Shown here piece after piece: positions 1 through 64,000 of a DNA stretch of 64,000 nucleotides; within the stretch, counting starts at the first letter, position 1, and the number at the start of each line of letters is the position of its first letter. The position numbers were made by a program, and so were the translations under genes. Source of the DNA: Hexactinellida sp. DTS-2022. Lineage: Eukaryota > Porifera > Hexactinellida. Below the pieces are notes generated by a model. That model did no database searches. It was given only the letters and a program-made list of their open reading frames with translations, and was not told the DNA's origin. The stretch covers positions 1,240,001-1,304,000 of the forward strand of contig JAPNXP010000006.1 of the NCBI GenBank assembly GCA_028753945.1, in the 5' to 3' direction.

Positions 1-563
1 GAGAATATTTGGATTCGGTTGTTGTGCATATCTGCCACATAAATGTGTCCAGATTTTTGTTCGATTGTAACACCTCTTGGCGCCATTAACTTTCCAGGAG
101 CTGATCCTTCTTTCCCAACAGCAACACTGGGCTGTAGGAATGCAGCGTAGATAGGCACTGCTGGAGGAATGTCGATCTGTAGAATCTCTCCCAGACGGGA
201 GATGTGTCCCTCTAGATCCCGTGTGTCGCACAGGAACTTCAGGTCTTGAGGAGGCGGGGCATTGTCTTGCATTTCAGCTCGCGTAGCTTCTAACTCTGCC
301 AACATTCTCTCCTGCATGGAATGGAGCTTATTGTGCATTAGTTGGCCTTCCAAAAGCGCACGTGTTTCTTCTATTTGTAGCTCGATTTGTTGTCGCGCCA
401 CCTGATTGGCTCTCATTTCCTCTCGGCTGTCCCTTAAATCGGTCAACAGCTGGAATCTTCTCTGCTCGAGAGAGCGTATCAACCTGTCTATCGATTTGTT
501 TATTTGTGTCGCTATTGGGTCTACGAGTGGCACTGGTATGGGTTCTGGAAACTGTGTCGCCAT
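1..563 (-). CDS. NHL-repeat protein, copy A (5' part, runs off window)
   Basis: The ATG is at 563 and the frame stays open to the window edge. The N-terminus starts MATQFPEPIPVPLVDPIATQ and continues into a glutamate/arginine-rich, probably coiled-coil stretch (about residues 20-100), then the start of the first NHL repeat (GHIYVAD, RIQIF). It is nearly identical to the gene at 27778-29022 and to the frameshifted copy at 3483-4716. NHL repeats form a beta-propeller that binds protein or RNA; here they follow a coiled coil but there is no RING or B-box, so it looks like the rear half of a TRIM-NHL protein. Function unknown. Unlike copy B, the reading frame across the coiled coil is intact. Confidence 0.85.
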   Translation of the reverse strand, partial: MATQFPEPIPVPLVDPIATQINKSIDRLIRSLEQRRFQLLTDLRDSREEMRANQVARQQIELQIEETRALLEGQLMHNKLHSMQERMLAELEATRAEMQDNAPPPQDLKFLCDTRDLEGHISRLGEILQIDIPPAVPIYAAFLQPSVAVGKEGSAPGKLMAPRGVTIEQKSGHIYVADMHNNRIQIF

Positions 564-3482
564 TGTTATTGATGGAGTTTCTTTGTTTCGGGATTTTATT
601 TTTCAATATTATTGAGTATTTATTTTAAAATACTATTTATAGCTTCTGAACTGGAAAGTTAGGTAGTTTTTCTGTGGTTGCTATCTGCAATAATTACAAG
701 AATTATGTCTGGCGTATACACTACGTTATGGTTTATATCGATTACAACTTTCACTTTAATCATCATTCTATTATCCGATATTCCAAGTTAACACTATTAT
801 TTACAATAGTTGACTATCAAGATGGGTTCACGCTTAATTTCGACACTAGTCCCCATCACTAGAACGACTTGTGCTCACTTTGAGACCCAAGTTGTGTTAC
901 TGATAGTACAAACATAAGCAATCTAAACATACAAATATACTAGATTTATTCACTAATTACCATAACATTATAGCACATCCATCTTATTAACAATCACACA
1001 TTCTATATGCAAGGAGATTTCTTGTTTATTGAGGATCTCCCCGATCTCTGTACCCAGAGGCGCCCACAGACCCCTAAAAAAAGTAACGCACAATGTTGTA
1101 TGGAAATTTGGGCTGTAAATATTAGTATGATTGTGCATTATATTGAATCTTAAATTCTTAATTATTTGAGAGAAGTGCAATTCGCCGATGTCCTGATGCA
1201 TCAAACGAATGTATAACCCTCTCAACGTCGATCGGATATCTCGATGCACGTGCATTAGTGCAAGACCCGTGAGTCAAAAATTGTGTGCGAGAGCTGCAAG
1301 TAAGATATCAAATGATAAAAATTACTTAAGTTGATTGATACGCGTATTGCGTATAATACGTATCATACATTATACGCTATCCATCAGTACGTATTTTAAG
1401 TTAAATATATGATCAACAAGGGATGTTTTCAAAGTAAATTCAGTTGTATAGTAGTATATGTTAAAATCTTATTGTAAAACAAGATGCTAGCAACTAATCA
1501 AATTTATACTATACAGACTATTCTAAGGTCGATTAACATTAAAAGAATAACGATTAAACCGAAAGTTGTTCATTACAATTCCAATAGCGCGATATAATAA
1601 GTAAGATATACGAATAATAAGTATCAATAAAATACGTATTAAACAACCAAGAAAATTACCCAGTTAAATTTGTATACGCACGTGCTTATACTGCGTACCC
1701 CTGTGGGCGCCACTGTCTGTACCATCCTCTTGGGTCCCCTGTGATTCCCTTTTCTACTTATCCCCTTTAACCCGCCCCCCCCCCCCCCCTTGCCCCACGG
1801 GACCGTCTATCCCAATTTACCTTTTATCAACTTCGAGTCTATATATATGTTTTTTGAAATGACCAAATATACGTTCTTTTATGCCAGTATATTGATTAGG
1901 AGAATAAAACCAAAGGGTGAACTTTGAAAGTTCAGGAAGAGTTTTAATTGTCTAATATGTACACAACTTTTTAATTTCTTGTGTAAAGGAATCTATACCG
2001 AAATAATATCTCTAGACAATAGTCTCACTATGGAACCAAAGGTGAAGTTGGCTTTGTTGCTACTCCATGCGCACCAACATGGATCCCTGCGTAAGTAGTA
2101 AAAGGAAACTCTTTCCCACTAGAATTTCGGTTATTATTCACCAGTCTTCAAAATACAGTCGGTTCAGCTTAATTTGGACGCAAGTCCATTTAGTTAAAAC
2201 TTCTCGCTACTTACCTTATCCAAACTTTATTAGCTATCGAGATATACAATTTATTAGCAAACACACTTCATAACACAATAACTATAATACCACACCCTAT
2301 CCTATTAATCACACATTATGTATACTCAAATTATGAAGGCTTTCATATTACAGAGGATTCATAATTAACAAGCTAGTGACCCGTCGCCATGCCACGAATT
2401 AGTCGCCATAAAACAGTGTGCATTGGAATAAGTCGGAAACCCCGAATTATAGCCTGTTTAGAAACGAAAGAAAATGTGTTTTAGTATGCTACGGATTGCA
2501 GCTTAGTTGTAAATTTTCCCCGATATACAGTATTAGTCTTATAGATCCAAGATCCTAATGCTTTAAATATTGTGACTGAATGTATCCTTAATTCAGGGAC
2601 TCATAATACAATTTTATGTCGTATACTTGCCGAACCTTCCAACGACCCCTGAATTTCCTAGGATTTCATTGAAAATCTGGGGATTTCGGTTCTTCCATTG
2701 ACACTATAAATTGTTCTTTTGTAATACTGTATGATAATTCAACTCGTACTTTAATATATTCTCGATACGATTAATACATTATTCGATAATTTGGCAGATT
2801 ATTTAAGAATTAATTAAAACCATTGTAATTTCCCGAAATGTCCTCTTTTAAATGTTGCTTGTTAATGCAGTGAGCAGATAGATAATATGAACATCTTTGG
2901 GAATAAATTAATTTATTCTTATTCAATACTTGTCACATCCAAAGGGATACCTGATAAATAATGTGGTTCTAATTTTTCAAGCCAAACCCATGGATTTAGA
3001 ACATTTATATTGGCTAGAATGCTTTCAATAAGTAAGTAGTACAGTGCAACTTCGTTATTATGACACGGTTAATACAATTTCAAGTTAATATGTACACTAT
3101 TTCAGTCCCCTTCAAAGCCTTTTCAATACAAATGACACCGGTTATTGGTGTACGTACTAAGTATCATAATGTATTAACGAGGTTCAATAAAATAAAGTTT
3201 TTAACAATGGAAATCAAAGGAACACTTTAAATCCAAAAAATTGAGGTTATCCAGGAATTTTAACAATAATACCTGGGAATTATTTTAATAAGTATTTTAG
3301 CTAATAAACTCAGAATTTCATGAGTCACGACCTTTACTATTCGAGCCATCGAGTCACTCATGACTCGTAACAAATTCGATGACTTTGATCGAGTCAATCA
3401 AGTGGGTTATGAGACTTGTAAGAATTTAGTAGAACAATGCATTAATTGGTTAATAAGCACATTAGCTAAACAGAAATAGCAG
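564..3482. other. intergenic spacer with repeat relics
   Basis: Bases 564 to about 725 are nearly identical to 4717-4872, so the 5' flank was duplicated together with the NHL gene. A run of 15 C lies at 1775-1789. Bases 3060-3200 resemble the pogo-like repeat ends seen elsewhere (also 45540-45660), and 3316-3425 is a decayed relative of the GAGTCA-type hAT MITE at 21126. A 95-codon open frame on the minus strand (968-1255) has no recognisable domain. I see no other gene. Confidence 0.5.
633..641 (-). promoter_or_regulatory. TATA box of NHL copy A
   Basis: TATAAATAG on the minus strand, about 70 bases upstream of the ATG. The same box occurs at a similar place before copy B and before the intact copy at 27778. 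Confidence 0.6.
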
Positions 3483-4716
3483 TTAAGCAGTAAATATTTG
3501 GAGACGGAAGTTTTTGTTTTCCGAAACACAAACTAATTTAGTGTTGTTGATGATAGCAATGCCAAAAGGTTTGTAAAACATTCCAGTTTGATGTCCTTCC
3601 TGTCCTACCGTGTGTAGGAGGTCTCCTGCTGGAGAGAATACCTTGATATCGTGAGCAGACGAGTCGCTGATGACAATATTATTGTGTCCGTCTAAACAGA
3701 AGAACCATGCTCCTGAAACTTGCATTCCTGTTCCTCCGGAAACTAGGGAGCGGGACTTCTCTCCTGATAGTGCAAACACGTGGATACAGGGATTGTTTAC
3801 ATGGCTTAACACAAACATTTCATTCTTTGTGAATTTAACATCAACAGGTTCTGTCATTGTTTGATGTCGTAGCGAGTCTTGGTAAGCTAGATCTGTAGAG
3901 AAGATTTGAATTCTGTTGTTGTATTCATTTGGCACGTAGAGGTGTTGGTTTGGAGAAATAGTGAGTTGTCTCGGAAAATCCTTTCCAGATCCTTTCTTCC
4001 CTACTTGCTTTACCATTGTGAGATCTGACAGCTTGAATTGGAATAAAGCGTGGTGTCCTATGTCCGTAACAAATATGCTGTCTTGGTAGGTTAATATGCC
4101 CCATGGCTGCTTCAGGTGTTGATTTCCGAATTGATTGAGACAGTTTCCTGTTTCAGAGAATATTTGGATTCGGCTGTTGTGTCGATCTGCCACATAAATG
4201 TGTCCAGATATTTGTTCGATTGTAACACCTCTTGGCGCCATTAACTTTCCAGGAGCTGATCCTTCTTTCCCAACAGCAACACTGGGCTGTAGGAATGCAG
4301 CGTAGTTAGGCACTGCTGGAGGAATGTCGATCTGTAGAATCTCTCCCAGACGGGAGATGTGTCCCTCTAGGTCCCGTGAATCGCACAGGAACTTCAGGTC
4401 TTTAGGAGGCGGGGCATTGTCTTGCATTTCAGCTCGCGTAGCTTCTAACTCTGCCAACATTCTCTCCTGCATGGAATGGAGCCTATTGTGCATTAGTTGG
4501 CCTTCCAAATACACGTAGTTCTGCTATTTGTATCTCGATTTGTTGACGCGCCACCTGATTGGCTCTCATTTCCTCTCGGCTGTCCCTTAAGTCGGTCAAC
4601 AGCTGGAATCTTCTCTGCTCGAGAGAGAGTATCAACCGGTCTATCGATTTGTTTATTTGTGTCGCTACTGGGTCTACGAGTGGCACTGGTATGGGTTCGG
4701 GAAACTGTGTCGCCAT
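3483..4716 (-). pseudogene. NHL-repeat protein, copy B (frameshifted)
   Basis: This is a full-length relative of the intact gene at 27778. The ATG is at 4716, followed by the MATQFPEPIPVPLVDPVATQ N-terminus, the coiled coil and then six NHL blades to a stop at 3483. Compared with copies A and 27778, two bases are missing near 4507-4513 (the segment encoding the end of the coiled coil). The first frame therefore stops at once and the long downstream frame (residues LEGQLMH onward) has no proper ATG before MHNRLHSM. Either this is a young pseudogene, or translation starts at the internal Met and gives a protein without most of the coiled coil. A sequencing error is also possible. Confidence 0.8.
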
Positions 4717-4786
4717 TTTGTTATTGATGGAGTTTCTTTGTTTCGTGATTTTATTTTTCAATATTATTGAGTATTTATTTAGAATA

Positions 4787-4795
4787 CTATTTATA
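4787..4795 (-). promoter_or_regulatory. TATA box of NHL copy B
   Basis: TATAAATAG on the minus strand, about 70 bases upstream of the copy B ATG, conserved with copy A. Confidence 0.55.
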
Positions 4796-4869
4796 GCTCC
4801 CGAACTGGAAACTTAGGTAGTTTTTCTGTGGTTGCTATCTGCAATAATTACAAGAATTATGTCTGGCGA

Positions 4870-5140
4870 ATACACTAAAAAAAAAATGTATTTTTACAAT
4901 TTTGTGAATTCGATATATCGAAAGTATTGGTTGGCGTATAGTGATCACTCAACATGTACTGGAAAAACGATGACACATCACCTATTATATTCTACTGAAA
5001 CATGCATATCTCTGAAATAAAGTGAGCCAAAAGGAAACTCCAACAAGCTAAGGGTCGTTTCCGTCCTAAACACGTTTCTGAAATGGTTTGATGCCTTTGC
5101 ATTGATGATAACATGACAAAGAAATCTAAAATTACAAAAG
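4870..5140. repeat. interspersed repeat, family also at 53405 and 62545
   Basis: The block TTTTTACAATTTTGTGAATT, followed by TATTATATTCTACTGAAAC and the TTTCTGAAAT segment, recurs in the same order at 53405-53670 and 62555-62810. In those two copies it leads directly into a 120-bp GCCGACAGCAT palindrome; here that palindrome is missing. The rest, 5141-5639, shows no gene and no LTR. Confidence 0.6.
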
Positions 5141-5639
5141 TAACGTAAGTACTAAGTATACTAAAGGATATACTATTAGTGGGGTCAAAAATTAAGATTC
5201 CATGACCAACTTCTGGCTAGTTAAGTTTTATGCTGATTCTGATACTTTAAGATATATCTCGCGATTTAAGCTCCCATGCCGCTCTGGAAAGTTTGGGCAA
5301 ACTTTTTTATAGCGACAACTTCAAAGGGCCTCCGGAAATCATTTTGAAAAATTTTGGCCCCTCTCTGAACATTTCATAAATTGAGATTAGAGTGTTTTTG
5401 AACAGTATACAATAAGTAGTAGCTGCACTAATTTCAACTCAATCGGGACTATACTTTTAATGTAATAAGCTTTTGAAGATACTTACGTCATTTGTCACCA
5501 TGGGAGGTCCATTCATAAAAAGATTTTTTTTAAGGGATTTGAAACATATCTTATCCTATATACATGCAATAACCTTTTAACTCGCTATGTAGTATGTCTC
5601 CATGTAAATCTCGCTAATAGACCTAAATTTAGTCCAAAT

Positions 5640-6422
5640 ATGGCAGAAAGGTTTGTTAGTATTCCAAGGGTATTTGCAAGTGGGGATATCGAGGAATGGT
5701 TTCAGCGTTACGAAATTTGTTCGTTAGCAAATGGTTGGAAAGAGGAAGAGAAAGCATTAAGAATTCGATCTCTTCTTGAGAAAGAGGCTTTCGCTGTATA
5801 TCTTGAACTTAGTCCAGAAGAACGAAAAGATTATAGACAAGTAAAAGACACCTTGCTAAATGCTTTTCAGCCTCCCGAAGCACGATTCATAGCGCTTCAT
5901 CATTTAAAAAATCGCACAATGTTACCTGGAGAATCACCTCAGGAGTTTCTACACGCTATTAAGCAGTTGTTAGGCAAGGCAATACCTGAAATGGATGATA
6001 GGTCTCGTGAGCAGTTGTTGCTACACAGATTCTTAAGTGGAATCGCTGAAAACTATAGTAAATTGATTCGAACCTCTCCGGAAATTCAAAGTACTACAGC
6101 AGCTTTGAAGAAGGTAAGACTATTATTACTCTGTCAACCAGAAGCAGAAAATAGAATAGCGTCTATCAAAAGCTCATCAGATATAATTATCGATACAAGG
6201 CTCAAGAATTTGGAAGAAAAGTTTGAGAAAGTATTGGATACGTTAGGAAAGAATGATGAATCATCAATGGTAATTGGCCAAAGAAGTAACAGTTCTCGAA
6301 ATTCAAATTTCAGATGGTTTAAATGCAATAAAATCGGTCATATTGCTAGGGAATGCCGAAGTTCGAGAAATTCTGTTTTAACTGCCAGGAGCAAGGTCAC
6401 ATCAAAAGAAATTGCCCTTTAA
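5640..6422 (+). pseudogene. gag: Gypsy Gag
   Basis: 260 codons from ATG 5640. The capsid-like region has PPEARFIALHHLKNRTM and a following LPGESPQEFLHAIKQLL segment typical of retrotransposon Gag (UBN2/retrotrans_gag type). Near the C-terminus lies a zinc knuckle (CNKIGHIAREC) that has lost its first Cys; the second knuckle (CFNCQEQGHIKRNC) is in another frame from about 6374, so one frameshift separates Gag from the protease region. Gag would package the element RNA in the cytoplasm. Confidence 0.8.
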
Positions 6423-7160
6423 ACTACGAAGGGCCGACTGGAAGGAAGGAACACCAGTCGGCCGTCAAGAACATTCGTTCCAAAGATGAACTAAATGATG
6501 CCTATTCAATGGTATCAACTTCTATCTCAGCTTCTTTTGATTTTGGACATTCATTGTTGGTGGATGTTACTATCGGAAATTCAATAATTAAATAATTGCT
6601 CGATACAGGTTCACCAGTTTCTTTGATTAGAAATGAGATTGTGAAACTGTGTGGACAAGAAGTTGATTCTAACTATTTCAAGAGACTTATATCGGCTTCA
6701 GGGAATGAGTTACAAGTTAACGGAAGGGTAGTTCTACCAATTCGATTTGGTATGTTGCACGTTACTCAGGGGTTTATCGTTGTCTCAGAATTAATAACAC
6801 CAGTGATTTTAGGGTAGATCTTTTGTCAGCCAACAAAATATGTCTAGATATGGGCAAGGGGACTATTGAGTCGCCTAAAGTAGGAAAATTTTCCCAGGAA
6901 ACGAACCGAGTATTTTCGATGTTCGAGATGTTGATATAAATAAGAATAGCAAGGTCGAAACTGACTATTACTGCTATTTGCACAGTTCATCAACAAGTTC
7001 TGGTAAAAATTCCAATATTATTGCATTTCCCGAAGAAAATTCGGTTGATTGCGATGAATGTCATATTCCAATGTTTGGCAATGATATCCGTTATGAGCTG
7101 CCAGAATATCCGGAGAAATTGAAAGATTTAATTTTGGATTTAAAGTCCGTTTTTCGAGTA
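6353..7160 (+). pseudogene. pol: Gypsy zinc knuckle and aspartic protease region
   Basis: The second zinc knuckle (CCHC) is followed by an acidic linker and then, after an in-frame stop at about 6594, by the retropepsin motif LLDTGSPVSLI (6596 onward). A further stop follows VILG near 6817, and the linker to RT is in a shifted frame. The retropepsin Asp-Thr-Gly triad is intact, but the frame is broken on both sides. Confidence 0.75.
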
Positions 7161-8080
7161 CTCCTCGGCTGACAGATATTACTTGTCATCGAATTTGTAC
7201 TGAAGAAAGCAAGCCTATTAGAGTACCTCCCAGGAGGATCCCTGCACAATAACAACAGGAAGTTGAGGATCAATTGCAAAACATGCTTAATCAGGGAATA
7301 ATTAGAAAGAGTCATAGCCCATGGATAGCACCAGCTGTTTACGTACAAAGAAAGATGGTGGAATTCGAATTTGTGTGGATTATCGCGAATTGAACAAGAG
7401 AACTGTAAAAGACGCATATCCTCTACCTTTAACTCATGATATCCAGTCGTATCTTACAGGTGCACAAGTGTTCTCAACATTGGACCATCATTCTGGATAT
7501 TGGCAACTTCTAGTTCATAAAGATGATATTGAGAAAACAGCATTCAGCCAGGACCTGGAATGGGATTGTACGAATTTGTCCGTATGTCATTCGGAGTTTG
7601 TAATGGTCCGAGTTCATTCCAAAGAATGATGGAATCTGTATTACAAGGTTCGAAGAACTCCAAGGTTTTCATTGATGATATTTAGTGTTTTCAAGTTGTA
7701 TGCAGGAACATGTTAAAGATTTGAGAGAAGTGTTTACGAGACTAAGGAAAGCAAATCTCACCCTTAGAGGAAAAAAATGCTATCTAGCAAAATCTAAAGT
7801 GTGTTATCTTGGCAGCATTTTCTCCTCCGAAGGGATGTCGCCAGATCCAGCAAAAGTAGAAGCAATCAAACAGTGGTCAATACCAAAGGATGTTTCAACG
7901 TTAAGACAATTTCTAGGATTAGCTTCCTATTATAGGAAATTTGTTAATAATTTTGCTATTATAGCGTCACCGTTAAACAAACTGCTAGAAAAGGATTATC
8001 ATTATATATGGGACAATGACTGTCAACAAGCATTTGAGAAGCTAAAAGAGTGTTTTATCGACGAGTCCAGTCCTTAGTTA
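7160..8080 (+). pseudogene. pol: Gypsy reverse transcriptase
   Basis: Recognisable blocks in order: GGIRICVDYRELNKRTVKDAYPLP is split here as the pieces GGIRICVDYRELN and DAYPLPL, then FSTLDHHSGYWQ (first catalytic Asp), FIDD at about 7667-7678 (the Y/FxDD site), then LRKANLTLRGKKCYLA and YLGSIFSSEG, and the thumb block LRQFLGLASYYRKF. Frameshifts lie near 7320, 7560 and 7680 with an in-frame stop just after FIDD, so no active enzyme could be made from this copy. Confidence 0.85.
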
Positions 8081-8821
8081 TCCTAGTTTGACGGAAGGGT
8101 TTATTCTTTATACAGATGCTAGTGGCTTTGGTCTTGGTGCGGTCCTTGAGCAAGAGAATAGTGTAATATCGTATGCAAGTCGTATGTTGACGAAGGCTGA
8201 AAAGAACTATAGTACTATCGAGAAATAATGTCTTGCGATAGTTTTCGGTACAAAACAGTTCCGACATTACCTTTTGGGACGTCCTTTTCGAATAGTGACT
8301 GATCATAATCCTTTAAAATGGCTTAACGCTCAGAAAATGGAAGGACGGTTGTGCAGATGGGCTTTACAGCTTCAAGAATTGGACTATGTCATTGAATACC
8401 GTAAGGGATGCCAAAATATAAATGCTGACGCACTTTCTCGAGCCCCTCACATAAAATCGATCGCCAACGTAACTTCCAAATTTTCCAATGATCTGGATCT
8501 TGACCTAATTAGGAATGCACAAGATCAGGATGAGATTTTGAATCGTATAAAGAATCTACTAAGGGAGGGTTCTGAAAAATGCAACGTTCATGACATTCCA
8601 AAACGTGTTTGTCAGATATGGAATCAACTTAAATTGAACAATGGTTTGCTTCACAGGAATTATAAAGTAAATGGTTTTGATATGAGGTGTGTACTTTCGT
8701 ACCAAACCAGTTGAAGGAAATGTTTCTGCACATGAACCATGATTTACCAAGCGCGGGCCATTTTGGATGGCGAAAAATATTAGAGAGGCTGAAAAATAAT
8801 GGGTATTGGATTGGTATGGCC
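8080..8821 (+). pseudogene. pol: Gypsy RNase H and start of integrase
   Basis: The RNase H block has LYTDASGFGLGAVL (first Asp), SYASRMLTKAEKNYS and a premature stop in the following IEK segment (TAA near 8226), then FRIVTDHNPLKWL and NADALSRAP, the usual end of Gypsy RNase H. The linker leads to the integrase N-terminal zinc domain, cut at 8821 by the foldback element. The sequence resumes at 13298. Confidence 0.8.
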
Positions 8822-9046
8822 ATAGCATTCTATACAAAGGCAATGATATTATGATACGCACTCAAATTTCTGGACCAGGGATTAATTAGTATAGTCAACT
8901 AAATAGATGCAATTCAATTATTCTTCGAAATAAGTAATCCAGGGTGCTTCTACTTATGTAATTGTTTTTTATAAAGGTAGTCATGTACAAGACGCATATG
9001 TTTGAGATGCCACTTGGGCGAAATGACGTCACTGTATTGTCTAATA

Positions 9047-10443
9047 CAGTGGTACTCAAACTGTGGTCCGCGACCCACTAGTGGGCCGCGAGGAAATTGT
9101 TACTGGGCCGCGGAAAGATCATGAAAGTTGTTCAATATTTTATTTAATGGATTTCAATCTCCAATTATTTGTTGTCATTGTACAATTTTGGGTATAATAT
9201 CGAAATCTCCCTCACTCTCATTCAAAAATTATCAGATGATGATCACATAATCTACTTCCTAGAATGCTGCTATAATTTCATCAATCCTGCAAACATAAAA
9301 CAGTAACGTGAAATTCAAACATAATTTTATCTTCCACAATACACTCCCCTACCAAAAGTAAAAATTTCCATAGAAAATAGCAATACAGTCAAACCTCCAA
9401 GATCCGGACACCTCCTTCAACCGGGCAACATTTTTGTATAAGTTCAAAATTAAGTCGCCTTTTTTTGGTTATTAGCCCCAAATTTAGTTTATCTTTGCAG
9501 ATTTGAATGTCAAACATGTTACTAAAAGTAAACCACCCTTATCTGGGCAGTAAATATTGGTTTGGATTTGGCCATATGGAAATTTCGCTACTTTATATAC
9601 AATTCATTTTCGAAATTTATGAACTGAATGGGTAAAGTTACACCAAGTTTCGATGAACGGAGGATGCGCAACAGGCTAGAGTCTCCCTCGACAATAGTTT
9701 TGGAGACATCAGGCCATAAACACTAGTTGATTATGCAACAAATTTTATGGTTATTTCCGAGATCCGTGCAAATTCTAAGATCCGGGCACCCTCCGAAAGA
9801 GGTTACCCGGATAGGGGAGGTTCGACTGTATAGTGTGTCTAGAAAATTTTATATTGTATTCGTAATATATGGGACATTGAGAAATTATGTCAGATTCTTT
9901 TTCTACGCATTTGAAATAACCATTGCAGGAGCCTTCACCTCTGTTAGCTACTGATTAGGTTGAAAATTACCATCCATTGCCACTATGTACCACTTATTCC
10001 CACCTTATACCATGTTGGCAATTGGAATAAATGTACATGGTGCCACCGAATGTTAATTTTCAAAATAATCAATATGATATTTATTTGAAAGCTCTACATA
10101 GGTTAATTGGATGCGTTGAACACGATTCTACAATCAAAATGACCACATCTCATATAATTTGATAATATTAGAGTATATAATACTATTTCCAATGGAAATT
10201 TTGGGTTGTTGAATACTTTTGGTATGGGTGTGTATATTAGGTTGACATTAATTAGAAACGCTTTTTATAATTTACTGTCGATTATCCACAATTGATAATT
10301 TCCACGTATTCGCATCATAAATGTTGAAACATTACAATAATCAAATTTTACTAAGGTCGAGACTGCGCGAAAATACGCGAAGTCCGTGTAATTGTGATAA
10401 CGAAATTATTGGTCCGCGACATGAAAAAGTTTGAGAAGCACTG
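9047..10443. mobile_element. non-autonomous hAT element in the left foldback arm
   Basis: Ends CAGTGGTACTCAAACT and the matching AGTTTGAGAAGCACTG, both with the GGTCCGCGAC subterminal motif, are typical hAT termini. It separates two stretches that are continuous in the right arm. The flanking octamers (GTCTAATA and GCTAATAG) suggest an imperfect 8-bp duplication. 1.4 kb, no transposase frame seen. Confidence 0.75.
9386..9828. mobile_element. pogo/Tigger-like MITE inside the hAT element
   Basis: Starts CAGTCAAACCTCCAAGATCC and ends with GGGGAGGTTCGACTG, flanked by TA on both sides (9384-9385, 9829-9830). Inverted ends plus TA duplication indicate a Tc1/mariner-superfamily MITE. This is the fourth level of nesting (Gypsy, foldback, hAT, MITE). 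Confidence 0.7.
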
Positions 10444-10941
10444 GCTAATAGTCCTAATATGCCAAAACTTTGAACGCATGTAAATGTTCAATTTCGATTT
10501 TTAAAACAAATCGCTGTGACTAACCCATCTAGGAGTAATTTTACATAAAATATCTCAGAAACAATTATGGAATGTTGACACATTCCTCTGTTGCTATGGA
10601 AATGTGATTTCAATGCTTGAGGTCATATCTCGAGAAGAAATATAGTTACAGCTTAGTCAATGGATCCAATTGATAGCCCGTCCTCAACTTCCTATTCAAT
10701 GATAATACATTTCGATGCTCCATCTCAACCAATTTTGCGCAAAATGTGTATAACCGTTTGAATGTACCTTATTATAGGAAATTAACGCGCCATGAAATTA
10801 ACGCGAATTTCTCCAAATCGCGTTAATTTCATGGAGTGTTAATTTCCATGACCTTAATTTCCTGCTATTTAGCAAAATTATACAATGGATGGACAAACTT
10901 CCGAGCTACATATTTTCAGATGTGCAACTACTGTATTTCTC

Positions 10942-11072
10942 GGTCAATTATCCGATTCGGGCAACCAATTATCCGATTCGGGCAACCAATTATCCGATTG
11001 GGTCAACCAATTATCCGATTCGGGCAACCAATTATCCGATTCGAGCAACCAATTATCCGATTCAAGCAATCA
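10942..11072 (+). repeat. left 21-bp subterminal array (6 units)
   Basis: Six tandem copies of a unit containing AATTATCCGATTCGGGCAAC with a few substitutions. The same array in inverse orientation is at 12404-12527. A short open frame runs through it but it is only repeat translation. Confidence 0.9.
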
Positions 11073-11173
11073 ACAATTATAGTGATATATTTGATATAAT
11101 AGTGATAATGAATGCAGTTAATTAATATAGGATAAAGTGATTTATTGGATATATATATTGGATAATGTAGCTA

Positions 11174-12289
11174 CTAGAGATTTTCAAGGCGTATTGCTCT
11201 CGGAACTGTTGCTGTCAATACATGGTAGAACGAATTCAGGCAAGTTGCTGGAGTAATTTGAGCCAAAGCATTTGGGCATAATTGCAATAGTTTATCTCTC
11301 CTTGCACTTACCATAGTTTGGCCCTCAATTGGTAAAATTGGTCCTTGAGCGCTGAGAGTTCGTTTTATATAGGATTTTAGACTTTGGAAGCACAACTCAA
11401 TCGGATTCAACTCGCAACTGTATGGAGGGAGGCGTTTCCATTCGATGTGTGAAGGGATAGAAGCTTCAAGTCTATTTTCAATCCCACGGTGACAAGGAGC
11501 GTTGTCAAGTACGATAAATGCCGTGTCAACTGAGCTACTTGGTTCCAATGCCAAACCAAACGAGAGATGGAATAATTCACTTATAAATTGATCAAAATGT
11601 GTTTGTTTAGCACCTCCGAATAGGATCTTTGAATGGACGAGTCCAACACCTGGACAGATAGCACATATCAGAGTGACATGGGGAGTTCGTTGATTGTCAG
11701 CAACCCTTCGAGCTGGCAATCCTTGAATTGATCGACCACGATTCCGAGCGGTATATAAGCCAAATCCACACTCGTCAACGTAACAGAATCTTGCTCCTAT
11801 TTCATGCTGTTCTTGCAACCATAGAGCATGAGTTCTTCTACAATCTTTGTTTGCCGGTGAATTACGTACACTCGGAAGTAATTCAAGTTTTTTTACTGTA
11901 ATTAAGCATCCTTCAAGACACCGAGCGATCGTAGATATCGAAACAGTTATCCCTCGTTCGAGAATTAGTTTATTTCTCATCTCGCCAAGAGTGATATCGG
12001 GACGGGCTTCAATGGAAATTAAGAGAAGACTTTTCGAATCCTCGTCCAACTTTTTTCCTCTTGGACCACCGCGAAGTTTGGTAGAATATTGTCTGGTGCT
12101 ACAAATTCTGTAAGCGGTATCCTTCTTAACGCCAAACAATCTGGTCATCTGTTTATAGGTTACTCCCGACTCGTGGGCACCGATAAGTCTTTGCCGTAAT
12201 TCATTTGAAATTGCTCTCCCACCTCGTGAAATAGCAACTGTAGATGATGTGGCAGAGTGTTGTCCTGCATCGTATGAACTCGAAGCCAT
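11174..12289 (-). CDS. IS630/Tc1-mariner superfamily DDE transposase
   Basis: 371 residues, uninterrupted, ATG at 12289. N-terminal helix-turn-helix region (about residues 25-65, SNELRQRLIGAHESG, then YKQMTRLFGVKKDTAYRI), followed by a second HTH-like part (95-125, PDITLGEMRNKL). DDE_3 catalytic core: Asp172 in CYVDECGFG, Asp262 in FIVLDNAPCHRG, Glu298 in LPPYSCELNPIE. The spacing between the second Asp and Glu is 35, as in DD35E-type Tc1/IS630 enzymes. All three acidic residues are present and the frame is open, so the enzyme may be active. It would excise and insert DNA at TA, binding the element ends; the flanking 21-bp arrays are possible binding sites. Separate from the surrounding Gypsy and foldback. 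Confidence 0.9.
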   Translation of the reverse strand: MASSSYDAGQHSATSSTVAISRGGRAISNELRQRLIGAHESGVTYKQMTRLFGVKKDTAYRICSTRQYSTKLRGGPRGKKLDEDSKSLLLISIEARPDITLGEMRNKLILERGITVSISTIARCLEGCLITVKKLELLPSVRNSPANKDCRRTHALWLQEQHEIGARFCYVDECGFGLYTARNRGRSIQGLPARRVADNQRTPHVTLICAICPGVGLVHSKILFGGAKQTHFDQFISELFHLSFGLALEPSSSVDTAFIVLDNAPCHRGIENRLEASIPSHIEWKRLPPYSCELNPIELCFQSLKSYIKRTLSAQGPILPIEGQTMVSARRDKLLQLCPNALAQITPATCLNSFYHVLTATVPRAIRLENL

Positions 12290-12403
12290 AATTTATGATG
12301 AATATTGAATATTTAGGAATATATTTATTTCGTATTACTTTGTTTTATACATATCAACCCAGTATCCTAAATAGATAAACCATTGAAAATCAAAAGTAAT
12401 TCC

Positions 12404-12527
12404 GATCGGATAATTGGTTGACCCAATCGGATAATTGGTTGCCCGAATCGGATAATTGGTTGACCCAATCGGATAATTGGTTGCCCGAATCGGATAATTG
12501 GTTGCCCGAATCGGATAATTGACCGAG
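12404..12527 (-). repeat. right 21-bp subterminal array (6 units)
   Basis: Inverse of the array at 10942-11072; unit core TTGCCCGAATCGGATAAT, some units with TTGACCCAATCGG. Variation among units is similar on both sides. Confidence 0.9.
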
Positions 12528-13297
12528 AAATACAGTAGTTTGAGAGGATATACCATGTCTATCAAGTAGATTGGAAGCCTATTGGGCACAATAAATAGTA
12601 TTTAATCAGGAGATTAATAATCCTGAAATTTTTTCTAAAATTTATTCGCGTTAATTTCATGTATTTGAAAATGTTCAGCTTCAATTCGCGTTAATTTAAT
12701 GGAGCGTTAATTTCCTTCGCGTTAATATCATGGCGCGTTAATTTCCTATAATAAGGTATATTACAATAATCACAATTCTCAGAAAATTGGTTGGAGATAG
12801 AGCATCGAAATGAATTATCATTGAATAGGAAGTTGAGGACGGGCTATCAATTGGATCCATTGACTAAGCTGTAACTATATTTCTTCTCGAGATATGACCT
12901 CAAGCATTGAAATCACGTTTCCATAGCAACAGGGGAATGTGTCAACATTCCATAATTGATTCTGAGATATTTTATGTAAAATTACTCCTAGATGGGTTAG
13001 TCACAGCGATTTGTTTTAAAAAGCGAAATTGAACATTTTACAAGCGTTCAAAGTTTTGGCATATTTGGACTATTAGAAAATACAGTGACGTCATTTCGCC
13101 CAAGTGGCATCTCAAAAATATGCGTCTTGTACATGACTACCTTTATAAAAAACAATTTCATAAGTAGAAGCACCCTGGATTACTTATTTCGAAGAATAAT
13201 TGAATTGCATCTATTTAGTTGACTATACTAATTAATCCCTGGTCCAGAAATTTGAGTGCGTATCATTGCCTTATGTATAGAATGCTATGGTATGGCC

Positions 13298-14395
13298 TAA
13301 AGTGTTCAACAATACTGTAGATCATGTTCTCGGTGTATGGAATCAAAACAGTATAAACCAGCAAAAGTTCCGTTAGTTAGTTCTCCAATTGGTAATCCTT
13401 GCAAAAGGATTGTTGATGTTCTACAGGTTCCTATGCATTCAGAAGGAAATAGGTATATTTTGGTTATTCAGGATTATTTTACGAAATGGATGGAAGCTTT
13501 TCCCATGCCAGACCAAAAGTCAGACAGAATTGTAAGGCTCCTAAACAATTTGTTTTGTCGTCTAGGGATACCTGAGGAACTGCATAGTGACCAAGGGAGA
13601 AATTTCGAAAGCGCCTTACTATCTGCCCTGTGTAGTGCATTTGGTATAAAAAAGACCCATACAACGCCATATCATCCACAAGATGGGTTAGTAGAGAGAG
13701 CGAATCGTACACTTTTAAATATGCTGCGTACATATGTTGACAGGGAAGACCAATGGGAACAATACCTAGCCTTGATGTTATATGCATATAATACTTCTTT
13801 TCAGTCATCTATTGAAACAACACCTTTCAATCTAATGTATGGTAGAGTACCAGAGTTACATCTTGTAAAACAATTGAGTTTTGACACCACTACATACAAA
13901 TTTCAATTACAAGAGAAAATGAGAAAGTGTCGCCAATTAGTAGAAGAAAGGTTAATTAATGCTGCACATGATCAAAAGAGATGGTACGATAAGTTTGCGA
14001 ATAGATGCGTTAATTTCAAGACAGGAGATACTGTTTGGTTGAGCATTCCTTATAAAAGTAAACTTCAACCAAGATGGGAAGGTGGATGGTCTGTAGTGAA
14101 GATGTTAAGTAAGGTTAACTTACAGATTGTACATGAAGACGGAAGAGTGCGTGTTGTCCATTTGAACAGAATCCAGCGACGATACATTAGAGAGGTAGTA
14201 AATGGAAACGATTTCGAAAATTATGCATTTTATGGGCAAAGTAGTCAAGATAAAAATTTGGACAACATAGATCTAGACTCAACGCTGGAATTAGAGAGTG
14301 AAGAGGAGGTAATCACAACTCCCACACTATTACCTAGGAGATCAACAAGGATTAGAAAACAGCCTACTTACCTCCAGGATTATGAACTATGTTAA
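13298..14395 (+). pseudogene. pol: Gypsy integrase (C-terminal part of Pol)
   Basis: The frame resumes after the insertion with a stop codon, then the tail of the zinc domain (CRSCSRCMESKQ) and a long open stretch to 14395. The core has Asp in RIVDVLQVPM, Asp in LHSDQGRNFES and Glu in PYHPQDGLVERANRTL, the integrase D, D, E set. It is followed by a C-terminal region with the basic/hydrophobic GDTVWLSIPY block. The core itself is intact, but the protein is cut by the foldback and the stop, so no complete integrase can be made. Confidence 0.85.
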
Positions 14396-14402
14396 AGATT
14401 CT

Positions 14403-14600
14403 AAGGGGGAGAAGTGTAATGTAATCAGTTAATCTTAATCGAGATTGTTACTAATATAGATTAGAAGTAGAGCGGGATATTTTGGATGTATAAATAGATT
14501 GCTAATTATGTATTTAGACTTGGTTATGTATTTCTAATTATTACACAATTTAACAAAGATAGTTATCTTACATGTATATTCCATTGTTGTTTATATTATG
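14403..14600 (+). repeat. polypurine tract and probable start of Gypsy 3' LTR
   Basis: A purine-rich run (AAGGGGGAGAAG, ending 14414) follows the integrase stop and is directly followed by TGTAATG, which fits a polypurine tract plus the TG start of an LTR. The LTR end is not certain and no matching 5' LTR is in the window. Confidence 0.5.
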
Positions 14601-15110
14601 GGAAATCATATAGGAATACAACAGCTATACAAACGGAATACAAATAACTGAGTGGATATACAAACGGAAAACAAATAACCAGTGTTGTAAATCAAATCAA
14701 ATATTTCAATATTTGATTTGATTTGATTTGAAATGATTTGAAATTTCAAATATTTGATTTGATTTGATTTGAAATGATTTGAAATCTCAAATGATTTGAA
14801 ATGATTTGATTTGAAATAATTTGAAATAAAAAATGATTAGATTTGATTTGATTGGAGAAAAAATAAATGATTTACTTACAACCCTGCAAATAAGTGATTG
14901 GATGAATTAATTTCCACTTGCCCAATTAAATTACAGTCTCAGTTGAGCATTCTATACGGCACACTTAACAATTGATGGAGACATAAAAATTCTTTTATAC
15001 TAATTGAATGCTGGATGCTAATCTATACTGGGACAACCCTCGAATTTAATTGGTTAAAGGTTTTGTCACCTTGGGGATGGAAGATGTGAATATTATTCTA
15101 AAAATTCCTT
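14600..15110 (+). repeat. interspersed repeat R2, copy 1
   Basis: Segments such as CAACCCTCGAATTTAATTGG and ACTAATTGAATGCT recur at 20040-20330 (inverse), 25876-26110 and 58423-58760. The order is conserved among copies. No open frame. Confidence 0.6.
14680..14886. mobile_element. hAT-type MITE with TTTGATTTGA interior
   Basis: Starts CAGTGTTGTAAATC and ends GATTTACTTACAACCCTG. Flanking octamers CAAATAAC (14672-14679) and CAAATAAG (14887-14894) are an 8-bp duplication with one change. The interior is almost only repeats of the ATTTGATTTG word seen at its ends. It interrupts a repeat (family R2) whose flanks continue on both sides. Confidence 0.75.
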
Positions 15111-15289
15111 ATCTGGAGTCAGTGGAGTGGTCAGGTATTTCCTAGATAATATGCAAAATTTGGTACAGATCGGTTCAGGCATCTCAGAGGAGATGTGAGG
15201 ACAGACATTGTCTTTTATATATATAGATGGACGTGAGCAAAGTAAACAAATGCCATGCAAATAAACAAATTACAAGTAAACAATAGAAA

Positions 15290-15715
15290 AACAGAAAAAA
15301 TTATTAAGCAACCAGATGCTAAAATACAAGTAGTATCCGAATTAAAACTTCTATTTTCGTACATAAAACGTATATAATTGCTGGTTTATATCTATTCATT
15401 CTCACTATATATTCGGAAAATGTATTCTAAGTATATTAGCAAATTATTTTCATTTTCTCGCAGTTCTTTAGACTCGAATTGTACGATATTTTTGTTTATT
15501 TGTGGTGTCATCATTAAATGGCGCCTAAATAGCTTAACCTCAAATTTTAGATTCTTAAAAGTGGTTCTAATGGACTCGCAATGGTTGATTACCCCATATA
15601 CAACCCAAATAACAACAATAGGAGGCATAGTTTATCCTAAAATGAAAATTAGAAACTGGCCTTCTCGTTTTATGGCCTTCTCGGTGACATATCTAGCCGT
15701 ATATTAAGTAGGCCA
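15290..15715 (+). repeat. half of a foldback MITE (family of 25083-25870)
   Basis: Matches the right half of the 25083-25870 element: CATAAAACGTATAT, then TGTCATCATTAAATGGCGCC and the terminal GCCGTATATTAAGTAGGCC. The left arm is absent here. Confidence 0.65.
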
Positions 15716-15981
15716 TGGCTATCCAAACAATCTGAATTCACTTTTTCTACAGTTTCTAATATGTACACTACTTTGTATTAAAGTAACATGACAGAAGTTC
15801 CCATTTCAATTATTTCTTCTTTCCGAGGGAAACATGTAATGGCTCTAGGAGTGGGACTTTGCCAGCTCCTATTCGCGCTATAGCCGCATACAAAGGAACT
15901 TGCAACGCACTTAGGGTCGTTATCTTCCGAAACACCTTTCTGAAATAGTTTGACAACTTGAGGTGTTGATGATATTACGGA

Positions 15982-16097
15982 AAAATCTAAAATTACAGCT
16001 GTGCCGACAGCATTTTATTTTGGAGGCACTATCAATAAACCAAAATATAGTGCTTCCAAATGAACATGCAATCGGCACAACTGTAATTTTAGATTTT
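15982..16097. mobile_element. 120-bp palindromic MITE (GCCGACAGCAT family)
   Basis: Near-complete inverted repeat: AATCTAAAATTACAGCTGTG at one end, its complement at the other, meeting around CACTATCAATAAACC. Further copies at 21640, 33163, 53666, 60898, 62808 and 63641; half copies at 60163 and 61901. Confidence 0.75.
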
Positions 16098-17161
16098 ATT
16101 TAACCAAGTTTATAAAGCAGTATGTATTTCTATGTAGAGTAAACTTAGTATGTTCGCTCGCATAATACGTAGTAATTTTTCCTTCCCTAGGGGATACGTT
16201 ATAACTGAGTTCTACAATATTAGGGTGACCATTGTCCAATTTTTAGCCTGGACAGTCCAGTTTTTTTTACAATATTGTGCGATGTCCAGTAATTTTCTAA
16301 ATTGTCCATGGTTTTTTCTGCGGTTATTTTTTATTATCATCCAATTGTCTCAGATTCGTTCCTTGCAAGGAAATAAATCGGAAATTACCTTAAAAACACA
16401 ACATAACCCTTTTTTTGTTTTGTGCCAAGCACTGCAGAACGACCATATCTAACGTTCGTACATGGTTATGAGTTTCTTCCAAGCGTATTTTTCAGAGTTA
16501 TGAGCTATTTTCTACAGCGGACCATAGGTTTCACCACTGAACGATTCTCAGTACTGTATTCCTCAACATTGGTAAGATTGGTGTTATCATTACTCTATCC
16601 AAGCAATCACTGACGAAGATAATCAACAATTGATCAAAAAAAATAAAAATTAAGTGAAAATTTGAAACTTTATGGCCTATAATCTCATTCGAGGGTACAT
16701 TTTCTTGTTAATATTTTTCTCAGACACCCGAGCAGCTAGAATCAAAATATTCGCTCAGTACAGAATATTTGGATTGACCAGACGCAGTAAACTCGGGCGA
16801 TTATGGAGGCGACACCAGAGTAGTTGAAGGTTTGAAATTTTTTATACACAATAAATAATACTTACCTCAAATCTCCTAGTTTTTTACGAAGAAATCAAGC
16901 AATTATCACAGAGATAGTATGCCAAAAATATTAATCTTCACGAAAATATCGACTTTTTCTGACTCCGGAGCCATCAAAATTAAGTATTGGCTGATAGAGG
17001 TCATTAAAGCTCATAGCATAGATTGATAATGCGTCATATTGAATAAAGTTAATATTAATAATTTAATATAATGTTATTTGCAGAGATGAGATTCTAATAC
17101 AAATAAAGCGTAAAAGAATACTCATCAGCTGTTTGTTGTAATAGTTTGTATGCTACTTTAT
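16098..17161. other. spacer, no gene seen
   Basis: Bases 16094-16150 carry a repeat also seen at 27365 and 38955 (TTTATAAAGCAGTATGTATTTC). Short open frames here have no coding character. Confidence 0.4.
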
Positions 17162-17545
17162 CTATTTCCTCGAGGTCAATACACACGTTATCTCCAGCTG
17201 TATTACTGTTGGTATTAGGTGCATAAGAGTGCCATAGGATAGAGAAGTGATATCAGCATATAATACCCCTAACTCCCTAATAGTAGGATGATATGCCAGA
17301 CCTGCACACAGAGATTCGACTCCTGTCTCATAGAGCGAGACAAACTGTAGTTGCAATACAATTAATAACTTTAGTTATTCCCTATTATACTCCATTCACT
17401 GGGGTCATCAGCTGGTAGAGATATACAATGTAACTTTAACTCAACTACTTTAGTGTATAATGATGAGACATTCAGGAATATACTGCTTAAACTAGAGTAG
17501 TCCAATTCATATAACTTCACAGCTCTCAGTGTATGTCTGTTATAA
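17162..17545 (-). pseudogene. leucine-rich repeat fragment, NLR type
   Basis: Minus-strand translation gives LRR-like spacing: SLCAGLAYHPTIRELGVLY followed by ITSLSYGTLMHLIP and QLEIT, and upstream (17400-17545) RAVKLYELDYSSLSSIFLN and VVELKLHCISLP. A stop or frame change separates the two pieces near 17370. Such repeats occur at the C-terminal side of NLR proteins, and NLR relics lie at 30.6 and 39.4 kb. No NACHT part is attached here. Confidence 0.55.
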
Positions 17546-17657
17546 ATAAATAGTAGTAGCAGATAAATATAGTCTTAGATTCTGGTTTAATAAAACTAAC
17601 AAACTAACAAAACAATTTTTTCTACCAAACCTAGCTTATAGATTAATAGACAGAGAA

Positions 17658-18391
17658 ATGGCCGCTATATTTCCTGACTCTTTAGCTCCCATAGACACAA
17701 TCGAGACACAGATAGATCAATTCTGCGACCGAATAATAATGTGTGTGAATGCAAGGAGAATGACGCTCCTAGCAACCGTTCAGGAGAATCCTGAGGGAGA
17801 GTATTCTCCAGGAGACCCAGCAGCTGCTTCTGAGAGAAGTGGAGCGAAAGCTGGAAGAGGTGAGCAGTGGAGTTCCGAGGAGAGTACGGACACCTGGAAC
17901 AGCTGATAGCAGCACTCGGAGAGATACGGGAGGAGGAAGTGCCAGCTGTGCCCAGACACGAAGCCATGAGACCAACCCTAGCTGTTGGGAAGAAAGGCAA
18001 AGCTCCTGGAGAGCTATGGTATCCTCGTGCTGTAGCGATTGACAGAAATACAAACCATATTTATGTTGCAGAGGGAAATATGTCTGATAACTTCTCGCGT
18101 ATCTCCTTATTCTCAGATGGAGGTGAGTTCCTAAGCAGTTACTCACGAGCACATGGGATGCCTACGCGGTATAGCTATACACACAGACAACTTGAACACA
18201 ACGGATATACTCGTAGATGCTGTGCTTCAGTTTAAGATATAATCCCACATGCGATTAGTAGCTAAGTTAGGAACAAGGGGAACCGGGAATGGAGAGTTCG
18301 ATTGCCCTGCTAACCTTGCTGTCTCTACCAACGGAGATGTTTATGTAGCAGATAGAAACAACAACAGAGTGCAGATCCTAGACACTAACTG
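17658..18391 (+). pseudogene. NHL-repeat protein pseudogene
   Basis: Starts MAAIFPDSLAPIDTIETQID, similar in design to the other NHL genes: a short leader, a coiled-coil-like region, then GVGKKG-type and NHL blades (NHIYVAEGN, and at 18330-18380 GDVYVADRNNNRVQILD). The pieces lie in three frames with at least three breaks (about 17790, 17870, 18160) and a stop near 18237, so it is dead. It ends at a stop after the second or third blade, so it is also short compared with the six-blade relatives. Confidence 0.75.
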
Positions 18392-19289
18392 AACACTCAA
18401 TTCAACACCCTAGAGATATAAGCTAACAGCTGATATGTGATGACTCTCCCCATCCATATTCTCAAACGGAGAAAACTCATCAAATATTCCTCCAAAAATT
18501 GAAAAATATTATCGAAGTTAAATCCACAAAAGGTTGTAGTATCACGCTTGAAGAAATCATTGAAATTGAAACTGAAACTAGGCCCTGTATGTTAGTTCCT
18601 AATTCCATCCTCTCCAAACATGTCGTAGTTCTTAGATTCTTTGCATCTGTAATATAAATAACTTATATGGACATTCTACATAGACCACTGTTTTTGACTT
18701 AAATACTATTACCCATAGACGGCAGGGTTATTTGTTACACATAATATATAGATGCTATACAACTTTTTGCTTAGTTTGCATGTGCTTTTAAAGACCGTCT
18801 ACATATAAGGTAGCTCTTGTAACATATAAGGCATACCCAAATGATCTTTCAATATTAAAAAAATGCTTTTTTTGTACAAGTAATTTAACACAATTGGCAG
18901 AGTATTCAACAGATTAATTCTAATTGGGGTATATTAAACAAATTTTTAGTCAATTAGTCAACCCAAATTTTGCCCAGAATAACCAAATTTGAATTAAATT
19001 TCATAATTTTGACCCAATTAGCCGAAATTTGCCCAATTAACCGAAAATATTTCGTAATAGCTCTTTCTGGCATTATTCTGTTCCTGGCAAAATGACCCAT
19101 TATTCAGGCGCCATTAAGTGGAGTTGACCGTAATTATACTATTACTATAGGAAGACCTTCAATATTAAAATCCGGCTTCGCATTTTTGCCAGTACCTGAA
19201 AATCATCTACAAGTAATTCCTACTTGCAATCAATAGGAATACTATATGAACATACTCTGTGACCCCAGATATTCTATACAAATACTCAC
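18392..19289. other. spacer, no gene seen
   Basis: Low-complexity AT-rich sequence with short repeats of CCCAATTAGCC/AACCAAATTT type around 18930-19040. Nothing coding. Confidence 0.4.
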
Positions 19290-19429
19290 CATTAGCAATC
19301 TCTATGAATCTCTCTTCAGCATTATCCTCTTTGTTTCTATCCGGATGATATTTTATGGCTAATTTCCTAAACGCTTTCTTAACTCCCTTTCATGCTGTTT
19401 TCTTTACACCCAATAAATCGTAATAATTC
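19290..19429 (-). pseudogene. DnaJ J-domain exon relic
   Basis: One frame on the minus strand reads YYDLLGVKKTA, stop, KGVKKAFRKLAIKYHPDRNK then EERFIEIAN. This is a J-domain with the HPD motif, which stimulates Hsp70 ATPase. The exon is bounded by an AG acceptor (GGGTAG) and a GTGAGT donor in the right phase, so it was an exon; a TGA inside helix 1-2 shows this copy is broken. No other exon of the gene was found nearby. Confidence 0.7.
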
Positions 19430-19583
19430 CTACCCGCCTATACACAATGGTGCAAAAATGAAAACTCAAAAACTATCAAATAGAGAAGAATATATTCCAA
19501 AACTGGGCCATTTTATACAGTTTTAAAACGAAAATGCAAACTTGAGAACCTATTTTTCTTCAATCTGTTTAGAAATCTATATA

Positions 19584-19842
19584 CCGTATTTCCCCGAATA
19601 AGCGCCCCGGCGCTTATTGTTTTCGTGGGCCAATATTATCCTGAAATTTTTGTGAAAAATCCAGAATATAATATTTAGGTCGGTTCTAATGGTTTCCACC
19701 AACAGTATACCTGCCGAAGTTGCCAAAATCAATGCAATTACATTAAGTGATCAACTAATGTGTCTAAAATTTATCATACCGATGTCACTTTTATTGACCC
19801 GGCGCATATTCAAGCACCCGGCGCATATTCGGGGAAATACGG
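19584..19842. mobile_element. Tc1/mariner-type MITE
   Basis: Ends CCGTATTTCCCCGAATAAGC and GCGCATATTCGGGGAAATACGG, here given as its two halves GCGCATATTCGGGG and AAATACGG, flanked by TA on both sides. 259 bp, no frame. Confidence 0.7.
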
Positions 19843-20039
19843 TAGTTGCGCTGTACTAAATGTGGCTCAATCTGATTGGTTAATCACTATACAATAAGTA
19901 TACTTTACGTTGCTATAGTGATTCCTGGTCAATTATAAATTGTTTCCAAATCTAGATATTTGAGATGGTCCGTTGATAAAAATTCATGAATTCTAGCTAA
20001 TAATATAATTAGAAAGGAATATTTTATATATGACAATAA

Positions 20040-20330
20040 GAGAATTCGAGGGTTGTCCCTGTATGGATAGCAGCTAGCATTCAATTAAGTATAAATGGCT
20101 TTTGTATCAAATGTTAAGCGTAATGCTTAAGAGAATGTAATTTAATTGGTCGAGAGTATATTCATGCATGCAATCAGTTATTTGTGATCCTTCTGTCTAC
20201 CCATACATTTCTAACATTCCATTGTGTCTATTTGATATCCAATTATTCTCAATCAATACAATAGCTGTTTCCCACTTAGGTCCAAAGAGTTGTACAGTTC
20301 CTTAATTTACAATATTTTGAATTTGTAGTA
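20040..20330 (-). repeat. interspersed repeat R2, copy 2 (inverse)
   Basis: Inverse of the R2 block at 58423-58760, including TTCGAGGGTTGTCC and CATACATTTCTAACATTCCA. Confidence 0.55.
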
Positions 20331-20717
20331 TATTACATACGGACAACAACCACAAGCTCATCTATAAAATTGTCCGTTTAAATTAGCATCAAAATAATAT
20401 TCCGGCGCTTACTGGGTTAGTATTTTGTAATTAATTTACTTTGTCCTTATATAAACATAAAGCTGGGATCCACGGAAATAATATACTACATAGGAACCAC
20501 AGCTGGAAGAGGTTGGGATTCCCTGCTCCCATACATATATGCTGTACAGTAGAATCTGCTAAAGGTCATTCTAAACAACGGTCATTTGTACATAGCCTAG
20601 CGGCCAGTTAAAATAATGATTTCCCATAATATAATATACCTGTGTATAAGGCTTTCGAACGTTACGTAACATTTCCAATTTGGGGAGGATTACGAATGTA
20701 TGAACACAACCTATTCA
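20331..20717. other. spacer, no gene seen
   Basis: No open frame or repeat end recognised. Confidence 0.3.
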
Positions 20718-20725
20718 CCAAGGAT

Positions 20726-21112
20726 CAGGGTTGTTTGATTTAAATCATGATTTAAATCAATGATTTTTATTAATAAAAATCATGATTTTAATCAAAAATC
20801 TGATTTTAATCAAAGAAGTTTGATTTAAATCAATAAAGTCGGACTTTTTTGATTTAAATCAAACTTTTTTGATTTAAATCAGATTTTTTATGTCTATTGT
20901 TTTTTGCGAAAAAAGAAAAGAAATACATTGATAATGAATCAAATTACATTGATAATGAGTCATTAACAATGTAATTAACCTATTAGCCAAATAATATACG
21001 CCAATGTGATATAGATTGCAAAAAAAACAATTAAAATCAAAATTCTGATTAAAATCAAAAAAATCGGATTTAAATCAAAAAAATCGGATTTTTTTGATTT
21101 TTATCAACCCTG
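20726..21112. mobile_element. hAT-type MITE with TGATTTAAATCA interior
   Basis: Starts CAGGGTTGTTTGATTTAAAT and ends GATTTTTATCAACCCTG; perfect 8-bp duplication CCAAGGAT at 20718-20725 and 21113-21120. Most of the 387 bp is made of the palindromic word TGATTTAAATCA and relatives. A second copy is at 59499-59884. Confidence 0.85.
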
Positions 21113-21125
21113 CCAAGGATTAATA

Positions 21126-21400
21126 CAGGGATTTTCACGAGTCACTTGATTGACTCGATGACTCGCGAGTCACCACGAGTCATCGAGTTCAGGAATCGCG
21201 AATTATTATTGATGTGTACGTATGGTAAGATTAAGCAATTGGAAATTGAGTATTACCTTTAATATTCTTTTACTAATCTGATTGTATTCAGAATTTGAAA
21301 AACCCACGAATCTCAAAAGTTATTATCTGATTGACTTGATGACTCACGAGTCACCGCGAGTTATCGAGTCAAATGACTCGATGACTCATGAAAAGCCCTG
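21126..21400. mobile_element. hAT-type MITE with GAGTCA/TGACTCG interior
   Basis: Starts CAGGGATTTTCACGAGTCA, ends TGACTCATGAAAAGCCCTG; perfect 8-bp duplication GATTAATA at 21118-21125 and 21401-21408. It was inserted directly next to the previous MITE; the two target duplications share bases GAT. The interior repeats GACTCGATGACTCGCGAGTC-like words. Confidence 0.85.
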
Positions 21401-21639
21401 GATTAATACAACATCATGGAGGGGGAGTAAAATAAAATATTAATAATTGGCTGTAGATATGAGCTGCTGTAGTTATATGGCGAATACTTTTGGGCTCTAT
21501 CGAGTGGAATAGGAGTGCTAACTGCATCAGTATAAGTATGTAAGAAATTATTTTAATTGTTCGTAATGGATGTGATAATTCATTAGTGTGTGATTCGTAA
21601 CCAATGTAGCACAATTAAATATTATAATCAACGCAAAAT

Positions 21640-21769
21640 TTAAAAAAATCTAAATTTATAACTGTGTCGACAGCATTTTCCTTTGGAAGCAGATTAATCA
21701 ACCAACCACCAAATATGTATAGTGCCTCCAATGGACATGCTGTCGGCACAGCTGTAATTCTAGAATTTT
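21640..21769. mobile_element. 120-bp palindromic MITE (GCCGACAGCAT family)
   Basis: Same family as 15982-16097; halves meet around CAACCACCAAATATG. Confidence 0.7.
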
Positions 21770-22033
21770 TCTATTTATACTTCAGACCCCACATCAGCTT
21801 ATTAATTAATCAAATGAGATAATCTAACATAAATGAGAGTGCTGTTAATCTAATATTTGCTTGTAGTTTGTATTAATTAGAAATGAAAAATACAGTAAAT
21901 GATAAATAAGAGATAAAGATTCAATAGAATAATGGATAAATATGAAATTAGGCTAAACCATAGCATAGCATATCAGAATGCTATGACTAAACTAGCAAAA
22001 CTTTCAAAGGTATTACTTACGATTAATATCAGT

Positions 22034-22750
22034 CTAACCAAGGACTTTATATTTGGAATCTGGTACACTTTCAGTTTCAGGTTGAATTCCCTCTTCAGTA
22101 GGTTTACAACTTAAATAAACAGCTGCGATTTCAATTTCTTCTATCATTTCTCTGGCAGTAAGATGGTTTTCTCGAAATAAATTCAGGATTTTTGTTTGGT
22201 TAAGTGCGTCGTGTAACGCTTTTACTTTTTTATATTTCGCAAAACTAACTTGATATGTTAAAGGAACATACTTATTTGCATATTTGGCGCATTCAAAAGC
22301 AAAATTACTCAAGTAATTAGCTGTCGCTTCCTGAGAAATTGATTCAGGGCATTTCAATAGATCGATTTCATTTTTAAAATCATCAAGCTGAGACTTTAAG
22401 ATGTCAATAAAGCCTAATCGAGAGTTCTTCCCATCACGGGAATAGAATAGAGCTTCTAGTCTAGGTTCACAGTTATCGCTTAGAAATTTAATACTGTTAA
22501 ATTTGAAATAAAAATTTGTATAAACACCAATCCCAGTTTCTATTACTCCTTTCAGTTCTTTAAGATTTGTATTCAAATCCAAACTGATTTTACCTCTCGC
22601 TCCTTGAAACCAGTTATAATATGATTCTTTGGGCGTTCGTCCTGTTTCGAGATCATCCAATAGCTTTAGACAGCAGTTTATATCAACTATCAGCCCTGTA
22701 TAAGCTGACATTATTTCTTCACGAGATATAGGAGTTTGGTAACTCGCCAT
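22034..22750 (-). CDS. hypothetical protein, 238 aa
   Basis: ATG at 22750 (MASYQTPISREEIMSAYTGL). A long uninterrupted frame, predicted mostly helical, with several Leu/Lys-rich stretches, no signal peptide, no membrane segment and no motif that I recognise. The C-terminus is acidic and polar (EEGIQPETESVPDSKY). A GT donor-like site lies just before the stop, so another exon could follow. It shares strand with the NHL-like gene 0.9 kb upstream. The length of the frame in AT-rich DNA supports a real gene; function unknown. Confidence 0.55.
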   Translation of the reverse strand: MASYQTPISREEIMSAYTGLIVDINCCLKLLDDLETGRTPKESYYNWFQGARGKISLDLNTNLKELKGVIETGIGVYTNFYFKFNSIKFLSDNCEPRLEALFYSRDGKNSRLGFIDILKSQLDDFKNEIDLLKCPESISQEATANYLSNFAFECAKYANKYVPLTYQVSFAKYKKVKALHDALNQTKILNLFRENHLTAREMIEEIEIAAVYLSCKPTEEGIQPETESVPDSKYKVLG

Positions 22751-22894
22751 TACTTTGGTTAAAGTGCTAAAATTTGTAATGGAAATAATTATCGTTGGAT
22801 TTGGGTTTACCTCGTTATAAGTGGACTTAATTAACTATTTTATCCGTCTGGGAAATATAATTTAGTTTTAGTTAGTATTCCGTTACAGTATATC

Positions 22895-23400
22895 TGACCA
22901 TGGCCTACTATATATACGGCTACACATGCTATCGAATCATAAGAAAAAATAAGAGTCCAGTTTTGTGATTTTATTCTAAGCTAAACTATGCTTCCTATTG
23001 GAATAATTTGCATTGTATATGGGGTAATCAACCATTGCGAGTCCAATGGAACGACTTTTGAGAATCTGAGATTTGTGGTTTAGCTGTTTAGTCGCCATTT
23101 AACGATGACATCATAAATATACTATACGAGCCCTTCGGTCTCGGTCGATTTGCGACTGATCGGTGCTACGCACCTCAAGTTAACGTCCGCTGTGCGGCTT
23201 TACTCCTCACCCCTTCGAACATGGAAAATGGTAGAAAGGGACGTTATATAAATCCCTTTATAACATTTCCATAGTTTTAACTTGTTTTTCATATTCTAAG
23301 TTTATAAATGCGAAATTCTTGTTCCTATATAGTTATAGTACATTTATGACGTCTAGCATTACTAGTTATGGAGATAAATATAAATAACCTATTTATCAAT
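22895..23400. repeat. foldback arm plus hairpin-cluster repeat
   Basis: 22895-23108 is a left arm of the 25083-type foldback. 23124-23215 holds a chain of short perfect hairpins: GAGCCCTTCGGTCTC, GGTCGATTTGCGACTGATC, GGTGCTACGCACC, with GTCCGCTGTGCGGC after them. The same chain recurs at 33400-33490 and, in part, at 44800-44835. Bases after it up to 23400 match 33490-33570. Confidence 0.6.
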
Positions 23401-23661
23401 GGATTTTAAGTAATCCATGGTATAATCAGTGGTATGGACTTATATATTGAAGGTCACGGGTATACATATAATACGTATTACATTATACGTAATACGTATC
23501 CAATAAAGAATTAATAAGTAACTAAGATTAAATCCAACAATTTACACGTGTAGCCAATAATTCAATGCTTGCTATAGTATGGATAATAATAATTTGAAAC
23601 AATCAAGTTTTGATTTCTTGTACAAACAAAAATAATGGAATATTCTATAACACCTGACAAG

Positions 23662-24489
23662 TTATAATAACACTATGCGCTTTGGGCCAGCCTTACACGC
23701 AACAAATATAAAATTGTCGCTACCGATAGCGATACCGCGAGGAAGCAAACAATCCAAGTTTCCCGCCTCAATCAGACTCAGTAAGACGCCATCTGGGCTT
23801 AGCACCTTAATCAGATGCAGATAGTAATCTGCTATCAGAAAGTTCCCTTTGGGATCAATACAGAAAGATAACGAGCTTCGGATAGAAGGCCCGGATTTAT
23901 TCGTGCTGACAATCATTAATAAATTTCCTTTCACAGAATTAATTAATGATATAAGATTATTTTTTAGCTCAAGTGCGTATACAGTTCCCATCCGAACTTT
24001 AATACTGTGACATTGTTTAATTATGTCTCGACCGAAATCTCTCTTTTTACTCAAATTTGTATCTAGCACAGAGATCAGCTGATGGTCAGGCTCAACAACA
24101 AATATTTCATCATTATCGGAGGCTATCCCGACTGGCTCATGGAAATTATCGTTAGTGCCGACTAGTTGGTAATCAGTGAATTTACATACTTGTGAATTGT
24201 TACAATCTGTCACAAAAACTGAATCATCACACACTGTAATACAATGAGGATCTAAGAGAACATTTTCACCAAACTGCCGAACAAATTCACCAGTTTTTGT
24301 CCACACTTGAATAGCTCTACAAAGTATATCTCGATTGACTATGTATAATAAGCCTTTGTCATCGTCCAGGAAAATATCCATTGGACCTCGAATAGGATTA
24401 GAGTCAGACTCGAATTGTCCAGGCGTATTTCTACAAAACAGATCTTCTGAATAATAATGGGGAGATCTGCCATCAGTTTGGGACGACAT
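23662..24489 (-). CDS. NHL-repeat-like protein
   Basis: Frame open from 24531; the likely start is the Met at 24489 (MSSQTDGRSPHYYSEDLFC), because the residues before it look like leader. It has about five degenerate NHL blades (GLLYIVNRD, DSVFVTDCNNSQVCKF, DEIFVVEPDHQLISVLD, GNFLIADYYLHLIKVLSPDG, FIFVACKAG). It lacks the coiled-coil leader of the other family members, so it is either a shorter relative or lacks an upstream exon. No frameshift. An adapter or scaffold role is only inferred from the fold. Confidence 0.7.
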   Translation of the reverse strand: MSSQTDGRSPHYYSEDLFCRNTPGQFESDSNPIRGPMDIFLDDDKGLLYIVNRDILCRAIQVWTKTGEFVRQFGENVLLDPHCITVCDDSVFVTDCNNSQVCKFTDYQLVGTNDNFHEPVGIASDNDEIFVVEPDHQLISVLDTNLSKKRDFGRDIIKQCHSIKVRMGTVYALELKNNLISLINSVKGNLLMIVSTNKSGPSIRSSLSFCIDPKGNFLIADYYLHLIKVLSPDGVLLSLIEAGNLDCLLPRGIAIGSDNFIFVACKAGPKRIVLL

Positions 24490-24866
24490 TATTGTGAACT
24501 TCCTGTTTCCTGACCAGCAATATACATACACTAAGTTTATAAGAACTCAATACATATCAAATTGAGACGAATTTAAAGCAATTTTAAAACAAAACAACAT
24601 TTTGGCATTTCTATATAACACTAAATTATTCAACAGGTTACCGAACCACCTTATGCTACTTTCTATTGACTTTCATTTAAGCAAAACTCAATATCGACTA
24701 CACTTTCATCGATTGGATTAGCAAAAGGTTTTGAGCAAATGAAATGACCTTTATGGGGTGAATCGGGTGAGTGCTATAGCTAAATAGCTAAAAACGACAT
24801 ATCATGTAGAATTGCACTTTATGTAATAAATGGACACCTTATAGATGATACATGAAGCTCATTCAA

Positions 24867-26255
24867 ATTTTAAAGGGGAAAATTTCCAAAAAATACTCAA
24901 CTTTTTTGAAAATTTCCTCGTCTGCTCTACGCGCGTACTTCAGGGCCGTAGCCACTGGTCAGGTTTCAACCTGACCACTTTGGTTGATTAATTTCCCAAT
25001 GTGGCACAACTCGGTAAGGTTGGTCAGATTAACCTAACCACACTGTCAGGTTGGTCAAATTAACCTGACCCATGGCCTACCATGGCCTACTTAATATACG
25101 GCTATATATGTTCCCGAGAAGGCCAAGAAAGAAGAAGGCCAGTTTCTAATTTTCATTTTAGGATAAACTATGCCTCCTATTGTTGTTATTTGGGTTGTAT
25201 ATGTGGTAATCAACCATTGCGAGTCCAATGGAACCACTTTTGAGAATCTCAGATTTGTGGTTAAGCTGTTTAGGCGCCAATTCATGGTGACGGTAACAAT
25301 TTATGGTAAAATGAAAAAAAATTCACATATCATAAATTTCATTTTCTTCCTACTTTCTAATGATTTTATAATGGGAATACTAAATAGGGATATATTTCAT
25401 ACCCCCAAAAGCTACTAAATCACAAAATGGCGACATTCTAAAAATTTTACAAATTTATAAAGCAACCACATGCTAAATTACAAATAGAATCCGAGTTACA
25501 ACTTACTATCTTCGTCCATAAAACGTATATTATTGCTGGTTTATCCATATTAATTCTCATTATATATTCTGAAATGTTTACTAAGCATACGTATTAGCAA
25601 AATATCTTAATTTTCTCGTAGTTCTTTTAGACTCGAATTTTATATTTTGTATATTTGTTGTGTCATCATTAAATGGCGCCTAAACTGCTTAACCACAAAT
25701 CTGAGATTCTCAAGTGGTTCCATTGGACTCGCAATGGTTGATTACCCCATATACAACCCAAATAATAACAATAAGGGGCATAGTTTATCCTAGAATAAAA
25801 TTTATAAACTGGCCTTCTATTTTTTGGCCTTCTCGGTGACATACACGGCCGTATATTAAGTAGGTCATGATACACTAAGAAACTGTACCAGTGGACCCCT
25901 AACTTTGGGATGTGGAGAAGTTCAAGTTATAGTATTGATTGATAATAATTTGATATAAAATAACACAATGGAATGTTAGAAATGTATGGCTAGACAGACA
26001 GAACACAAATAACTGATTAGATGCCTGAACTTCCTCTCGACCAATTAGATAACTGTCTCAGTATTCTATAATGCACACTTAATATACTATAAGATAGAGT
26101 CTGATAGACCATAGCCTACTATGGATAGACTAAATATAGCCTTTCTAAACTTGAGTAGATCTGTGAATTTATTGAGAAAACTAGAGCAGAATTGGAATTA
26201 TTTTGAAAAACTTGAATTGAATTGGAATTATTTTCAAAATTTTCCCTATTTTAAA
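24867..26255. mobile_element. terminal-repeat element, copy 1, with 8-bp duplication
   Basis: Element 24875-26247 between perfect octamers ATTTTAAA (24867-24874 and 26248-26255). Ends GGGGAAAATTTCCAAAAAAT and AAAATTTTCCCT. Subterminal units of ACTCAA/TTGAGTAGA type repeat inside the right end. It matches the copy at 57865-59172 in ends and in the CGTCTGCTCTACGCGCGT segment. It carries the foldback at 25083-25870 and R2 at 25876-26110. No open frame. Confidence 0.75.
25083..25870. mobile_element. foldback MITE, 215-bp inverted repeats
   Basis: Left arm 25083-25290 and right arm 25668-25870 are inverted copies (GGCCTACTTAATATACGGC; ATGGTTGATTACCCCATATA; ATGGCGCCTAA). Single arms occur at 15505-15715, 22895-23108 and 60077-60160. 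No target duplication could be read. Confidence 0.65.
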
Positions 26256-26650
26256 GTGACCCGATCAGCAAAAAAATCAAAATTGTAACAAGACCCCTCA
26301 AAAAATTGAGATTGCCCAAATCTTGAGGGTCTTGTGAATATTTTGACCTCAAACCGTCTCCAAACCTTAAATAGTTCCCATATGATATGTTATGGAAAAA
26401 TGGTGTATCTACTAATTATAATACTTAGTTATATCTATATGTGCTACATACGTAAACAAATTGAATTTTTGAAAGAAAATCACATCGTGGGGTAGCCCCC
26501 CCATTTCTTCCCATAACTCGGAACAAAAATTTTTGCATAAAAAGTGAAAAATCCGAACCACTAGTCTGAATTCGAAAACTCACCGGTTTTGGAAAGATCT
26601 CAAAAGGGACGAACGATTAAGTGGAGCGTTTAGACACTGATATATAAAAG
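26256..26650. other. spacer, no gene seen
   Basis: No coding pattern or element ends recognised. Confidence 0.3.
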
Positions 26651-26654
26651 TACA

Positions 26655-26990
26655 TACTATTGTTAAGGAGTACAAGGTTTAATTACCCTAGCGGGCCTAG
26701 CCTATACAAATGCAGCAAGTGACTTCGGTTAATACTAATTCCCTGATGTAGACTGTCATTAATAGGGACACCAGGGGACCGTATGAATGTGTTCGTATTA
26801 TCCGGAGTAATTTACATGCATTTGTATAGGCTAGAGGAATTTAACTTTGTACTCCTTGACCAATATTTCCCTTATCAGTGTTCATATTGTGTACATGTTC
26901 ATACAATATACAGGTAACTATAGTAAACTCCTGATAACATATTTCGACGGTACCCTTATGTTTGTATTAACGAGAATCTACTGTATTAAC
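26655..26990. repeat. pogo-like MITE relic
   Basis: Inverted pieces GGAGTACAAGGTTTAATTAC and its counterpart AACTTTGTACTCC, with ATACAAATGCA near the centre on both sides, and ends resembling AACGAGAATCTACTGTA. Related copies at 29273, 50810 and 55880. Confidence 0.55.
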
Positions 26991-27010
26991 ATTCTATATG
27001 CCCATTTAAG

Positions 27011-27245
27011 TGCTAAAATGACCAAGATTCGTAAGGAGTTTATTCCCAACCGCAGCAAGGTTAAGAACGCCTCCTCTGCCGCAAAATGGCTCTGTAGGTG
27101 GGTTATCGCAATGGAGATATACGATAGAGTAACCAAGGTCGTGGCGCCTAAGAAGTTTTGTTTCCGCTTAAAGAAGCGGAAACAGAACTTAAACACTAAA
27201 TAGACAATGGGATTCCTGAAAGCTAAACGAGCTGAACATAAAGAG
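27011..27245 (+). pseudogene. dynein heavy chain exon relic 1 (stalk base)
   Basis: After an AG acceptor the frame reads AKMTKIRKEFIPN and VKNASSAAKWLCRWVIAMEI, then YDRVTKVVAPKK, a strongly conserved part of the dynein heavy chain before the second stalk helix. Two frame changes follow; the pieces LKEAETELKH and LKAKRAEHKEV in other frames are the start of that helix, ending at a GT donor. Broken, hence a pseudogene piece. Confidence 0.85.
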
Positions 27246-27709
27246 GTTTGTTGTTAGCATATAGTACATTAATTATTAAATTAGTCTATGGTTGTTAGTT
27301 GTATACTTAAGAACTTAATTATACTGTAGACTCAGTTATAACGTACTTGGGTTAGTAAGTACTAATTTATTTAACCGAGTTTATAAAGCAGTATGTATTT
27401 CTCTAATTATATCGGCCAACACTTTATAATGTAACGAATTTGTCTAGCAGAGTTAAAATAACGAGTAAACAACATTTGTGTGAAAACGAGTTCGTCTAGC
27501 AGAGTTCAATTATACAACCACTAATACAACCAACTTAACGACTTTATTGATTCTTGTAACAAACATGTTTGTGGAATAATATTGTGTTTAGGCTACAGAC
27601 TCAGAGTTCAGAGAAGAGTACACAGCACTAACCACAGAGAAATCTAGTCATCCTATTTCTACTGATTATGTCTGATAAGCAGTTTTTACAGAGCTTCTAA
27701 TGCACACAG

Positions 27710-27718
27710 TATAAATAG
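27710..27718 (+). promoter_or_regulatory. TATA box of NHL gene 27778
   Basis: TATAAATAG 60 bases before the ATG, same sequence as before copies A and B. Confidence 0.6.
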
Positions 27719-27777
27719 AATTCTGTAGCAACTAAATCAATAAACTGAATAGTATCAGAATCGAGCTCGAGTTTACA

Positions 27778-29022
27778 ATGGCGACACAGTTTCCAGAACC
27801 CATACCAGTACCACTCGTAGACCCAATAGCGACACAAATCAACCAATCGATAGACAGGTTGATACTCTCACTCCAGCAGAGAAGAGTCCAGCTGTTGACC
27901 GACTTAAGGGACAGCCGAGAGGAATTGAGAGCCAATCGGGTGTCGCGACAACAAATCGAGCTACAAATAGCAGAAACACGCGCACTTTTGGAAGGCCAAC
28001 TAATGCACAATAGGCACCATTCCATGCAGGAGAGAATAGTGGCAGAATTAGAAGCTACTCGAGCTGAAATTCAAGTCAATATCCCGCCTCCTCAAGACCT
28101 GAAGTTCCTGTGCGACACACGGGACCTAGAGGCACACATCTCCCGTCTGGGAGAGATTGCACAGATCGACATTCTTCCAGCAATGCCTGACTACGCTGCA
28201 TTCCTACAGCCCAGTGCTGCTGTTGGGAAAGAGGGATCAGCTCCTGGAGAGCTTAAGGGGCCAAGTGGTGTTACAATCGAACAAACATATGGACACATTT
28301 ATGTGGCCGATAGAGACAACAGCCGAATCCAAATATTCTCTGAAACAGGAGACTGTCTCAATCAATTCGGACATCAACACTTGAATAAGCCATGGGGCAT
28401 ATTAACCTACAAAGACAGCATATTTGTTACGGACGTAGGACTCAACGCTTTATTCCGATATAAGCTGTCAAATCTCACAATGATAAAGCGAGTAGGGAAG
28501 GAAGGATCAGGAAAGAAAGAATTCAATTATCCGGGACAACTCGCCATCTCTCCCAATCAACGCCTCTATGTCCCAGATCAATACAACAACAGAATCCAAA
28601 TCCTGTCTACAGATCTTGCTTTCCAAGACTCGCTACAACATAAAACTATGACAATACCTTTTGATGTTAAATTCACCAACAATGAAATGTTTGTGTTGAG
28701 CCGTGCAGACAATCCCTGTATCCACGTGTTTACACTATCAGGAGAGAAGTCCCGCTCCCTAGTTACCAGAGGAATAGGAAGGCAAGTTTCAGGAGCATAT
28801 TTCTTCTGTTTAGACGGACACAATAATATTGTCATCAGCGACTACTTAGCTGGCGTTATCAAGGTATTCTCTCCAGCAGGAGACCTCCTACACACGGTAG
28901 GACAGGAAGCACATCAAGATGGATTGGTTTTCTTGCCTCATGGCATTGCTATCCTCAACAACACTAAGTTAGTTTGTGTCTCTCTGAGTCCATACTTCGG
29001 TCTCCATATATTTACTCCTTAA
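27778..29022 (+). CDS. NHL-repeat protein, intact copy
   Basis: 414 residues, one exon. Residues 20-100 form a charged heptad-like coiled coil (SLQQRRVQLLTDLRDSREEL). A linker (101-147) with LPAMPDYAAFLQPSAAVG follows, then six NHL blades from about 148 to 414: GHIYVADRDNSRIQIF, DSIFVTDVGLNALF, QRLYVPDQYNNRIQIL, EMFVLSRADNPCIHVF, NIVISDYLAGVIKVFS and LVCVSLSPYFGLHIF. No RING, B-box or transmembrane part. Beta-propeller NHL domains in TRIM proteins bind RNA or protein; the partner here is unknown. The gene lies between two dynein relic exons on the same strand. It has a TATA box upstream and AATAAA 53 bases after the stop. Codon use is like its neighbours A and B. Confidence 0.9.
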   Translation: MATQFPEPIPVPLVDPIATQINQSIDRLILSLQQRRVQLLTDLRDSREELRANRVSRQQIELQIAETRALLEGQLMHNRHHSMQERIVAELEATRAEIQVNIPPPQDLKFLCDTRDLEAHISRLGEIAQIDILPAMPDYAAFLQPSAAVGKEGSAPGELKGPSGVTIEQTYGHIYVADRDNSRIQIFSETGDCLNQFGHQHLNKPWGILTYKDSIFVTDVGLNALFRYKLSNLTMIKRVGKEGSGKKEFNYPGQLAISPNQRLYVPDQYNNRIQILSTDLAFQDSLQHKTMTIPFDVKFTNNEMFVLSRADNPCIHVFTLSGEKSRSLVTRGIGRQVSGAYFFCLDGHNNIVISDYLAGVIKVFSPAGDLLHTVGQEAHQDGLVFLPHGIAILNNTKLVCVSLSPYFGLHIFTP

Positions 29023-29074
29023 CTGCTATTTCTGTTTATCTACTGTGCTTATTAACCAATTAATACATTGCTTT

Positions 29075-29080
29075 AATAAA
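29075..29080 (+). terminator. polyadenylation signal AATAAA
   Basis: AATAAA 53 bases after the stop of the NHL gene. Confidence 0.5.
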
Positions 29081-29272
29081 CTGAACTTGAACCCTTAGAA
29101 ACTTTGAATGGAACAAACCATGAACTATCCATTATTTTCAATCCTTTAATGTATATACTATATGGGTGCCATTCAGTCTGGTCACTAAACTATATTAAAT
29201 TATTACTTATTATTGGTTACAAGCTGATATATTATAGGTCTTATTTTTTCCCTTTACAAAGCCGAGTTATTA

Positions 29273-29438
29273 TAGTAGACTCTCGTTAATACGAATACGG
29301 ATAAGGGAAATATCGGTTAAGGAGTACAAGATTTAATTCCCCTCGCCTATACAAATGCATGTAAGTTGATACGAATTCCGGATAATACGAACAATTTCGA
29401 CGGTCCCCTAATGTTCCTACTAACGAGAATCTACTGTA
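29273..29438. mobile_element. pogo-like MITE
   Basis: AGTAGACTCTCGTTAATACG at one end and CTAACGAGAATCTACT at the other with TA beside it. Relatives occur at 29727-29930, 30054-30100 and 45540-45855. Confidence 0.6.
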
Positions 29439-29585
29439 TATTGAAAGGTGTTGGCCTATATAAATAAGCCATCAATCATTTACTACATACGATAGTACGT
29501 ATAAGTAAGGCATTAATCATTACTACCTGTTGTTGTTTGTTAGTCAAAGCAGATAAACTGTTCGCTGGACTTCAACCTATTTAAG

Positions 29586-29689
29586 GTGTTGGGAGACCCA
29601 GTTAAGATCAGAGCGTGGCATATAGCGGGATTGCCAGCCGACTCGTTTTCTAACGATAATGGAGTCATTGTTGATATGGCCAGGAGATG
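29586..29689 (+). pseudogene. dynein heavy chain exon relic 2
   Basis: Reads VLGDPVKIRAWHIAGLPADS then FSNDNGVIVDMARRW, the conserved piece after the dynein stalk (AAA5 region). AG acceptor before it and GTAAGT donor after it, phase matching the next exon at 30236. The roughly 100 residues normally between relic 1 and this one (second stalk helix) were not found. Confidence 0.9.
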
Positions 29690-30182
29690 GTAAGTACAGT
29701 GTTCAAATAGCAAATATTATATTACAGTAGAACCTCGTTAGTACGAACACGGTTAATAGTAACTTAATACGAATTTCCGGATCAGACGATTAAACAGTTC
29801 CACAAAATTAGGTCCCTACTATGGCTATTCAATTGGTATTACTCCGGTTAATACGAACTCCCGGATAAAGCGAACACATTTTTACCGTCCGTTGGTGTTC
29901 GTAATCTCGTATTAAGTTATTTCTGCCCCAAGCGAACATTTAATGTTAATTCTGTTCCTCTAATAGCAAGTTAGCCTATTAGCAAGAAAATTTGTGCGAA
30001 ATGCGATTTGCTATTAAGAGAATACTACTCTAAAATTGTTTGTTGCTATTACAGTAGACTCTTATTAATATCCGTGTTCCTATTAACGAGAGTCTACTGT
30101 CCCTAATGATATAATTTTATGTATTTTACTGTCCCAATTGAGCTGAGTTGAGTTAGTTATATTTTGTTCCGTGTTTGCTTAC

Positions 30183-30185
30183 ACG

Positions 30186-30221
<36 letters not shown>
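30183..30221 (+). repeat. GTT microsatellite
   Basis: About a dozen GTT units directly before the acceptor of the next dynein exon. Confidence 0.9.
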
Positions 30222-30223
<2 letters not shown>

Positions 30224-30235
30224 TCCTATATTTAG

Positions 30236-30450
30236 GTCCCTGATGATAGACCCACAAGGCCAGGCTAACAAATGGATTAAGAATTCACAGAAAGACAAGG
30301 GTTTTCACGTGGTTAAGCTTACACAGAGCGATTACATTCGAACTCTTGAGAACTGCATTCAGTTCGGCAGACCTGTTTTTATTGAGAATGTTTGAGAGGA
30401 ATTAGACCCTTCTTTGCCTCCGATCCTCGACTCTATCGCCTCTCACTAAG
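30236..30450 (+). pseudogene. dynein heavy chain exon relic 3
   Basis: Joined in phase to relic 2, it reads SLMIDPQGQANKWIKN then TLENCIQFGRPVFIENV, a stop (TGA at 30393-30395, where family members have Gly), and EELDPSLPPIL in the same frame. A single nonsense change thus breaks an otherwise conserved exon. The gene family powers cilia or cytoplasmic transport; this copy is not functional. Confidence 0.85.
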
Positions 30451-30589
30451 TGTGGAATCGTTAAAATGTGGGGTATGCCATTATCTCATCGTAGTTTTGT
30501 TTTTGTAAATTGAAATATTATGTTAGCTCTAAATGATGTTTCGAGATAATATCAAACAGAGATAAACTTAATATTGTACTATCATTCAG

Positions 30590-32230
30590 GTCGGTTTCGT
30601 TGAGTAACTCAGTATCTGTTCTTGTTGAATACGATCGCTAGCTGGTCGAGTGAGCAGGTTTTAATGTCTTTCATCAGTGATTCGAACAGTTCAAGACTGA
30701 TATGCGAGGTGTCGACAAAGATCAATTTAATGTAGTGTACCAAGTAGTAATGACTGAATGAAGCACAGCCACTCATTGGTTGACATTGGGAGTACCCTAT
30801 CATTCAGGTATAGAAAGTCAGATGGGGGAAGGAATAGTATCAGGGCATTATGAAAGTGGACACAGTTAAACACAATAACAATGGGATTAGATCGAAATAT
30901 TTCCTAGTATGCTCAAACCAACCTGCGTGTTCAGGGGGGGGTCAATCGACAGATACTTGACCCATAGCCAGGTGGTGGGTCCCATTTAAAAAAATATTTC
31001 ATGAAGTACCTGGTACTTCATGAGGGTACGAATCAATATTATTGCGAAATTTTGCATCAAATTATCAAGAATTTACACTAAGGGTAATTTTTTTAAATCT
31101 TATCACACCTAAAGTTGAGAATTGCTGACTAATTAAAATTGTAAAAAAATTTAAAAAGTGTGTTTTTGGGTAAAAATTCTCATAGGAGGACTTCAGGGAC
31201 CAGATGTAATTAACTTTGTATCAATTTATGCTAATCTGACACAGGTGACAACTCCAGAGTGTCACTTGTGGCAAATACTGAATGGGTGTAGGGGTCCAAA
31301 AGCAATAAATTCGTTAAGTACTTGGTACTTCGTGAGGAGGGGTGGGTGGGTATGCCCTAAAAATATATTTTTCCATGAAGTCACCTATGGATTAGTATTC
31401 TTAAGATTGACCCCCCCCCTGGCGTGTTAATAGAGTTGTGTCATATCCTATTTGGTGGTAGAAAGGTAGATTGTCAATCGTTTCAGGCATTAATTATCGG
31501 AACAGAATAGTTAGGAGAACAGCTGATCGCTCCGTAAGGAATCCACATAAATCCTTACGACCATTTTGTAAACTGAGAAGTGCTAACTGCTATCAGCTAT
31601 ATAGCGTACACTCAAGCACTGATTGGTCCAAGAAGTCGACTTCAAGAATATAGCAGAAGAGAACTCCTGAATGGTTAAATGCCCAAACGCCCACACCTTC
31701 TTTACAATGCCTACCGCTTCTTTGGTATAGAATTCGTGCGCTAATCCCAAACAATGGCATTCTATCTCCACATGGTTAATGGTCATGGTCACAGTTACCA
31801 TGGAAGTCAATTCTCGACTGGCTACACTCAGTAATTCGATTCGTCCAATCTTGTAGAGGCAATCCCACACGCATTTAGCAAATAGTTCCAACTTTATTAC
31901 TTTGGCTAATTCCTTTAGAGCCATCCTGGTGAGCAGCCGGCGTATCAAGTAACAGGTCAGTTCTCTGTACAGTTGTGTTAGCGTCTGGATAGTCACCGAC
32001 TCGTCCTTCAAGAGTGCCGCGAAGAGGGACGCATTCACGGGTATCAGAGAAAGCTGGTTAATTTCGTCATAGCGAGACAGTAGACTCCTACACACTCCCA
32101 ACTTTTTAAGGTCCACAATTTGCTTCTTGAAGTATAGTTCTCTATTTTCTGGAGAAAAGCCTAGCACCTGATTAAACCTGTCTATTTGAAGCGTGTGCTG
32201 AGAGGAAATATCTGTCCAAGCACTGGTCTA
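30590..32230 (-). pseudogene. NLR (NACHT-LRR) relic, minus arm
   Basis: On the minus strand 32210-31583: DRFNQVLGFSPENRELYFKK, a NACHT-adjacent helical part typical of NLR proteins, then SLIPVNASLFAALLKDES and TLTQLYRELTCYLIRRLL, and FGHLTIQEFSSAIFL, the usual NLR helix before the repeats. Further down (30803-30609) lies HIKLIF-type LRR text, VHYIKLIFVDTSHISLELF. A MITE (30932-31421) separates the two. NLR proteins are cytosolic immune sensors; only the C-terminal NACHT helical part and one or two repeats remain. An inverted second copy is at 39440-40720. Confidence 0.7.
30932..31421. mobile_element. MITE with C/G-rich hAT-like ends
   Basis: Starts CAGGGGGGGGTCAATC, ends GATTGACCCCCCCCCTG; flanks GCGTGTT on both sides (7 bases). 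The inverted NLR copy near 40340-40360 shows the site without the insertion. Confidence 0.75.
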
Positions 32231-32470
32231 GATGTTACGATATCTCTGGTCCTCGGGAGTACGATCCTTGGGAAAGGCCGTAGGTTGGCAGTACGGGCAG
32301 ACTATGACTACGGGTCTTAGTATTCACATGCCGGCAGTACGGACTGGTAACCATGTGGAAGAACACATGGTCAGTACGCTGTAGGTAACAGAGAGCTGCA
32401 GGGCAGTAATCCTCCTGATGAGTCCCTGCAATGGAATGAAACCACTCACATAACATCCCTATGAGTTGGG
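32230..32470. repeat. GC-rich repeat, related to 39665-39885
   Basis: Inverse of a stretch with TTCCATTGCAGGGACTCATC and CCGTACTGCCGGC; the 39665-39885 block has the corresponding words CCCATTACAGGGACTCCTC and CCCGTACTGCCGC. Looks like an unidentified SINE-like unit. Confidence 0.45.
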
Positions 32471-33160
32471 GGTCGGAAAGAGCGTCTAGTCTTCATACTA
32501 GGACGTGGCCTCATCTCATAACAGGAGTGTTGGGGGAGATTTATATATCTATTTATTACTGAACACATTGGGAACACAACCTAACTTCGTTATACATGCC
32601 TAATAGTCTGAATTGGTCTTTCGATTCGTACACATTTGTTCTAATAGTTCTCATTGGATCCATTCCTGGGTCACAAAGCGGTTTATGCACATGTTGAGAC
32701 AGAGAGGGAAATATTTGGAAAAAGAAAAAGTTAAAGCGGAATACGTAGATATTCCCTTTCGAGGTCTTTTAGTGCAGGATTTTATAGATTATATTTAGAT
32801 AATTTGTAATCGATTATTTATTGTTTATGCGATTTTCTAACACAACAAGTTAGTTTTGTTGTTTATTAAAGTTATTTTAATATACAGTAGACTCCGCTTA
32901 TAGAGCCACCTCTTAATCGACATTCAACGTATCTTCTTAATGGATAGTTCACATCATAACATTTCTTTTCTTGATTGTTATTAGTCATGAAGTACCATTG
33001 TAATCGCGTGTACATAACCACCATCTCTGGATAATACAATCCATATGAATAATATAACACTCTTAAAGTTCTATTACGCCACAGGAACCCGAAAACTAAT
33101 TGTTCGCTACGTATGTATAATTTAATGTGACAGGAAAACGGCCAGGAAAAACAATTTCTT
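32471..33160. other. spacer, no clear gene
   Basis: A 61-codon frame (32613-32798, ending KVKAEYVDIPFRGLLVQDF) has no recognised domain. A pogo-like end, CAGTAGACTCCGC, lies at 32885. Confidence 0.35.
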
Positions 33161-33162
33161 TC

Positions 33163-33274
33163 AAAAATCTAAAATTGCAGCTGTGCCGACAGCATGTTCC
33201 TTTGGAACACTATATTTTGGTGGTTGGTTGCCTCTAAAAGAAAAATCTGTCGGCACAGCTGTAATTTTAGATTC
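33163..33274. mobile_element. 120-bp palindromic MITE (GCCGACAGCAT family)
   Basis: Same halves as the other family members, here somewhat shorter. Confidence 0.7.
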
Positions 33275-33399
33275 TTTTGCGTCGAATAATTCATTGTGCA
33301 ACATACATACATTGGTTACGAATCACACACTATAAATGTATTATCTCATCCATTTATAATTTTATACGAACAATTAAAAGAATTTCATACATATTTATA

Positions 33400-33490
33400 T
33401 TGTACGAGCCCTTCGGTCTCGGTCGCTTTGCGACAGATCGGTGCTCCGCACCTCAAGTTAACGGCCGCTATGGGGCCTTACTCTTCACCC
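33400..33490 (+). repeat. hairpin-cluster repeat, copy 2
   Basis: GAGCCCTTCGGTCTC, GGTCGCTTTGCGACAGATC, GGTGCTCCGCACC and ACGGCCGCTATGGGGCC in a row, matching 23124-23215. Confidence 0.65.
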
Positions 33491-33566
33491 TTTCTTCCAT
33501 GGAAAATATAGATCCTTATATGATTTCCATTTTTTTAACTTGCTTTTCATATTCTAAATTTATAAA

Positions 33567-34310
33567 TGCGAAATTCGGGTTCAGCATACTTGTTTACCTA
33601 TAATACCCGTTGAAAGCAAACTTCTAGGTTCATTTTGAATTTTCATTAATTTGTTTACCTATTTTGTGTAAACAACAACAATAAATATTCATATTATAAA
33701 TTTATATAAACGCGAAATTCGTGATCAGCATACTTGTGTCACAATAATACCCGGTGAAAGCTAACTTCTAGGTTGATTTTAAATTTCATCAATTTGTTTA
33801 CATATTTGTGTAAACAACAACAACAAATATTAATATTATAAATAAAAAAACGCGAAATTCGTGTTCAGCATACTTGCTTACCATTAATACCCGTTGAAAG
33901 CAAACTTCTATGTTGCTTTTGAATTTCATTAATTTGTTTACCTATTTTGTGTAAACAACAACAATAAATATTCATATTATAAATTTGTAAATGCGAAATT
34001 CGTGATCAGCATACTTGTTTACCTATAATACCCGGTGAAAGCTAACTTCTAGGTTGATTTTTAATTTCATCAATTTGTTTACCTATTTTTGTAAACAACA
34101 ACAACAAATATTAATATTATAAATTAAAAAACGCGAAATTCGTGTTCAGCATACTTGCTTACCATTAATACCCGTTGAAAGCAAACTTCTAGGTTGATTT
34201 TGAATTTTCATTAATTTGTTTACCTTTTTGTGTAAACAACAGCAACAAATATTAATATTACAAATTTATAAACGCGAAATTCGTGTTCAGCATACTTGTT
34301 TACCTATTAT
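33567..34310 (+). repeat. tandem array, about 141-bp unit, 5 copies
   Basis: Units start with GCGAAATTCGTGTTCAGC at about 33569, 33712, 33852, 33993, 34132 and 34273 (last partial). Each has TGTTTACCTAT and a later GTAAACAACAACAA piece. Alternate units are more alike (GTGATCAGC versus GTGTTCAGC), which suggests growth by a two-unit duplication. Confidence 0.9.
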
Positions 34311-34384
34311 AGCATTTGTTATCAATTATAACATTTGACAGTTAGTTTATATCTCATATATTAATGCGGTTTCTATCCCCTCGT

Positions 34385-34460
34385 CACTTTAATACAATCC
34401 GGACAAACACACAAACAAACACACACACAACAATCGAGATTTAATAATATAGATTTAAAG
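34385..34460 (+). repeat. retroposon-like tail
   Basis: CCGGACAAACACACAAAC followed by ACACACACAACAATCGAGAT and an AT-rich end. Similar tails at 45290-45345 and 58845-58890. Resembles the 3' end of SINE/LINE units, not proven. Confidence 0.4.
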
Positions 34461-34883
34461 GATTGTTTGGAATGTATGTTGGATAACTGGGCCCGTATTC
34501 ACTAAGAAGTTAAGTACATATAGGGTTTGCAATCCCGGGATCCCGGGATTGCTATACATTTTCTCCCGGGATTCGAAGACCAATCCCGGGATTCAATAAA
34601 GTACTAGGAATCCTGATCAATTTGTTGTTGTTAAGTGCTAACCACGTTCCATTAATGCGAATCCTTTGATTTCATAATTAGATGTGTGAACTTAAATTAA
34701 ACATTGGGGGAAGTGCAATCAGAAGGAGCACACTCCCATCCAGTCTGTGAGGGGCTTTTTTAAAGTTAAAATAATACAGCAAGTTATTACAATAGCATTC
34801 CATACACTAATATGCTATGCTATTGAATAAATATAATTCAATTTCGTACTTAAGTACGTACTTAGTTCATATATTTAATTTTC

Positions 34884-35137
34884 TTATTCGACAGTCGAAT
34901 AACTCTTATTCGACAGTCGAACAACTCTTATTCGACAGTCGAACAACTCTTATTCGACAGTCGAACAACTCTTATTCGACAGTCGAACAACTCTTATTCG
35001 ACAGTCGAACAACTCTTATTCGACAGTCGAACAACTCTTATTCGACAGTCGAACAACTCTTATTCGACAGTCGAACAACTCTTATTCGACAGTCGAACAA
35101 CTCTTATTCGACAGTCGAACAACTCTTATTCGACAGT
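34884..35137 (+). repeat. left 22-bp palindromic array (12 units)
   Basis: Unit period 22, core TTCGACAGTCGAA (perfect arms TTCGAC/GTCGAA around A), spacer CAACTCTTA. The first unit and the last unit differ slightly. Inverse array at 38540-38760. A repeat-only frame through it is not a gene. Confidence 0.95.
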
Positions 35138-35287
35138 TGAGTACACTAGTTAATTTGAACTTGAATGTATAGAAGTATTATCAACATTTTTTTGTAAGTG
35201 TTAACTTCGCTGGGGGTATTATATATGCCTCTAGTATCTATAAAATATTTGAATATCTACAAATTTCAAATTTTTCTGTGGAACTTG

Positions 35288-37224
35288 ATGAATCAAGCAA
35301 ACGCTCGTAAAATCCTGGCAAGCACATGCGACCAGTTCTACAAAATTACTGGTGAGGTGGTAGCACTGACATTTACATGGAATGGTATGTTAACTGTATA
35401 CGGTCCAGATTCCTTCAAACAGATAATTATATCTCAGAAAGTAGACGTGTGGGAAAGTTTATCCCATTCTTATACGAATAACGTAGAGGAACCTAATAAA
35501 ATAAAGAAAAAGTCAAAACCTATGGTTGATGAACACATGAGTGATTTGATGAAAGAAGATATCAATCGTTACTCTCGAGGTACCCTAAGGAGACTAGTAT
35601 CATGGGCTACTCAAAAGTCAATCGGTAATCTGAAACCCAATTATTGTACAATTTTGTAATTTTAACAAAGAAAGTAACAATAATTTATATGATATACAAA
35701 TACGTAGATTATAAGATTTATAACTTTATGTTTGTAGGTCGTGGTCGTTCTTTTTGGGGAGTAGAATCTTTGAAACCTGTTTGGTGGCCTGATACAGTAA
35801 AATTCGAATGTATCTCGAAGTCAAATGTAAGGAAAGACTTGATAGTTATGATAATACATTCATACATGGTACATAATGATATCCCTATTGCTATCGCATC
35901 TTCAACACCTAAGAAAATAATCAAAGAAGTTAACAATTCAGCTGATACGAGTACACCTAAAAGAGTCCGCCCAAATCCATCACATTCGCTCACCTTTACA
36001 CCAATTAGGAAAAAACCGAGAGTGACAGAAATTGATAGAGGATATTATTTCAGTCTCTGATATAAGTGCTGATAACTCATTTTTCGAAGGCTTAACTGGT
36101 GAAGTAATACTTTCTAAGGGAAACCAAGTTCCATCCAGACCTATCGATGTAAAAAATACAAGTAAACTAGAAGAAGAAAAATTATTAACTAAAGCAAAAG
36201 GTAACAGTAAACATTATATTAGATGTAGTAATTCGAATATATTAAGAAAATCTGTCAAAGAAATATGTGTGCGTGAACTTACTCATGCTGGAAAATGGCT
36301 CTCAGATGTTACAATCCATGCTTATTGTGTAAGTATTCTTATTTATGAAATTTTTTAAGCCTTTGTTTGTATATTTAGCTAGAATTTAACAACGTATACA
36401 ATATTTCATTCTTTCTTTTAGACTTTGCTGAAACGCAGTTTTCCTAATATCAGCGGGCTACAGGATACTATATTTTCCCAGGTGTATAATCTAATTCTCT
36501 ATCATTTACAAATTAAAGTTATAAATAAATACTTAAAACTTCAGATTATAATCTGTATTCGGAGTATTGAAACTTAAAATCACCTTATTAATTTAACTCC
36601 AATATTTAGAATCTTGGATTCAAAAAAGCTGCACGAGATATTCCTAGCATTCAGTTACACAGTTGTGGTCAACATTGGGTCTGTTCAAAGTACGATGGTA
36701 AAGGCGGGATATATATTTATGATTCACTGTACGTGAGAAAAACAAGTGGAGACTTAGATACACAACTGGCACTCCTGTATGCTGAGCACTCACAGCAGCT
36801 GATAGTAACAGTTCCCAGTATACAGCAACAAAAGGGTAGTTCAGAATGTGGTCTATATGCCCTAGCAGTTGCTACTGCTATAGCTGCTGGTGTTGAACCA
36901 GAAACCCAGTCATGGAATCAATACCAAATGAGGTCCCATTGCCTCAAATGTATAAAGGAAGAAAAAATAACTCTATTTCCAATAAACACCACACGTGGAG
37001 TACGCACAGGGAAACTACCTGAATCACATCAAATTATTATCGATCTAATTTGCACATGTAATCTACCGATATATGCTTATGTAAATCAACGTGAAAGTTC
37101 AGTTCGATACACAGTTCAATGTGACGTATGCGACAGCTGGTTCCATAATGAATGTGTAGGGCTTCCTGAAAGCTCAATCATTGACAATAGTTTTAGCTGT
37201 GTAACTTGCACGAATAAACCTTAA
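35288..37224 (+). CDS. transposon gene A: NRF1-like DNA-binding region, ULP1 protease, PHD-like finger
   Basis: Exons I infer: 35288-35624, 35738-36328 (with a frameshift near 36035), 36422-36481, 36610-37224, all with GT-AG borders in phase. Exon 1-2 junction gives LRRLVSWATQ..GRG then WG-x-ES-x-KP-x-WWP, the signature of the NRF1/Erect-wing DNA-binding region; a preceding VVALTFTWNG and VYGPDSFKQ block also fits its N-terminal dimerisation part. A basic linker (KKIIKEV..PKRVRPNP) follows. Then a ULP1/C48 cysteine protease: His in GQHWVC, Asp in IYIYDSLY, Gln in VPSIQQQ, Cys in SSECGLYALA, all present. The C-terminus is a zinc finger of PHD type (CDVCDSWFHNEC, CVTC). C48 proteases cut SUMO- or ubiquitin-like tags; in transposons their role is unclear. 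The frameshift makes this copy defective unless it is an error. Opposite-strand gene B ends 167 bases downstream. Confidence 0.75.
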
Positions 37225-37390
37225 ATTATTAATGTATCTATTTATCAACTACCATCATTTGATACTTTTTGTACGACTAGAACTTTAACTTTATCCAATT
37301 ATTCGTCAAATGAGGCGCTTATTGGAGCGAAATAGGATATAATAAATTGATGTTCTGCCGGTAAATATCAAAAACATAAAGTGATGTATA

Positions 37391-38184
37391 CTATATACTA
37401 ATATTTTTGTTCCAACTAGCTAAAAAATAACGCGTTGTAAAGAATACATTCTCTATGCGCATATACGCAATTTGTGTTGAAAGTCTTCGAAGGGTAGAGA
37501 ATAGTTGCTCACAAATCTCTGAATTTACTTTCTTCATTTCATGTGTAGCCCAGGTGTTCATAGAGAAGATAGGATCGCAGCGATGATTTTTGCTATGAAA
37601 TCTGTCGACCAGAAAGGTTGTATTGCGAAACAATGCAGGGTCCCTAATTAGAAAGTATAAATAAATGTCTCCTTGGGATTAAAGGATAAAAAAACAGTCA
37701 GTATGTTACCTTATAATACAAGTTGTATTTAAGTTACAAGCGTTGTCATAAATAATGACAGCTGGTGGGATTGTAAATTTGCTGATGAGCATGTTATAAA
37801 TAAGTACTGTTGACTCCCTAGTAGTTAAAATTTCAAATCCATAACAGAACTTGTGTTGACACGCCATTACTATTAATCCAGGAGAAAATCTTTGGTGCTT
37901 AGGGTAAATTTTGGAACAAGTAGTAGGTATGCATATGTCCTCCTTTAGTTTCTCATACTGTGGTATCCTATTAAAAATGATAATTAAAGAGAAATTTTTC
38001 GAATATTAATATAATTAATCAAATTTCTCAGTGACAACACTGAGTATGTCATATTATTGAATCAGTAAGCTTACTTGTAGTTTGCTGGTAAGGCTGGGAA
38101 GTACTGAAAGAAGTCTGTTTCGCTTGCCTCTCTTTCTATCAACTTTCGAGATGGGTTCTTGAATAAAACTTTAATTTTGTTCAT
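37391..38184 (-). CDS. transposon gene B: KDZ-type transposase (C-terminal part)
   Basis: Exons on the minus strand: 38184-38075, 37967-37710, 37643-37391, GT-AG borders in phase, about 206 residues. Exon 2 has SPGLIVMACQHKFCYGFEIL and AVIIYDNACNLNT (an Asp in a DNA-type motif); exon 3 has FLVDRFHSKNHRCDP and VNSEICEQLFSTLRRLSTQI (the Glu motif). The D-x-AC, DRFH-x-NH and NS-x2-EQ pattern is that of Kyakuja-Dileera-Zisupton transposases. The first catalytic Asp and the usual N-terminal parts are not in these exons; they may have been lost with the insertion near 38373 or lie in exons I could not see. Convergent with gene A. Confidence 0.7.
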
Positions 38185-38372
38185 AATTTGTTCATAAAAA
38201 ATAGTTGAAAATTATCTAAGTAGAACATAAGTGAATTTGTATATTATATTACAAGATTTAGTTAATTAAATTAATAAACTGAATAGTCTAATTGGACGCG
38301 TTCGAATATTAGTTAATTAATTAAGTAATTCGACAATGTAAAATGAGTTAATTTACTGTTGACAAAGAGTTC

Positions 38373-38540
38373 AGGGCCGGATCACCCAATAGGCTAAGTA
38401 GGCTGCAGCCTAGGTGCCCGTGGGTTCTGGCGGCCTCATAAAATCTGCTCGTCGTAATTTTATATTGGTTGAAGGGGGAAAGGGACCCCTAATTCTACCC
38501 AGCCTATGATTCCAGAGACCCATCATCCATCTCTGAAAGA
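38373..38540. mobile_element. possible hAT-type insertion in the right end region
   Basis: Begins CAGGGCCGGATCACCCAATA, GC-rich compared with its surroundings. The other end is not clear. Confidence 0.35.
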
Positions 38541-38760
38541 GTTGTTTGACTGTCGAATAAGAGTTGTTCGACTGTCGAATAAGAGTTGTTCGACTGTCGA
38601 ATAAGAGTTGTTCGACTGTCGAATAAGAGTTGTTCGACTGTCGAATAAGAGTTGTTCGACTGTCGAATAAGAGTTGTTCGACTGTCGAATAAGAGTTGTT
38701 CGACTGTCGAATAAGAGTTGTTCGACTGTCGAATAAGAGTTATTCGACTGTCGAATAAGA
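38540..38760 (-). repeat. right 22-bp palindromic array (10 units)
   Basis: Inverse of the left array: GAGTTGTTCGACTGTCGAAT repeated every 22 bases, with the first unit slightly altered. Confidence 0.95.
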
Positions 38761-38954
38761 AAATTTAATACCTCACTTAGTTAAGTATGACCTAAGTATA
38801 ACAATATTTCTTAGTGAATACGACTTAAGTACGAACTTTGTACTTAAGTCTATACTTAGTACTTAAGTACTAAGTAATCTTAGTGAATACGGGCCCTGAA
38901 GTAGGCAACTCGATTTTAACGTACCAGGGTAGACTGGGTAGTACGTACTCATTT

Positions 38955-39262
38955 TATTAACTAATTTAATAAAGCAGTATGCATTTTCATAGAGGATAAA
39001 CTCGGTTAGCACGTACACTCAGAAAATACGTTCTTATTTTCGTTTCCCGAGGGTACGTTGTGTTGTACGTTGTAAAGGGTAATTAATAAATTAAATATAT
39101 TTGGAGACTAAATGCCCTGAGTTCAAATAAACGAGTAAATAACATTTGCATACAAATGAGTTTTCCCGGTAGAGTTTAAATATACAACCACTAATACAAC
39201 TAACTAAGGAAACACCGATTCTTGTAATACAAACATGTTTGTGGAGTAATATTGTGTAAGGC
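38955..39262 (+). repeat. interspersed repeat shared with 27365-27640
   Basis: TTTATAAAGCAGTATGC, then ACAAACATGTTTGTGGA and TTCAGAGAATAGTACACAGC (after the MITE) match 27365-27640 in the same order. Part also at 16094-16230. Confidence 0.6.
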
Positions 39263-39269
39263 TACAGGG

Positions 39270-39419
39270 CAGTGGCGGCGCCAGGGGGGGGCATGCCCCC
39301 CCCCCTCTTTTGAGGCTGCCCCCCCCCCTAGAATAAGATTGTTGTACAGTGTGGCCCCCCCTGAAATCCCCCCTGGCCCCCCAGAGCTCCCCTACAGGAA
39401 AATCCTGGCGCCGCCTCTG
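39270..39419. mobile_element. GC-rich hAT-type MITE
   Basis: Starts CAGTGGCGGCGCCAGGGG and ends CCTGGCGCCGCCTCTG; flanks CTACAGGG (39262-39269) and CTACAGAG (39420-39427), an 8-bp duplication with one change. Contains long runs of C and G. A related fragment lies at 47868-47940. Confidence 0.75.
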
Positions 39420-39439
39420 CTACAGAGTTCAGAGAATAG

Positions 39440-40720
39440 TACACAGCACTAACCAATCTACTGTTTCGCTATGACGAAATTAACCAGCTTTCTCTGATAC
39501 CCGTGAATGCGTCCTTCTTCACGGCACTCTTGAAGGACGAGTCGGTGACTATCCAGACGCTAACACAACTGTACAGAGAACTGACCTGTTACTTGATCGC
39601 CGGCAGCTCACCAGGATGGCTCTAAACTTCTAAAGGAATTATCCAAAGTTATGAAGTTGGAACTATAGTTGATATGGGAGATCGTCCGCTCACTCCCATA
39701 TCACGGTAGTCAACTCATTGTGGTGATGGTTTCGTCCCATTACAGGGACTCCTCAGGAGGGTAACCCTCGACCACTAGGACCGCACCACGCGTCTCTTGT
39801 TACCACCGTTCCGCCGGTTAGCCACAGTTACCTACCCGTACTGCCGCTACGCTGGGCTACCACCACCGCACTCCTGTCACACAACAGAACTGTTTGCTAA
39901 ATGCGTGTTGGATTGTCTCTACAAGATTAGCCGAATCGCATTACTGAGTGTAGCCAGTCAAGAATTTACTTTTCCAGAAACTGTGACCATGACCATTAAC
40001 CATGTGGAGATATAATGCCATTGTTTGGGATTAGCGCACGAATTCTATACCAAAGAAGCGGTAGGTATTGTGAAGAAGGTGTGGGCGTTTGCGCGCATTT
40101 AACCATGCAGGAGTTCTCTTCTGCTATATTCTTGAAGTCGACTTCTTGGACCAATCAGTGCTGATTGTACGCTATATAGCTGATAGCAGTCAGCATTTCT
40201 TAGTTTACAAAATGGTCGTCAGGTTTTTATGTGTTTTTAGCTGTGTCCTAACTATTCTGTTCCGAAAATTAATGCCTGAAACGATTGACAATCTACCTTT
40301 CTACCACCAAATAGGATATGACACAACTCTATTAATTAACACGACGCGCAGGCTGGTAAATATTTCGATCTAATCCCCATTATTATTGTGTGTAACTGTG
40401 TCTGTGTCCACATTCATAATGCCCTGATACTATTCCTTCCCCCATCTGTTTTTCTATACCTGAATGATAGGGTACTCCCAATATCAACCAATGAGTGGCT
40501 GTGCTTCATTCAGTCATTACTACTGGTACACCACATTAAATTGATCTTAGTCGACACCTCGCAGATCAGTCTTGAACTATTCGAATCACTGATGAAAGAC
40601 ATTAAAACCTGCTCACTCGACCAGCTAGCGATCCTATTTCAACAAGAAACAGAACCAATAAGCGCCATAATATCCCAGCTTATACTGAGTTTCTCAACGA
40701 TCCCGACTTGAATCATTGTC
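39440..40720 (+). pseudogene. NLR (NACHT-LRR) relic, plus arm
   Basis: Homologous to the minus arm at 30590-32230 over the same order: RYDEINQLSLIPVN at 39463, LTQLYRELTCYL, ELFAKCVLDCLYKISRIALL, TMTINHVEI, then LVHHIKLILVDTSQISLELF at 40520. A GC-rich block (39665-39885) interrupts it, and frameshifts and stops follow. It lacks the start present in the minus arm. No intact product. Confidence 0.7.
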
Positions 40721-41507
40721 CTCGTATTTCTATAGAGCTATCCGATTGTAAAATAGAACAACCTACAGATATCGCTTTGTTCTCTACTCCTACCAATCAA
40801 CATATTAATAGTGTGAGGCCCTGCAGAAATGAATTCCCTGCCACTAGAAAATTGGTCCCCGAAAACTCCCCAGACCAAAATTCCATGGAAAATGGTTCTA
40901 TGACCTGTTTTCTATGGAATTTTGGTCCCGGTGTAACAGCCCAAATTATACCCGGAGTTAATCTGTCCTAGCCTAGACTATACCCGGGTATATACTGGTG
41001 AAGGGTTAATCTGGGCTGCTACACCTGATCAATTTTTCGGGGCCCAATTTCCAGTGACAGGCTTATTCATAAAAATATTTGGTTTCAATATGGCGAAAAT
41101 CGATAAAGTTTTTATTATAGTAAACACGGAAACTAATAAACACAAACCTCAGAGGGACCAATTTTCCAAGGGGACGAAAATTTCCGTGAACTGTTACTAT
41201 TGGCTCCTCTAGTAGCTAAGTCAATCTAGTTGCTCATTTCTTCTCGATTTCTTATCTTTAGGGATGAGAGAGTATACCAAATTTCGACGCTTCTTGAAAT
41301 CGTAAAATATAATTTTATCTTCCTATAATAAGCTTAGCCTCTTCCGTTCAAAGGTTAATTTATTAAACGAATTCAAAATTGTGACCAATTGAACCATCCT
41401 TTAGGAATCACGACACCTTATAGAGATATCCTCGCCATAACTGGCACCATCAGATGAATTTGACGAAAGCCTTCAAAATGCCCGTTACCCAATTGATATA
41501 ACAATAG
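40721..41507. other. spacer with a foldback at 40929-41027
   Basis: GGTGTAACAGCCCAAATTAT pairs with TAATCTGGGCTGCTACACC around a short GGGTATA-rich centre. No coding pattern seen. Confidence 0.45.
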
Positions 41508-42591
41508 TTGAATGGCTTAGATGGATCTGGTAGTCACAGACTCTACAACCAATTGCAAGAAAATCCTGATATCTCAACCAAAACATTCCTTTTATTTTGT
41601 TTCCGAATAATACACGTAATGGATAATACTAAGGAAATCATTTGGAAAATCCCATACCTAACTCTCCTTTTTTTTGTGCATCCTTTGTCATTATTTGCAG
41701 TCCCAGAAAATGAAGATAGCGTACGCTTTCTAATGGAGAACATTAATTTTGAAACGGAATACTTCAAACGAACGGATTTGAGCTTCCCCAGGTGAGATGT
41801 AACGTAAATCTAAAATGGCAGTTTTTCTGGGACGGTTCCGGTGGAGCGGCTTGTCACTTATGTACAGCTACGAGAGAACAATTAAAAGACAGGCACTTAA
41901 TCCAACACAGGCTCCCCATTAATCGAAGCATGCAACTAGCAAAGGAGGTATTTCTTGAGGTAGACGAAGATTAGTTTTTGGCCATACTTCCTTCAAAACG
42001 ATTCAATATATCACTCACAGACCAATTTCAACAATCGATATCTTACTATACCAGCCTCTCCATTACATGGATATATTAGAATATTTCTTGGTCGATGAAC
42101 CTTGTTTACCACCTTCATGCAGGAGTAAGAAAATGGTCACCTACGTCTTCCAAAACCGAAACTTCAAAAGCATTTGTTCGCTATTTCTTACAAGAGAAAC
42201 GGTCATTAGGATCTACTCCAAATATTCAAAGGGGAACATCAATCACTGGAAACGTGGCAATGCAGTGTTTTTTACGGAAAGTGCGATGAAACAATAGCTA
42301 TCTCCGATGGATTGTGACCTTGTTACCGAATGATTGCAGAAAGTCGTTTACGACCATTTACTCGAATCTTGGTGTCATTCTCAGGATTTACAAGAGCGAC
42401 AAATCATTGATCACTTTGCTTGGGCCATAGTCACACCAACGCTCACAAGGTTTTAGCTCACTCAGTAGAATTAATGTCAAGATTTAATGATGAAGAGGAA
42501 TTAAAGCGTTTTTCCGAAGAAGGCTTGGAATCGTGCAACAAGCACATAAGAAGATACCGCGAGTTATTTGCACGAACGAGCTATTATTGAG
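41508..42591 (+). pseudogene. Transib/RAG1-type transposase relic
   Basis: Pieces in three frames, in family order: LDGSGSHRLYNQ with the first catalytic Asp (41520), FVHPLSLFAVPENEDSVRFL, then GGAACHLCTATREQLKD (zinc C-x2-C, about 41850), SPLHGYIRIF (42055), GTSITGNVAMQCFL, and HKVLAHSVELMSRF followed by FSEEGLESCNKHIRRYREL with the Glu (42515), then TNELLLRLLRE. This is the order and spacing of Transib transposases and of the RAG1 core. At least four frame breaks; the second Asp region is not readable. No CACTATG-like ends were found. A dead copy. Confidence 0.65.
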
Positions 42592-43542
42592 GTTACTTAG
42601 AGAATAATGCATGTCATATCTTTATAGTTGCATATAAATACATTATTATGTATACCTCTATCATTTGGCAGCATTAAAAATTAACTCAACCAAATTTTAT
42701 AAATTAATATTTATAATATTTAAGGTTATTACGTCATAACTCGACAAATTGAAGTCCTGCACTGTTTTTAGCTAATCATTGGATTTCTCGTGGTTGATTT
42801 ACCATTCAACAATAATAGGTTTAGAATGGCTAAAACATGTTTTATAGCGATTTCTCCTGATTTACCATTTTATACCACTGTTCATGCCACTGTGCATAGG
42901 CCTCTCAGGAGGACGGTTCAGTCCTCTGCCTCGGTACCAAGAATTATCCAGGAGCGCGAGACGGTCCTTTGGAGCATGATTTTTGTAAAAATTTGAATTT
43001 AGGAGCGCGAACATTTGTAATTCTCTCCTATACCGTAACATTAATTTGTGATTTAGGCGTATGAAAATTGGATCAGACCAGGATTAGTAGCGTATTTACA
43101 AATGGCTGTATAATACACTGCTCGGTACGTATACCTGCGACCGTTGTGCGGCTTGTGCCCGACCAACGTCCTAATGGGTACTGCCTCCATCTGTCGGCGC
43201 TCCTAGGCCTGCTCTCTCTCACTGTCCACACAGCGCCAGCAGCGCCTAGACATAACTGGGAGTGTCTGACCTTCCACGGTGGTACCGCCCCACGTCACAA
43301 TATAAATACTTTCGCTCAAGTAATTTGACACAATAGAGAGAATATTGACCCGATTAGTTGAAATTTTGGATTTTTGAGGCGAACACATTTTGACGGTCCC
43401 TTGGATACGTACTAACGAGGTTCTACTGTATTTATTTATGACTATATTTCCAATATTAATAAATATTTATCTCTATCAGTTTGAATTAGAGTACTTATAG
43501 ACTATTTGCCTGTATAAGTACTGTACTTTTGTGTGTGTACTT
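42592..43542. other. spacer before the LENG8-like gene
   Basis: 43110-43300 is richer in G and C than its surroundings, as a promoter or 5' untranslated exon might be. A pogo-like end (AACGAGGTTCTACTGTA) lies at 43415. No domain seen. Confidence 0.35.
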
Positions 43543-46500
43543 ATGTCTGAACAGATGGATATCTCTCAATCCTACGCAGTTAGTAGCAGTGATCTGCTAC
43601 CCACCCCCAATACCTCTGGGGCTCTGTCTCACTCCTCTAATTCTATTCCTACCTATCCCCTATCTCACAGTAGCAACTACATTCAGTACCCGGCCCAGAC
43701 CTCGTACCCGCAGTACTATACTCAGCAACAAACGTATCAACAACCTCAACAACCTCAACAACCTCAACAACAACAACAACAACAAGGATACTACTCATAC
43801 GCACAGAACACCTGGCAGGGGTACAACACAACCCCTCCCGCTCCCCCGGGAGTCTCCTCTCCCCCTCCCCCGCCCCCCGGCACCTACTCCGCCCCCTACC
43901 CCCCTCTGCCTCTGCAGTACCCGCCTGTCTCTCAGACCGGGCAGATGGGCGCAGCGCCGCCTCAGGCGCAGCCGGACTCCTCTGCTAGTCTCAACCAGGT
44001 ACGCTATAGGCTAATTATAGCACATATAGGTCATAGGCGTAGGCTCCGGTAGGGCTGGTAGGGCCATGACTACCAATAATTGTATTTTCTCCATAGAAGC
44101 TAACGCAAATATGCCAAGATGGCCCTACCAATCCTAACATCCAGCCTATAAGGGCCATACCAATCTCCAAAACGAGTCTACGCCCCTGTAGGTACGTTTT
44201 AGGCGCAATTATGGCGCATATAGGTACGCTATAGGCTCAATTATAGCATACATATCTCGTGAGTAAGGGGGGGGGATCTCCCAAATATGGTCATGTGATC
44301 AGGCTTGTCAAAAGGTCAGATCATGACCTGACCTGACCTGACCTGACCTTTGAGTGACCTGAATTGAACCTATTTTCTGAACGCTTTGACCTGAACCTAA
44401 TCTTGCATGATTTTGACCAGACCAGACCTGAACCTTTTTTGACCTGACCTGACCTGACATGAAATTGACCTGAAATGACCTGAAATGGTCCTGAAATTGA
44501 AATGAAATGACCTGAAATTTACCTGAAATTTACCTGAACGTAAATACTGTATATAAGACCTGACAATGCGGGACCTTTTGACAACTTTCTCAAATCAGAT
44601 ATAATCATCCGTGACCCACGTTATAATAAGGCCTGTTCATTAGTGTTAAATTTTGGACCATGGATGTCGTTTAAGTCCATTAATTCTTTTACAATAAATG
44701 TTATAGTTAGAGATATATAACCAAGTAGTAATCTAGAACGAAAAATATGAATGCCTTGCTACCTCTGCTGTTCGTGGTAACACTATGTAATACAATTAAC
44801 GGCCGCTTCGCGGCCTTACCCACCGTGAGGTAGAAAACAAATAGATAAAATATTTATCTAGTTCTAATATGAATTTATATGAACACCTATGCATATCTAA
44901 ATATCTAAATGCTATTGATAAATCACAAATAGAACTAAACTGAAATCATGCAGGTGGAGCCAGCAGGTAATCACCAAACCTCAATATGTGCAGTGAATTA
45001 TGTATGTGAATATGTGCATTGTATTTAAAGCAATAATAATATTTATTAATTCACACGTGACGTCATAAACCCATAAATCGGTATATGCATTTCATGTTGT
45101 CTTGCCATCTAAGATTGTGGGCGAATCGGATAAGAACTGAAAGAGTTATTCCCAAATGTGCCTTTATGACGTCATAATCCCGTTATTTTGTTTCAAAAAC
45201 CATTAGATCGTTGTCGCAGTACAAAATTACCCCTCACCCCTGTATACAAATTTTCAGCTTTCTGAGACTCGTAGTCTTCCAAATTAATTCTGGACATACA
45301 CACACAACAATTGCGCTTTTAATATGTAGATAATGCATTAGGCTCAATGGTCAAAACACTATCGCAAATACTCTTACTTTAGAATTTTGTTGTTTACTAG
45401 TACGTATACTCCCAATGCCCACATATGTATCACTATACAGGGTCGGCGGAAGCGGTCAGGCCGGTTAGGCATGGCCTGACCACTATATAGTAACTTCACC
45501 AGTATTTCACATAGCCTCTCTGATATTTTATAGGCACTGTGAATTCGTTAGTACGAACACAGTTTTGAAGTTCCGGTTAATACTTACACTGTTTCAATCC
45601 CCTTCAAAGCCTTTTCAATACAAATGAAATGATATTGGTTAATCAACTTAATACAGTAAGCACACCGGTTATAAGAACTATGTTTTACACGATTGCCATT
45701 TACCCTATATATTTTATGTCGGTTATAAGCACATTAATAAGTGCAGTTCCCGACTATGTGCTTATAACTGGCATCCACTGTACTAATTCCAGATAAGGCG
45801 AACGCAATTTGACGGTTCCTGGTGTCCATACTAACTAGGTTATACTATCCTTCGAGCTTCACAAACATAAATATTCACAGGAGTATGTTTGACTGTATTA
45901 CTATTCCTGTAGGCGTACTCCACTGCCTCCTACCCCAGCTACGAGCCTGCATACCAGCCTGCCTCCGCCCCCGCCTCCCAGCAGTACTACCCCTCCCAGT
46001 ACTCGTATCCGCCGCAGACGCAGTACGCTCCCTACTACACGCCATCCCACCACACTCAGCAGCAGCAGCAGCAGCAGCAACAACAACAACCGCAACAACA
46101 ACAGCAACAACAACAACAACAACCGCAACAACAACAACAACAGCAGCAGCAACAACACTATTACTCACAAGTCCCCTCTGCAGCAGGTTACTACAACGCA
46201 GTGCAACCTACCCACACAGCTGTTACAGACAGCAGTCAGCAGACTCAGCGCGCTGCTCCCACTGCTGCTCCTGCTGCTCCGGTGGCTGCTAGACTGCAGA
46301 CAGAGACTGCGGCTGTTAACACAGCGGCTGCGGGGAGCGGGGGCGGGCCGCTGGTGGGGGCGGGGCGGGGGAGAGGGTACCGGGGGGTACAGGAGGGGAG
46401 AGGGGAGTACGGACGGAAGGAACAGAGCATAGGGAGAGGGGAGTACGGACGGAAGGAACAGAGCATAGGGAGAGGGGAGTATGACCGGAAGGAACAGAAC

Positions 46501-49500
46501 TTAGGGAGAGGGAAGAAACCGTTTTTCGATAGGGAAGATAGGTGAGTGATAGCTATACGCACTTTATCTCATTCCATGAGGTTATCTGTTAATATTAGAC
46601 TCTAGGGCGCTGGCGCCACGGGTGCACGATACACCCACCAGTTGCTTGGTCAATTTCTTTTTTCTCCAAAAAATCTGACTCAAAACTAGCTAACAAAGTA
46701 AACAAACTAACTTAATAATCAATAACTCTATCTCAACTCAAAAATCATTAATAACTGAATCAAAAATCTACCGAAAATCTAAGTTAAAATCTACCGAACA
46801 CCTTTTCTCTTCCTGGTTTTATATTTATGAACTTATTGGCCACTTTTTCGAGCTCCAAACTATCCGGCTCATCTTTATGGATGACACATACTGCCAACCA
46901 TGTGAGACGTGCATCTGACATTGAACTCCGCAACCACGTTTTCAGCCTCCTCATCGTGCTGTAGCTTCTTTCGTTTTCTGCAGTTGTCGCCTTTGGAGTT
47001 TTTAACCAACGCAAGAAACTGACCACAGCTGGATAGAGGTCCCTTGTGAGAGGGTCTTCGCAGAAGTGCTGGTCGATCTCTGTCATTGTCGGAGCCACGC
47101 CATCAGAGCTGTTTGCCCGCATTTCTTCGCGACAGCGATTCAATGATTCTTCAAACTCGTAGCGTGTGACAAAACGGTCGAGGTGGGGCATTACCAGGTC
47201 CTAAACGCAGGGGTCGCACTTCATGGCCAGTTTATCACCGTCAGCAAGGATTTGCATACCGCTCGACGATACCTTGTCTTCTATCGTCCCAGCCACGGAC
47301 GCGAATGTCTTCACATATATATGGGTAAAGCACTCCGTAGCTCTGATCACATGGCTCTTCCATTTGGGCTGCGCCTCGCTGCTGACTGCTAATGCCTCTG
47401 CGTAATAGCTGACCGGCCTCAAGGATGGTTCAATCATAGAAACTTTCAGCTTTTTCCTGAGTTTAATCCCGATCCAAACATTATTTGACCTTTTTGAGGA
47501 ATGTCTTTCTATCACCGACCGAAAGTCCACGTTTCTGCAATGCTATGTAGCAGCTGTTGAGTGTGGAAAAACAAGCATTCCAGCACGCATACACAGAAGT
47601 AGTTCCTCCGAATTCCTCCAGCCCTTTGACCATCGACAAGTCACTCTGATTTTCATAAAATTCCAGGACCTGCGCATATCGCCCCATTTGAAAGCATTCA
47701 GCAATCCATCTGTTATGTTAATGCGGAGATGGTATACGCTCTGGACAGGGAGTCATAATTAGCCGTTTTGCTGAGATACCCTACCGCATACTAGTATAGG
47801 ACTGATTATTTAAATAAGTTGTCATTAAAATTATCGACTTTGGTTCGAATGTGTATTCTTGGAATGCTTGCCCCTCCAGTGCATTGGTCCGCCCCCATTT
47901 CGCCCCCCCCCAAAGGAGCTGTGCTGGCGCCGCCCCTGCAAACTGCCATAATATCTCCCTTTATTCCACTCGAGCTTTCCCAGAAAACTTAGGTTTTTTG
48001 GCCACCGTTTGGATAAATTCAAAGACAACTTTGAACCCGGCTTCACAGTCTCAACTACGTCTTTTAAAACCGAATTAAACCCATGAGCGAGGCAGTAGAC
48101 GAATAAGCACAACGGTTAACAGTAGCATATTTTGCATCAGCCCTCTAGCTCCCCCAATGAACCGGTCATTACTGGTGCACCATCAACAAGTGATACCGGC
48201 ACACTTTTGAGTATCCAGCCCAATCCCCGCATCACATGCACAAAGCGCTGAACAGCGTATTGGTATCTTGGCTTTGCACAGGGATAAATCCGATGAATAT
48301 CTCTTTCGTGACAAGCGCCAGGTCGACATACCGAACACGTATGGACACCTGTGATTGTGTTGTGTTATCCAGACACTCGTCGATGGATACTGAAGAGCAT
48401 GGGCATGACAGAACTTCATTGGAAAAACGCGCGAGAATTGTGTGACTAAAAACCTTAATTATCTCGTTCTCCAAGTCGTGGCTTGAATATCCGTGAGAAC
48501 CGATTTTGATACCGCTGCTTCAGTCAGCAAACTGATGAGTAGTGTCCTATTAGAATTACGGTCTGTTTGGCCCGGAAAGCAAGCCCTTGGCGCGAAAGAA
48601 AGCGAATCGCTCGAAATAATGTCAACAGCTTCTTTCGATTCCTTCCTTGGAGCCCTCAAAGTCAGCTAGCATTCTCGTCACCGCTGTGCCGTCGCGATGG
48701 TTGCGCTCCGCTCTGACGCACTCGATATGCCTCGAGCTCTTCTGGTGGTCCTTACATACGAAGTGAACCCGACCTCACAGAACTGGAGTTTATGCGGCGG
48801 CATTCCTAGTTTCGGAAGAGGCTTCGAAAATTTCCTGCAATATCGCAGAAAATTTCCGTTTTTGTCTGGGCTTGGCTCAATCCAAGGGAAGCTCGTCTCC
48901 CAGTCAACACGGTATCCTCCGTGCTTGGTGATCCTTGATATTTTTGCACATGGCTCCTCTACGACCCTCCCTTAGTGCAGATGGCTCCTCTTTCTGCCGG
49001 TGGATTGCTTAGTGTCGGTTCAGGTACCTCATCGACAAGTTCAGATTCAAACATCGGTTTAGCATCGTCATTGTCATTGTCATCGTCATCGTCATTGTCA
49101 TTGTCATCGTCATCGTCATCGTCATCGTAATTGCCATCACGTCGACATCGTCGGGATATCCCACAATCTCTACATCGCTGTTCCCGATTTCTCAGTCATT
49201 CTCATGAATGGCTTTTTTCCATTGCGCTTCAATATCCACCCGATCTCGAATTCCTGAAGCCGACGGCATACATCCCAAACGTCTACGGCAGAGTAGACCA
49301 TGGGTCGATGGGTCACCAATGAATTATGGTCCACTCTGGTCTACAGTCCTTAGCGAAGACTCCCATCTGCGCGGTAGGCGGCCATCGCCTGTCACCAAAG
49401 CTGCCGCAAGAGTCTCGATCTATCCGACTATGTAAACCTACAGAGGTTGAGCTCTTGAAGGGACATTATATTTCCGGCTCCTCAGTCCAGGACCATGTTG

Positions 49501-52500
49501 TCTGTGTCCCTAAGATCTGGTTCAGAAACTTCTGTATATCTCTACCTGTTTCTTCAGCTCTGAGTTGCAGAGAAGCTGACAAAGAAGATCTTGATCTTCT
49601 TTGTCAGCTTCTCTGCAACACAGAGCTGAAAATGCAGACTGCTGACCGAACCCTGCATATCCTGCTACAACCTCGGAAAAACTATGTAATTCACCTCATC
49701 CGGTAGCTGTCAGGTCACTGATTTACCTGCGCGCCAAGTGGTGTTCATTGCCGCATTTATTGCTTCGAATATCTTCCAACAGGAAAGAGGGATGACATAC
49801 ATCTTCGACGCCAGAGATGTCGGGTTTATTATTGCCGACACATAATCGTCAATGATTTCACGGGTAAATCATGACCGATTCCACGATTTCGCATTTCCTA
49901 GGCATGTTAGTTATTGTCAAACTACAAAAATATATCAACTATTTATATAAATCAATAACATATTATATCAATATGCTTGGGGGCTTGCCCCCACGTTTTG
50001 GTTTTTCATTTCTACTCGTGCACCCGTTACTGTGATTCTAGACTTTTTCTTATCGTATTCGGATACTCCTTAAGTTGTAGTTCTATAATACGCGTATCAT
50101 GTATTACAGTGGTGTTCTTACAAAATCGACTTGCTATTCACTAACACCACTCTACATTATTTCCCATGTAAATATATAATTTATGTATATCAGAACACAT
50201 TTTAGTAATACTTGTAAAATACTTGCAATAAGTATATCACTTTTAATACGTTAATACTGGACTACTTTTAATACTAATAATACGTAGCATACTTATAACC
50301 CGTGATGCGAGTATTATTACTGTAATGTTCTAGCCCTGTCGCTGCTCCCGCCATCCCCCACTCCGCTCACGCGAAGCCAGCTAAGCCGCTGCCGCCGGAC
50401 TCCTCCAGCCACCTGCCCGGCTCGGCAGAGAGGTACATACAGCGCGTGTTCGTGTCCTGCGGCTCCGAGAGCGAGAAGGACACGATGCAGGAGCTGCTCC
50501 GGGATAAGCTGGATAGGATTATGAATGTGGGGGGGCAGTGGGGGATAGACTGGGACAGAGAGCCTATACCGACCTTAGGCTCCACTAAGACTGCTAAATC
50601 AGCCGATACGAAAAGTTAGTTAGTAGTCAGCGGTGTTCGTAATAGCAATTGCTATAATAGCAAGTTATTTTTAGTACACAAGCGATCATTTAATGTTGTT
50701 TTGTTCCTCTAATAGCAAGTTCGCCTATCAGCAAGGGAATTTCATGCAAAATGCGACTTGAAATTACATGAACGCCACAGTAAATACATACATATATACA
50801 GTATACTATGGATAATACGAGCATCAATTGTTCGTATTATCAGAGATTTATATAACCGGAGTCACTTGCATGCATTGGATAGGTTAAGGGACTAAACCTT
50901 GTACTCCTTAACCGATAATTCGCCTTATCCGTGTTCGTATTAACGACAGTCTAGATTATATAATGTAGGAGATAATATTAAGCTCAGAAATTTACTTGTT
51001 AATAGAGCAAACTTGCGATTCGTGGACCATCCAATTTCTCTTCTTGAAATATGATACTAATGATAGTACAGTCAGGTCTGCTTATTGTGAACAATTTTTC
51101 GTCTGCTAATATGAAAAACTTTATTATGAACAAGCCCTATGGACTATGGTCCCGAGTTCGCATATTATTATAAAGTACCTCTTAAAGAAGACAATCATGA
51201 TCCCTTGAATTTCATAATAGAACCTGACTGTATATTCTTGAGACGTACTTCCCAATTGCATCTGAGATAAAAATTATATAATTAACTGAATTTATATTGT
51301 ACGTATAACAGGTGATTGAAACTTCTATACAGTAAACATTGGATTTAACGACAATCGCTAATATCGACTTTACTTTTGCCCAAAGATGTCCGTAGCAGTA
51401 TTTGAATCTACACTCGGATATAGTGACGTGAACTTTTTTAGCCTTCCCAAACGTTGCCGTTAATCCAATGTTTACCGGTTTTCAAGTTATTCTTATCTGT
51501 GTCCCAATTACACAGTTTATATTGTATAACCTCTAGTCCGCAGGTCCCGCTGGGACGTGGATTCTTCGCCTGACAAGCCCAGCAGTCCCCCCTCCCCCCC
51601 CTCGCCCCCCTCTCCCCCCTCGCCCCCGGCGAGACTGCCCTCTAGCATCAAGAGTCGTCTCGGCGCTAAGCCGACTCCTGTCCCGGAGCCGCCCGCGGAG
51701 CTCTACGCAGAGTCAGCTCGCGCCAGTGCGCAGTTCGATGTTCCCAAAGGTAACTCTAACCGTATTGTGACCTCTGTTGTAGCCTCGCGGAAGAAGAAGA
51801 AGAAGAAGAACAGGGGCGGCGGCCCGCAGAGGCTAGTCGCCGCTGCTCAGCAGATAGTCACGCCCCTTGACGAGCTCACTCCCCAGGAGAGAGAGCGGAT
51901 CCAGAGGAGGGCCGAGCGCTTCGGCTCTAAACAATTGGACGCTAAGAGTTTTCCTAAAATAAGCCTCAACACTTTGCTAAGTAACAATGATATGCTACAC
52001 TTTGATTCTGATAGGATAGTCGGTACTTCTGGCGAGCTCGAGAAGCCGTACCTGCGTCTCACCTCCGCGCCGGAGCGGGCGGACTTCCGGCCGCTGGACG
52101 TGCTGTACCGGTCTCTGGAGCACGTGCTGAACCGGTGGCGCGAGTCGGGTGAGTACTCATACACCTGCGAACAGTTAAAGTCCATTAGACAGGACCTGAC
52201 CGTGCAGGGCATCAGTAATGAGTTCACAGTGCACGTGTATGAGACGCATGGTCGCATCGCGCTTGAGAAGCGAGACCACGAAGAGTTCAATCAATGTAAC
52301 TCCATGTTGATGGAGCTGTATGAGACTTGGGGTGGGAGTGTGGCAGAGTTCACTGCCTACAGACTATTCTATGGGATCTTAGTGAGAGACTTTGTTGACA
52401 TAGACCAGTGTCTCGCCAGCATTCCGGCCGATATACGAGATAAGTCTGAGGTAATTCATGCTGTGAAGATATACACCGCATGGCTCATTCATGACTACTC

Positions 52501-52765
52501 AACATTCTTCAAACTGTATATAGTAACGCCTAATATGGGTGGGTACCTTATAGATATGTTTGTGCAGCGAGAGCGTTTGAATGCATTGAGAACTATTTGC
52601 AAAGCCTACAGGCCAACTGTCTCGGTAGATTTCATCAAACGAGTACTGGCATTCGAGGATAGAGATGAGTGCGTTAGCTTTTTGATCAGCATTAGTGCTG
52701 TGCTGACTGCGAGTGGCGAGTATGTAGACTGCAAGCAGTCTCAGCCCCTACTTAAAATGCCATAG
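43543..52765 (+). CDS. LENG8: LENG8-like SAC3/GANP-domain protein
   Basis: Exons 43543-43998, 45913-46541, 50334-50614, 51537-52765; all borders are GT-AG and the phases agree. Start may be at 43543 or 43555; a possible AG acceptor just before the second Met would imply an upstream exon. Exons 1-2: Q/P/Y-rich, with polyQ runs and GRGEYGRKEQSI repeats. Exon 3: ERYIQRVFVSCGSESEKD and GIDWDREPIP, the LENG8-specific block. Exon 4: SRWDVDSSP, a KKKKKKNRGG basic run, YLRLTSAPERADFRPLDVL, then CEQLKSIRQDLTVQGISNEF and HGRIALEKRDHEEFNQC (SAC3/GANP core), and the winged-helix-like C-terminus. The family acts in nuclear mRNA processing and export. Spread over 9.2 kb because of transposon-rich introns. 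Confidence 0.9.
43999..45912. other. LENG8 intron 1, repeats
   Basis: Contains a foldback-like repeat (44029-44190, TAGGCGTAGG and CTACGCCCCTG ends), the TGACC-word MITE (44300-44590), a part of the hairpin-cluster repeat with ACGGCCGCTTCGCGGCC (44800-44835) and a retroposon-like tail at 45290, a piece at 45440 starting CAGGGTCGGCGG, and pogo-like material at 45540-45855. No coding pattern. Confidence 0.5.
44300..44590. mobile_element. MITE with TGACC/GACCTGACC interior
   Basis: Starts CAGGCTTGTCAAAAGGTCAG; near the other end GGGACCTTTTGACAAC. Interior is repeats of GACCTGACCTGACC and TGAAATGACCTGAAAT. Ends not exact and no duplication seen. Confidence 0.5.
46070..46160 (+). repeat. CAG/CAA repeat coding polyglutamine
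   Basis: Mixed CAG and CAA codons with two CCG interruptions in LENG8 exon 2; a shorter run is at 43755-43785 in exon 1. Mixed codons suggest selection for glutamine rather than a pure slippage tract. Confidence 0.8.
49062..49132 (+). repeat. TCATTG/TCATCG simple repeat
   Basis: Hexamer-like array of GTCATT and GTCATC units within the hAT relic; on the minus strand it would code an Asp/Asn-rich stretch. Confidence 0.85.
49553..49630. repeat. long near-perfect hairpin
   Basis: Central 26-base arms pair without mismatch (arm starts TTGCAGAGAAGCTGACAAAG) around a two-base loop, TT; the outer 12 bases continue to pair with two mismatches. Lies inside the hAT relic. Confidence 0.9.
50615..51536. 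other. LENG8 intron 3, repeats
   Basis: 50630-50960 holds two pogo-like pieces. 51069-51230 is a MITE with ends CAGTCAGGTCTGC and AGAACCTGACTG and TA on both sides. 51330-51477 has inverted CAGTAAACATTGGATTTAA and TTAATCCAATGTTTACC. Confidence 0.55.
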
Positions 52766-54720
52766 GCGCACACTGGTAACTATAACAGACACATAACGAA
52801 GTGCTTAATGCGTAACTAGCCTGATACACACCATTCATATAGCGTAATACGAACAGGGTTTTGAATATAAATGTGTATGTGTGTCCCTTCCCTGTTAACG
52901 CCAATTTTGGAAATAATTATAATAGAGATTATTTCCAACACTTAGTTAATTGCATTATTTGATTAAATGTATCTACGTTCTTATACGTATTTGATGTTTA
53001 AATAAAGATTTAATTACGTATAATCTTTAATGCATTGATTTCTTTTCAGCTTATTTAGTGTTGTATTGCTCAATATTTATTTTAAATTTTTCACAGAACA
53101 AACCTATTTAGCTATCCAAGTCAAGGCAAGAATTTATTCCAATTCACAAAACAATTCTCTTATAGGATACGATGTACAGTTGGGTTCGCCTAATAACAAT
53201 ATTATTTTTGTTTGAAGTGAATCCTCTAATAACAAATTATACTTGGGATTAGGCAAACCTACTATAGTAATATTATATTATTGCTGTATTTTGAATTGAT
53301 ACGGTATTTTAAATATTGTTATTTTTGTTTCAAATGATAATTGCATTAATATTATTTGAGGGGGGTAGGGCTGAAACGAATATTCGTTCGAAATGATTGA
53401 ACGAATATTAGATGATGACATCGTCAAAAAATGTGTTTTTACAATTTTGTGAATTTGATATTTCGAATATGTTGGTTGGTGTTGGGTAAGTACCCAACAC
53501 GCACATAAAAAATGCTGAGTCATCACCTATTATATTCTACTGAAACTTGAATATTTCTAAAATGAAGTGAGCTAAAAAGAAATTTTCCACCACTCTGAGG
53601 GTCGTTGCCTTCTGAAACACCTTTCTGAAATAATTTAACACCTTCATAGTGATGATGACATGGCGAAAAAAATCCAAAATTGCAGCTGTGGCGACGGCAT
53701 TTTCCTTTGGAGGCACTATCAATTACCCAACCACCAAAATATAGTGCCACCAAGGGGAATCCGTCGGCACAGGCTGCATTTTTGGATTTTTTAATTTAAT
53801 TCTTATTAATTTCATTTAAAATTCATCTGATATGATAATTCGAATTCCGTTATTTCGAACTTTCACTAATTCCAACAATTTTTTTTCTATTGCATTCAAA
53901 ATCCGTCCGCTAAGTAAAATTCCTAACGAAGGTTGAAGAAAAACCTTTACAATATACAAACTGTATATTTATCAGTTATCAAATAGTCTTTTTAAAGACA
54001 TCTATACAATATTCCCTAAACATATAATGCATGGGACTTTAATCCCATCACCATCATCAAAATTGACGGGCTTCCCTGTATTAGGCCATATAATAAATAA
54101 CTTATTTATCATCCCCGTCTGTCCCAATTTTACCCCCCGTCCGGATCTATTTATTATTATCTTATGAACATAATCTTACAAAACATTAGCTATGCCTATA
54201 AACTTGTATAAAGTACTCCTAATGTATCAATTTTAATAAATCTTGTATTTTAGGCCATTACTTTAAATATTTGGGCATTGTCATATTAAAATAAAATAAA
54301 ATATTTATATTTATTGTTCGGCATAAGATAATGTTATTTGCAATTTTGCATATTAAAAATTCCGTACGCCGTCCGTATTTTTGAAAATAAACTCGAGCTC
54401 ATAGACTAATCTGTTAGTAGTACAATAACAACGACTGACTAATTTAGTAACTTATTGTGTAATTTTTGGTTGCGAGATATGTAATACTAGTATATTTACA
54501 CTTTCTAAAAATAGATAGAAGTACTATATTTAGAAAATTGATGAAATGCCATGCTACCAGTGAATGATGTCTATTTTTAGGTTTCTGGTTATTTAATTAT
54601 ATTGTCTAATATATATACTCAATTGTTATTGGATATTCTCATTAATTATATCCTAGAAAATAGCATTCTATAGAAGTGTCCTAAATTTAAACTCTATTTT
54701 TATAAGGATTTATTGCAACT
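52766..54720. other. spacer between LENG8 and eIF6
   Basis: AATAAA at 53001-53006 may end the LENG8 transcript. A composite repeat lies at 53405-53792 (see 4870-5140), ending in a palindromic MITE (53666-53792). No further gene seen. Confidence 0.5.
53666..53792. mobile_element. 120-bp palindromic MITE (GCCGACAGCAT family)
   Basis: AATCCAAAATTGCAGCTGTG and its complement, around CAATTACCCAACCACC. Confidence 0.7.
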
Positions 54721-55470
54721 ATGGCAATGGCATGTGCATTTCGCGCCCAGTTTGAAGGCAACAATGAAGTCGGCGTATTCGCGAAACTCACCAATAGTTA
54801 CTGTTTGACTGCAATCGGACAATCCGAGAACTTTTACAGTATGTTCGAAGCAGAACTGAGCGATACAATCCCAGTAGTGCACGCTAGCATCGCTAGCTGC
54901 AGCATAATAGGCCGTCTGTGTGTGGGAAACAAGCACGGCCTGCTCGTGCCTATGACCTGCAGCGACCCGGAGCTCCAGCACCTGAGGAACTCCCTCCCGG
55001 ACTCCGTTAAAGTGCAGCGAGTCGACGAGAAGCTGTCTGCACTCGGTAACGTTATTGCCTGCAATGACTACCTAGCTCTCGCACACCCAGACCTCGACAA
55101 GGAAACAGAGGAAATTATCAAGGACACACTCAAGGTTGAGGTGTTCAGGCAGACTATAGCCGGACACCCACTTGTCGGTTCCTACTGCCAGTTCAACAAC
55201 AGAGGCGGTCTCGTGCACTCCAAGACAAACAAACTTGCTCTGAATGAGCTCTCGTCGCTGCTGCAGGTGCCACTCGTGGCTGGCACTGTCAACAGAGGCA
55301 GTGACATCATCGGTGGCGGTCTAGTGGTGAATGATTGGTCAGCTTTCTGCGGGCTGGCCACTACTGCTCCTGAGCTATCTGTAATAGAAGGAGTCTTTAA
55401 GTTAAACACACACGCACTTCCAATCATGGGAGTTAAAATGCGTGCAACTATTGTTGACTCTATATCGTAA
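54721..55470 (+). CDS. EIF6: eukaryotic translation initiation factor 6
   Basis: 249 residues in one exon, close to the usual 245. Blocks: [117 protein letters not shown] and the C-terminal [10 protein letters not shown]. eIF6 binds the 60S ribosomal subunit, is needed for its maturation in the nucleolus and prevents early joining with 40S. The start [13 protein letters not shown] has three more residues than usual; the second ATG (54727) is also possible. Codons are richer in G and C than the surroundings, as expected for a well expressed host gene. A TTTTATAAG sequence 20 bases upstream may be an intron acceptor. Confidence 0.97.
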
Positions 55471-56419
55471 TACATTTACAATCTCTGTCTTTCTCTGTAT
55501 TTAGTATAAATTGTTCTAGTTATAGTTTCTTATTACAAAATGGCATTGGTGTTCTTATAAATTCGAATACTTGAAGTCTGAACTGTATTCTGCAGCTGTA
55601 TTGTAATTTATTTACTGTGTGCGGTGTATATTCAACTAATGTACCAATTATGAATAAGTTGTTATTTTCTGCTGGTGAGGCTAGTTTCGGTTAATACTAA
55701 ATTGTAAATGCATAATTCTTATGAGAGAATGTAAAAAATATCTGATGTTAGAATATAATAATTTTATATTTTAAATTTCCTATCTCACATCCAGTCACAT
55801 GATTATTCCCAGAGATGTATGTTGTTATACAGTTGCTAGAGAATCCAATCATAAATCGTAACAGTAACAGGTAAGGCGAATAGATTTTGACCGTTCCCCT
55901 GATATTCGTACTAAAGAAAGTTGACTGTATCTTATACTTAAACTTAATAAACTTCAGTAAACTCTGATTATTGGAGCCCCGTTAATTGGTTTTTCCGCTT
56001 AGCTGTGTTAAAAACAACTCAACATTTCACAAGATTTATGGGAATTAATTACAGTTTGCCTGCAATATTTTGGTTTGTTATAATTACGCCCGTTATTGCG
56101 AAGGCGAGATATAGGTTAAGGAGTACAATATTTATTTCCCCTAACCCAGTGGTTTGGAGTTTGGGATCCGCTGCCCTAACCTATACTCATGCATGGATTT
56201 CGACCGTGCCTGGTCTTCGTATTAATGAGAGTCTCTTGACCCTCGTACCAAAGTGACCCAGTTAAGCGGAGTCGACTTCAATTCAAATAAACATACTATT
56301 TTATTAATTACAAACACCACACAATAGTATAGTAGGTTATAAATAATTCAGAGTATATAGTATGACTAATGGAATGTAAATAGTTCCATCATTACAGAAG
56401 AAATGGTTGGCTTATCTTA
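55471..56419. other. spacer after eIF6
   Basis: AATAAA at 55946-55951 is a possible end signal for eIF6. 55880-56275 carries pogo-like pieces (GGTTAAGGAGTACAATA, GTATTAATGAGAGTCTC). No gene. Confidence 0.45.
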
Positions 56420-57580
56420 TCAAAATATCAAAATGTTGTGACTATATCCTACAACGATGATTCTACCTTTAGAATCTATGGTTACTCCCATTGGCTTCGA
56501 AACACCCTCAAACAGTTCGTGAAGCAAATAGCCATCTTTGTCGAAAATATATATTTTCTCTTTTCCCCGATCTGATACAACTATCCTACCAGCAGCGTCG
56601 ATGCAGGATGAATAAGGGAAGATTATCTGTTCGGAAAATGAATTGGGAAAGTTAGTAGGGATGTTATTCAGGTTGCAGTCAAATTTGTATAGAAATGGGG
56701 TCTGAACCACTTGTACAAATATACCGTCTCTAGTGAGATGTAACATAGCTGGAGAATCTACCAAACCGTCTCCGAATGTATACACATTGTTATTAGTGTA
56801 GAGTTGGATTCTATGGTTCAAGTCGCAGATGAATAAATCTCCGTTCGTTTCATCGATAGCAAGACCTCGTGGATCGTTGAACTGGTATTTCCCATTTCCA
56901 CGACTTCCTATTTGACTTATATAATTCCCGTTTGAATCATAGACAAACAGACAACTATAAGTTTGCTGAATTACATAGACTATTTCGCGAAATATTGCAA
57001 TACCATCTGGATACCCCATCTTACCATTTCCAGCTTTTTCCCCAAACTTGAACAGATACCGTCCCTCGCTATCAAACACCTGAACCCTGTGGTTGCTGTG
57101 ATCCGTAACATATATATTATTTGTTCTATAATTCACTGCTACACCAAATCCGTCGTGCAATTCTCCATCTCCATTACCTGCTATACCGCCTACATTAATT
57201 GATGGACATACTTTCCCCTTGTACTCAACCAATGGCAGGCTAGATCCAATCGAACTAATCTTACCGAAATGACTAACTTTATTCAATACAGTCGTGTCAA
57301 AATCAAATACAATTCGTTTGGAAGTGAAGCTGGAGTTTAATAAATCCTGTTTCTTTTCAGTTACTCCCTTTAGAATCTCAGATGCCCTTTGATCTTTAGC
57401 AGGATTGAAATTGCATGATGTATATTGTCTCTTATATTCCTCTAGTTGTGCCAGGAGTATATTCTTTCTCTCTCTCAAACACTTAAACAGTTTATCGAAA
57501 TGAATTTCAATTTCATTTTTCACTCTCAATACTTCTTCTAAGATTTCATAGACTGCAAAATCATTAATCTGTGCAACCAT
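56420..57580 (-). CDS. NHL-repeat protein with coiled coil
   Basis: 386 residues, one exon, ATG at 57580. Residues 10-90 form a coiled coil (EILEEVLRVKNEIEIHFDKL, LLAQLEEYKRQY). Residues about 125-386 hold six NHL blades: NNIYVTDHSNHRVQVFDSEG, REIVYVIQQTYSCLFVYDSN, GDLFICDLNHRIQLYTNNN, a weak fourth, GRIVVSDRGKEKIYIFDKDG, GRIIVVGYSHNILIF. The GNGDGELHDGFGVAV start is classical for NHL repeats, closer to TRIM2/3-type propellers than the 27778 family. No RING or B-box. A TATAAAT box lies about 55 bases upstream (57632-57638, minus strand). Uninterrupted and probably functional. Confidence 0.9.
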   Translation of the reverse strand: MVAQINDFAVYEILEEVLRVKNEIEIHFDKLFKCLRERKNILLAQLEEYKRQYTSCNFNPAKDQRASEILKGVTEKKQDLLNSSFTSKRIVFDFDTTVLNKVSHFGKISSIGSSLPLVEYKGKVCPSINVGGIAGNGDGELHDGFGVAVNYRTNNIYVTDHSNHRVQVFDSEGRYLFKFGEKAGNGKMGYPDGIAIFREIVYVIQQTYSCLFVYDSNGNYISQIGSRGNGKYQFNDPRGLAIDETNGDLFICDLNHRIQLYTNNNVYTFGDGLVDSPAMLHLTRDGIFVQVVQTPFLYKFDCNLNNIPTNFPNSFSEQIIFPYSSCIDAAGRIVVSDRGKEKIYIFDKDGYLLHELFEGVSKPMGVTIDSKGRIIVVGYSHNILIF

Positions 57581-57944
57581 TGTACATATTATTCTAATTA
57601 TTTAATCAATACAAGTTCAAAAATGCTGGTATTTATATGATATGGAACTCTACGTACGTTCTATACACTGTATTGATTCGTTTAAGAAACTGTTCATATT
57701 ATATTTGTTAATTAGTTAATTAATTAAACATTAATGTCTTATTTAACCAGTAATTAATTGAACTCTTATTCAGTATATTTAGTTAAGTTTGAGGATGCTT
57801 GCTCTGGTGCTTCGCGTGTAAATATTGCTAATTAACACAACTCCATAAACATAGTATTATAATATGGGAAAATTCCAAAAATAATCAAGTTTTTTAAAAA
57901 TTTCCAAATATACTCAACAATACTCAACTAATTTGTAAATATAC

Positions 57945-58105
57945 CAAGTTTTTCCAAATATACTCAAGTTTTACCGGATTATTCCAAATATACTCAAGTT
58001 TTATTGGATTATTCCAAATATACTCAAGTTTTATTGGAGTATTCCAAATATACTCAAGTTTTATTGGAGTATTCCAAATATACTCAAGTTTTATTGGATT
58101 ATTGA
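57945..58105 (+). repeat. 30-bp tandem units
   Basis: Five units of AATATACTCAAGTTTTATTG plus GGATTATTCC, each with one or two changes. Confidence 0.9.
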
Positions 58106-58422
58106 AACTAGTATGGAGATCCCCAACCACAAAAAATATTTACTAGTACAATCTGCTCGTCTGCTCTACGCGCGTCCTTACAACTTGTACTCGGGCCTAC
58201 GGCCCTCGCTTGTATTTAAAGCATCTCCTTTTCAAATTAAATGTCGTTCTTGATGAGTGGCCGCTAGCTGTCTATTTATATCCGTTCATCCTTGCTACAG
58301 GTTTCTATAAGGACAGATTAAATAATTTGGATATTTATGCAAATTTGAACAGATAATTTTCTAGATATTAAAGCTCGTCCGTGTATAATAATATACCAAC
58401 TCCAAATATAAAATTAAATATC

Positions 58423-58760
58423 ACTAAGAAACTGTACCAGTGGACCCCTAACTTTGGGATGTGGAGAAGTTATTGTATTGATTTATAATAATTTGATATC
58501 AAATAACACAATGGAATGTTAGAAATGTATGGCTAGACAGACAGTAACAAATAACTGATTAGATGACTGAACTTCCTCTCGATCAATTAGATTACTGTCT
58601 CAGTATTCTATAATGCATCTTAACATTTGACAGACACTAAATAATTCAATTATACTAATTGAATGCTAGCTGCTAATCTATACTGGAACAACCCTCGAAT
58701 TTAATTGGCTAAAGGTTTTGACACCTTTTGTGATGGAAGATGTGAATATCTTTTTAGATA
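58423..58760 (+). repeat. interspersed repeat R2, copy 4
   Basis: Best preserved copy; ACTAAGAAACTGTACCAGTG start is shared with 25876, and CAACCCTCGAATTTAATTGG with 14600-15110. Confidence 0.6.
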
Positions 58761-59286
58761 TTGAACTTGTTTGTACATACAGTATTCCCCACCCCACTGA
58801 AAAATTTTAGGTCTGTAGCTTTTACCAGTTCCTCAATCTATTCTGAACAAACACACAAACAAACAAACACAAAACATTGTGATTTAATATATAAGATAGA
58901 CTAAATATAGCCTTTCTAAACTTGAGTAGATCTGTGGATTTACTGAAAAGTTGAGTAGATTTGGAATTTATTGAAAAAACTTGAGCAGAATTGGAATTAT
59001 TCTGAAAAACTTGAGTAGAATTGGAATTATTTTGAAAAACTTGAATAGATTCGGAAAGATCTAGTTTTATATTTGAGTATCAGTAAAAAGTTGAGTATAT
59101 TTGGAAATTTTTAAAAAAGTTGAGTATATTTGGAATTTTTTTAAAAACTTGAGTATTTTTGGAATTTTCCCATTATAATATTATGTAATTCTGTATATCA
59201 GCAATTCCTAGCATTGTCCCGTAGACAGTTACCAAGATAATATCAACTATTTTATAGATGTTCAATCCGCGCTAGGGGCGTTTCAC

Positions 59287-59378
59287 GAATGATTGGTCAG
59301 CTTTCTGCGGGCTGGCCACTATGCTCCTGAGCTATCGGTAATAGGAGTCTTTAAGTTTAGTTAAACACACACGCACTT
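59287..59378 (+). pseudogene. fragment of eIF6
   Basis: 92 bases match eIF6 55329-55419 (GATTGGTCAGCTTTCTGCGG and AACACACACGCACTT) with a few indels. A duplicated piece from the 3' part of the gene 4 kb away. Not coding. Confidence 0.85.
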
Positions 59379-59498
59379 TGTAATAGCTCGATAATACGAA
59401 TAGATTAATTAACAAGTACAATAACAAAATCAATTAAATAAGCCTACTAATTTATTTACTACTCCCCGCCGGCAGGATGAAATCAAATCATTATGATC

Positions 59499-59884
59499 CA
59501 GGGTTGTTTGATTTAAATCAAGTGATTTAAATCAATGATTTAATTCATGATTTAATTCATGATTTAAATCAATGATTTTTATTAATAAAAATCATGATTT
59601 AAATCAAAAAATCGGATTTTTTTGATTTAAATCAGACTTTTTTGATTTAAATCAGATTTTTTATGTTTTTTGTTTTTTAGGCGAAAAGAAAAGAAATACA
59701 TTGATAATGAGTCAAATTACAATGATAATGAGTCATTATCAATGTAGTTAATCTATTAGCCAAATAATATACGCCAGTGTGATATAGATTGCAAAAAAAC
59801 AATTAAAATCAAAACTCTGATTTAAATCAAAAAAATCTGATTTTTTTGATTGTTTTAAAAAAATCATGATTTTTATCAACCCTG
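59499..59884. mobile_element. hAT-type MITE, second TGATTTAAATCA copy
   Basis: Same ends (CAGGGTTGTTTGATTT, ATCAACCCTG) and the same middle (AAATACATTGATAATGAGTC) as 20726-21112. No clear target duplication here. Confidence 0.75.
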
Positions 59885-60760
59885 AAAAAAATATATGATT
59901 TCAATTTAACTTCTCAAAACTTATCCCAAACTTACTTTTTGCATATACTTAATTAATTTAACTTAAACTTAGTTTTCCTTAAACTAAACTTACGAACATA
60001 TTTACTTGATCAATCTATTATCCTCCTTAAATGCAAATTATTATCCAATGAAATATCAATACACGATTCCATCACCCATGGCCTACTTAATATACGGCTA
60101 TATATGTCGCCGAGAAAGCCATAAACAAAGAGCCAGTTTCTAATTTCATTCTAGGATAAACCAATGGAACATGCGTCGGCACAGGCTGCAATTTTGGATT
60201 TTTTTATTCCACAGCACGGAGTTATATTTACTAAGAACTGGAATTTTCAGGACAGGTGTCTCATGGGTTACAGATGTGCACCTGGGGTCACGATTTTTTA
60301 TTACATTTTTTTTGACACATTTTTAAACCTGTTTAATGTTAGAAAAGGAACAATAAATGGTGCCCGAATTTTTAATTTATTTGCATTCGATAGAGAATTA
60401 AATTCTACACCTTTTCACAGAGCACGAATTTTCAAATTGGGCTATGTTTGTGCCACAATTGAGTTGCAAATTTCCTTTGTTTATTAACACTTCAGTTCTA
60501 TTAAAAGTGTTAATCGAATTCCATTGTTTCAACTTGTAAGAATTATATTGATTTAACTTGTTAAATCTTACTCTATTGTTTCAACTTGCGATAAATATAT
60601 TAATTTAACTTATAAATTCCAGCTGGTTTCTATTTAATTGTAGTATTACTATACAATGGATTAAATAAAATAAAATAATATATGGAATTTGTTGACTTTA
60701 CTCAACTCACCGTGGATAACATTGCTAAAATACATAACTAATAGTATAATTTATTATCAA
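59885..60760. other. spacer with repeat pieces
   Basis: 60077-60160 is a foldback arm of the 25083 type joined to a half palindromic MITE at 60163-60207. From 60208 the sequence is the first unit of the large repeat field (CTCATGGGTTACAGATGTGC, then 60540-60700 with TATAAATTCCAGCTGG). A 107-codon frame at 60164-60487 is made of this repeat and is unlikely to be a gene. Confidence 0.5.
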
Positions 60761-63700
60761 TACATAATGAATGAATGGCATTAAACTCAAGATGGTTTAT
60801 AATAGAAACAAACTTCAAATTAATCTGCCGTTCCTTGTGACTCGAAACAATTAACAAATGGTTCTTGACACCCTGGGCGTTGATGACTTAGCGGAAGAAA
60901 AAAAATCCAAAATTGCAGCCTGTGCCGACAGCATGTTCCTTTGGAGGCACTATCAATAAACAACCACCAAAATATAGTGCCACCAAAAGGAACATGCGTC
61001 GGCATAGGCTGCAATTTTGGATTTTTACTGTGCCGACTATACTATAGTATAGTGGCCCAGTATTGGAATCACTGCCTTTATTTTTACTGTGCCGACTATG
61101 CTATAGTATAGTGGCCCAGTATTGGAATCACTTCTTTTATTACTGTGCCGACTATACTATAGTATAGTGGCCCAGTTCTAATCTTAGTGCTTTGGTTAGT
61201 TATTATTATTTTTTATCCGTAGCCACTCCACAGAACAGAGTTTTATCAACTAAGAGCCCAAATTTTAGGATGGGTGTCTCATGGGTTACAGATGTGCACC
61301 TGGGGTTACGATTTTTGATTAACAAATTTTGGACACATCTTTGACACCTTTCAAAATTTGTCTGATCCATAACTCAAAAGATGTTTTACTAAACCCCCAA
61401 ATTTTAATTTGTATTTGGATTCACCATATAATTCTGCGTCTGATGGGAGAAGACAAATTTTTATAGTGGGTTTAATTCATGCCACAAATCGGGGTTGAAA
61501 TTTATTTGTTTACTCACACTTCAGTTTCAGTAAAACTGTGTAATCTAATTCCATTGTTTCAACTTGTTAAATCTTTCACTATTGTTTCAACTTGTAATAA
61601 TAATATTGATTTAACATATAAATTCCAGCTGGCTTCTATTTAATTCTAGTATTACTATACAATGGATAAAATAAAATAATATAATATAAGGAATTTGTTG
61701 ACTCAACTCAACCAACCGTGGATAACATTGCTAAAATAAATTACTAATAGTATAATTTATTATCAATACATAATGAATGAATGGCATTAAACTCTAGATG
61801 GTTTATGATAGAAACAAACTTCAAATTTAACTACATTTCCTTGTGACTCGGACCAATTAACAAATGGTTCTTGACACCCTGAGGCGTTGATGACTGTGCG
61901 AAAAAAAATCCAAAATTGCAGCCTGTGCCGACAGCATGTTCCTTTAGATTTGTCCTTGCCACAAATCGGGGTTTAAATTTCTTTGTTTACTCACACTTCA
62001 GTTTCAGTAAAACTGTTAAATCTATTTCCATTGTTTCAACTTGTAATAAATATATTGATTAAACTTGTTAAATCTTACACTATTGTTTAAACTTGCGATA
62101 ATCATATTGATTCCACTTGTGAAATCGAGTTGGCTTCTATTTAATAATTGAAAAACTAAGATTTTACATTCCATAACAACAACAGATTATGTGATTATAT
62201 TTACTTCTGCGTGAATATTCTGCACAATGGATACACTGACATAATTAATCGCTCTGTCTTCAACTTATAGAGACTGTTCCAATTAGATTATTGGGGTTAT
62301 CGAGTGTGCGGAATAGAAATTTGATAGCCAAATTAATTAATTTATTATTTATGGCAAAATAATTTAAATTAATTATTGTAAGTTGACATTGAAATTGGTG
62401 TTATATTAAAATAATATTAATAAATATTTATACTAATTAATTAAATATCATAAATCTCAGAGATCATAGAAGATAGAAACAAACTTTCAATATATCAATT
62501 GGCCCTTATGGCACGTGCCACCTATACAAGTGGATCTTGACACCTTGAGGTGATGATGACATCGTCAAAAAAATGTGTTTTTACAATTTTGTGAATTATA
62601 TATATCGAATGGGTTGGTTGGTGTTGGGTGATCACCCAACACGCATCTAAAAAATGCTGACTCATCACTTATTATATTCTACTGAAACTTGAATATCTTT
62701 GAAATGAAGTGAGCTAAAACGAAACTTCCAACTCATTAAGAGTCGTTGCCTTTTGAAACACCTTTCTGAAATAATTTAACACCTTCATAGTGATGATGAC
62801 ATGGCGGAAAAAATCCAAAATTGCATCTGTACCGACAGCATGTTCCTTTGGAGGCACTATCAATAAAACAACCACCAAAATATAGTGCCACCAAAGGAAC
62901 ATGCATCGGCACAGCTGCAATTTTGGATTTTTTTTATTTTTTCTCCGTAGCAGGTGCCCTGGCCACACCTGTATACATTGAGGGCTGAAATTTGGCATGT
63001 AGTTGCGGAGTGACCGTCTAATTTGCACCTGGGGTTACGATTTTTTATCAAATGATTTCAACACCTATTTAAACTAATTATGGCTCATAACATGAAATAA
63101 TTAATATTGAGCTTGATAAAATTTACATGTACGGATAGAGAAGTAAATTCTACACCTTTTGGCAATTCACAAATGTTCCAATTTAGCCTAGGTTTGTGCC
63201 ATAATTGGGGTGCCAATCTCCTGTGTTTCCTCACACTTCAGATTCAATAAAACTGTTAAATCTAATTCTATTGTTTCAACTTATAATAATTATATTGATT
63301 TAACTTGTTAAATCTATCACTATTGTTTCAACTTGGGATAAATATATTGATCTAACTTATAAATTCCAGCTGGCTTCTATTTAATTCTAGTATTACTATA
63401 CAATGGATTAAATAAAATAATTTAATATAAGGAATTTGTTGACTTAACTCATTCACCGTGGATAACATTGCTAAAATAAATAACTAATAATATAATTAAT
63501 TATCAATACATAATGAATGAATGGCAGTAAACTCAAGATGGTTTATGATAGAAACAAACATCAAATTTATCTACCGTTCAATTTGACTCGGACTAATTAA
63601 CAAATGGTTCTTGACACCTTGAGGCGTTGATGACTTGGCGAAAAAAAAATCCAAAATTGCAGCCTGTGCCGACAGCATGTTCCTTTGGAGGCACTATCAA

Positions 63701-64000
63701 TAAACCACCAACAAGATATAGTGCCACCAAAGGAACATGCGACGGCACAGCTGCAATTTTGGATTTTACTGTGCCGACTATACTATAGTATAGTGGCCCA
63801 GTTCTAATCTTACTGCCTTGGTTATTAATATTATTGGTCCGTATCGTCTCCACAGAACAGAGTTATAATTTCTAAGAACTAAAATTTTCAGGATATGTGT
63901 CTCATGGGTTACAGATGTGCACCTGGGGTCACGATTTTGTATTACATTTTTTTGGACACATTTTTTCACCTGTTTAATATTGAAACAGGAACAATAAATA
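60761..64000. repeat. field of large repeats with palindromic MITEs
   Basis: Blocks recur in the same order: AATGAATGAATGGC with TTCTTGACACC and a GCCGACAGCAT palindrome, then a piece with GGGTTACAGATGTGCACCTG, then ATTCTATTGTTTCAACTTG and AATTCCAGCTGGCTTCTATT. Unit starts are near 60262, 61287, 63026 and 63915 for the CACCTGGGG word, so spacing is irregular and units are partly deleted. Palindromes at 60898, 62808 and 63641, half copy at 61901. The unit continues beyond the window. No gene. Confidence 0.7.
61024..61185 (+). repeat. 58-bp tandem units with an inner palindrome
   Basis: Three units of TACTGTGCCGACTAT, CTATACTATAGTATAG and GGCCCAGT; a single further unit at 63767-63802. Confidence 0.9.

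Follow-up and report, generated by a model that had tools for sequence, protein, structure and literature searches.

A KDZ transposon family with an NRF1-like accessory gene and palindromic terminal arrays in a hexactinellid genome

The window (the whole 64,000-nt stretch of DNA that was analysed) holds a damaged copy of one KDZ transposon family. From sequence comparison, we propose that in this family an NRF1-type dimer probably binds the terminal arrays of its own element and serves as a docking point for the transposase, and that it may also supply SUMO-protease activity. The full element carries two tail-to-tail genes, one for the KDZ transposase and one for a second protein that joins an NRF1-type region to a Ulp1/C48-type core and a PHD finger.

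Results

The transposon lies within an older repeat

The first-pass annotation had placed the ends of the element at inverted GGGCCC-type termini (34489..38896). These termini are ruled out as the transposon's own, as they belong to an older repeat that the transposon entered. The true ends lie at 34868 and 38774, and the 8-bp duplication ACTTAGTT is present on both sides.

34489..34867, no strand: older GGGCCC-ended element, left part (insert-free copies L032, L033, L034)
34860..34867, no strand: target duplication ACTTAGTT, left copy
34868..38774, no strand: KDZ transposon copy of 3,907 bp; left end CATATATTTAATTTTC, right end GAGGTATTAAATTTTC (reverse strand)
38775..38782, no strand: target duplication ACTTAGTT, right copy
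38775..38896, no strand: older GGGCCC-ended element, right part

A genome search found other copies of the window transposon on C9, C14 and C17, while what recurs between GGGCCC ends is the older short element alone, free of the insert, at three other places. Further inserted repeats are present in the left part of this older element.

Gene A joins NRF1-type, C48-type and PHD parts

Gene A was modelled as four exons, with an uncertain start codon (35225 or 35288).

35225..35624, plus strand: exon 1, covering the NRF1-type dimerisation region and the beginning of the DNA-binding region (PF10491, PDB 8k4l, splice model)
35738..36328, plus strand: exon 2, with the NRF1-type region ending near 35877 and a frame break at 36040
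36422..36481, plus strand: exon 3 (splice model)
36610..37224, plus strand: exon 4 with stop, C48/Ulp1-type core at about 36610-36906 and PHD finger at about 37051-37209

The NRF1-type region suspected from the first reading was confirmed, as the spliced gene matched the Pfam Nrf1_DNA-bind profile (PF10491; E 3.9e-11, 43.5 bits against a cut-off of 23.5) and the PDB matches of its protein were to NRF1 only (8k4l). Its zinc finger likewise proved to be a PHD finger (PF00628; E 1.3e-7, 32.0 bits against a cut-off of 24). The protease had been described as a ULP1 protease with intact C48 His, Asp, Gln and Cys; these residues are indeed in place, but PF02902 scored under its cut-off of 20.7 (E 0.0023, 18.2 bits; 16.8 bits in a second profile search), and we thus call this part C48-type rather than a proven member. 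Across the related elements, His, Asp and Cys were kept in 16/16 covering rows and Gln in 15/16 (His in L036b), with a gap in one of the 17 rows. The eight ligands of the C4HC3 PHD finger were complete in 13 of 17 models, the remainder being damaged, cut or out of range. This residue alignment, which also covered the transposase, omitted L037 and L040 as near-duplicates and the gene A of L036 as a near-duplicate of L035. A search of viral contigs with the protease-PHD exon found no relatives.

Gene B retains the C-terminal portion of a KDZ transposase

Gene B had been described as a KDZ-type transposase gene convergent with gene A. The type is borne out by the KDZ profile PF18758 (E 4.1e-11, 43.5 bits against a cut-off of 26.6), and what the window retains is the last part of the transposase only, with the first conserved Asp missing.

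37394..37643, minus strand: final KDZ exon, carrying DRFH and NSEICEQ (PF18758)
37710..37967, minus strand: KDZ exon with YDNAC (PF18758; exon lengths agree with the C17 model)
38075..38188, minus strand: internal transposase exon remnant, ending at the deletion junction

At the junction, near 38188-38196, the C17 copy continues for a further 2,840 bases. We considered and rejected the possibility that the window holds a complete transposase; an open model was located in the C17 copy (40.4 bits with PF18758, against the same cut-off). In gene A, the C17 and C15b copies have 2 bp at 36040 that the window copy lacks, and the frame of the window copy is therefore broken after the NRF1-like part. 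The window copy is thus a damaged deletion derivative, with gene A frameshifted and gene B without 2.8 kb kept in C17.

The acidic residues of the transposase are conserved across the group, with the first Asp in 12/12 covering rows (3 gaps), the second Asp in 14/14 (the L038 row being doubtful at this position) and the Glu in 14/14. A candidate CxC cluster beside the transposase gave a match to CxC4 that was under the cut-off (E 0.0044, 17.3 bits against 26.9).

The gene pair recurs across the genome

The NRF1-like plus protease gene was present in all nine other same-genome loci taken by KDZ transposase alone, and because the pairing recurs in this way we rejected a one-off capture of an NRF1-like gene. 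NRF1-like and protease parts were found in 12/12 loci (L035-L045 and L047), and again in 6/6 families subsequently picked by KDZ alone; the two genes lie tail-to-tail in all 16 loci where both were seen. The first-pass proposal of an NRF1-type, ULP1-type and PHD gene joined to a KDZ transposase is therefore supported by profiles and by recurrence, although its boundaries were wrong and the copy that it described is damaged.

GAGNTATT is common to 14 families, with CATATATT-type termini where the other end was read. Among 13 insertions read by eye, the target duplication was an exact 8 bp in seven; in the other six it was either 7 bp long or matched at seven of eight positions. Together, domain content, gene order, termini, target duplications and fixed-distance site arrays are the features of the group.

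Terminal arrays are mostly palindromic, with a constant offset of the first dyad in most ends

The inverted 22-bp arrays noted at first reading held up, and exact copies of their palindrome TTCGACAGTCGAA are absent from the rest of the window.

34884..35141, no strand: left terminal array of 22-bp period, with 11 exact copies of the TTCGACAGTCGAA palindrome
38537..38764, no strand: right terminal array in inverted orientation, with 9 exact palindromes (reverse copies)

Array units in the 14 families are mostly palindromic (combined p 3.9e-9 across eight families, each represented by a single unit, the arrays having been noticed before testing), with a poor palindrome in the L052 consensus (shuffle p 0.53), and spacing is mostly 20-23 bp. 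The dyad of the first unit lies 24.5-26 bp from the terminus in every one of the 26 ends, out of 34, whose first unit has at least five pairs; the first unit has fewer than five in the other eight (34 of 35 ends were used, as the L041 slice gave no terminus motif). TATTAAAAA followed by GCATGC was found 103 times, compared with 14 times in the reversed control, and the gap was exactly 9 bases in 82 of 100 among the matches listed. GCATGC is found in the array unit of 10/14 families (0.09 expected from shuffles) and GCGCATGCGC in that of 5/14 (0.0002 expected). GCGCATGCGC is the published NRF1 site (PMC10810270). Such rows of NRF1-type sites at the ends suggest that the gene A protein recognises the element's own ends.

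Near-identical copies differ in the number of array repeats, which indicates that arrays expand and shrink, and 4 of 32 other tandem units from the same loci also reach five pairs (these control units were hand-picked). Both observations would fit arrays that arise as a side effect of repeat slippage and fold-back ends, are bound by no protein partner and have no relation to the NRF1-like gene. We consider this highly improbable, as slippage leaves unexplained the GCATGC shared by so many families, the match to the NRF1 site and the fixed distance.

Base-contact residues and array sites vary between families

PF10491 was tested in 10 other families, of which five scored over the cut-off, four under it and one (L053) gave no match. 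Three of the GCGCATGCGC families (L044, L049 and L051) scored under the cut-off, and only the second half of the NRF1-type domain was found in a further one, L047. Conservation among the NRF1-like exons was too low for their alignment to work as a search query. We compared the NRF1 base-contact residues R206, N242 and R244. The base-reading Arg206 is kept in 13/13 covering transposon domains (the L053 alignment being doubtful). L044, L048, L051 and L053 have Asn at 242 and Lys at 244, and the window family and four others have Cys and Ser at these positions. The outer G of the site is present in 6/6 Asn242 families versus 1/5 Cys242 families (Fisher test, p 0.015), a value that overstates independence because the Cys242 families share one clade (bootstrap 86). 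This test omitted L047, L049 and L052, whose residues are different or ambiguous, and L042, for which no site is known. L043 is the exception, with Cys at 242 and the outer G kept, and the link between residue and site is not a strict code.

The arrays might alternatively attract host NRF1 and serve as promoters or enhancers of the element, in which case the NRF1-like portion of gene A would have drifted to another use. The genome does have its own NRF1 gene, and the exact published site occurs in five families; we nevertheless find this very unlikely, since the sites of the window family, L035, L038, L045 and L050 differ and yet the arrays and the NRF1-like gene are kept, and since the site-reading Arg is retained. 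As to the host, its genome gave 2 nuclear-receptor and 16 homeodomain matches, and no Wnt match in a scan whose control also stayed blank, a content that would fit an early-branching animal, perhaps a glass sponge.

In an unrooted tree built without L042, the transposon NRF1-type domains stood apart from human and host NRF1 with a bootstrap of 100. The NRF1-type region may be a source of the animal NRF1 family or a captured relative of it, the two options raised in the first-pass annotation. Animal NRF1 could be a domesticated end-binding protein of a KDZ lineage, with GCGCATGCGC as the old end-recognition site, still visible as terminal arrays in this genome, and some promoter sites perhaps descended from such ends, an idea that we offer tentatively and regard as rather unlikely.

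Discussion

We infer that the NRF1-type region would dimerise and bind the array palindromes at the ends of its own element. Spacing of mostly 20-23 bp, about two helix turns, would align adjacent dimers along the same face of the helix. The first of these dimers, at its fixed distance from the terminus, would dock and orient the transposase. More speculatively, the protease and PHD parts may be brought to the ends, where they might target silencing chromatin that carries SUMO. Between families, the array sites and the NRF1-type region appear to have diverged together.

Gene A might instead encode mainly an anti-silencing factor resembling VANC; the gene A protein would then bind the tandem sites to release the element from repression and remove SUMO through its protease core, with no direct role in cutting or joining. 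NRF1 binding is methylation-sensitive, a CpG lies within the palindrome in 13/14 families (all but L050), and a SUMO-protease-type core shares a protein with the NRF1-like region, all of which favour such a role. The VANDAL elements of Arabidopsis, whose protein and transposase class are unrelated to those of this group, offer a parallel. There, the targets of the element-encoded DNA-binding protein VANC are often tandem repeats and vary between related elements, but VANC binds non-coding regions inside its element (PMC5735166). That the first palindrome keeps a fixed distance to the terminus also fits a cutting-site role better than a general one, and we judge the anti-silencing role improbable.

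Returning to end recognition by gene A, accessory proteins such as TNPA of En/Spm are believed to recognise repeated motifs close to the two ends of their element; that protein and its transposase class are likewise unrelated to this group. Fold-back and Galileo-type elements have long inverted ends of short tandem units, as here, but belong to other transposase classes, and we know of no NRF1-type sites in them.

The closest likeness in transposase is to KDZ (Kyakuja-Dileera-Zisupton) elements, especially Zisupton, through the KDZ profile, several exons and inverted terminal repeats. Zisupton has a target duplication of 8 bp (PMC12730594), compared with 7-8 bp in these elements. The second gene (NRF1-type, Ulp1-type and PHD) and the arrays of NRF1-type sites set the new group apart, and neither is mentioned in the available portions of PMC12730594, PMC9297572 and PMC12062965. 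Our literature search, which covered portions of open-licence papers, turned up no KDZ transposon that carries NRF1-type sequence.

The second protein resembles NRF1, P3A2 and Erect wing in its dimerisation and DNA-binding region and Arg206, with Asn at 242 in four families and GCGCATGCGC in five. It differs from them in that the transposon domain is fused to protease and PHD parts within a mobile element; compared with NRF1, the region from the WWP motif to the last helix is shorter, and the sites are altered in many families.

A well-studied transcription-factor domain is thus paired with a transposon, and in several families that factor's exact site stands in rows at the ends. This gives a testable model of self-recognition by a selfish element, a naturally occurring series of DNA-binding domains, each with its own site, within one genome, and a lead on the origin of NRF1.

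The transposon joins an NRF1-like gene to a KDZ transposase

The window is part of contig C15 in a eukaryote genome of 112 Mb and 18 contigs, and its stretch 34489-38896 consists of nested elements, with a transposon inserted into a short, older one.

34489-34867 and 38775-38896: the two parts of the outer, GGGCCC-ended element
34515-34696: within the outer element, a short repeat containing CCCGGGAT motifs, resembled by more than 20 other stretches of the genome
34868-38774: the inner transposon, carrying gene A (plus strand) and gene B (minus strand)
38371-38527: inside the transposon, about 157 bp with a separate 90% match to C11:1758701-1758852, perhaps an old nested insertion
34000-34330: copies of an approximately 141-bp tandem repeat immediately left of the nested elements

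The first-pass annotation had assigned the GGGCCC ends to the transposon; they belong instead to the outer element, whose family has copies without the transposon on contigs C1, C2 and C16. ACTTAGTT flanks 34868-38774 on either side and is single in these empty copies, which thus mark the insertion site exactly.

Gene A is modelled with four exons. Profile searches bore out the NRF1-like region (Nrf1_DNA-bind, E 3.9e-11) and zinc finger (PHD, E 1.3e-7) proposed for it, while the proposed ULP1/C48 protease drew a C48 match (E 0.0023) that lies under the cut-off. Among PDB entries, the first part of gene A matched NRF1 alone (8k4l, 4.8e-9; 8k3d, 1.1e-6). Gene B is KDZ-type, as first read (profile match E 4.1e-11).

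Copies of the family are damaged and rearranged

Other genomic copies with the same ends were found, near-identical to the window copy: those on C9 and C14 are 99% alike over ~3.7 kb, and that on C17 is 98% alike over 3.1 kb. C11 holds a more damaged copy, and C2 and C15 partial ones. The flank of the C9 copy is similar to window sequence at ~34340. The C17 copy contains 2,840 bases (L009:1459-4298) that are absent from the window copy, and the transposase continues there towards its N-terminus. The C17 transposase is an 858-residue, six-exon model without stop or frameshift; we had read its query from those very open frames, and the model therefore shows openness and not expression. Because the C9 and C14 matches run uninterrupted across the deletion junction of the window copy, all three appear to be copies of one deletion derivative that kept moving.

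Compared with the C17 and C15b copies, those in the window and on C9, C14 and C2 lack 2 bases at 36040, and the protease and PHD parts of the window copy are therefore out of frame with its NRF1-like part. Gene A of the C17 copy has a separate 1-base loss of its own, and every window-family copy compared is damaged in at least one of the two genes. Gene A sits towards the CATATATT end in the window but towards the GAGG end in the C9, C14 and C17 copies. End types are thus swapped relative to the genes (L009, L011 and L012 versus the window), pointing to at least one inversion of the interior between the inverted arrays.

Related families share the gene pair and terminal arrays

Genome profile searches revealed 10 NRF1-type places and 7 KDZ places. 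Of 12 further loci retrieved (L035-L045, L047), every one had both an NRF1-like and a protease match, and 10 had a KDZ match; in L047, the NRF1-like match was confined to the latter half of the domain. A KDZ protein query gave 177 genome matches, which represent fewer copies because the query spans two exons. Six further families were selected by KDZ alone, with their arrays unseen at selection: each had NRF1-like and protease matches (6/6) and a terminal array on at least one end (6/6). Counting L044, L045 and L047, all nine loci entered by KDZ have both parts. The NRF1-like part of L053 was matched by tblastn (4e-8) without a Pfam match. The genes are tail-to-tail in all 16 loci where both were seen, and the models of L049 and L051 are free of stops and frameshifts across the modelled parts. 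Locus L036 (C4:1202300-1209800) holds two neighbouring elements, each from a different family of the group, with opposing orientations. Loci L039 and L040 (C11, 6.06 and 8.26 Mb) are 99.5% alike over 6.4 kb with flanks included, and thus reflect a segmental duplication rather than two insertions.

One end is GAGNTATT in 14/14 families with ends read; the other, readable in nine, is CATATATT except in L053 (CATGTATT). Neither array nor end was found in L042. Target duplications, read by eye at 13 insertions, were 8 bp in seven; the remaining six had 7 bp or matched at 7 of 8. Zisupton makes duplications of 8 bp (PMC12730594).

Literature searches combining KDZ or Zisupton with NRF1, PF10491 or Ulp1 returned no such element, and neither did others on the domestication of NRF1 or on NRF1 together with sponge and transposon; Repbase, closed journals or annotated eukaryote proteins may record the pairing. 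By term search, NRF1 and Ulp1 are absent from the main text of a domain-pairing screen that discusses Zisupton and mentions an F-box in a platyfish Zisupton (PMC12062965).

Most array units are palindromes, the first at a fixed distance from the terminus

Across 14 families, the array unit is 20-23 bp long, except in L053 (27 bp).

Array palindromes by family
Window family: TTCGACwGTCGAA
L035: TATTCGCATGCGAATA
L036b: TCGCATGCGA
L038: GAGCATGCTC
L041/L043: TAGGCGCTAGCGCCTA
L044, L047, L048, L049, L051: GCGCATGCGC, outer pairs present or absent
L045: TCCGCATGCGGA
L050: GCACATGTGC
L053: TATGCGCTAGCGCATA

The exception is L052, whose unit consensus has just 3 pairs (shuffle p 0.53), although one raw unit contains GCGCATGCGC; shuffle p for the other units ranged from 0.0007 to 0.06. 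Combined p was 3.9e-9 across eight first-set families and 1.6e-6 across the six KDZ-selected test families including L052, values to be read with the families being related and not fully independent. As a control, 4/32 other tandem units from these loci had at least 5 pairs. Furthermore, GCGCATGCGC occurs in 5/14 array units versus 0.0002 in shuffles, and GCATGC in 10/14 versus 0.09.

The palindrome in the first unit had 5 or more pairs at 26/34 ends with the terminus motif, and in 26/26 of these (10 families, with 8 of the 26 ends from the window family) its centre lay 24.5-26 bp from the terminus. Genome-wide, TATTAAAAA followed by GCATGC within 2-24 bases gave 103 matches versus 14 for the reversed control. 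The gap was exactly 9 bases in 82 of the 100 matches listed, a few of which (e.g., C2:737238) sit at an array's inner edge.

DNA-contacting residues and sites appear to have diverged together

In the crystal structure, NRF1 binds GCGCATGCGC as a homodimer; the site centre is contacted by R206, the outer G by N242 and the two pairs that follow by R244 (PMC10810270). Arg is present at 206 in 13/13 transposon domains covering the position, the L053 alignment being doubtful. Positions 242/244 are Asn and Lys in L044, L048, L051 and L053, the same as in host NRF1, and the half-site of each of these four is GCGC. Asn and Ser occur in L038, whose half-site is GAGC, and L050 combines Asn at 242 with GCAC. 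Cys and Ser are found in the window family, L035, L036b and L045, where the outer position is T or C; L043 also has Cys and Ser, yet keeps the outer G. Residues 242/244 and sites thus look to have co-diverged between families, though not as a strict code.

Host NRF1 is one of the 10 NRF1-type places (C1, 176.5 bits), a single 510-codon frame (L046:4508-6037) that matches 8k4l (129 bits, E 1.8e-36) and is considerably diverged from human NRF1. Four transposon queries, including the window NRF1-like part, had no match at E 0.01 in the surrounding 9 kb, indicating a wide distance between the two NRF1 types. An unrooted tree separated 14/14 transposon domains from human and host NRF1 (bootstrap 100) and grouped the Cys-Ser families together (bootstrap 86). 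Animal NRF1 may have arisen from such an element or may have been captured by it.

A candidate role for gene A

As the simplest account, we infer from these sequences that an NRF1-type dimer of gene A would recognise the element's ends. The fixed distance to the first palindrome and the two-turn spacing would suit a protein array on the tandem sites that orients the transposase. The Ulp1-type and PHD parts suggest that the element may act on host chromatin at its ends, in the way that VANC proteins work at the repeats of VANDAL elements (PMC5735166).
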